Of a stretch of DNA of 33,395 nt, positions 1-33,395 are shown in pieces; the first letter of the stretch is position 1, and each line of letters opens with the position of its first letter. The notes below the pieces were generated by a model. That model ran no database searches and was not told the origin of the DNA. It worked only from the letters and a program-made list of their open reading frames with translations. The translations under genes were made by a program, and so were the position numbers. The stretch is from Hyphomicrobiales bacterium (GTDB lineage Bacteria; Pseudomonadota; Alphaproteobacteria; Rhizobiales; Hyphomicrobiaceae), in the NCBI GenBank assembly GCA_003963125.1, contig RXJK01000028.1, positions 1-33,395 on the forward strand, in the 5' to 3' direction.

Positions 1-1286
1 GGCGCCCCTGGCTGCGCCTCGGGCCGCCGCAGCAGGTCCCCGATGGGATCGGCCTGGCGAACCGGCCCCGGCGCAGCAGGCATCTGCGGCCGCGCGCCGG
101 GCTCCGGTCCGTCGGCACTGCGCAGAAGTATGGCGCCGAAATCGAGCGCCGCAAGCTCCACCGAACCCGTGATGCGGGGTTTCTCCCCCCTGAGGTCCAC
201 CGCCAGGGAGCCCTGCGCCGGCTTGCCGGCGAGCGCCCCTTTGAAATTGACCAGCGACAGCCGGTCGTCCCCATAGGCGACGCGCGACGAGAACGAGAGG
301 CTGGCGTTTTCCGCCGCCGCCTCCGGCCGCCCCAGCATGGCCCCGAGTGCGCCGAGCGAGCGGCTGTCGATCGATAGGCTGCCGTCGAACGAGCCGCGCG
401 TGCCGGCGAGCCGGATCGTTCCGTCGAGCCCGAGTTGCACCGGCGCGCCGTTGACCTTCAGGGACACTTCGCCCTTGCCGTCGGAGAGAAGCGTGCGCGG
501 CGCCTCCAGCCGTGCGTTGAGGTCGAGCGCCTGGCCGCGGATTGAAAAGCGGCCCCGGGCAGCAGCCGCCCCACGGGCATCCTGGCTCGCCGTGCCGGTG
601 ATGCCGGTGACGTCGAGCGTCTCGCCGTTCCGATCGTCCCTGTAGGTGGCGCGCCCGTTGTCGATCTGCGCCTCTACCGGCCCCGCAGCCACCAGCGCCG
701 CCAGCAGGGGGCGGATGTCGGGGCTGCGCGCGCCCGGCACTGGCGCCGCATCCCTGACCGCGCCGCCGCGCGCCTGCGCATAGCGGACCGGTGCACTCAA
801 CGCGGCAAAATCCCAGTTGCGCCGCCCGTCCCGGTCGACGACGAGGCGGAACTCCGGCTCGCCGAGCGTGACGCGGCGGATCTCCGCTTTCTGCGAGAGG
901 AGGGCGCCCAGCCCCACTTCGACCGTGATCCGGCGCGCCCTGAGCAGCGGCTCCGAACGGCTGAAGCCCGGCGGCGAGGACAGCGACACCGCAGAGAGCG
1001 TCACTCCAGTCGTCGGGAACACGCTCAAGGAGACGGGGCCATCGATCGCGAGCGTCCGCCCCGTCTGGGCCCGCACTTCCGCGACGAGGCGCTCGCGCAC
1101 CATGTCGGCCGGTGCCGCGAAGAACAGGAAGGCCAGCCCGCCGCCGATGACGACGCCCACCACGATGACGAACGCCAGGACACCGATCACCAGCGGCGAC
1201 ATTCCGGGCTCCGGCTGCCGACGTATGGGTTCGGTGCGCACGGTGCGCGAGGACGGCGGCCTCGGAGAGCGGGGCGATTGCTGCAT
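1..1286 (-). CDS. AsmA-family protein, N-terminal part (runs off left edge)
   Basis: This gene is absent from the ORF track because it leaves the window. Reading the minus strand from the ATG at 1286 gives an uninterrupted frame of about 428 codons to base 1. It starts with a short basic, proline-rich cytoplasmic tail (MQQSPRSPRPPSSRTVRTEP), then one membrane segment at about residues 30-56 (PLVIGVLAFVIVVGVVIGGGL). The following sequence is typical of AsmA: RERLVAEVRAQTGRTLAIDGPVSL, then long beta-rich stretches such as RRVTLGEPEFRLVVDRDGRRNWDF. AsmA-like proteins are inner-membrane-anchored periplasmic bridge proteins implicated in lipid transport to the outer membrane. The C-terminus is outside the window. 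No in-frame upstream ATG or GTG was seen, so the start looks right. The family call is confident; the specific role is not. Confidence 0.88.
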   Translation of the reverse strand, partial: MQQSPRSPRPPSSRTVRTEPIRRQPEPGMSPLVIGVLAFVIVVGVVIGGGLAFLFFAAPADMVRERLVAEVRAQTGRTLAIDGPVSLSVFPTTGVTLSAVSLSSPPGFSRSEPLLRARRITVEVGLGALLSQKAEIRRVTLGEPEFRLVVDRDGRRNWDFAALSAPVRYAQARGGAVRDAAPVPGARSPDIRPLLAALVAAGPVEAQIDNGRATYRDDRNGETLDVTGITGTASQDARGAAAARGRFSIRGQALDLNARLEAPRTLLSDGKGEVSLKVNGAPVQLGLDGTIRLAGTRGSFDGSLSIDSRSLGALGAMLGRPEAAAENASLSFSSRVAYGDDRLSLVNFKGALAGKPAQGSLAVDLRGEKPRITGSVELAALDFGAILLRSADGPEPGARPQMPAAPGPVRQADPIGDLLRRPEAQPGA

Positions 1287-1442
1287 GGGGGTCGTGATCC
1301 GGCGGTTGAGGACGTCCCTCGACGACTGTGTGGCACCCGACCTGGAACTTGAATAGGGCGGGTCGGCGCTACGCAGTCAAACTCTCGTGTGCGCAGGAAT
1401 TCCGGCTTGGCGCGCCGCAAGAGCGCAGATTACCATTAATGC

Positions 1443-2288
1443 ATGCGGCGTGCCCCCTGGCTTACGTTCAAACCCGGATCTTTCCTGCCGGCCCTTCTCG
1501 GGTTCGGACTGCTCCTCGCACTCGGGCTCGTCCCGACCGCCGCATGGGCTCAGCCCGCCGGCGACCGCTGCCTCGCTGTCGCCAATGCGCCGAGCCTCGT
1601 GCAGAAGGCCCAGTTCCGCCCGGTCGCCCTGCAGCCCTCCGAGATCCGCCTGACGTTCGTAGGCCACGCCACCTGGCTCATCGAAAGCGCCGGCGGCATC
1701 AAGATCGCGACGGACTACAACGATTACCTGCGCCCGGCCGTGACGCCCGACGTCGCCACCATGAACCGGGCGCACACGACGCACTTTTCCATGGCCCCCG
1801 ACCCCGGCATCGCCCACGTGCTCCGCGGCTGGAACCCGGAAGGCGGACCCGCCCGTCACGACCTCACGGTCGGCGATGTGCGTATCCGCAACGTGCCGAC
1901 GAACATACGCGATTGGGCGGGGGGCGCTGTTTCCTACGGCAACTCGATCTTCATTTTCGAGGTGGCGGGCATGTGCGTGGGCCACCTCGGTCACCTGCAT
2001 CACACTCTGACGCCCGAGCAGATCGGGCAGATCGGCCAGCTCGACGTGGTGATGGTGCCGATCGACGGCAGCTACACGATGGATACGGCCGGCATGGTCG
2101 AAGTGCTGAAGGCGCTCCGCGCGCGCCTCATCTTGCCGATGCACTACTTCAATACGTACACGCTCGACCGCTTCCTCGACCGGGTGCGCGGCGACTTCCC
2201 TGTCGAGATGTCGGATGCGTCGGTGATCGTCGTGTCGCAGGCGACGCTGCCCGGCAACCCGAAGATCCTCGTGCTCCCCGGCAACTGA
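1443..2288 (+). CDS. Exported MBL-fold metallo-hydrolase (UlaG-like)
   Basis: 281 residues. The N-terminus looks like a signal peptide (hydrophobic core about residues 14-34, AWAQ cleavage region), so the product is probably periplasmic. Metallo-beta-lactamase-fold features are GHATWLIE (His75), HTTHFS (His111, His114), GHLGHLHH (His181, His184), an Asp in PIDGSYT and HYF (His234). The fold matches the UlaG/Lactamase_B_3 branch of metal-dependent hydrolases. The canonical HxHxDH motif is reduced to HTTH, which I believe is normal for one subfamily but makes the metal site uncertain. The gene stands alone: the AsmA gene is divergent upstream, and plsC converges 6 bp after its stop. Substrate unknown. 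Confidence 0.85.
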   Translation: MRRAPWLTFKPGSFLPALLGFGLLLALGLVPTAAWAQPAGDRCLAVANAPSLVQKAQFRPVALQPSEIRLTFVGHATWLIESAGGIKIATDYNDYLRPAVTPDVATMNRAHTTHFSMAPDPGIAHVLRGWNPEGGPARHDLTVGDVRIRNVPTNIRDWAGGAVSYGNSIFIFEVAGMCVGHLGHLHHTLTPEQIGQIGQLDVVMVPIDGSYTMDTAGMVEVLKALRARLILPMHYFNTYTLDRFLDRVRGDFPVEMSDASVIVVSQATLPGNPKILVLPGN

Positions 2289-2294
2289 TCGCGT

Positions 2295-3062
2295 TCAGGC
2301 TGCCGCGTGAGACCCAGCGACAGCCGCGATTGCCGTCGGCGGCGCATCGCGCACGGCGGCGGCTTCCGCATTGAGCGCGGCACACGCGGTCTCGATGCGC
2401 TCTTCGATGATACGCCGCGCCTCGTTGCGCTTCAGCCCCGCCGGCACCGGCTCCAGAATCTCGACCACGATGGTTCCGGGATAGCGCATGCTGCTGCGCC
2501 GCGGCCAGAAGATGCCCGAGTTGAGCGCCACCGGCACCGCCGGCACGCCGAGGCTCTCGTAGAGCGCGATGTAGCCGGGCTTGTAGTCCGGCGGGGCGCC
2601 GGGCGCCCGCCGCGTACCTTCCGGGAAGATGACGATCTCGCGCCCCTGCGCGGCGCGGTCCTTCGCGTCCCGGATCAATGCCTTCAGGGCCACGGCCGCC
2701 TTGTCGCGCTTGACGAAGATGTGCTCGAACTTGTGGCTAAACCAGCCATAGAAGGGGATCCAGCCGAGCTCCGCCTTCATCACCATGGCCGGATCGTGGA
2801 ACACGGGGATCAGCCCGAACGTGTCCCAGGCCGATTGATGCTTGGAGACGACGAGGAATGGCCTCGCCGGCAATTTCTCGGCCCCGCGCAATTCGAAGCG
2901 CGTGCCCACGATCACTTTCAGCAGCCACACGCAGGTGAGGCCGTGGATGCGCAGGCCCTCCATCGCCCACCGGCGGGGCCCGAGCAGCAGCCAGCTCCCC
3001 AGGACGAGGTAGAGGGCCGTGACGATGTAGAACGTCACGAAGTAGACGAAGGAGCGCACCAT
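2295..3062 (-). CDS. plsC: 1-acyl-sn-glycerol-3-phosphate acyltransferase (PlsC family)
   Basis: 255 residues, normal length for PlsC. An N-terminal hydrophobic segment (residues about 5-28) anchors it to the inner membrane. The acyltransferase HX4D motif is HQSAWD (His75-Asp80), and FPEGTR at about 146-151 is the glycerol-phosphate-binding motif. The enzyme adds the second acyl chain to lysophosphatidate to make phosphatidic acid. It lies 17 bp downstream of the DUF218 gene and is the last gene of the minus-strand ftsE-ftsX-ydcF-plsC cluster, so co-transcription with cell-division and envelope functions is likely. The acyl donor (acyl-ACP or acyl-CoA) cannot be read from sequence. Confidence 0.92.
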   Translation of the reverse strand: MVRSFVYFVTFYIVTALYLVLGSWLLLGPRRWAMEGLRIHGLTCVWLLKVIVGTRFELRGAEKLPARPFLVVSKHQSAWDTFGLIPVFHDPAMVMKAELGWIPFYGWFSHKFEHIFVKRDKAAVALKALIRDAKDRAAQGREIVIFPEGTRRAPGAPPDYKPGYIALYESLGVPAVPVALNSGIFWPRRSSMRYPGTIVVEILEPVPAGLKRNEARRIIEERIETACAALNAEAAAVRDAPPTAIAAVAGSHAAA

Positions 3063-3079
3063 GACCCGTTCTCACGCCT

Positions 3080-3724
3080 TCACGAGCGGCCGGAAGCCTG
3101 TCCCGGCCCGGGCGCCTCGCCCTCGGCGAGTTCTGGTGCCCCGATCCGGCGCGCGAGCCGGGCCAGAGCCAGCCGCGCGGCCGAAGGAATGATCTTGATG
3201 TATTCGGAAAGCAAGAGGCGGGCGGTGCTGAGGTGCAGCCACCAACGCTCCGCGTGCAGCTTGTGGTTGATGACGCGGTAGGGAACGAAGGTCGCCTCCG
3301 GCAGCGCCCGGCGCAGTTCGATCAACGTGCGCGGCATGTGATAGGCGGAGGTCACGATGATGATGCGGCCAAAGCCCTTGGCCTGGGCCCAGTCGCGCGT
3401 CTCTTCCGCGTTGCCGATCGTATCGAGCGCCTCGTAGCCGATGTCCACCCGGTCATAGAGTGCGGGGTCGAGTCCTGACCGGCGCAGGATGTCCTCCCGC
3501 GACACCATCCGGTTGGCGCCTGAGACGAGGAGCCGTCTCGCGTTTCCCTCCGACAGGAGTCGCGCCGCCTCGACCAGCCTGTGCTCGCCCCCCGTGACCA
3601 CGACGATGCCGTCCGCCTTGCCGGGCGGCTGACCGGCCGGTCGGCCGATCGCGCTCGCGAAGATGACGAAGCCGGCCACGAACGCGAAACTGATCAGGGC
3701 AAGGCCAGCAAGAAGCTTTTTCAT
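3080..3724 (-). CDS. YdcF/ElyC/SanA-like DUF218 protein
   Basis: I place the start at MKKLLAG (3724) rather than the longer ORF start at 3793, because the shorter form begins directly with a membrane anchor (LLAGLALISFAFVAGFVIFA). This gives 214 residues. DUF218 hallmarks are VVVTGGEHRL near residue 41, RLLVSGAN, the NAEET motif at about 105-109 and TSAYHMPR at about 125-132. Members such as SanA and ElyC act at the inner-membrane/periplasm face and are tied to envelope integrity and lipid-carrier or peptidoglycan precursor metabolism; the biochemical activity is not settled. The gene sits between ftsX (126 bp upstream) and plsC (17 bp downstream) on the same strand, which supports an envelope role. 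Confidence 0.85.
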   Translation of the reverse strand: MKKLLAGLALISFAFVAGFVIFASAIGRPAGQPPGKADGIVVVTGGEHRLVEAARLLSEGNARRLLVSGANRMVSREDILRRSGLDPALYDRVDIGYEALDTIGNAEETRDWAQAKGFGRIIIVTSAYHMPRTLIELRRALPEATFVPYRVINHKLHAERWWLHLSTARLLLSEYIKIIPSAARLALARLARRIGAPELAEGEAPGPGQASGRS

Positions 3725-3850
3725 GCCGTGCGCCACGTTAGGTCGCCGATCGGGCGGCCGGTCCCCTCGTTTGCCCGTGGGCTTCTGTTCCAACCGCCGA
3801 ACCCGGCGGTGTCATTGCGGGCGGGAGGTTCCCAGGCGTCGGCGGGGCTG

Positions 3851-4960
3851 TCAATGTTGGCTGTTGAGAATGCGGTAGACGCCGATCCGTGAGGTGAGCA
3901 TGCACAGGGAGGCGATGACCAGAACCACGATGCCGAGCAGCAGGTAGCCCGGCACGTCGAGGGTGGCGATCCCGATCAGCCGGCGGATCTCGCCGATGCT
4001 GACGCTGCCCCCGCCGAGCAGCTCCATCACCGTCGGCATCGTCAGGAAGATCAGGGTGGCCCAGATGGCGCCGACCACGCCGGCCCGGACCCCGAGCCTC
4101 AGGAAATGCCGCTCGAATTCCCGCGCGATGAAGCGGTCCGTGGCGCCGACGAAATGCAGCACTTCGACGATGTCCCGGTTCGACGCCATGGCGCTCTTCG
4201 TCGCCGAAACGATGATCGCGGTGGTCGCCGCACCGACGAGCAGCAGGATCGCGAGCCCGCCGAGCGCGAACGAGCGCGTGATGGTACGGATCTGCTGCTG
4301 CCAGCGGCGGTGATCGTCGAGCGTCACGCCCTTGAACTGGCGCGCGAGCGCCGCGCGCAGGCCCTCGATATCGGGCGGCGTCGCGCGATCGACTTCGACC
4401 GCCACGAGGCGCGGAACGGGGAGCGCCTTCAGTACGTCCGTCTGCCCGAGCCAGGGTTCCAGCAGCGAAGCGGCATCGTCGAGATTGAGCGCGCGGGCCC
4501 GGGCGATGCCCGGCTGCTGCTGCAGGAAATTGGCGACATCCGCCGCCACCTTGTCGGTGTCGGTGCGCTCGCGCGCCTCCACCTGCACGGTGACCTCGCT
4601 GGCGATGTCGCGCATCCAGGCCGAGGCGGACTGGTTCATCATGTAGACCGAACCCGCCGTCAGGCAGGCGAGGAAGCACATGATGGTGATGACGAGCGTC
4701 AGCGAGCGGCCCGTGACGGAGCCCGCGGGAACGATCGGCGCGGCAGCCGGCGCCCCGTCGGCTCGGACGCGTCGCGTTGGCGCGGCATCGGAGGCGAGCT
4801 GCGGCGCGTGGTGCTGCGGCAGCGGAACCGGCGGATGCGTCTCGGCGAACGGCCCGGGTCCGATCGTCTCGGTGTAGCCGTCCGCATAGGGATCCTGCTC
4901 CACCCGATAGTGGCCCTGCGCTGTGGGCGGCCCTGTGGGCCTGTCATACGATCCGGACAT
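3851..4960 (-). CDS. ftsX: Cell division protein FtsX
   Basis: 369 residues. FtsX is the membrane subunit of FtsEX, which couples ATP hydrolysis at the divisome to activation of periplasmic peptidoglycan hydrolases. Four membrane segments can be seen: about 86-107 (LTLVITIMCFLACLTAGSVYM), then FALGGLAILLLVGAATTAIIV, GVRAGVVGAIWATLIFLTM and YLLLGIVVLVIASLCML near the C-terminus. A periplasmic loop of about 110 residues lies between the first and second. The N-terminal cytoplasmic tail of about 80 residues is long and rich in Pro, Tyr and His (QGHYRVEQDPYADGY), longer than in E. coli FtsX. The start overlaps the ftsE stop by 17 bp, indicating translational coupling. Confidence 0.95.
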   Translation of the reverse strand: MSGSYDRPTGPPTAQGHYRVEQDPYADGYTETIGPGPFAETHPPVPLPQHHAPQLASDAAPTRRVRADGAPAAAPIVPAGSVTGRSLTLVITIMCFLACLTAGSVYMMNQSASAWMRDIASEVTVQVEARERTDTDKVAADVANFLQQQPGIARARALNLDDAASLLEPWLGQTDVLKALPVPRLVAVEVDRATPPDIEGLRAALARQFKGVTLDDHRRWQQQIRTITRSFALGGLAILLLVGAATTAIIVSATKSAMASNRDIVEVLHFVGATDRFIAREFERHFLRLGVRAGVVGAIWATLIFLTMPTVMELLGGGSVSIGEIRRLIGIATLDVPGYLLLGIVVLVIASLCMLTSRIGVYRILNSQH

Positions 4961-5600
4961 GGCCGTCGTGCAGCTCCAGGCGCGGCGCTTTGGTCTGCCG
5001 CATCAATTGATGGTCGTGGGTCGCGATGACGACGGACGTCCCGAGACGATTGAGCTCGATGAAGAGGCGCAGGAGCCGCCGCGCCATCTGCGGGTCGACG
5101 TTGCCGGTGGGCTCGTCCGCCAGCAGCAGTTCCGGCTTGTTGATGACCGCGCGTGCGATGGCCGCGCGCTGCTTTTCGCCGCCCGAGAGCACGTGCGGGT
5201 AGGAATACATGCGGTCGCCGAGCCCGACCCATTGCAGAAGGTCCGTCACGTCTTCTTTGTAGTCCGAAATCCGCTTGCCGGTGACGCGCAGGGGCAGCGC
5301 CACGTTCTCCCACGTCGTCAGGTGGTCGAGCAGCCGGAAATCCTGGAACACGATGCCGATGCGCCGGCGCAGGTTTGCTCGCCGCGCGGCGTTGATGTGG
5401 CTCGCATCCTGGCCGAGGATATGGATGTGGCCGCGCGTCGGCTGGATGGACATGAAGAGGAGCCGCAGGAGCGACGTCTTGCCGGAGCCGGAAGGTCCAG
5501 TCAGGAAGTGGAAGGATCCCGGGCGAAGATGAAAGCTCACGTCCCGCAGCACGTCGTTGCCGCGGCCATACCTTAAAGCAATCCCCTCGAGCCTTATCAC
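4944..5600 (-). CDS. ftsE: Cell division ATP-binding protein FtsE
   Basis: The ORF track extends this frame to 5780, but FtsE proteins begin at (M/V)IRLEGIALRYG. I choose the GTG at 5600, which is preceded by a purine-rich GAGAGGCGGA Shine-Dalgarno sequence. This gives 218 residues, the normal length. ABC ATPase motifs are Walker A GPSGSGKTSLL (about 35-45), signature LSGGEKQRAAIARA, Walker B LLLADEPT and switch His in ATHDHQ. It pairs with FtsX on the inner face of the membrane at the septum. The end overlaps ftsX. About 260 bp separate this start from the divergent hpt start; I see no certain promoter there. Confidence 0.94.
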   Translation of the reverse strand: MIRLEGIALRYGRGNDVLRDVSFHLRPGSFHFLTGPSGSGKTSLLRLLFMSIQPTRGHIHILGQDASHINAARRANLRRRIGIVFQDFRLLDHLTTWENVALPLRVTGKRISDYKEDVTDLLQWVGLGDRMYSYPHVLSGGEKQRAAIARAVINKPELLLADEPTGNVDPQMARRLLRLFIELNRLGTSVVIATHDHQLMRQTKAPRLELHDGHVRIV

Positions 5601-5862
5601 GCTCCGCCTCTCGCGCTCCCACGCATCGTGGGTGTCCTTACGTACTACCGAGTCGGGTGAATAGCGATCAATCGTGACCGAATGTGGCGGCTCGATGGGC
5701 TGCGGGCATGGCCTTTTGACACCGCTTCTGGGCCGCCCCGTGGCGGACCGCCTGCGCCGCCACCTTTTCCCGCGCGCCAACCGCCGCCGGTGCTATCCAT
5801 CGCCGCCAAACGCGGCTAACGTCCGCGCCTCCAGCCCCCTTTTCGTTGCTTCGGATCTCCCC

Positions 5863-6408
5863 ATGTCCAACGGCGCAGCGCCGCGCATCGAAGTCATCTT
5901 CTCCGCCGAGGATATCGCCCGCCGCATAGGCGAAATCGCGGGCAAACTCAATGCCGTCGGCATGCAGCGCCCGCTCGTGGTGGCGATCCTGAAGGGCAGC
6001 TTCGTGTTCGCCGCCGACCTGATTCGCGCGCTCCACAAGACGGGCATGTCGCCGGAGGTCGATTTCGTCACGCTGTCCAGTTACAAGTCGGGCACCACCT
6101 CGACGGGCAAGGTCGAGATCCTGCGCGACATCGAGGCCGACGTCGCCGGCCGCGACGTGATCATCATCGACGACATTCTGGAATCCGGCCGCACGCTCGC
6201 CTTCGCCAAGGACCTGATCACCGCGCGCGGCGCGCGCAAGGTCCTCACGTGCGTCCTGCTCAAGAAAGATGTGCCCAGGGCCGTGCAGATCTCGGCGGAC
6301 TACCACGTGTTCGACTGTCCGGCGGGCGTGTTCGTGATAGGCTACGGCATGGATGCGGCGCACCGCTTCCGCGAGCTGCCGTTCGTCGGACGCCTCGTGG
6401 AGGCGTAA
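5863..6408 (+). CDS. hpt: Hypoxanthine phosphoribosyltransferase
   Basis: The ORF runs from 5674, but homologous proteins begin near MSNGAAPRIEVIFSAEDI, so I use the ATG at 5863 (181 residues, usual length). The PRPP-binding motif is VIIIDDILESGRTL, preceded by the PPi loop region VAILKGSFVFAADL and SSYKSGTTSTGKVEI. The C-terminal IGYGMD segment matches the purine-binding end of bacterial Hpt. It salvages hypoxanthine and guanine to IMP and GMP in the cytoplasm. It is divergent from ftsE, and a receiver-domain gene follows 58 bp downstream on the same strand. Preference for hypoxanthine, guanine or xanthine cannot be told from sequence. Confidence 0.9.
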   Translation: MSNGAAPRIEVIFSAEDIARRIGEIAGKLNAVGMQRPLVVAILKGSFVFAADLIRALHKTGMSPEVDFVTLSSYKSGTTSTGKVEILRDIEADVAGRDVIIIDDILESGRTLAFAKDLITARGARKVLTCVLLKKDVPRAVQISADYHVFDCPAGVFVIGYGMDAAHRFRELPFVGRLVEA

Positions 6409-6466
6409 CCGCCCACATCCCGATCGAGCCTCCACCACGGGCCTGAACCACGAGGCGAGGAAAGAT

Positions 6467-6826
6467 ATGGCGCGGATTCTTGTGGCTGAAGACACGCCGG
6501 CGACGTGCGAGATGGTGCGCCACGCCCTGACCGGCGACGGGCACCAGGTGACGGCCACCCACGACGGCATGGAAGCGATGGAGCACATCGAGGGCGGCGC
6601 GCCGATCGACCTGCTGATCTCGGATGTGGATATGCCGGGCCTCGATGGCGTCGGCCTCGTCGAGAAGGCATTGGCCGCCCGTCCGGGGCTGAAGGTGATC
6701 CTGATGTCGGGTTTCACGGGTGGCCTGGAACGGGCCGAGAACCTCAAGGCCCGCACCGGCGGCATCCTGCCGAAGCCGTTCACCCTGGATCAGATTCGCG
6801 CCGCGGTCCGTAAGGCCCTGGCCTGA
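6467..6826 (+). CDS. Single-domain response regulator, CpdR-like
   Basis: The start is the ATG at 6467, preceded by GAGGAAAG; the longer ORF from 6353 overlaps hpt and is not needed. The protein has 119 residues, a receiver domain with no output domain. It has the acidic pair E8/D9 (LVAEDT), phospho-acceptor D53 (ISDVDMP), a conserved Ser in ILMSGFTGG and the conserved Lys in LPKPFT. Length and the pattern VAEDxxxxxxMVRHALxxDGHxVT resemble CpdR, which in Caulobacter and rhizobia controls ClpXP-dependent proteolysis and the cell cycle in a phosphorylation-dependent way. The CpdR assignment is by resemblance; any lone CheY-like receiver would also fit. Confidence 0.8.
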   Translation: MARILVAEDTPATCEMVRHALTGDGHQVTATHDGMEAMEHIEGGAPIDLLISDVDMPGLDGVGLVEKALAARPGLKVILMSGFTGGLERAENLKARTGGILPKPFTLDQIRAAVRKALA

Positions 6827-7000
6827 AGTCACAAAAAGGTTAAGACGGCAGGCAGTTGGGGATGAACGGCCGGATTTGCTCTCCCCGGCCGAGGTCGCCT
6901 TGCTTCAGGTCTAATTATCTCCCACATTCCCGGGCAGTAGCTCGTACGGCTCGCTGAGGTTGCGCCACGCACGCTGGCGACTGGGGTAACGCTGCCCGTA

Positions 7001-8953
7001 ATGGCCCTTGCATTGAACATGCCCCCGGCCGGCCCGTCCCGGACACGGGGCGAGACGTCGCTCGAGGCCGATCGGCAGCGTGCCTTTTCGGCTGCGCGCC
7101 GGCACACGGCGCTCGTCCGGTTGATGCGGTTCTCGCTGCCGGTGGCCGCGGTGGGCGTCGTCGGCTTCTACGCGGTGGCGCTTTTGTCGAGCTTCAGTCT
7201 CAGCGTCGGCAACGTGCGCGTCGGGCAGGTGGAAGTCACGTCCGAAGACCTGACGATGAAGAACCCGTCCTACTTCGGCACCACGCAGGACGGCGGCAAG
7301 TACGAGATCCGGGCCAAGAAGGCGATCCTCGAGTTCAACCAGAACGCGCCGGTCAAGCTCGTCGACATCGACGGCGACATGATCCAGGCCAACAACGTCA
7401 AGACGGTCGTCCGCGCCCGCCGCGGCCTCTACGACAACAACAAGAGCGAGCTCACCCTTTTCGACGGCATCGAGATCGATTCCTCGAACGGCATGAAGGC
7501 GCGCCTCACCGAGGCGACGATCTACTCGAAGGAGAGCAAGGTCGTTTCCAAGAAGCCCGTGGAGATGTCTTCGGCCACCGGCGAGATCCGCGGCAACTCC
7601 GTGACCTTCAACACCGCGAGCAATCAGGCGGTGTTCCTCGGTCAGGTCAACGTGCGCCTCGCGCCCACGCAGACGACGCAGGCCCCGCAGAAGCCGGCGG
7701 TGTCCGCCACGCCCGCCTTCGGCCGCGATTCCAAGCAGCCGATCGACGTGCGCTCCGAGCGCTTCGACCTCGATGACGGCAGCCACGTCGCCATGTTCAC
7801 GGGCGAGGTGGTCGCGACCCAGGGCGACAGCACCTTGAAGACGCCCGAGCTGATGATCGCCTACGAAGGCAAGGCCGCCGACAGCTTCGTCGGCGCGGCA
7901 CCACAAGCCAAGGCGCCCGCCGCGGACGATACCGGCGGCGTATCCCGCCTCTACGCGCGCTCCGGCGTGGTGGTGACCATGGGCCTCGACCGCCACGTCA
8001 CGAGCGACGTCGCCGATTTCGACGCCAAGGCCGACACGGCGCTGTTCACCGGCAACGTTCTCATCACGCAGGGCAAGAACACGCTGCAGGGCAAGCGTCT
8101 CTGGCTCGAGCGCAAAGTCGGCCGCACGCGGCTCGATTCGCCCGGCGACAAGCAGGCTCCGCCCGGGCGCATCGCGGCAACCTTCTTCCCCGAGCAGTCC
8201 GCACATCCCGCCCCGAAGCCGAAAGCGACCAAGGAAGACCCAACCTCGCTCCTCTCCATGGGCACGTTCAAGTCCGACCCCAATGCGCCGATGGACATCG
8301 ATGCCGAAAGCCTGGAGGTCCTCGAAGCCCAGCACGTCGCGGCCTTCCGCGGCGCCGTCAAAGCCCAGCAGGGCGATTTCGTCGTCAAGGCTCCGGAGAT
8401 GCTGGTCTTCCTCAACGGGCAGAACAACTTCATGACCGGTGCGGGGCCTGACGGAGCCGACAAGAACGCGCAGCAGATCAGCCGCATCGAGGCGCGCAAC
8501 AAGGTCGTCATCTCGTCCAAGGAAGGCGACCAGGCGACCGGCGACAAGGCCATCTTCGACGTGAAGGGCAACAACGTCCTCTTGCTCGGCAACGTGTCGA
8601 TCATCCGCGCCAACGACGTCGGCGAAGTGCGCAAGGTCGGCGTCAAGGGCGAGCGCCTGAAGATCGATCTCACGACCGGCATGTACCGGTTCGAGAACGA
8701 CGAGAAGGCGACGGCGGCCGCAGCCGAGGCCGCGCGCGTCCCCCCGCCGGTTATCAACAAGGCGCCCGACGCGAAGGCAACGAGCGACAACGGCTTCGAG
8801 AACCGCCCGTGTCCGCCGGGGCGGCAATGCCTGCTCGCGTATCCGAAAGAGATCGAGGACAAGGCCAAGCAAGTCATCAAGGCGCTGCCCGCGGCTCCCG
8901 CTGCAGGCTGGGAGCCCTCGACGAGTGCCAGCCCGGTCCAGCGGGGCAACTAG
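7001..8953 (+). CDS. LptC-LptA-LptA fusion, periplasmic LPS transport protein
   Basis: 650 residues. Residues about 41-66 form a single membrane anchor (LMRFSLPVAAVGVVGFYAVALLSSF). Residues about 70-225 are LptC-like (VEVTSEDLTMKNPSYFGTTQDGGKYEIRAKKA). Two successive OstA/LptA-type beta-jellyroll domains follow at about 246-380 (SERFDLDDGSHVAMFTGEVVATQGDSTLKTPELMIAYEG) and about 430-566 (AESLEVLEAQHVAAFRGAVKAQQGDFVVKAPEMLVF). An Ala/Pro-rich tail contains Cys604 and Cys610. LptC and LptA normally are separate proteins of about 190-220 residues forming the periplasmic bridge that takes LPS from LptB2FG to LptDE. Here the anchor and two bridge modules are covalently joined. The frame is open throughout, with lptB 48 bp downstream, so the fusion is unlikely to be a sequencing error. 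Confidence 0.88.
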   Translation: MALALNMPPAGPSRTRGETSLEADRQRAFSAARRHTALVRLMRFSLPVAAVGVVGFYAVALLSSFSLSVGNVRVGQVEVTSEDLTMKNPSYFGTTQDGGKYEIRAKKAILEFNQNAPVKLVDIDGDMIQANNVKTVVRARRGLYDNNKSELTLFDGIEIDSSNGMKARLTEATIYSKESKVVSKKPVEMSSATGEIRGNSVTFNTASNQAVFLGQVNVRLAPTQTTQAPQKPAVSATPAFGRDSKQPIDVRSERFDLDDGSHVAMFTGEVVATQGDSTLKTPELMIAYEGKAADSFVGAAPQAKAPAADDTGGVSRLYARSGVVVTMGLDRHVTSDVADFDAKADTALFTGNVLITQGKNTLQGKRLWLERKVGRTRLDSPGDKQAPPGRIAATFFPEQSAHPAPKPKATKEDPTSLLSMGTFKSDPNAPMDIDAESLEVLEAQHVAAFRGAVKAQQGDFVVKAPEMLVFLNGQNNFMTGAGPDGADKNAQQISRIEARNKVVISSKEGDQATGDKAIFDVKGNNVLLLGNVSIIRANDVGEVRKVGVKGERLKIDLTTGMYRFENDEKATAAAAEAARVPPPVINKAPDAKATSDNGFENRPCPPGRQCLLAYPKEIEDKAKQVIKALPAAPAAGWEPSTSASPVQRGN

Positions 8954-9001
8954 CGTGAAGAACGAAATGTCCCATCTTCCCTGCGATCAGGACGCGCCGG
9001 C

Positions 9002-10027
9002 ATGAAGCTGTTCCCATTCGGCTGGGGCGCCAAACCGGCAAAGCCGCGCGGCGGCAGCGCCCGCAATCCGCGCACGCAGCCGCCCGCGCTCGGCAAGGCT
9101 CCGCCGTCCCTGTCCCAGCAACTGCAGCACGCGCAGGACGACTGGTCGCCCGGTCCGCCGCCGGGACGCTTCGGCGAGCCGATCCAGCCCGCGAGCTACG
9201 GCCAGTACGATCAATACGACCCGCCGGCGTTCGACGATTACAACCGCAACGGACACGCCCCGAGCGTGCAGGGCCACTATCAGCACCACGAGGAGCCGCA
9301 CGCCGGGCAGAACTGGCTGACGGCGGAGAACATCAAGAAAAGCTACGGCACGCGCCAGGTCGTGAAGGGCGTGAGCCTCGCCACCGGCCGCGGCGAAGCC
9401 GTGGGCCTGCTCGGCCCCAACGGCGCGGGCAAGACCACGACCTTCTACATGATCACCGGTCTCGTCGCCGCGGACTCCGGCAAGATCACGCTCGACGGCC
9501 GTGACGTCACCCGCCTCCCGATGTACCGCCGCGCCCGGCTCGGCATCGGTTACCTGCCGCAGGAAGCCTCGATCTTCCGCGGCCTCACGGTCGAGCAGAA
9601 CATCATGGCCGTGCTGGAACTGGTCGAGCCGAAAAAGAAGAAGCGGCGCGAGCAACTCGACAACCTGCTCGAGGAATTCAGCATCACCCGCCTTCGGAAG
9701 TCGCCGTCGCTGGCCCTGTCGGGCGGCGAGCGCCGCCGCTGCGAGATCGCCCGGGCGCTTGCCTCGCGTCCCTCGTTCATGCTGCTCGACGAGCCCTTCG
9801 CCGGTATCGACCCGCTCGCCGTGGGCGATATCCAGCAACTCGTCCGCCAGTTGACCGCCCGTGGCATCGGCGTCCTAATCACGGACCATAATGTCCGCGA
9901 GACCCTGAGCCTCGTCGATCGTGCCTACATTATTTACGACGGGCAGGTTTTGACACACGGTAACCCTCAGGAAATCATCAACAACGAGGATGTCCGGCGG
10001 GTCTACCTGGGGGACATGTTCGGTTAA
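9002..10027 (+). CDS. lptB: LPS export ABC transporter ATPase LptB
   Basis: 341 residues, about 100 longer than typical LptB. The ATPase part starts near residue 103 ([23 protein letters not shown]). It has Walker [18 protein letters not shown], a Q-loop in [19 protein letters not shown] (an LptB hallmark), signature [15 protein letters not shown], Walker [13 protein letters not shown] and switch His in [10 protein letters not shown]. The N-terminal extension is rich in Pro, Gln, Tyr and His ([18 protein letters not shown]) and probably disordered. LptB powers LPS extraction from the inner membrane with LptFG. It lies between the LptC-LptA fusion and rpoN, the classical alphaproteobacterial order. 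A downstream start near residue 100 is possible, but the extension has the same coding character as its surroundings. Confidence 0.94.
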
Positions 10028-10079
10028 TGCGGCGACCTTATACCTTGACCGTTGGACCAGTCCTGGTGACGATCTAGGC

Positions 10080-11642
10080 ATGGCGCTCATACCGAAACTT
10101 GAACTACGGCAAGGCCAGCAGCTGGTGATGACACCCCAGCTGCAGCAGGCCATCCGTTTGCTTCAGCTTTCGAACGTCGAACTGTGCTCCTTCGTCGAGG
10201 CCGAGCTCGAGCGTAACCCCTTGCTGGAGCGGGACGAAGCGTCTCCCGAACCGGCCGAGAGCGTCGAGCGCCGCGAGCGCGGAGAGCGCGAGGGCGACGA
10301 CGCCGACGGCGTCGACTGGGCGCTCGACCAGAAGCCGATCATGCTCAACGGCGAGGCCAAGGCCGACCGCATGGCCGCCGACAGGCCCGCGCAATCCGCC
10401 AATTCCGACACCGGCGCCCCGAGCAGCGCCGGCCCCGACCAGCCCGGCATCGACCTTGGCAACTGGAACTCGGTCCGCTCCGGCGGCGGCAGCTTCGACG
10501 CCGACGACAGCAGCATCGAGGACTATGTGGCCGCGGGCCTGTCGCTCGCCGACCACCTCACCGCGCAGCTCAACCTCGTCATCACCGATCCCATCGAGCG
10601 CATCATCGGCGCGCATCTGATCCACATGGTGGACGAGGCGGGCTACCTGCAGGGCGACCTCGGCGATCTCGCCCTGAAGCTCGGCGCACCCCTGTCGCGT
10701 ATCGAAGCCGTTCTCGGCGTGATGCAGACCTTCGATCCGCCCGGCGTCATGGCCCGCAATCTGGCCGAATGCCTGGCCCTGCAGCTCAAGGAGCAGAACC
10801 GCTACGATCCGCAGATCGCGCTCCTGCTCGAGAATCTCGAACTGCTCGGCAGCCACAACCTTGCGGCCCTGAAGCGCGCCGTCGGCGTCGATGGCCAGGA
10901 ACTCGCCGAGATGATCGCCGAGATCCGCACGCTCACCCCCAAGCCCGGCCTCAAGTTCGGCTCGGTGCAGATCCAGCCCGTGCTGCCCGACGTCATGGTC
11001 AAGCCCATGCGTGACGGCAGCTGGATGGTCGAGCTCAACAACGAGACGCTGCCGCGCGTCCTCGTCAGCCGCAGCTACTACGCCAACGTCTCGAAGACGG
11101 CCCGCTCCGAAAAGGATCGCGGCTACCTGCTCGAATGCCTGCAGAGTGCCAACTGGCTGGTGAAGAGCCTCGACCAGCGCGCCCGCACGATCCTCCGTGT
11201 CGCGGAAGAAATCGTCCGGCAGCAGGACGGCTTCCTGACCCACGGCATCGAGCACCTGAAGCCGCTCAACCTCAAGACGGTGGCCGACGCCATCTCGATG
11301 CATGAGTCGACCGTCAGCCGTGTCACCTCGAACAAGTACATGGCCACGCCGCGCGGCGTGTTCGAGCTCAAGTACTTCTTTACCTCCGCCATCGCTTCCG
11401 CTGACGGCTCCAGCGATGCGCATTCCTCTGAGGCTGTCCGCCATCGTATCAAGCAGCTGATCGACGCTGAGACGGCCGACACGGTTCTCTCCGACGACAA
11501 GATCGTGGAACTCCTCAAGCGCGACGGCATCGACATCGCCCGGCGTACGGTAGCGAAATACCGGGAGGCGTTGCGCATCCCCTCTTCTGTGCAGAGGCGG
11601 CGCGAAAAGCAGATGGCCGCACGCCTCGACTCAGTTGTCTAA
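10080..11642 (+). CDS. rpoN: RNA polymerase sigma-54 factor
   Basis: The start is the ATG at 10080 (MALIPKLELRQGQQLVMTPQLQQAIRLLQLSNVEL), giving 520 residues. Region I is the Gln/Leu-rich activator-responsive segment (residues 1-50). An acidic region II follows, then the core-binding domain and a C-terminal DNA-binding domain with the RpoN box ARRTVAKYREALRIPSS, which recognises the -24 element. Sigma-54 directs transcription from -24/-12 promoters and needs an AAA+ enhancer-binding protein. This matters here because two good -24/-12 elements are present at about 20.06 and 20.29 kb. It is 52 bp downstream of lptB. The usual next gene, hpf, is missing. Confidence 0.97.
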   Translation: MALIPKLELRQGQQLVMTPQLQQAIRLLQLSNVELCSFVEAELERNPLLERDEASPEPAESVERRERGEREGDDADGVDWALDQKPIMLNGEAKADRMAADRPAQSANSDTGAPSSAGPDQPGIDLGNWNSVRSGGGSFDADDSSIEDYVAAGLSLADHLTAQLNLVITDPIERIIGAHLIHMVDEAGYLQGDLGDLALKLGAPLSRIEAVLGVMQTFDPPGVMARNLAECLALQLKEQNRYDPQIALLLENLELLGSHNLAALKRAVGVDGQELAEMIAEIRTLTPKPGLKFGSVQIQPVLPDVMVKPMRDGSWMVELNNETLPRVLVSRSYYANVSKTARSEKDRGYLLECLQSANWLVKSLDQRARTILRVAEEIVRQQDGFLTHGIEHLKPLNLKTVADAISMHESTVSRVTSNKYMATPRGVFELKYFFTSAIASADGSSDAHSSEAVRHRIKQLIDAETADTVLSDDKIVELLKRDGIDIARRTVAKYREALRIPSSVQRRREKQMAARLDSVV

Positions 11643-11704
11643 GCCACTGGCCTTGAAGGTAAATTCCTGTTCCAGCCGTGTAACGTTTTGTGAGCGGCGC
11701 GCAT

Positions 11705-11733
11705 TTGACAGGCCTGCCCCCCTGATCTAGGGT
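11705..11733 (+). promoter_or_regulatory. Sigma-70-type promoter candidate downstream of rpoN
   Basis: TTGACA at 11705-11710, a 17-bp spacer and TAGGGT at 11728-11733. The -35 box is perfect and the spacing ideal; the -10 box is imperfect. A transcript would start near 11740 and read through the gap into ptsN, giving a leader of about 400 nt, or could give a separate small RNA. Confidence 0.5.
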
Positions 11734-12006
11734 CCGCCGCACTTGAAGCCCCTTGCGGGTGGGCCTCAGTCCTCTGTTCCGTCAACACGTTGCGTGCCGA
11801 GCGGCCGGGTTGCGAAAGCAACATCTGGCGGCGCGCAGGTATTGTGGCGCGGTTGGGCTCGGGCGGCACACTCGTTGCATCCTCTCCCGAGGGCCCTCTG
11901 GGGGACACGGGGGGAAACGGACAGCGCGGCCTGTGGATGGGCGTGGCGGTCCGTTAGGAATGGGATGGTATCCTGCGGGGGATCGACTGAGATTGGATAG
12001 GTGCGG

Positions 12007-12038
12007 TGGGTCATCGGCGGCATCTGCGCGTTGACCCA
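12007..12038 (+). repeat. 7-bp inverted repeat in the ptsN leader
   Basis: TGGGTCA at 12007-12013 and TGACCCA at 12032-12038 are exact reverse complements separated by 18 nt. It could be an RNA hairpin in a long ptsN leader or a protein-binding site about 110 bp upstream of the ptsN start. It is not followed by a T-run, so it is not an intrinsic terminator. Confidence 0.4.
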
Positions 12039-12148
12039 TGGAACAGCGACTGTCGCAAAGTGGTGCTAGGACGGCGCCGAAGCTGGCCCGGAATTTCGCG
12101 GGCGAAGGATTGGCGAGGCCCGTCTGGTTTGAGAGTGAAGAGAGCTCG

Positions 12149-12613
12149 ATGGATCTTGGTGACCTGATAACTCCTGAGGCGGTCTTTGCTTCACTGCGCG
12201 CGCAGAGCAAGAAGCAGGCGCTGCAGGATCTTGCGGAGAAAGCCGCCAAGATCACCGGGATCAGCGCCCGGGAGATCCTGGAAACGCTGATGCAACGCGA
12301 GCGGCTGGGTTCGACGGGCGTCGGCCGCGGCATCGCCATCCCGCACGGCCGCGTACCCCAGTTGAACCGGATCGTGAGCGTGTTCGCCCGCCTCGCTGAA
12401 CCCATCGAGTTCGATGCGTTGGACGGCGAGCCTGTCGATCTCATCTTTCTTCTGCTGGCGCCCGAGCATGCCGGGGCCGATCACCTGAAGGCGCTGGCGC
12501 GCATTTCGCGTCTGCTGCGCAACCCCTCTTCCGCCGAGAAGCTGCGCGGCGCCCACGACCGCGCGGCCCTTTACGCCGTGCTGACGGAACCGGCCGCCTC
12601 GCACGCCGCCTGA
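12149..12613 (+). CDS. ptsN: PTS IIA-like nitrogen-regulatory protein PtsN (EIIA-Ntr)
   Basis: PtsN proteins begin MDLGDLI, so I use the ATG at 12149 rather than the ORF start at 12038; this gives 154 residues. The phosphorylation site is His66 in GIAIPHGRVP, and the ERLGSTGVGRGIAIPHG block is diagnostic. The C-terminal region (DLIFLLLAPEHAGADHLKALARISRLLR) is typical. EIIA-Ntr is the terminal phospho-acceptor of PTS-Ntr and adjusts nitrogen, carbon and potassium-related functions by protein contacts. Its linkage to rpoN is conserved across proteobacteria. It is separated from rpoN by an unusual non-coding gap. Confidence 0.94.
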   Translation: MDLGDLITPEAVFASLRAQSKKQALQDLAEKAAKITGISAREILETLMQRERLGSTGVGRGIAIPHGRVPQLNRIVSVFARLAEPIEFDALDGEPVDLIFLLLAPEHAGADHLKALARISRLLRNPSSAEKLRGAHDRAALYAVLTEPAASHAA

Positions 12614-12621
12614 GCGACGCC

Positions 12622-13422
12622 TCAGGCGCCGAGGACGAGCAGCGCTCCGAGCCCGATTCCGCCAACGAGAATGCGCCACCAGGCGAACGGCGCGAACCCG
12701 TGCCGGCTGACGAAGTCGAGCAGGTAGCGCACGACGAACACGCCCGAGACGAAGGCGACCACGAATCCGATGGCGATGCTGCGCACGTCATCGGCCTGCA
12801 GCGTCGCGTAGTTCTTCATGAGATCGTAGGCGAAGGCGCCGGCCATGGTCGGCATCGCCAGGAAGAACGAGAATTCCGTTGCCGCGCGCTTGTCCGTGCC
12901 GAGCAGCAGCGCGCCGACGATGGTCGAGCCCGAACGCGAGACGCCGGGGATCATCGCGAGGCATTGGCAGAAACCGATCGCGATGGCCTTCCCCAGCGGA
13001 ATGTCCATGGCGTCGTGATAGCGCGGCTCGAGCCGCATCTTGTCCACGATCAGCAGCACGACGCCGCCGATGACGAGCGACAGGCAGATCGTCATCGGCG
13101 AGTTGAACAGGATCTCCTTGATGAACTTGTGCAGCACCGCGCCGATGACGGCCGCCGGCAGGAACGCGAGCAGCACGGCGAGAACGAAACGCCGCGTCCG
13201 AGCATCCCGCGGGATGTCGATAAGAAGCCGGAGGATCTTGCCGAAGTAGACCGTCAGGATCGCCAGGATCGCGCCGAGTTGGATCAGCACCTCGAAGGTC
13301 TTGCCGGGCGAGTCGAAGCCGAGCAGTTGCCCCGCCAGCAGGATGTGCCCCGTCGAGGAGACCGGGATGAATTCCGTCAGCCCTTCGAGTAGGCCGAGCA
13401 AGACCACCTGCCACGTCGGCAT
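12622..13422 (-). CDS. uppP: Undecaprenyl-diphosphatase UppP (BacA)
   Basis: The start is the ATG at 13422, preceded by AAGGAG; the ORF-track start at 13437 is an upstream TTG that would bury this ribosome-binding site. 266 residues, polytopic. The catalytic (E/Q)xxxE motif is EGLTE (residues 13-17), followed by [12 protein letters not shown], and the second active-site motif is [10 protein letters not shown]. The enzyme dephosphorylates undecaprenyl diphosphate to recycle the lipid carrier for peptidoglycan and other envelope polymers. It converges with ptsN (8 bp between stops) and is divergent from queG. Confidence 0.95.
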
Positions 13423-13571
13423 CAACGTCTCCTTCAAAGGACGGGAAATGATTCCTGGCCAGGGTGTGGACAGGCTGTACTGGGCGGGTCCGCCGCTCTC
13501 AAGGCAAGGGCTTGGGACGTCCCGGGAATATCCCCTGGTTGTGGCCCGACTGCATCGCTATCTTTGCCGAA

Positions 13572-14699
13572 ATGACCAGCGATTTGAAAGCCCTGATCGG
13601 CGCCACGGCGAAAGCGGCGGGTTTCGACGTCATGCGCGTCATGCGCGTCGATGCGTTCGGTATCGAACCTGGCGAGCGGCTGGCGGCGTTCCTGCGTCAA
13701 GGCCGCCACGGCGAGATGGACTGGCTCGCCACGCGCGCTGAGCAGCGGGCGCATCCGACAGCGCTCTGGAAGGAGGCCCGCAGCGCCATCGTTCTCGCCA
13801 AGAATTACGGGCCTTCGAGCGATCCGCTGCAGTTGCTGGCCGACAAGGGCAGAGGCGTCGTGTCCGCCTATGCCCAGGGCCGGGACTACCACGACGTGGT
13901 CAAATCCGGACTGAAGCAGGTCGCCCGCGCCCTGGCCGACGCTGCGAGCGCCGACGTCAAGGTGTTCGTCGATACCGCGCCGCTCATGGAAAAGCCGCTG
14001 GCCCAGGCCGCGGGCCTAGGCTGGCAGGGCAAGCACACGAACCTCGTCTCTCAAGAGTTCGGTTCCTGGCTGTTTCTCGGTGTCATCCTCACCACCGCCG
14101 ACTTGCCGCCTGACGCTCCGGAAGTGGATCACTGCGGCACGTGCCGCAAATGCCTCGACGCCTGCCCGACGGGCGCTTTCATCGCGCCCTACCAGCTCGA
14201 TGCCCGCCGTTGCATCGCCTACCTCACCATCGAGCACAAGGGGCACATCGACGAGGCTTTCCGCGCCGGCATCGGCAATCGCGTCTTCGGCTGCGACGAC
14301 TGCCTCGCTGTGTGCCCGTGGAACAAGTTCGCGCAAGCCGCGCGCGACCAGCGGCTCACATCGAAAGCCGACCTGGCCTCCATTGCCTTGGCCGAATTGC
14401 TCGCACTCGACGACGCGACCTTCCGTGCCAAGTTCGCCGGCACGCCCGTCAAGCGCACCGGGCGCGACCGCGTCGTCCGCAACGCCCTGATCGCCGCCGG
14501 CAATTCGATAGATCCCGGGTTGCTGCCGGGCGTGACCGCACTGCTCGCCGACGCCTCGCCGCTGGTCCGCGCCATGGCCGTGTGGGCGGCGCGCCAGCTA
14601 TGCGACGCGAGCGCCTTCGCAGCCCTTGCGGAAAAGTTTGCCGACGGCGAAACCGATCCCCATGTGAAACGGGAGTGGGCCAGAGGGGACGACGCATGA
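13572..14699 (+). CDS. queG: Epoxyqueuosine reductase QueG
   Basis: I set the start at the ATG at 13572 (MTSDLKALI), giving 375 residues; the ORF-track start at 13464 adds an unlikely leader. Two 4Fe-4S cluster motifs are seen: CGTCRKCLDACPTGA (Cys188, 191, 194, 198) and CDDCLAVCPWNK (Cys241, 244, 248), plus a conserved Cys214. The cobalamin/active-site segment VFVDTAPLMEKPLAQAAGLGWQGKHTN holds the catalytic Asp134. A C-terminal HEAT-like region (VRNALIAAGN...VRAMAVWAA) is normal for QueG. It catalyses the last step of queuosine synthesis in tRNA. Its stop overlaps the next start in ATGA. Confidence 0.95.
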   Translation: MTSDLKALIGATAKAAGFDVMRVMRVDAFGIEPGERLAAFLRQGRHGEMDWLATRAEQRAHPTALWKEARSAIVLAKNYGPSSDPLQLLADKGRGVVSAYAQGRDYHDVVKSGLKQVARALADAASADVKVFVDTAPLMEKPLAQAAGLGWQGKHTNLVSQEFGSWLFLGVILTTADLPPDAPEVDHCGTCRKCLDACPTGAFIAPYQLDARRCIAYLTIEHKGHIDEAFRAGIGNRVFGCDDCLAVCPWNKFAQAARDQRLTSKADLASIALAELLALDDATFRAKFAGTPVKRTGRDRVVRNALIAAGNSIDPGLLPGVTALLADASPLVRAMAVWAARQLCDASAFAALAEKFADGETDPHVKREWARGDDA

Positions 14700-15547
14700 A
14701 GCTCTTCTGTTTCGGGTTGGGGTATTCCGCGCAGGAACTGGCGCGCAAGCTGTCCGGTCGCGCCGATCATGTCGTCGGTACGCACACCGGCAGCGCCGGC
14801 GCCCCCATGCGCGGCTTGACACTGGTGACCTATCGAGGCGATGGCCCGTCGCAGGACGTGCGCGCTCACCTTGACGGCGTGACGCATGTGCTGGTGTCGA
14901 TCCCGCCGGATCTCGAAGGCGATATCGTCCTGCGCCAGCACGGGCTCGATCTCGCGCAACTGCCGTCGCTCGAATGGGTCGGCTACCTCTCCACCATCGG
15001 CGTATACGGCGACGCGAAGGGGACGTGGATCGATGAGACACATGCCTTGCGCCCGAAGTCCGAACGCAGCCTCCGTCGCGTCCACACCGAGAACGCCTGG
15101 CTGAAATTCGCTGACGAAACCGGCAAGCGCGTCGAGATCTTCCGCTTGTCCGGCATTTACGGACCCGGCCGCAGCGTCATCGACAACCTGCGCGCCGGCA
15201 CCGCGCGGCGCATCGTCAAGAGCGGCCAGGTCTTCAACCGCATCCACGTGGAGGACATCGCCCGCGTCGTGGCCAAGGCCATCGACACGCCGACCGAGCA
15301 TCGCATCTACAACGTGACGGACGATGAGCCGGCGCCGCCGGAGGACGTGATGGTGTTCGCGGCAGGCCTTCTCGGCATCGAGCCGCCGCCCGCAATCCCC
15401 TTCGAGCAGGCCGAACTTTCCCCGATGGCGGCCTCGTTCTGGGCGGAGAACAAGCGCGTCCGGAACGACCGGATCCGGAACGTCCTGCGCGCGGATCTGC
15501 TCTATCCGACCTACCGCGAGGGCCTGCAGGCGATCCTCAACGATTGA
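14696..15547 (+). CDS. NAD(P)-dependent epimerase/SDR-like protein (YeeZ-type)
   Basis: 283 residues starting at the ATG that overlaps the queG stop (ATGA), so translation is coupled. The N-terminus has a Rossmann nucleotide-binding pattern in degenerate form (FCFGLGYSAQELARKL). YLSTIGVYGDAKGTWIDE and FRLSGIYGPGRSVIDNLR match atypical extended SDRs such as E. coli YeeZ. FNRIHVEDIARVVAKAI is a typical epimerase-family segment. The canonical YxxxK pair is not evident; RRVHTENAWLKF lies where it would be expected, so catalysis may be lost or different. The substrate is unknown, and linkage to queG does not by itself show a queuosine role. Confidence 0.8.
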   Translation: MKLFCFGLGYSAQELARKLSGRADHVVGTHTGSAGAPMRGLTLVTYRGDGPSQDVRAHLDGVTHVLVSIPPDLEGDIVLRQHGLDLAQLPSLEWVGYLSTIGVYGDAKGTWIDETHALRPKSERSLRRVHTENAWLKFADETGKRVEIFRLSGIYGPGRSVIDNLRAGTARRIVKSGQVFNRIHVEDIARVVAKAIDTPTEHRIYNVTDDEPAPPEDVMVFAAGLLGIEPPPAIPFEQAELSPMAASFWAENKRVRNDRIRNVLRADLLYPTYREGLQAILND

Positions 15548-15702
15548 CCGTCGTCTGCCAAAATCCTTCCCCGCTCCTGCCCTGCAATTTGCCGCAATAA
15601 CCAAGAAGAGTGCCGCACCTTCGGCGCGATCCGAGAGCAAAGTGCTCCCGGAGTACGACGGCCTTTGCCGCGCGCGCCGGACGAGATGCGGGAGCACATC
15701 AC

Positions 15703-17238
15703 ATGCCGTTCGGGGGACGTTTGTGGCGCGCAGCCTCAGTTGCGGGTGCGCTCGCCTGCTGCCTGATGCCGTCGGCGCCGGCCGCCCTGGCAGCCGACAA
15801 CGCCGCCCACCAACTCGCCGACAAGTTTGCAGGAGACGGCGCGCAGGGCCAGTCGCCGGAGGAGCGCCGCAAGGCCGAGGAAGCGCGCAAGAAGGAAGCC
15901 GAGCGCCAGGCCCAGGAGGCGCTGCGGGAAGCGGCCCGCAAGCGCGCCGAAGCCGCACTGAAAGCAGACCGCGACAAACAGAAGGGCGCCGTTAAGCCAT
16001 CCACTTCGCCTGCCAAGGAAACAGCCGATCCCAAGGCCGAAGAGGACGACATGCTCACGCGCGCGCGCCTCGAAGAGGAGGCCCGCCTCGCGGCCGAGCG
16101 CGTGCGAACGGAAGAAGAGGCGCGCCGCAAGCTCGAGGCCATCCTGAACGACCCCGACGCCCCGACCGCCGAGCAGATCGCAGCACGCAACGCCGAACTG
16201 CGTGCGAAGGAAATCGCCCAGGTCCGCCGCGTCTGGCAGACGGCGAACGCGCGCATTGCGGAAGCCGCGCGGAAGGAGACCGAGGCCAAGGCGATCGCGC
16301 AAGCCGAAGCCGCACGCAAGGAGGAAGAGGAAAAAGCCCGCCTCAAAGCGACCCGCAAGGAGGCCGAGGCGAAGGCCATCGCCGATGCGAAAGCCGCAGC
16401 CGAACGTGAGAAAGTCGTTGCGCGCGCGCGCCATGCTTACACGCTGGCACAGGCCCGCCTGATCGACGCGGCCAACAGGGAGGCCGAAACCAAGGCGCTC
16501 GCCGCCGCAGCGGAGGCTCGTGCGCGCGTCGTCGCGCAGGCAAGGCGCACGGCACAGGCAGCCCAGCAGCGCATTGAGGTCGCCGCCCGCCTCGAAGCCG
16601 AGGAGAGGGCCCGTACTCTCGCCGCCAAGCCGGCCTCAGCGCCGGAAGTTGCCGTTGCTATGCCTCTCCCGCCGCCCGCGTCCCCGCAGATCGAGACGGG
16701 TTCTCCGCAGGCCGTGGCCGACGCGCGCCCGCTCGAAGGCCGCGTCACCATCCTGCTCGTCATGTCGCCCGGCACCAAGGGCATTCGCCGGCACAACAAG
16801 ACGGCCGATCCGATCCTGTGCCTCAACGACGGCTGCTACCTCAGCGAAGGCCCGGACGCTCCAGCCCGCTTCCTGCCGCGGCAGCGCGCGCTCGGCTTCA
16901 GCGGCACCTTCGGCGAACGGGCCGCGGCCTGCCGCAACCAGCTCGGCTGCGTGTTCCGCGGCATCGACGTGACCGAGGTCCCGCTCATCGTGCAGCCCAT
17001 CGACATGCACGTCATCAAGCACGACCGGCGCCGCATCCAGGCCATCGAGAAGGATTCGCAGTGCCGCACGGAAGGCGCCCGCCTCGTCTGCCTGCGCGGC
17101 ATCTACGCCGAGGACTACGCGATGTGGGTGGTCCCGGAGAAACTGGCCCGCGAGGTCGGCCCCGCAGTCCTCGAACGCACACTTGCCGAAGGCCTCAATG
17201 GCCCGCGCTCGGCAGGCCTCGACCGCCCACGCTATTGA
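15703..17238 (+). CDS. Exported coiled-coil protein with six-Cys C-terminal domain
   Basis: The start is taken at the ATG at 15703 because it opens a good signal peptide (MPFGGRLWRAASVAGALACC... APAALA, cleavage near residue 30). This gives 511 residues. Residues about 40-340 are extremely rich in Ala, Glu, Lys and Arg, a long charged helix or coiled coil resembling TolA stalks. They contain three related blocks with the core A(R/N)REAExKAxA. The last 150 residues form a distinct domain (RVTILLVMSPGTKGIRRHNKTADPILC) with six cysteines (CLNDGC, CRNQLGC, and two more), likely disulfide-bonded in the periplasm. I do not recognise the family. It may span the periplasm or act as an envelope scaffold. 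Confidence 0.75.
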   Translation: MPFGGRLWRAASVAGALACCLMPSAPAALAADNAAHQLADKFAGDGAQGQSPEERRKAEEARKKEAERQAQEALREAARKRAEAALKADRDKQKGAVKPSTSPAKETADPKAEEDDMLTRARLEEEARLAAERVRTEEEARRKLEAILNDPDAPTAEQIAARNAELRAKEIAQVRRVWQTANARIAEAARKETEAKAIAQAEAARKEEEEKARLKATRKEAEAKAIADAKAAAEREKVVARARHAYTLAQARLIDAANREAETKALAAAAEARARVVAQARRTAQAAQQRIEVAARLEAEERARTLAAKPASAPEVAVAMPLPPPASPQIETGSPQAVADARPLEGRVTILLVMSPGTKGIRRHNKTADPILCLNDGCYLSEGPDAPARFLPRQRALGFSGTFGERAAACRNQLGCVFRGIDVTEVPLIVQPIDMHVIKHDRRRIQAIEKDSQCRTEGARLVCLRGIYAEDYAMWVVPEKLAREVGPAVLERTLAEGLNGPRSAGLDRPRY

Positions 17239-17322
17239 TCACACGCGAGAGGAGCAGGCTTTCCGCCGAGGCATCAGACTTGTAGTCTCCGCCGCGCTGA
17301 ATCACTGCGAGCGCGGCACCTC

Positions 17323-17865
17323 ATGGCAAAGAAACCTGCCCCCCTTCCCGTCTCGACGGGCTACTGGCTGTTCAAGTCGGAGCCCGACGCATTTTCCTGG
17401 GAGCTGCAGAAATCCCGTGGCGAAGCCGGCGAGCCCTGGACGGGCGTGCGCAACTATCTCGCCCGTAACAACATGCGTGCGATGCGCCTCGGCGACCTCG
17501 GCTTCTTCTATCACTCCAACGAGGGACGCGAGGTCGTCGGCATCGTCGAAGTCTGCGCGCTGGCCCATCCCGACAAGACCGACGACACAGGGGTATGGGA
17601 CTGCGTCGACGTGAAGGCCGTGTGCGACGTGCCGAAGCCCGTGTCGCTCGATGCGGTGAAAGCGAACCCGAGGCTCGCGAAGATGGCGCTCGTCACGTCG
17701 ATGCGTCTGTCGGTCCAGCCCGTGCAGCCCGACGAATGGGCGGAGGTGTGCCGCATGGGCGGCCTCGACCCGAAGAAGTTCAAGGCAAAAGCTGCCGCAC
17801 CGGCCGGCGCCGGACCCAAAACGACGAACAAGTCCAAGCCGGGGAACAAGACCAAAAAAGCCTGA
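17323..17865 (+). CDS. EVE-domain protein (PUA/YTH-like fold)
   Basis: 180 residues. The N-terminal hallmark is GYWLFKSEPDAFSWE, then WTGVRNYLARNNMRAMRLGDLGFFYHS and VVGIVEVC, matching EVE domains (thymocyte nuclear protein 1 type). These adopt a PUA-like fold thought to bind modified bases in DNA or RNA, and some occur with modification-dependent restriction systems. No nuclease or methyltransferase lies beside it here, so a stand-alone housekeeping role is more likely. The C-terminal 30 residues are a Lys/Ala/Pro-rich tail (KAKAAAPAGAGPKTTNKSKPGNKTKKA), probably disordered and nucleic-acid binding. The stop is 5 bp from the convergent stop of the next gene. Confidence 0.9.
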   Translation: MAKKPAPLPVSTGYWLFKSEPDAFSWELQKSRGEAGEPWTGVRNYLARNNMRAMRLGDLGFFYHSNEGREVVGIVEVCALAHPDKTDDTGVWDCVDVKAVCDVPKPVSLDAVKANPRLAKMALVTSMRLSVQPVQPDEWAEVCRMGGLDPKKFKAKAAAPAGAGPKTTNKSKPGNKTKKA

Positions 17866-17879
17866 GCGCCTCAGCAGGC
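17853..17879 (-). terminator. Intrinsic terminator for the 352-residue protein gene
   Basis: On the minus strand GCCTG-ctgaggcgct-CAGGC is followed directly by TTTTTT. The hairpin overlaps both convergent stop codons and the 3' end of the EVE-domain gene. An alternative inner pairing is CTGAG/CTCAG. Confidence 0.6.
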
Positions 17880-18929
17880 GTGCTGCTCTTCGTCCGCGCC
17901 ATCCTCGGCGCTCGGGCGGTCGAACCGCGTGAGCCACGCGTCGAGATGGGGCGAAGTCTCGCCGCTGGCCTTGAGCTTGCGCAGCGCAACGCGCACAGCG
18001 GTGCGCGCGAACTTGGAGGCCGACAACGTCATGGCCTCCGGGGGTGCTCCCCGGCGCACGGCGTCGAGTGTGGCGTCTGCCGCGGCAACCAGCGCCGGCG
18101 TGCCATACTCGCGCAGCAGCGCGTTGAAGGCGTCGAACCGGTCGCTGTCGAAAGCCTGCGGCAGGCCTTCGCCGTCCAGCAGCGGATGCGCCGGATAGAG
18201 CATCGCGCAGGGCACGAGGCCGGCGGGGATCGGTACCGTTGCCGCATGCGTGCGATTGGCGCGCAGAAGCTTCGGCAGGATGTGCGTGTGCGGGCCTGGC
18301 GGCGACTTGCCAGCCGGCGGCGGGATCGGCTGAAACACCTCGACGCGCCCGAGACGTGTCAGGAACACACGGTGCGGGCTCCCGAGCAGGATATCCATCA
18401 GCACGGGATTGTCCGCATCGAAGAGCGGCCGCCCCTCGCTCCTTCGCAGCGCTGCGATCAGCGTGCGATCGCTGGTCCGCACGGCTGCATCCGTCTGGGC
18501 CAGCGACAGCCCGAGGTCGAAGAGGATCGCGTGGCGGTCTTGCGGCCGCACGGCGTTGACGTCGGGACCGAGCTCCGTCACGACCGTCCGCTGGTTCATC
18601 CACGACGCGACCGCCGGCAAGCACAGCGCCACGCCGTGCCGCCAGCTCGCCCGATCCCGCGCAACCGTCTCGTAAGCCGAGAAGCGCACAGCCGCGCAGT
18701 CCCGAAGCGCGATGGCGCCGCGGGCCGTGGCAACGGACGCCGACGTGTCCCGAAAATCGAAAGTCACGGGCTCATCGCGATCCCGACTGAACTCGGCGAT
18801 GGCCCCGAACGTCCCCGCGGACCACTGTGCATCCGGATCTTCAAGAAAGCCGCGCAGCACCTCCAGATAGCTGCCGCTGTCCGCCGCCGCCACCGCCCGG
18901 CCGAGACCAATCTCGAGCGCACTCTGCAT
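17871..18929 (-). CDS. Unrecognised 352-residue protein, downstream of formamidase
   Basis: The start is the ATG at 18929 with GGGGAG five bases upstream; the ORF-track start at 18944 is an upstream TTG. I do not recognise a family with confidence. It looks soluble (no signal peptide or membrane segment) and globular, with segments such as AETVARDRASWRHGVALCLPAV, GPHTHILPKLL and LRVALRKLKASGETSPHLDAWL. It lies 52 bp downstream of the formamidase gene on the same strand with no strong terminator between them, so it may belong to the same transcript and to the formamide/nitrile metabolism of this locus. That is inference from position only. Confidence 0.7.
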   Translation of the reverse strand: MQSALEIGLGRAVAAADSGSYLEVLRGFLEDPDAQWSAGTFGAIAEFSRDRDEPVTFDFRDTSASVATARGAIALRDCAAVRFSAYETVARDRASWRHGVALCLPAVASWMNQRTVVTELGPDVNAVRPQDRHAILFDLGLSLAQTDAAVRTSDRTLIAALRRSEGRPLFDADNPVLMDILLGSPHRVFLTRLGRVEVFQPIPPPAGKSPPGPHTHILPKLLRANRTHAATVPIPAGLVPCAMLYPAHPLLDGEGLPQAFDSDRFDAFNALLREYGTPALVAAADATLDAVRRGAPPEAMTLSASKFARTAVRVALRKLKASGETSPHLDAWLTRFDRPSAEDGADEEQHAC

Positions 18930-18939
18930 GTCTCTCCCC

Positions 18940-18960
18940 TTCAAATAATTTTTGTTTGAA
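18940..18960. repeat. AT-rich inverted repeat between formamidase and downstream gene
   Basis: TTCAAA at 18940-18945 and TTTGAA at 18955-18960 are reverse complements around an A/T spacer. This is an AT-rich island in high-GC DNA next to the ribosome-binding site of the downstream gene. It could be a small operator or a weak transcript hairpin. Confidence 0.3.
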
Positions 18961-18981
18961 TATGCGGGCGCCAGGCCAGAC

Positions 18982-20013
18982 CTAGCTCACGCGGCGCAAC
19001 CCCGGCGCGGCCGCCGGCGGTTGGGGCGTGTAGGTGCGCGTCGGCGCCGCGAACCCGCACGACGTTCCATCCACGACCTTGATCTCCTTCTCCCACGGCA
19101 GCACGTACTGGCCCTTCGCGAGATCGGTCATGTAGGTATAGGGGCAGTCTTGCGCGCCGCCCTTGACGGCGACGTAGCCGCGATGGCCGAACTGGTAGAT
19201 GTTGTTCTCGACGCCCCAGTGGATGCGGGCCTCGTCGCACAGCTTTGGGCGCACCTCCGCCGTGATGATCTCGTCGGGAATGCCGTTCCCCGTCACGATG
19301 GGCGTGCCGTCGTAGTTGACGATCATGCCCTCGCCCATGGAGTTGAACGAGCCGTCGGAACCCGCGAGGCACACGCTTGCCGTATACATGAGATTGCAGA
19401 AGGCGTTCGACTGGTTGGTGAAGTGCCAGGCCTGCCGGATCGGCGCCGTGTAGCCGGCCGTACGCAGCATGATGTTGGCGCCCTTGTAGGCGCACTCGCG
19501 CGCCATCTCCGGGAACATGCCGTCGTGGCAGATGATCAGCGCGATCTTGCTGCCGTTCGGGCCGTCGCAGACGGGAATGCCGATATCGCCCGGCTCCCAC
19601 GGCTCGACAGGCACCCAGGGATGCATCTTGCGGTAATAGAGCTTCAACTCGCCCTTGTTGTCGATGATGAGGCCGCTGTTGAAAGGATTGCCGTGCGGGT
19701 TGAACTCCATGATGGAGAAGCAGCCCCAGATGTTGTTGCGCACGCACGCCGCCTTGAACTTGGCGACCTCCGGCCCGTCGAGCGAGCACATGATCTCCGG
19801 GTTGATGTCCATTGACAGCCCGTGCAGGGCGTACTCGGGGAACACGACCAGATCCATGGTCGCGAGGTTGCGCCGGGCCTTGTCGACGAGCCCGCAAATG
19901 CGGTCGGTTTGCGCGGCGAGATCCGCTTTCGTCACCACCGACGGGTTCTGGATCTGCACGAGGCCGATGACGACGCCATCGGGCGATTTGTTCAAGCCGC
20001 CAAGTCCGCTCAT
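18982..20013 (-). CDS. amiF: Formamidase (AmiF-type nitrilase-superfamily amidase)
   Basis: The start is the ATG at 20013 (MSGLGGLNKSPDGVVIGLVQ) with GGGAG upstream; the longer ORF to 20100 lies over the promoter. 343 residues, close to the 334 of Helicobacter AmiF. The catalytic Glu-Lys-Cys triad is E60 (VVFPEY), K129 (YYRKMHPW) and C162 (IICHDGM). AmiF-type signatures include HPWVPVEPWEPGDIGIPVCDGPNGSK, NAFCNLMYTASVCLAG and WGVENNIYQFGHRGYVAVKGG. Formamidase hydrolyses formamide to formate and ammonia in the cytoplasm. It faces an operon for a nitrile hydratase/thiocyanate hydrolase-like enzyme and has its own sigma-54-type promoter. A related short-chain amidase is the alternative, but similarity to AmiF is strong. 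Confidence 0.9.
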   Translation of the reverse strand: MSGLGGLNKSPDGVVIGLVQIQNPSVVTKADLAAQTDRICGLVDKARRNLATMDLVVFPEYALHGLSMDINPEIMCSLDGPEVAKFKAACVRNNIWGCFSIMEFNPHGNPFNSGLIIDNKGELKLYYRKMHPWVPVEPWEPGDIGIPVCDGPNGSKIALIICHDGMFPEMARECAYKGANIMLRTAGYTAPIRQAWHFTNQSNAFCNLMYTASVCLAGSDGSFNSMGEGMIVNYDGTPIVTGNGIPDEIITAEVRPKLCDEARIHWGVENNIYQFGHRGYVAVKGGAQDCPYTYMTDLAKGQYVLPWEKEIKVVDGTSCGFAAPTRTYTPQPPAAAPGLRRVS

Positions 20014-20060
20014 GTCGACGCTCCCGGTGCAAAGGATGTGGCAATCACGCGAGATGTGTC

Positions 20061-20076
20061 TGCAAGAGGCGTACCG
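20061..20076 (-). promoter_or_regulatory. Sigma-54 -24/-12 promoter for formamidase
   Basis: On the minus strand CGGTACGCCTCTTGCA has GG (20075-20074) and GC (20063-20062) separated by exactly 10 bp, with TTGCA at -12. Against TGGCACG-N4-TTGCA it differs only at the first T and the C of GGC. A start near 20050 leaves a leader of about 37 nt with GGGAG before the ATG at 20013. Confidence 0.6.
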
Positions 20077-20204
20077 GATCGCGAAGTTGAGCCCGGGCAT
20101 GGACTTGATGAAAGGCGCGCCGTATCCCGCCCAATCTGTGGGCGCATAGCGGCCAATCCGATTGTCATCGCAGCATTTCTCAACGGCAGTCAGGCGCTAT
20201 GGCG

Positions 20205-20223
20205 TGATCAGTTCCGCTGATCA
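20205..20223. promoter_or_regulatory. 7-5-7 inverted repeat, likely enhancer-binding-protein site
   Basis: TGATCAG (20205-20211), TTCCG, CTGATCA (20217-20223): perfect arms in a 19-bp dyad. It lies about 95 bp upstream of the predicted sigma-54 start for the substrate-binding-protein operon and about 165 bp upstream of that for formamidase. This is a normal distance for an activator site serving both. It does not match the NtrC consensus (TGCACCA type) or NifA (TGT-N10-ACA). The activator gene is not in the window. Confidence 0.5.
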
Positions 20224-20281
20224 GAGTGAGAAGCGCTCGTGAAAACCGGCAGTTCAGCAGCTTTCGCTATTGCCCACCCAC

Positions 20282-20297
20282 TGGCATCGGCATTGCA
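20282..20297 (+). promoter_or_regulatory. Sigma-54 -24/-12 promoter for the nitrile-hydratase-like operon
   Basis: TGGCATCGGCATTGCA: GG at 20283-20284 and GC at 20295-20296, separated by 10 bp, with TGGCA and TTGCA intact. The predicted start near 20308 is followed by a GGGGAG ribosome-binding site at 20315-20320 and the ATG at 20328, so the geometry fits well. Confidence 0.7.
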
Positions 20298-20327
20298 ACT
20301 CTCCTGCAAACCCTGGGGAGAACGGCA

Positions 20328-21692
20328 ATGGCTTTGGACGAGGAAGCGCCTGAGACCGTCTGCGGCTGCGGGTGTGGCGGCGACATGGCCCGGCACAAGG
20401 CGGAGATGTCCGAAGCCGGCGCCACGCCGGACTCCGAGGGCACCGAGGCCTACGTCGATCGCGCGGTCGACCACGCCATCCTGCAGGCCCTGTTCCCGCG
20501 CCCGCTGGCGCGCCGGGCACTGCTCAAAGCCGTCGGCGCATCGACTTTGCTCGCGGCGCTTGCCGACGCCTTCCCGCTAGCCGGCAGCCGCGCGCTGGCG
20601 CAGCAGGCGGGCGCGTTGGAAAAGACCAAGCTCAACGTCGGCTTCGTCCCCATCACCTGCACCGTGCCGATCCTCCTCGCGCAAGCCATGGGCGAGTACC
20701 AGAAGGAGGGGCTCGAGGTGAACCTCGCGCGCACGCCCGGCTGGGCCATCGTGCGCGACAAGCTCAACAGCGCCGAGTTCGACGCCTCGCACCTCGTGCT
20801 CGGCATGCCGCTCACCATGACGCTCGGCATCGGCTCGCAGCCCATCAGGACCATGGTCTCCACCGTCCAGAACGTGAACGGCAACGCCATCGTCCTGCAC
20901 GTGAAGCACAAGGACAAGCGCGACCCCAAGCAATGGAAAGGCTTCAAGCTCGGCATCCCGCATGAGCATTCCATGCACGCGATGCTGCTGCGCTACTACC
21001 TCGCCGAAGCGGGCCTCGATCCCGACAAGGACGTCGAGCTGCGCGTGTTCCCGCCGCCGGACTCGGTCGCCAACATGGCCGCGGGCAACCTCGACGGCAT
21101 GCTGTTCGCCGAACCCTGGGGCCAGCGCGCGGTGTTCGAGGGCATCGGCTTCATGCACATGCTCACCAAGGACATCTTCCCGAACCATCCCTGCTGCACG
21201 CTGTCTGTGACCGAGAAGTTCGTGAAGGAGAACCCGAACGCCTACGGCGCCATGTTCCGTGCCGTGGTGCGGGCGACGGAGTTCGCTGACAAGCAGGCGA
21301 ACCGCGCGCAGGTCGCCGATCTCCTCGCGCCCGCCAACTACCTGAACCAGCCCAAGACCGTGCTCGAGCAGGTTCTCCTCGGCCGCTTCGCAGATGGCCT
21401 CGGCGGCATCGTCACGGTCGAGGACCGCATCGGTTTCAAGGCGCTGCCTTACCAATCGACGGCGATCTGGCTGCTCACCCAGTTGCGCCGCTGGAACTTC
21501 ATCCCGACCGACCTCAACTATGCCGAGGTCGCCAAAACCGTGTTCCTGTCGTCGGAAGCCGAGAAGCGGATGAAGGACATGGGGCTCTCCCCGCCGGAGA
21601 CGACCATGCTGAAGCACGTGATCCTGGGCAAGGAGTTCGATCCGGCCCAGGCCGACACTTACCTCAAGAGCTTCGCGATCAAGCGGGCCTAG
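20328..21692 (+). CDS. NrtA/CmpA-type ABC transporter substrate-binding protein
   Basis: The start is the ATG at 20328 after GGGGAG; the ORF extension from 20226 covers the promoter. 454 residues. Residues about 100-420 match the NMT1-like/NrtA family that binds small anions such as nitrate, bicarbonate or cyanate (KLNVGFVPITCTVPILLAQAMGEYQKEGLEVNLARTPGWAIVRDKL; HPCCTLSVTEKFVKENP). Before this lies a twin-arginine-like signal (ARRALLKAVGASTLLAALADAFPL, RR at 62-63) and, before that, an odd 60-residue extension with CGCGCGGD (Cys12, 14, 16). No permease or ATPase gene is in the operon. It probably delivers the substrate of the enzyme encoded downstream; the ligand is unknown. Confidence 0.87.
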   Translation: MALDEEAPETVCGCGCGGDMARHKAEMSEAGATPDSEGTEAYVDRAVDHAILQALFPRPLARRALLKAVGASTLLAALADAFPLAGSRALAQQAGALEKTKLNVGFVPITCTVPILLAQAMGEYQKEGLEVNLARTPGWAIVRDKLNSAEFDASHLVLGMPLTMTLGIGSQPIRTMVSTVQNVNGNAIVLHVKHKDKRDPKQWKGFKLGIPHEHSMHAMLLRYYLAEAGLDPDKDVELRVFPPPDSVANMAAGNLDGMLFAEPWGQRAVFEGIGFMHMLTKDIFPNHPCCTLSVTEKFVKENPNAYGAMFRAVVRATEFADKQANRAQVADLLAPANYLNQPKTVLEQVLLGRFADGLGGIVTVEDRIGFKALPYQSTAIWLLTQLRRWNFIPTDLNYAEVAKTVFLSSEAEKRMKDMGLSPPETTMLKHVILGKEFDPAQADTYLKSFAIKRA

Positions 21693-21707
21693 CAGCGGAG
21701 ACATGCA

Positions 21708-22022
21708 GTGACGCGCGGATACCACGACATCGGCGGCGAGGACTACGGCCCCATCCCCCAGGTCGAACTGCCCTGGCTGCATTGGGAGAAGCAAGTCGAA
21801 GCGGTGCGTAACCTGCTCGGCGACGGCACACGCCGCATCATCTCCCTCGACGAGATGCGCCGCGGCTTCGAGTCTTTCGGTGCGGACAAGTACAAGATGT
21901 ACTCGTTCTATCGGCGCCGCCTCGAATCCATGATCGACGTGCTGATCGAGAAGGGCGTCATCACCCGCGAGGAACTCGACGCCGAGATCGCCGAAGTCCG
22001 TTCGCGCTGGTGCCCTCCCTGA
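21708..22022 (+). CDS. Nitrile hydratase beta N-domain / thiocyanate hydrolase ScnB-like subunit
   Basis: The start is the GTG at 21708 with GGAG eight bases upstream; 104 residues. YHDIGGEDYGPIP matches the beta-subunit N-terminus of nitrile hydratase (xHDxGGxxxxGP), and SLDEMRRGFESFGADKYKMYSFYRRRLESMIDVLIEKGVITREEL matches its helical domain up to the conserved end. The C-terminal SH3-like half of beta is missing and is encoded by the next gene. This is the split known from thiocyanate hydrolase, where ScnB is the N-terminal half. It is shorter than Thiobacillus ScnB (about 157 residues). Because nitrile hydratase activator proteins share this domain, an accessory role in metal insertion is an alternative. 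It lies 15 bp after the substrate-binding protein. Confidence 0.8.
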   Translation: MTRGYHDIGGEDYGPIPQVELPWLHWEKQVEAVRNLLGDGTRRIISLDEMRRGFESFGADKYKMYSFYRRRLESMIDVLIEKGVITREELDAEIAEVRSRWCPP

Positions 22023-22036
22023 TCGCGGAGCGTCCC

Positions 22037-22411
22037 ATGCGTGGCAGGTTCAAGGTCGGCGATCGCGTGACCGTGCTCGAGCTGAACAAAGCCGGCCACA
22101 TCCGTACGCCGTTCTACGTGCGCCACAAGACGGGCGTCGTGGTGCAGGATTGCGGCCTGTTCCTCAACCCCGAGGATCTCGCTGTCGGCATCACGAGCGG
22201 GCCGGTGGTTAAGCTCTACCGCGTGCAGTTCCAGCAACGCGATCTCTGGCCCGACTACAAGGGCGCCCCGCAGGACACGCTCTGCATCGAGATCTACGAC
22301 CATTGGCTCGAAGCCGCCCGCACCACCGCTCGAAAGTCCGCGCCCAAACCTGCTTCCAAGAAGAAGCCCGCCACGAGGAAGAAGAATGAGCCACGAAGCG
22401 CACGAGCATGA
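22037..22411 (+). CDS. Nitrile hydratase beta C-domain / thiocyanate hydrolase ScnA-like subunit
   Basis: The start is the ATG at 22037 with GGAG upstream; the GTG at 22010 would overlap the previous stop. 124 residues, close to Thiobacillus ScnA (about 126). RFKVGDRVTVLELNKAGHIRTPFYVRHKTGVVVQDCGLFLNPED followed by LYRVQFQQRDLWPD and LCIEIYDHWLE is the SH3-like beta C-domain of nitrile hydratases. The Arg in TPFYVRHKTG corresponds to a residue that contacts the oxidised cysteines of the metal site. The last 25 residues are a Lys/Ala/Pro-rich tail that the alpha-type gene overlaps by 26 bp. Confidence 0.85.
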   Translation: MRGRFKVGDRVTVLELNKAGHIRTPFYVRHKTGVVVQDCGLFLNPEDLAVGITSGPVVKLYRVQFQQRDLWPDYKGAPQDTLCIEIYDHWLEAARTTARKSAPKPASKKKPATRKKNEPRSARA

Positions 22412-23078
22412 CGACCATGATCACGGCGACCACGACCACGACCACGCTCATGATCACGGCGGCAAGCATTCGCACCCGAGCTTGGTGATCGAGGACGAGG
22501 CCGGCAACATCGAGGGCCAGATCATGATCGATGCCCTGCAGAACCTGCTCGTTGCCCGCAACCTGCTCGCGCATCAGGAGGTGACGCAGGAAATCGAGAA
22601 ACTGGAATCACCGGGCGTGCATCAGGGCGCCAAGATCGTCGCGCGCGCCTGGACCGACCCGGCCTTCAAACAGCGGCTGCTGGCGAACGGCAAGTCCGCT
22701 GCCGCCGAACTCGACATCAAGGTCGGCGAGGCGCAGCTCGTCGTGGTCGAGAACACGCCCGACACCCACAACCTCATCACCTGCACGCTGTGTTCGTGCT
22801 ACCCGCGCTCGATCCTCGGCCAGCCGCCGTCCTGGTACATCTCCAAGGCCTACCGCGCTCGCGCCGTCCGCGAGCCGCGCGCCGTGCTGGCGGAATTCGG
22901 CATGTCGCTGCCCGACGATGTCGAACTCGTCGTCCACGACAGCAACGCGGACATGCGCTACCTCGTCCTGCCGGAGCGCCCCGAGGGTGCCGAAACCTGG
23001 AGCGAGGACAAGCTTGCCGAACTCGTCACGCGCGATTGCATGATCGGCGTGTCGAAAGCACTTCCCGCGCAGTCATAG
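22386..23078 (+). CDS. Nitrile hydratase alpha / thiocyanate hydrolase ScnC-like catalytic subunit
   Basis: 230 residues from the ATG at 22386, preceded by GAGGAAG. The metal claw is CTLCSC (Cys133, 136, 138). The Thr is typical of cobalt-type enzymes, in which the second and third cysteines are oxidised post-translationally. The flanking VVVENTPDTHNLI and SWYISKAYRARAVREPRAVLAEFG are alpha-subunit hallmarks. After the claw, CYPRS replaces the CYPW common in nitrile hydratases, which may change specificity. The first 32 residues hold 12 His among Asp and Glu (HEHDDHDHGDHDHDHAHDH), probably a metal-storage or delivery tail. With the two split beta-type proteins it should form the cytoplasmic catalytic core. 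It hydrates nitriles or hydrolyses thiocyanate; which one cannot be decided. Confidence 0.88.
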   Translation: MSHEAHEHDDHDHGDHDHDHAHDHGGKHSHPSLVIEDEAGNIEGQIMIDALQNLLVARNLLAHQEVTQEIEKLESPGVHQGAKIVARAWTDPAFKQRLLANGKSAAAELDIKVGEAQLVVVENTPDTHNLITCTLCSCYPRSILGQPPSWYISKAYRARAVREPRAVLAEFGMSLPDDVELVVHDSNADMRYLVLPERPEGAETWSEDKLAELVTRDCMIGVSKALPAQS

Positions 23079-23268
23079 CGGGTTGATCACTCTGGTGAAG
23101 GCGCTATCACGCGGCATCGTAGCGAAGGCCTCACCGCACACAGCGGACATTGCAAGGCCGCGTTAACCCGGCACTTACCGTGATCTGATGATTTCCATCT
23201 CGTTTACGGTTTTTCACCGGGGGCGGCTGTAGTGTCCTGCGTGTGAGTTCAACCACTGAGGCCTATCC

Positions 23269-23439
23269 ATGAAGTCCCTTCTTTCCCGGTTTGTCAAAGA
23301 CGAGTCCGGCGCGACCGCCATCGAGTATGGCCTCATCGCCGCTCTCATCGCCGTCGGCATCATTGGCGCTGCCAAGAGCCTCGGCAACCAGGTCAGCGGC
23401 ACGTTCAACAACGTCGCCACCGCCATGAAGAACGCCTGA
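23269..23439 (+). CDS. Flp/Fap-type pilin
   Basis: 56 residues, too short for the ORF track. MKSLLSRFVKDESGATAIEYGLIAALIAVGIIGAAKSLGNQVSGTFNNVATAMKNA has the short basic leader, the prepilin-peptidase site (G before ATAIEYGLI), the conserved Glu and the hydrophobic helix of Flp pilins used by Tad secretion/adhesion systems. GAGG lies eight bases upstream of the ATG. No tad or cpa genes are next to it, so it must be exported by a machine encoded elsewhere. Lone flp copies are common in alphaproteobacteria. Confidence 0.93.
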   Translation: MKSLLSRFVKDESGATAIEYGLIAALIAVGIIGAAKSLGNQVSGTFNNVATAMKNA

Positions 23440-23450
23440 TCTCAGGCGTT
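23431..23450 (+). repeat. Inverted repeat spanning the pilin stop codon
   Basis: AACGCCTGA (23431-23439) and TCAGGCGTT (23442-23450) are perfect reverse complements separated by 2 nt; the stop codon lies in the left arm. It may be a stabilising 3' hairpin ahead of the true terminator. Confidence 0.5.
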
Positions 23451-23479
23451 CGCGTGGTGTGATCTGTTCGGCAGTGATC

Positions 23480-23511
23480 GAGCGCGGGCCCCTCCGCGCT
23501 CGTTTCCTTTT
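23480..23511 (+). terminator. Rho-independent terminator of the pilin gene
   Basis: GAGCGCGG-GCCCCT-CCGCGCTC followed by GTTTCCTTTT: an 8-bp perfect GC-rich stem, 6-nt loop and T-rich tail, about 40 bp after the pilin stop. It also separates the pilin from the convergent LysR gene. Confidence 0.85.
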
Positions 23512-23541
23512 GCGTCTGCCATGTGCTGAGCGCGCCCGGGC

Positions 23542-24459
23542 CTACGGCACGTACTTCTTCAGCTCGCCCGCGATATCGACGGCCTGCACGACCTCGGTCA
23601 GCGCGCCGACGAGCGGCGGCAGCGGATGCCGCTCGGCAATCAGAAGCCCCATCGTGTTGCTCGCGAGCGGCTCCACGAGCGGGATGGCCTTCGTGCCCTG
23701 CCAGCCGCTGATCAGGAAGAAGAACGAGTGCGGCACGATCGTGAACCACGCGCCCGAGCGCACGTGCGAGCACAACACGACGGCGCAATCGGTATCGATC
23801 ACCGTCTTCGGTGACACGCCCGCGCTCTGGAAGATGCTGTCCAGCAGCAGCCGGTTCAGCATTTCCGGCGAGAGCAGGCACAGCGGCAGATCGGCGGCCT
23901 CGCGCCAGCTCACCTGCGCCTGCGTGGCGATGGCATGCCCCTCGGGCGCCAGCAGGTAATAGCTCTCCTCGTAGAGATCGTAGGGCCGCAGCCCCGCGTG
24001 CGTTGCGTGGTCGAGGTAGGTGATGCCGACCTCGAGATCGAAGCGTTCGAGCCCGCGCACGATTTGCGCGCTCGTCTGCGACTGGAGCGACACCGTCACG
24101 CCCGGAAACTGCTTCTGGAACGGCGTGGTGATCAGCGACACCATGGGCGTCGCCATCGGGATCACCCCGATCCGAAGATGGCCCGACAACTTTTCCGGGT
24201 CGGAGCCTGCGATCTGCTGCAGCAGGGTCTTGCGGTCCGCCAGCAGCCCCCGCGCCCACTCCAGGATGCGCGTGCCCTCGGGCGTGAAGCCGCGAAAACC
24301 CTGGTTGCGGCGGTCCACGATCGGGACGCCAAACTCCTGCTCGATGTTGCGGAGCGCCTGGGACAGGGCCGACTGGCTGATCTCGCACGCCTGCGCAGCA
24401 CGCCCGAAATGCCGTTCGCGGGCCAGGATGACGAGATACTCCAGTTGTCGCAGCTGCAT
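23542..24459 (-). CDS. LysR-family transcriptional regulator
   Basis: The start is the ATG at 24459 (MQLRQLEYLVILARERHFGRAAQACEISQSALSQALRNIEQEFG), giving 305 residues. The N-terminal winged helix-turn-helix is typical, followed by a periplasmic-binding-protein-like effector domain (LRIGVIPMATPMVSLITTPFQKQFPGVTVSL to the C-terminus). LysR regulators usually sit beside a divergently transcribed target and bind between them. Here a perfect palindrome lies 60 bp upstream, but the next plus-strand gene is rplS, an unlikely target. The sequence style (FTPEGTRILEWARGLLADR) recalls LysR proteins found beside formate dehydrogenase operons; that is memory-based and weak. The effector is unknown. Confidence 0.92.
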   Translation of the reverse strand: MQLRQLEYLVILARERHFGRAAQACEISQSALSQALRNIEQEFGVPIVDRRNQGFRGFTPEGTRILEWARGLLADRKTLLQQIAGSDPEKLSGHLRIGVIPMATPMVSLITTPFQKQFPGVTVSLQSQTSAQIVRGLERFDLEVGITYLDHATHAGLRPYDLYEESYYLLAPEGHAIATQAQVSWREAADLPLCLLSPEMLNRLLLDSIFQSAGVSPKTVIDTDCAVVLCSHVRSGAWFTIVPHSFFFLISGWQGTKAIPLVEPLASNTMGLLIAERHPLPPLVGALTEVVQAVDIAGELKKYVP

Positions 24460-24518
24460 CAGGAATCCTGCTCGCCATGCCGTTCGCAGGCGCGGCCGAA
24501 GGCCGGGCATCGAACCTT

Positions 24519-24546
24519 CATGTTTGCCTATTTATAGGCAAACATG
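24519..24546. promoter_or_regulatory. 28-bp perfect palindrome upstream of the LysR gene
   Basis: CATGTTTGCCTAT (24519-24531), TT, ATAGGCAAACATG (24534-24546): 13-bp exact arms. The core CTATTTATAG with outer TTTGC/GCAAA is of the LysR dyad type. Its position 60-87 bp upstream of the LysR start supports autoregulation and control of a divergent promoter. Confidence 0.75.
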
Positions 24547-24864
24547 AGCGGCGGCGGAACCGGCATCTGCGGCATTCTGGCAAGCCTTTGAATCTTTTGC
24601 GGTTCAACGAACGCGAGGAGAGTGTCCGCGGTGCCGCGGCGCAAACCCGCAGCGGAGAGTGCCGGCCGGCGCTCGAAATCCAAAGCACCTTACGGCCCGT
24701 CGAAATCCTGGTTTGACAGGTGCAGAACGGCGTCGGAAACCCATCGACAAACGGCTCGGGCTGCGATAGAAGGCCCGCCAATCCCTTAGCATGGATGCTG
24801 CACTGACTGGGAAACCATGTCCCAGATCGAGTGGCGCATTGGCCGTACCCAAGGACGTTATGTC
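24547..24864. other. Gene-free stretch upstream of rplS
   Basis: No credible coding region is seen in about 318 bp. TTGACA at 24713-24718 is a possible -35 box for rplS, but the sequence 17 bp downstream (GAAACC) is a poor -10. Candidate ORFs on both strands lack any family resemblance. Confidence 0.5.
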
Positions 24865-25560
24865 ATGAGCGCTGTACCGATCATCCAGGATATCGAGCGT
24901 CGCCAGATCGATAAGATCAAGAGCCAGCGCAGCGTGCCGGAATTCAGCCCCGGCGACACCGTGCGCGTCATGGTGAAGGTCATCGAGGTCGTCGAAGAGA
25001 CCAAGGACAAGAAGAAGGCCAAGGCCGCTGAGCCGAAGATCAACGTCCGCCTGCAGGCCTACGAGGGTCTCGTCATCGCCCGCTCCGGCAGCGGCCTCAA
25101 TGAGAGCTTCACGGTCCGCAAGATTTCCTACGGCGAGGGCGTGGAGCGCGTGTTCCCGATCTACTCGCCCTACATCGCCGAGATCGAGGTTCTGCGTCGC
25201 GGCAAGGTCCGCCGCGCGAAGCTCTATTATCTGCGCGGACGTCGCGGCAAGGCCGCCCGCATCTTCGAGCGCACGGACGCCCGCGCCAAGCGCCTCAACG
25301 CCGCCTTCAAGGGCTTCAAGCGTCCCAAGGGCGAGGCCGACGACCTCACCAAGATCAAGGGCATCCCGGCGGATCTCGCCGGCCGCCTCAACGGCATCGG
25401 CGTGATCAAGTTCGAACAGATCGCCAACTTATCCGACGAGGACATCGCCAACGTCGACGAGGCGCTGTCGCTGGACGGTCGCATCGAGCGCGACAAGTGG
25501 GTCGAGCAGGCCCAGGGGCTGATGGCGGAAGCCGCCGCCACCGAAGTGCCGGCCGCCTGA
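24865..25560 (+). CDS. rplS: 50S ribosomal protein L19 with C-terminal helix-hairpin-helix extension
   Basis: The start is the ATG at 24865 ([35 protein letters not shown]); the ORF track extends it upstream without reason. 231 residues against about 115 in E. coli. The L19 core is complete ([44 protein letters not shown]). Two additions are seen: a Lys-rich insertion of about 15 residues in the loop at 44-60 ([15 protein letters not shown]) and an extension at about 157-220 ([43 protein letters not shown]), a helix-hairpin-helix domain like those added to L21 or NuoE in some alphaproteobacteria. L19 lies at the 30S-50S interface. The usual upstream partner trmD is not here. Confidence 0.94.
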
Positions 25561-25592
25561 GGTCGCACCGACCGACGCAACGTCGTAAGATC

Positions 25593-25640
25593 AAGCCGGC
25601 CGCGCGACTGCCTGATGGGCTCGCCGGCCGGTTTTCTTTT
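25593..25640 (+). terminator. Intrinsic terminator of rplS
   Basis: AAGCCGGCCG (25593-25602) pairs with CGGCCGGTTT (25625-25634), including one G-U pair, and is followed by TCTTTT. The loop is about 22 nt. It lies 33 bp after the rplS stop. Confidence 0.7.
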
Positions 25641-25672
25641 GGGCACACCGTGACGCGAGAAGCGAGCCGAAC

Positions 25673-25903
25673 ATGCCGCGTCAGACCAATTCCCCCGCTT
25701 CGCGCGAACGCCGTCTCCGCCGCATCGCGTCGCGCAAAGGCCTTGTCCTGCGCAAGGTTGCCGAAGGCCTCGAGCGCGGCCGTTTCTATGTCGAGCCGGA
25801 AGGGGCGGGGCCGTGGAAGCGCGGCCAGAAAGCACCGACCTTCACGCTGGACGAAATTGCAGCCCAGATCGAAGGCGACGAGGATGACGACTCGGAGGAA
25901 TGA
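25673..25903 (+). CDS. Small charged hypothetical protein
   Basis: 76 residues: a basic N-terminal half (SRERRLRRIASRKGLVLRKV) and an acidic C-terminus (EGDEDDDSEE). The middle segment RGRFYVEPEGAGPWKRGQKAPTFTLDEIAAQIEG looks like a small beta-alpha fold. No signal peptide or membrane segment. I do not recognise the family. Codon use matches the neighbours, and the frame starts cleanly 33 bp after the rplS terminator, which supports a real gene. Confidence 0.65.
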   Translation: MPRQTNSPASRERRLRRIASRKGLVLRKVAEGLERGRFYVEPEGAGPWKRGQKAPTFTLDEIAAQIEGDEDDDSEE

Positions 25904-25930
25904 CCGGAGATGGAGGGCGGCACGCCAGCG

Positions 25931-26254
25931 CTACTGCCGCGCGTGATCCGTGCGATGCAGTTCCGCGCAGATCTCGTCGCGCATCCGCTTCTCTTCCACC
26001 GTCTCGTTCAACCGGCCCGCCTGGTAGTCCACGTGCCGCTGCGCGCAGCGCTCCCACTGTTCGGCACGCGCCTTGTCGTCGACCGCGAGCGTGGGCTTCG
26101 GCTTCAGCGGGGCTTCCGCCGCTCCGCGCGGTGGCCGGGCGATATCGTCCTTCAGCGACAGCTGCTGCGTCTCCACCGGCCGGCGAAACGGAAAGCAACC
26201 GCCGAGTAGCAGGACGGATGCGCCGACGAGAGCGCACGTGATGATCTTCGCCAT
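25931..26254 (-). CDS. Small lipoprotein of unknown function
   Basis: The start is the ATG at 26254, preceded by GGAGGGG; the ORF-track extension to 26395 is not needed. 107 residues. The signal peptide ends in a lipobox LLGGC (Cys20), so it is probably lipid-anchored in the envelope. The mature part is hydrophilic and charged (DDKARAEQWERCAQRHVDYQAGRLNETVEEKRMRDEICAEL) with two further cysteines. I see no known domain. It converges with the 76-residue gene (27 bp between stops). Confidence 0.75.
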   Translation of the reverse strand: MAKIITCALVGASVLLLGGCFPFRRPVETQQLSLKDDIARPPRGAAEAPLKPKPTLAVDDKARAEQWERCAQRHVDYQAGRLNETVEEKRMRDEICAELHRTDHARQ

Positions 26255-26465
26255 GGTCCCCTCCGGAGCGTCTCGGCGCCATCGCCGCGCGCTCATGAGC
26301 TGTGGAGTTCCGGTGCATATCCGATTCCTGCGGGCCAGCAGGGGATCCGGGGCCAGCGCCCTCAAGTTCGCGGTGGATGGCGCACGCAATGCCACTCTTG
26401 CCCTGTGGAAGACTCAATCGGCGCGCCGCACTTGCACGCGGCAGGCTGCGGCTTACATTGGGTCC

Positions 26466-27194
26466 ATGTGCGGGCGCATCACGCAGAAATCGAACCTGAA
26501 GGCGCTGGGTCTGGGCCTCGTGGAGCCCGCGGCCGATACCCCGTTCGTGCCCCGCTTCAATGGCGCACCGGGGCAACTGCACTGGGTCATCCGGCAGCAT
26601 CCCGAGACAGGCGCGCGCAGCCTCGATCCCCTGTTCTGGGGCCTCATCCCACGCTGGGTGAAGGAGGCGAACGGCGGCCGCAAGCCAATCAACGCCAAGG
26701 CCGAGACCATCGCGTCCCTCCCCTCCTTCCGCGATGCCTACAAGAAGCGGCGCTGCATCGTGCCCGTGGACAGCTTCTTCGAGTGGAAGCCCATCCCCGG
26801 CTCACGCGCCAAGCAGCCCTTTGCGATCGGCATGCGCGATGCAAAGCCGTTCGCGCTCGCTGGCATCTGGGAGAACTGGAAGCGGCCGGACAGCGAGGAA
26901 TGGGTGCGCAGCTTCTGCGTCATCACCACCGAGGCCAATGCGGTCCTCGCCGATGTCCACGACCGCATGCCCGTGATCCTGCCGCCTGAGGCCTACGACC
27001 ACTGGCTCTCGCCGCTCGACCCCGATCCGCGGGATCTCCTTAAGCCTTTCGACGCGACGCTCATGCACAAATGGCCCATCTCGACGCGGGTCGGTAAGCC
27101 CGCCGAGGATGACGCCCGCATCCTCGAGCCGGTGGCCCAGAGTGGGCCGAGCACCCCGGATGGCCCACCCTCACTCTTCGGGTCATCCGGCTAA
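26466..27194 (+). CDS. SRAP-domain protein (HMCES/YedK family)
   Basis: The start is the ATG at 26466, which places the catalytic cysteine at position 2 (MCGR), as the family requires after Met removal. 242 residues. Other conserved active-site residues are N77 (PINAKAET), E106 (SFFEW) and H165 (DVHDRMPV). SRAP proteins covalently trap abasic sites in single-stranded DNA through Cys2 as a thiazolidine crosslink, shielding them at replication forks. The last 35 residues (VAQSGPSTPDGPPSLFGSSG) are a disordered tail. It is divergent from the lipoprotein gene. Confidence 0.94.
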   Translation: MCGRITQKSNLKALGLGLVEPAADTPFVPRFNGAPGQLHWVIRQHPETGARSLDPLFWGLIPRWVKEANGGRKPINAKAETIASLPSFRDAYKKRRCIVPVDSFFEWKPIPGSRAKQPFAIGMRDAKPFALAGIWENWKRPDSEEWVRSFCVITTEANAVLADVHDRMPVILPPEAYDHWLSPLDPDPRDLLKPFDATLMHKWPISTRVGKPAEDDARILEPVAQSGPSTPDGPPSLFGSSG

Positions 27195-27338
27195 CACATT
27201 GATTTATCTGGTTTGGGAACGTACTGCCGCCCTACGCCTCCGCGCAGCCGCCCAGCCAAGCTACCGTATGCTGCCATGCAGCCAGTGCAATGCAGCATCG
27301 ATCCCATTTCGCTGGTGCAACACGACGGCCTCCTGTAC

Positions 27339-27348
27339 TGGTATACCA
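27339..27348. promoter_or_regulatory. TGGTATACCA palindrome upstream of a small ORF
   Basis: A perfect 10-bp palindrome about 22 bp before the start of the 50-residue ORF, resembling GntR/FadR-type half-site pairs. At this length it may be chance, but its place between the SRAP gene and a strong ribosome-binding site fits an operator. Confidence 0.3.
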
Positions 27349-27369
27349 TATGCCAACCAGGAGATCGTC

Positions 27370-27522
27370 ATGACCACTGCAACCCTGACTGCGGCCGGCA
27401 ATCTCGTTGCACGCCCCACGCTGGCTTCACTCCTCGCGCGCCTCGCCCAGTCTTTGAAGTCGCCCTCGACGTCCGAGGCCAAAGACAGCGGCGTCTGGAC
27501 CCACGGCGCACGCGGCCTCTGA
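27370..27522 (+). CDS. Small 50-residue protein candidate
   Basis: MTTATLTAAGNLVARPTLASLLARLAQSLKSPSTSEAKDSGVWTHGARGL, opened by ATG at 27370 with a strong AGGAG seven bases upstream. It is only part of a longer ORF in the track, which I do not accept. An amphipathic helix (TLASLLARLAQSL) is followed by a polar tail ending WTHGARGL. Function unknown. The ribosome-binding site is the main support; it could still be spurious. Confidence 0.5.
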   Translation: MTTATLTAAGNLVARPTLASLLARLAQSLKSPSTSEAKDSGVWTHGARGL

Positions 27523-27566
27523 AGACATCCTTGGTACTGGGTGGCGCGACGCGAGCTGTCCGCCGC

Positions 27567-28556
27567 TCAAAGCACGGGCGACTTGATCTGCCCCAGGTGG
27601 CGCAGCAGGCCCACGAACTCTCCGATGCGCCGCTTCCTGTGCGCTTCGACGTCGGTCCCCGACCAGTCGTAGAAGCCCTTGCCGGTCTTCATGCCGATGT
27701 GCCCCGCCGCCATGTTCTCTTCGACGGCCGCCGGCGCCTTGAATCTGTCCTCGCCGGTGGCGGACGCCATGTAGCGGCTTGCGTAGTACAGAATGTCGCC
27801 GCCACCCCAGTCGATGAACTCGACGAGCCCCAGCACCGAGAAGCGCACGCCGAAGCCGTAGAGGATCGCCTTATCGATGTCCTCCGCACTGGCGACGCCT
27901 TCCGCGACGAGCCGCGCCGCCTCGTTCATGGCCAGCGCCTGGATGCGCGGCACGATGTAGCCCGGTGACGCCTTGCAGACGACCGGCACCTTGCCGACGG
28001 CCTCGAGCAGCGCGACGAGCGATCGGGTGACTTCCGGATCCGTGCCCTCGTGCGGGCTCACTTCGACGAGGGGAACGAGATAAGCCGGGTTCAGCCAGTG
28101 GGCATTGAGAAACCGCTCCGGCCGCACCGTCATGCCCGCGAGCAGCGTCGAAAGGAACGTCGAAGTCGTCGAAGCAACGATGGCTTCAGGGCCCGCATGC
28201 CGGTCGATGAAGGCCAAGGCCTCGCGCTTAGCCGCTTCCGTCTCGGGCACGCCCTCGAAGATCACATGCGCATCGGCGAGCGCAGCACCGGCCTCCGCCG
28301 CATTCACCAGCGTGATGCGGGACAGAATTGAAGGGATGGCGTCCGCGCTGAAGACACCGGCCTCTGCGAGAAAAGATAGTGACGCGCCGATCTCGCTCAG
28401 CGCCTCGGTCTCGAGCCGCCGGAAATCCGCGTCCGGCCTCGCTTTGATGTCGATGAGACGCACGGCGTAACCGGCATAGGCGAAGGCATGCGCGATGCCG
28501 CGCCCCATCCGCCCCGCACCAACGGATGCGATGATCTTCGAACCAGGGCTCGCCAT
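27567..28556 (-). CDS. 3-hydroxyacyl-CoA dehydrogenase family protein
   Basis: 329 residues. The N-terminal NAD-binding loop is SVGAGRMGRGIA (about residues 11-22). The catalytic His153 is in NAHWLNPAYLVPLVEV with Glu165, and the C-terminal dimerisation domain contains GYIVPRIQALAMNEAARLVAEGVAS and HIGMKTGKGFYDW. This is the short, single-function form that oxidises 3-hydroxyacyl- or 3-hydroxybutyryl-CoA, or related hydroxy acids such as L-gulonate or carnitine; the substrate is not fixed. Its start is 3 bp after the stop of the octopine-dehydrogenase-like gene, so the two are co-translated and probably act in one catabolic route. Confidence 0.88.
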   Translation of the reverse strand: MASPGSKIIASVGAGRMGRGIAHAFAYAGYAVRLIDIKARPDADFRRLETEALSEIGASLSFLAEAGVFSADAIPSILSRITLVNAAEAGAALADAHVIFEGVPETEAAKREALAFIDRHAGPEAIVASTTSTFLSTLLAGMTVRPERFLNAHWLNPAYLVPLVEVSPHEGTDPEVTRSLVALLEAVGKVPVVCKASPGYIVPRIQALAMNEAARLVAEGVASAEDIDKAILYGFGVRFSVLGLVEFIDWGGGDILYYASRYMASATGEDRFKAPAAVEENMAAGHIGMKTGKGFYDWSGTDVEAHRKRRIGEFVGLLRHLGQIKSPVL

Positions 28557-28559
28557 CCC

Positions 28560-29660
28560 TTACAGCCCTTCGGTCAGGAGCTGCGTCATCTCCGGCCGCG
28601 TCAGGCTGGCGAGGTGCAGGTTCTCCAGCGTCCGGCCCGAGCGGGAGAAGTCCCGGCCCGCAGCCACCTCGCCAAGCCGCAGCAGGCCGTCCGCCGTGCG
28701 GCACTGCACGCCGGCCCAGCGGCAGACCGAGGCGAGGAAGCTCAAGCCCATCTCCACGTCCTCGGCCATGTAGCGGTGCGTATCGAGATCGAGCTTCTCG
28801 TGCCAGTCGCCGCTGTCGACGAGCTTGTCGTGGGCGAGATTGCCGTACATCCAGTTGGACGTGGTGTAGTGATCAGCCAGCGGGAAATGCGGCGGGCGAT
28901 AGCCGAGCGCCTCGCGTGCCGCCATCCGTTCCGCGTCGAGCGCATCGTGCACACGCCGGATGGTCGGCTGCGTCCCTTCCTTGTGGATGTCCCACCGCGG
29001 AAAATGCGCGATGGGGCCCGCATTCATGATGATCAGCGGCGGATGGATGATGGGCCCCGCATTCATCAGCGCGGCGGACAGCGCATCTTCGACCGGCTCG
29101 ATCACGCCGGGGAACGCACGCGAAACCACCTCCAACGCCGCCTTCGTGTTCTTCGAGGGAAACACGCCCGTCGGCAAACGCGAGGCACGCGTCGTCACGG
29201 CGACCTCGGTCGCCCCGTGTTTGCGCGTGAGCCACGGCAGCGTGCCCGTCTCGGCGATGGAGAAGTTCGTGCGCACGCCGAGATCGCGGATGGCCTTCGT
29301 CATCACGTAGCTGCCGAAGGTGCCGGGCGGGATGAAGAGGACTTGGCCCTCCTCGATGTGCGGCGCCAGAAGCCGCGCCACGTCGGCCTGGGCGAACGCC
29401 GGCAGCGGAGCGAAGATGAGGTCGGCGCCCTTCACCGCCTGCCCCAGCTCTTCCGTGACCAGGGCGAGGCGCACCTGCCGGCGCCCCTTGTGATCCTTGA
29501 GCGTGATGGCGCCCTCGGCCTTCAGCGGCACCAGTGCGGCAGCATCGCGCCGCCACAGCCGCACCTCGTGTCCGGCCTCGCTGAAATCGGCGGCCGCCGC
29601 GTAGCAGCCGTGACCACCGCCCAGGACCGCGATCTTCATCCCCGACGCCTGCATGCTCAT
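28560..29660 (-). CDS. NAD/NADP octopine/nopaline dehydrogenase-family protein
   Basis: The start is placed at the ATG at 29660 (MSMQASGMKIAVLGGG); MKIAVLGG at 29639 is an alternative. About 366 residues. The Rossmann motif is MKIAVLGGGHGCYAAAADFSEAGHEVRLWRR. The C-terminal opine-dehydrogenase domain begins near NAGPIIHPPLIIMNAG and contains the conserved His in GPIIHP. The family oxidises or forms N-substituted amino acids and related 2-hydroxy or imino acids. Lying between a branched-chain-type solute-binding protein and a hydroxyacyl-CoA dehydrogenase, it probably catabolises an imported amino-acid derivative. The exact substrate is unknown. Confidence 0.87.
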   Translation of the reverse strand: MSMQASGMKIAVLGGGHGCYAAAADFSEAGHEVRLWRRDAAALVPLKAEGAITLKDHKGRRQVRLALVTEELGQAVKGADLIFAPLPAFAQADVARLLAPHIEEGQVLFIPPGTFGSYVMTKAIRDLGVRTNFSIAETGTLPWLTRKHGATEVAVTTRASRLPTGVFPSKNTKAALEVVSRAFPGVIEPVEDALSAALMNAGPIIHPPLIIMNAGPIAHFPRWDIHKEGTQPTIRRVHDALDAERMAAREALGYRPPHFPLADHYTTSNWMYGNLAHDKLVDSGDWHEKLDLDTHRYMAEDVEMGLSFLASVCRWAGVQCRTADGLLRLGEVAAGRDFSRSGRTLENLHLASLTRPEMTQLLTEGL

Positions 29661-29692
29661 CGTCTCGTCCGTCGTCTCACTCGAAAGCAAAT

Positions 29693-29717
29693 GGCCGGCG
29701 CGATCTGCGCGCCGGCC
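29693..29717 (-). terminator. GC-rich stem-loop between the solute-binding-protein gene and downstream enzymes
   Basis: On the minus strand GGCCGGCGCG-CAGAT-CGCGCCGGCC, a perfect 10-bp stem with 5-nt loop, followed by ATTTGCTTTC. The weak T-tract suggests partial termination or mRNA stabilisation, which would leave the binding protein more highly expressed than the two enzymes. Confidence 0.6.
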
Positions 29718-29736
29718 CGGATCGCCTAGGCTCTGA

Positions 29737-30897
29737 TTACTTGTAGAGCTTCCACTCGCCGCCCTGGAGCTGCACGAGCACCAGCGCGCGCCGGTCCGTG
29801 CCCACGTGGCTTTCCGGCGCGTAATTGTAGATGCCGTGCGTCCCGACGAGTTCCTTCGTCGAGTAGATGGCGTCGCGCATCGCGGAGCGGAACTCGGGCG
29901 TACCGGGCTTCGCGTTCGGCAGCGCGCGCTTGGCCGCGTCCGCGAGGATCAGCCAGCAATCGAAGGCGTAGGGCGCGAAGATGTCCTTCGTCAGCTCGCC
30001 GTGGGCCTTCTGGTAGGCCTCGCGGAACTTCAGCCCCATGGCCTTGGTCGGATGCGTGTCGGGAAGCTGGTCGAGCACGACGATCGGGCCCGCCGCCACG
30101 ACGATGCCTTCGCCCGCGGAACCGACGAGACGCACGAAGTCCGGATTGATCAGCGACGGCCCACCATAGAGCTTCCCCTTGAAGCCGCGCTCGGCGAGGC
30201 CCTGCAGCGGCAGCGCGCCGCCCGTACCCGATCCGCCGTTGAGGAACGCGTCGGGCTTCGCCGCCGTCACCTTGAGCACCTGCGCACGCACGCTCGTGTC
30301 GGACCGCGCGTAGCGCTCGTTGGTGACGATCTCGATGCCGACGGGATCGGCCGCCCGCTTCGTCATGTTGTAGACGAGATCGCCCCAGGCATCCGAGAAG
30401 CCGATGAAGCCGACGGTCTTGATGTTCTGCACCTTCATCTCGTCGACGATGATGCCGAACATGTCGCGCGGGTTCTGCGGGATCGAGACGGCCCAGGGCT
30501 TGTCGTCGACCTTCGGCACGCCCGGCACCGGCGTCGGAGAGATGACGGGCACCTTGAGCTCGCTCGCCACGGCGATGAGCGCGGCCGTCGCGGGTGCGCC
30601 CGCCGTCCCCATGATCACGTCGACCTTGTCTTCCTCGATCAGCTTGCGGGTGTTCTTCGCAGCCGTCGACGGGTCGGAGGCATCATCGAGCACGATCACC
30701 TTGAATTTCTCGCCGCCGACTTCACCGATATAGGCTTGGCCCGCCGCCGTCCCGCGCACGTAGGGTAATCCGATCGAAGACACGGGGCCCGTCTGCGACT
30801 GCACGACCCCGACGACGATCTCAGCGCGTGCGGCGACCGCGCTCGAGACGAGCAACAGGGCAGCGACGGCGGTCCTGCTCACAGCTTTCATGGGCAT
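29737..30897 (-). CDS. Branched-chain amino acid-type ABC transporter substrate-binding protein
   Basis: The start is the ATG at 30897 (MPMKAVSRTAVAALLLVSSAVAARAEIVVG); a GTG at 30900 with AGGAG six bases upstream is equally possible. 386 residues with a Sec signal peptide cleaved after ARA. The mature protein is a type I periplasmic binding protein (LivJ/LivK family): VVGVVQSQTGPVSSIGLPYVRG, VIVLDDASDPSTAAKNTRKLIEEDKVDVIMG, PVISPTPVP. It captures amino acids, amides or aromatic acids for the LivHM system encoded divergently. It heads the minus-strand unit with the octopine-dehydrogenase-like and hydroxyacyl-CoA dehydrogenase genes. Confidence 0.92.
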   Translation of the reverse strand: MPMKAVSRTAVAALLLVSSAVAARAEIVVGVVQSQTGPVSSIGLPYVRGTAAGQAYIGEVGGEKFKVIVLDDASDPSTAAKNTRKLIEEDKVDVIMGTAGAPATAALIAVASELKVPVISPTPVPGVPKVDDKPWAVSIPQNPRDMFGIIVDEMKVQNIKTVGFIGFSDAWGDLVYNMTKRAADPVGIEIVTNERYARSDTSVRAQVLKVTAAKPDAFLNGGSGTGGALPLQGLAERGFKGKLYGGPSLINPDFVRLVGSAGEGIVVAAGPIVVLDQLPDTHPTKAMGLKFREAYQKAHGELTKDIFAPYAFDCWLILADAAKRALPNAKPGTPEFRSAMRDAIYSTKELVGTHGIYNYAPESHVGTDRRALVLVQLQGGEWKLYK

Positions 30898-30977
30898 CAC
30901 GCGTTTCTCCTAGGTTGAAGCGAGAAGTGAGGGAGGGGCACAAGGCGCCGACCGTTACAGGTCGCGCTATTCTCCTG

Positions 30978-31085
30978 TGTCATCCCGGACGGTGCACAGC
31001 ACCGATCCGGGACCCAGGGCAGCGGGCGCAACCTTTGCCCCTGGGTACCGGCGCTCCGCACCGACGCGCTGCGGCCGGGATGACA
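30978..31085. repeat. 108-bp palindromic intergenic element
   Basis: The ends TGTCATCCCGG (30978-30988) and CCGGGATGACA (31075-31085) are exact inverted repeats. Inside are nested pairs: GGTGC/GCACC near 30991 and ACCCAGGG (31012-31019)/CCCTGGGT (31039-31046). The end sequence TGTCATCCCGG is characteristic of dispersed palindromic elements of rhizobial and related genomes. It folds as one long cruciform or RNA hairpin. No second copy is in the window. Confidence 0.75.
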
Positions 31086-31251
31086 GATGCGTTGCGAGAT
31101 ACTCCGAAACCGGAACGATACGTGCGGATGACTCGAAAAGGATGGGGGGCGCCGCGCATCAGACGAGCCCGGCACGCGGAGAACGATGCTCCGCTGCTGC
31201 GCACGGCTCGAAAGGCCGGAGGCCATGTCGAAGGCTCCTTGTTTCGCCGCA

Positions 31252-31271
31252 CCGAAGATGAAAATCTTCGG
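31252..31271. repeat. Perfect hairpin with GAAA loop
   Basis: CCGAAGAT-GAAA-ATCTTCGG: an 8-bp perfect stem capped by a GNRA-type tetraloop. No T-run follows on either strand, so it is not an intrinsic terminator. Confidence 0.5.
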
Positions 31272-31347
31272 GCAGCGGGCGCAGGTGGCGTCGGCTGTCC
31301 TCACGTCGGTCGGCGCCCGCAGAGGCAGCGCGCAACGCACCCGTGTT

Positions 31348-31376
31348 TTGACCATTGCCACCCGGAGATATTTTAA
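31348..31376 (+). promoter_or_regulatory. Likely livH promoter
   Basis: TTGACC at 31348-31353, a 17-bp spacer and TTTTAA at 31371-31376. The -10 region lies inside the inverted repeat at 31362-31393, so a bound regulator would block it. Confidence 0.45.
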
Positions 31377-31393
31377 CTACAAAATATCTCCGG
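31362..31393. promoter_or_regulatory. 13-bp perfect inverted repeat, operator candidate for the liv genes
   Basis: CCGGAGATATTTT (31362-31374), AACTAC, AAAATATCTCCGG (31381-31393). The AT-rich core TATTTTAACTACAAAATA in otherwise GC-rich DNA is typical of MarR- or GntR-type operators. It lies about 80 bp upstream of livH and overlaps its likely promoter. The regulator is not in the window. Confidence 0.65.
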
Positions 31394-31471
31394 TCAACGT
31401 CGGCGTGTGGCAGCGCGGCATGGGTTTTCGGGAGCACCTGCTTTGAGCGGGAGCGGGCGGAACTGAAGCTG

Positions 31472-32527
31472 ATGGATCTCGAAATCGCGCTGCTGCTGGG
31501 CATCGATGGCATCGCGACGGGCGCGATCTACGCGCTCATTGCCCTCGGCACGGTGCTGATCTTCTCCGTCACGCGCGTGATCTTCGTACCCTTCGGCGAC
31601 CTCGCCGCCATCGCCGCACTGTCGCTCGCCATGATGCAGATCGGGCGGCTGCCCGGCGCCGTCTGGATGGTGGCCGCGCTCGCGGCCGGAGCGACGCTGA
31701 TCGAAGTCGGAACGCTTCTGGCGCGCCGCGAATACTCGAATATTCCGAAGGCCATCGCGCTCTACGGTCTGCTGCCGTTGGTCCCTGTCGCCATCGCCGT
31801 TGCGACGGCCGGCATGAAGCTGCCGATGCTCGCGCAGATGGCGCTCACCTTGGCCCTGGTGACGCCGTTGGGGCCGCTCATCGAGCGCATCGTCTTCCGT
31901 CCGCTCGCCAATGCGTCGGTGCTTGTGCTGCTCATCGTCTCCGTGGCCGTCCACTTTGCGCTGAGCGGCCTGGCCCTGCTGGCCTTCGGGCCCGAGGGCT
32001 TCCGCACGCAGTCGCTGTCCGACGCGAACTTCGATGTCTTCGGCATCCTGATCAGCGCGCAGGCGATCCTGATCGTGGTCGCGGCAATCGCGCTCGGCGG
32101 CCTGCTCTACCTTTACTTCGAGCACACCATCGGCGGGAAAGCGCTGCGCGCTTCCGCTATCAATCGAACCGGCGCGCGCATTGTCGGCATCAGGCCCGCG
32201 CAGACGAGTGCGGCCGCCTACACGCTGGGATCGATCCTCGGCGGTATCTCGGGGCTCCTCATCGGGCCCATGGCAACGCTCTATTACGACTCGGGCTTTC
32301 TCATCGGCCTCAAGGCCTTCGTCGGCGCGATCATCGGTGGCCTCGCGAGCTATCCGCTCACCGCGCTTGGCGCCGTGCTGATCGGCATCCTCGAATCCTT
32401 CGCCTCCTTCTGGAGCAGCACGCTGAAGGAGACTATCGTCTTCTCCGCGCTGATCCCGATCCTCGTCTGGCGCTCTTTGATGGCCGGCACGCACGAGAGC
32501 GAGGAAGAGGAGGAGGAGATCGCGTGA
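31472..32527 (+). CDS. livH: Branched-chain amino acid-type ABC transporter permease LivH
   Basis: The start is the ATG at 31472 (MDLEIALLLGIDGIATGAIYALIALGTVLIFSVTRVIFVPFGDLA), discarding the longer ORF from 31355 that covers the operator. 351 residues, longer than the usual 290-300. The excess is a hydrophobic segment between the first helices and LIERIVFRPLANASVLVLLIVS. About 8-10 membrane segments. The C-terminal GSILGGISGLLIGPMATLYYDSGFLIGLKAFVGAIIGGLASYPLTALGAVLIGILESF is the LivH signature. The end is a cytoplasmic acidic tail (HESEEEEEEIA). It pairs with LivM as the inner-membrane pore and overlaps livM by GTGA. Confidence 0.92.
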   Translation: MDLEIALLLGIDGIATGAIYALIALGTVLIFSVTRVIFVPFGDLAAIAALSLAMMQIGRLPGAVWMVAALAAGATLIEVGTLLARREYSNIPKAIALYGLLPLVPVAIAVATAGMKLPMLAQMALTLALVTPLGPLIERIVFRPLANASVLVLLIVSVAVHFALSGLALLAFGPEGFRTQSLSDANFDVFGILISAQAILIVVAAIALGGLLYLYFEHTIGGKALRASAINRTGARIVGIRPAQTSAAAYTLGSILGGISGLLIGPMATLYYDSGFLIGLKAFVGAIIGGLASYPLTALGAVLIGILESFASFWSSTLKETIVFSALIPILVWRSLMAGTHESEEEEEEIA

Positions 32528-33395
32528 GGCCCGTCTCGCTCCAGCGCCTCGTCATCGGCGGCGTCGTTGTTGCCGTCCTTCTCGCGCCGCTGCTTGCGAG
32601 CCCCTTCGCCATCACGCTGATGAACTACATCGGCATCGGCGCCATCGTCGCCCTGGGCCTCGTGCTGCTGACGGGCATCGGCGGCCTCACCTCGTTCGGG
32701 CAGGCGGCATTCATGGGCATCGGCGCGTACGCGACCGCCTGGATGACGACGACGGTCGGCGCCTCGCCCTGGCTGGGCCTGCTTTTCGCGCTGGCCGCGA
32801 CCGGCCTCGCCGCGTTCGCCATCGGCGCCATCACGCTGCGCCTCGGTGGCCATTTCCTGCCGCTGTCGACGATCGCCTGGGGCATCGCCATCTACTCGGT
32901 GTTCGCGAATATTCCAGGCCTCGGCCAGCACGACGGCATCGCCAACATCCCGCCGATTGCCATCGCCGGCTTCAGCCTCGCGGCCAACGAGGCGATCTAC
33001 TACCTCATCTGGATCATCCTCGGCCTGTCGATGGTGCTGGTGACGAACCTGCTCGACTCGCGCGAAGGACGTGCCGTGCGCAGCCTGCGCGGCGGCCAGA
33101 CGATGATGGGCAGCGTCGGCGTCAGCCTTTTCCGCGAGCGCCTCGTGATCTTCGTCATCGCGGCGCTACTGGCTGGCATCGCCGGCTGGCTTTACGCGCA
33201 TATGAGCCGCTTCGTCAGTCCCTCGCCCTTCGAGGTGCGCCCCGGCATCGAATACCTGCTTATGGCACTGACGGGCGGCGCGCTTTCTGTGTGGGGCGCC
33301 GTCATCGGCGCGACGCTCATCACGCTCCTCAAGAACTGGATCCAGGACCTTCTGCCTTACCTGTCGAAGAATGCCGGCCAGCTCGAGGTGGTCGC
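32524..33395 (+). CDS. livM: Branched-chain amino acid-type ABC transporter permease LivM (partial, runs off right edge)
   Basis: It starts with the GTG at 32524 overlapping the livH stop (GTGA). The frame is open for about 290 codons to the edge and is missing from the ORF track as a full gene. LivM signatures are NYIGIGAIVALGLVLLTGIGGLTSFGQAAFMGIGAYATAWM, the EAA-like loop LRGGQTMMGSVGVSLFRERLVIFVIAALLAGIAGWLYAHM and EYLLMALTGGALSVWGAVIGATLI. At the edge the sequence is still LivM. In many such systems LivM is fused to the LivG ATPase, which cannot be judged here. Confidence 0.9.
   Translation, partial: MRPVSLQRLVIGGVVVAVLLAPLLASPFAITLMNYIGIGAIVALGLVLLTGIGGLTSFGQAAFMGIGAYATAWMTTTVGASPWLGLLFALAATGLAAFAIGAITLRLGGHFLPLSTIAWGIAIYSVFANIPGLGQHDGIANIPPIAIAGFSLAANEAIYYLIWIILGLSMVLVTNLLDSREGRAVRSLRGGQTMMGSVGVSLFRERLVIFVIAALLAGIAGWLYAHMSRFVSPSPFEVRPGIEYLLMALTGGALSVWGAVIGATLITLLKNWIQDLLPYLSKNAGQLEVV

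What the first reader, a model, noticed from the sequence alone, without database searches (positions are those of the whole stretch)
20050..20308. Two divergent sigma-54 promoters sharing one enhancer-type inverted repeat
CGGTACGCCTCTTGCA (minus, formamidase) and TGGCATCGGCATTGCA (plus, binding-protein operon) both have GG-N10-GC spacing, and each is followed by a sensible leader and ribosome-binding site. Between them TGATCAG-N5-CTGATCA is a perfect dyad at an activator-like distance. This places the whole locus under RpoN, itself encoded 9 kb away with ptsN, and predicts an unknown AAA+ activator, since the dyad is not an NtrC or NifA consensus.
Basis: partly seen in the sequence, partly recalled or inferred. 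Interest (0 to 1): 0.74.

Follow-up and report, generated by a model that had tools for sequence, protein, structure and literature searches.

The report
Sigma-54 nitrile-hydratase promoter beside LysR operator
The control region between a formamidase gene and a nitrile-hydratase-type operon carries one evolutionarily conserved sigma-54 promoter plus a conserved palindrome that is most likely the landing site of the LysR-type regulator encoded at the end of the same gene cluster, so no unknown sigma-54 activator needs to be invoked for the palindrome.

Summary
All three sequences exist where stated. The GG-N10-GC spacing alone means nothing here (747 occurrences in the window, 740 expected), so I tested conservation in orthologous loci.

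(1) The plus-strand promoter is real: a TGGCA(C/T)-type sigma-54 site precedes the binding-protein gene in all eight relative copies sharing this gene order, with 0-1 mismatch to consensus.

(2) The dyad is real but misread. It is conserved as ATnAG-N5-CTnAT, the middle base changing on both arms together. It accompanies the cluster's LysR gene (7/9 LysR loci, 1/71 homologous loci without it). In Beijerinckia it persists without any sigma-54 site; in betaproteobacterial relatives the sigma-54 site persists without it. In relatives it lies a fixed 58-59 bp from a conserved element at the formamidase sigma-70-type -10, placing it near -65, the textbook LysR position. Its distance to the sigma-54 site varies (50-101 bp).

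(3) The minus-strand sigma-54 site is found in no relative, so it is unproven.

Closest known design: atzR/atzDEF (sigma-54 promoter plus LysR-controlled divergent promoter). New in detail, known in kind; binding and transcript starts are inferred, not measured.

The parts
20205..20223 (.). dyad TGATCAGttccgCTGATCA; core ATCAG-N5-CTGAT (20207-20221), predicted LysR-type operator (T-N11-A)
   Evidence: covarying orthologous dyads; association with LysR gene
20282..20297 (+). sigma-54 promoter of SBP-nitrile-hydratase operon (TGGCATCGGCATTGCA); inferred start about 20308
   Evidence: conserved in L036, L037, L038, L039, L045, L047, L178, L179
20061..20076 (-). sigma-54-like site upstream of formamidase (CGGTACGCCTCTTGCA); inferred start about 20050; not conserved in relatives
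18982..20013 (-). formamidase (NF009803, 571 bits, cutoff 406)
20328..21692 (+). NMT1-like ABC substrate-binding protein
21708..22022 (+). nitrile hydratase beta N-terminal half as separate subunit
22010..22411 (+). nitrile hydratase beta C-terminal half as separate subunit
22386..23078 (+). nitrile hydratase alpha / thiocyanate hydrolase gamma-type subunit (CTLCSC metal site)
23542..24459 (-). LysR-type regulator (CynR-like), syntenic in the orthologous clusters; candidate owner of the dyad
9990..11642 (+). rpoN (sigma-54)
12038..12613 (+). ptsN

Best explanation
The intergenic region is a composite control region. The binding-protein/nitrile-hydratase operon (plus strand) is transcribed by sigma-54 RNA polymerase from 20282-20297, most likely under nitrogen limitation through a general activator already in the genome (NtrC is the favourite; inferred). 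The dyad at 20205-20223 is the recognition site of the CynR-like LysR regulator encoded at 23542-24459. In relatives that site lies at about -65 of a sigma-70-type formamidase promoter, which LysR presumably activates with a pathway inducer while possibly modulating the sigma-54 side. In this organism the formamidase -10 is degenerate, and the sigma-54-like site at 20061-20076 may or may not have replaced it. Shown by comparison: conservation of the sigma-54 site and the dyad, linkage of dyad to LysR, fixed geometry. Inferred: binding, activator identity, inducer, direction of regulation.
For: Same gene order FMD(-)/SBP-bN-bC-a(+)/LysR(-) in Hansschlegelia, Xanthobacter, Methylopila and a Xanthobacteraceae MAG, and the same order with degraded FMD and NHase genes in Methylorubrum. 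Sigma-54 site 0-1 mismatch in 8/8 copies, 53-63 nt before the SBP start in the seven measured from that start. Dyad AT(C/T/A)AG-N5-CT(G/A/T)AT with symmetric centre base; only 8 perfect dyads in 978 kb of held loci, 7 of them in LysR-bearing clusters; 7/9 vs 1/71, P = 9e-8. CAGTCYAWAT element 58-59 bp from the dyad in six copies and 59 bp also at both Chelatococcus sites (sequence); -10-like hexamers TATAAT/TATATT/TAGAAT at offset 53. Decoupling: Beijerinckia has LysR and two dyads but no sigma-54 site; beta-proteobacterial L040/L063 have a sigma-54 site before the operon but neither LysR nor dyad. LysR recognition helix is conserved. T-N11-A near -65 is the LysR norm (PMC8407307).
Against: Window lysR is the most diverged of the close set (about 53% identity) and lies convergently at the far end instead of beside its operator. 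The conserved -10/CAGTC element is not recognisable in the window (best hexamer GACAAT, 4/6). L047 has a second dyad beside a 1-mismatch sigma-54 site before an MFS gene, so some dyad/sigma-54 co-occurrence exists. The closest further LysR relative (G762, 45-47%) has no dyad nearby. No binding or transcript data.
Confidence: 0.74

Rival explanations
1. One reading: two divergent sigma-54 promoters share the dyad as upstream activating sequence of an unknown AAA+ enhancer-binding protein.
For: Both sites have 2 mismatches to consensus; the dyad centre is at about -94 (plus) and -164 (minus, from coordinates), workable enhancer distances; a second dyad + sigma-54 pair occurs in L047.
Against: Minus site absent in all relatives. 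Dyad and sigma-54 sites separate in both directions. The five clear enhancer-binding proteins of the genome lie on other contigs and read as NifA-like, NtrC, NtrX and two response regulators. Fixed spacing is to the other promoter.
Confidence: 0.1
2. Sub-variant of the best explanation: the dyad is a LysR operator, and in this organism the formamidase promoter really switched to sigma-54 (20061-20076), so both divergent promoters are RpoN-dependent with LysR modulating them.
For: Minus site has 2 mismatches, its inferred start is 36 nt from an ATG preceded by a GGAG ribosome site, chance about 0.016; the conserved sigma-70 element is missing here; the dyad-to-ATG distance is 201 bp against 140-154 in relatives.
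Against: No relative shows it; the formamidase gene is found in 1 of 103 family genomes at E<=1e-130, so conservation within the family cannot be tested.
Confidence: 0.3
3. The dyad is a stem-loop or chance palindrome without regulatory role.
For: Matches of this pattern at up to 3 mismatches occur about once per window by chance.
Against: Covarying conservation at the same place in orthologous loci and near-absence elsewhere.
Confidence: 0.03

Closest known systems
atzR-atzDEF divergent region of Pseudomonas sp. ADP (cyanuric acid, nitrogen-scavenging)
   Same: One LysR recognition site between a sigma-54 promoter and a LysR-activated divergent promoter; nitrogen-source catabolism (summary in PMC5263251).
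   Different: There the sigma-54 promoter drives the LysR gene itself, and LysR represses it from the shared site; here it drives the binding-protein/nitrile-hydratase operon. LysR is at the far end of the cluster, although relatives show a sigma-54-like site before lysR.
CynR/cyn operon (LysR control of cyanate use)
   Same: Regulator is CynR-like by HMM (127.7 bits, below the 277 cutoff).
   Different: Different enzymes (no cyanase seen among the genes examined); sigma-54 promoter present.
Classical NtrC/NifA sigma-54 enhancer promoters
   Same: -24/-12 promoter on the plus strand.
   Different: No recognisable NtrC site conserved; the dyad is better assigned to LysR.

Membership tests
sigma-54 promoter (plus strand, 20282) | GG-N10-GC core within TGGCACGN4TTGCW | tested here: met
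   core exact, 2 mismatches; 0-1 in relatives
sigma-54 promoter (plus strand, 20282) | conserved at orthologous position | tested here: met
   8/8 relative copies
sigma-54 promoter (plus strand, 20282) | RpoN-dependent transcript start | not testable with these tools
   rpoN gene present; no transcript data
sigma-54 promoter (minus strand, 20076) | conserved at orthologous position | tested here: not met
   best 4-7 mismatches in seven relative copies
LysR-type operator | T-N11-A box with dyad symmetry | tested here: met
   ATCAG-N5-CTGAT contains T-N11-A (PMC8407307)
LysR-type operator | centred near -65 of a regulated promoter | tested here: inconclusive
   met in relatives by sequence; promoter not recognisable in the window
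LysR-type operator | linked LysR gene co-occurring with the site | tested here: met
   7/9 vs 1/71, P=9e-8
LysR-type operator | binding by the cognate protein | not testable with these tools
   needs EMSA/footprint
enhancer (UAS) of a sigma-54 activator | site co-occurs with sigma-54 promoters | tested here: not met
   separable in L180 and in L040/L063
enhancer (UAS) of a sigma-54 activator | linked or dedicated AAA+ activator gene | tested here: not met
   no PF00158 hit on the window's contig C131; 5 clear ones elsewhere
nitrile hydratase / thiocyanate hydrolase | passes curated subunit cut-off | tested here: not met
   alpha 237.5 (cutoff 249.85) and 197.2 (cutoff 291.45) bits

The most novel reading that the evidence does not exclude
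A LysR-type regulator directly modulates sigma-54 promoters from a shared operator: here both divergent promoters are sigma-54 dependent, and in Hansschlegelia beijingensis (L047) the same dyad sits about -63 from a sigma-54 site before an MFS gene, so a non-AAA+ regulator would superimpose an inducer signal on nitrogen control.
Probability: 0.25. Interest if true: 0.6.

Novelty: new variant of a known kind. Interest (0 to 1): 0.42.

Why it matters
It gives a testable wiring diagram for a formamidase/three-subunit nitrile-hydratase cluster: nitrogen status through sigma-54 and a pathway signal through LysR. I found no paper on it in the searches made. It also corrects the prediction of an unknown AAA+ activator and names the LysR gene to test.

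Tried and rejected
GG-N10-GC as evidence by itself: rejected (747 vs 740 expected). Exact dyad genome-wide: single copy; the two AGATCAG-N5-CTGATCT copies on the same contig lie inside one ORF and were not taken as regulon members. NtrC-type sites: none conserved. Sigma-54 + dyad pattern in 398 genomes of the order: 7 hits, 4 in the known clusters; for the other 3 I saw no link to this cluster, and only one of them (L183) was looked at. Formamidase promoter within the family: no other genome has the gene at the threshold. LysR orthologues in 385 class genomes: one further, without dyad. Literature: only one incidental paper holds both 'thiocyanate hydrolase' and 'LysR'; no paper found on sigma-54 control of a formamidase/nitrile hydratase locus (judged from titles, abstract starts and one paper).

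Full report
Observation. The two promoter-like sites and the dyad are present at 20061-20076 (-), 20282-20297 (+) and 20205-20223. The formamidase starts at 20013 (-) and the binding protein at 20328 (+); identities were confirmed with NCBIfam and Pfam. GG-N10-GC is as frequent as chance in this 66% GC window (747 vs 740), so spacing carries no weight. With GG/GC kept and up to 2 mismatches to TGGCACGN4TTGCW the rate is 0.053 per kb per strand in held DNA. The exact dyad is unique in the 6.2 Mb assembly.

Relatives. A scan with the alpha subunit found orthologous clusters. Six loci carry SBP, both beta halves, alpha and the convergent LysR in the window's order: L036, L037, L038, L039, L045, L047. 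Five of these also have the divergent formamidase; L039 lacks it. Methylorubrum L178/L179 keep the order with degraded formamidase and nitrile hydratase genes. Beijerinckia (L058/L180) has LysR, ABC genes, SBP and nitrile hydratase in one direction. Within the window's own family of 103 genomes the formamidase is found only here at E<=1e-130 and SBP relatives are about 50% identical paralogues, which suggests, without proving, that the cluster was acquired.

Plus promoter. Sites at the orthologous place: TGGCACGATGGTTGCT, TGGCACGGCGGTTGCA, TGGCACGACCGTTGCT and TGGCACGCGGGTTGCT (twice) with 0 mismatches; TGGCACAGGTATTGCT, TGGCACGGTGATTGCC and TGGCATGGAGGTTGCT with 1. Surrounding DNA is poorly alignable, so this is selective conservation. 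Two beta-proteobacterial relatives, L040 and L063, have a 1-mismatch site directly before the first gene (an ABC ATPase) of the homologous transporter/nitrile-hydratase operon, without LysR or dyad. Sigma-54 control of this operon therefore does not depend on the dyad.

Minus promoter. In the relatives the best GG/GC-containing sites upstream of formamidase have 4-7 mismatches. Instead there is an element CAGTCYAWAT on the plus strand, 58-59 bp from the dyad in six copies and, from the sequence, 59 bp also at both Chelatococcus dyads, one of which lies before an unrelated divergent ABC operon. Read on the minus strand this is a -10-like hexamer (TATAAT, TATATT, TAGAAT in the best cases) followed by TTRGACTG. 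If transcription starts at the GACTG, the dyad centre lies near -65. In the window this element is not recognisable and the dyad-to-ATG distance is 201 bp, compared with 140-154 in relatives (from coordinates). So the window's formamidase promoter is undecided: a sigma-54 switch is possible (chance of such a site about 0.016) but unsupported by conservation.

Dyad. It reads ATCAG-N5-CTGAT here, ATTAG-N5-CTAAT in L036/L047 and ATAAG-N5-CTTAT in L037/L038/L045, with imperfect versions in L039, L178 and L179. The middle base changes on both arms together, as for a symmetric protein site. In 978 kb of held loci only 8 perfect dyads of this form occur, 7 in LysR-bearing clusters. Perfect dyads occur in 7 of 9 LysR loci against 1 of 71 nitrile hydratase loci without that LysR, Fisher P = 9e-8. 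The loci are related, and the LysR loci are partly those in which the motif was first seen, so this P value overstates the case. Beijerinckia, examined afterwards, has the LysR, two perfect dyads and no sigma-54 site. The dyad contains the LysR box T-N11-A, usually found near -65 (PMC8407307). LysR recognition-helix residues are conserved. Distances to the sigma-54 site vary from 50 to 101 bp.

Activator. PF00158 finds five clear enhancer-binding proteins in the assembly, none on the window's contig. From sequence and neighbours I read them as NifA-like, NtrC (after NtrB), NtrX (after NtrY) and two response-regulator types (naming from my own knowledge of these families, not an HMM test). NtrC is my favourite by physiology; no NtrC site is conserved, but NtrC activation without such a site is documented for atzR (PMC5263251).

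Comparison. The nearest known arrangement is atzR-atzDEF: a single LysR site activates one promoter and represses a divergent sigma-54 promoter. Here the sigma-54 promoter drives the catabolic operon instead; relatives also show a sigma-54-like site 60-70 nt before lysR (2-3 mismatches in L036, L037, L038, L047, L178, L179), absent in the window. This is a new variant of a known kind.

Limits. No transcript, binding or mutant data were available; the assembly is 93.6% complete in 410 contigs, so an activator gene could be missing. The substrate of the operon is unresolved: the alpha subunit falls below both the nitrile hydratase and thiocyanate hydrolase cut-offs.

Noticed in passing
window 24520-24545: Perfect inverted repeat ATGTTTGCCTAT-TT-ATAGGCAAACAT (12-bp arms) about 60 bp upstream of the LysR start; no sigma-54-like site there, unlike in relatives.
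   Followed up: partly
window 11864-11879: Sigma-54-like site CGGCACACTCGTTGCA (2 mismatches) between rpoN and ptsN.
   Followed up: no
L005 6105-6123 and 6326-6344 (contig C131 39404 and 39625): Two TTTGAGATCAG-N5-CTGATCTC palindromes 221 bp apart inside one 307-aa ORF.
   Followed up: partly
L047 9366-9425: Second ATTAG-N5-CTAAT dyad next to a 1-mismatch sigma-54 site before an oxalate/formate-antiporter-like MFS gene; Beijerinckia L180 has a dyad about 490 bp upstream of a similar MFS gene.
   Followed up: partly
window 21708-23078: Nitrile hydratase beta encoded as two overlapping half-genes plus alpha with CTLCSC motif, a three-subunit layout as in thiocyanate hydrolase, below both curated cut-offs.
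   Followed up: partly
L178 and L179 (Methylorubrum rhodesianum): Two copies of the cluster with intact LysR and SBP and perfect sigma-54 sites but truncated formamidase and gapped nitrile hydratase genes; L179 shows the sigma-54 site twice.
   Followed up: no
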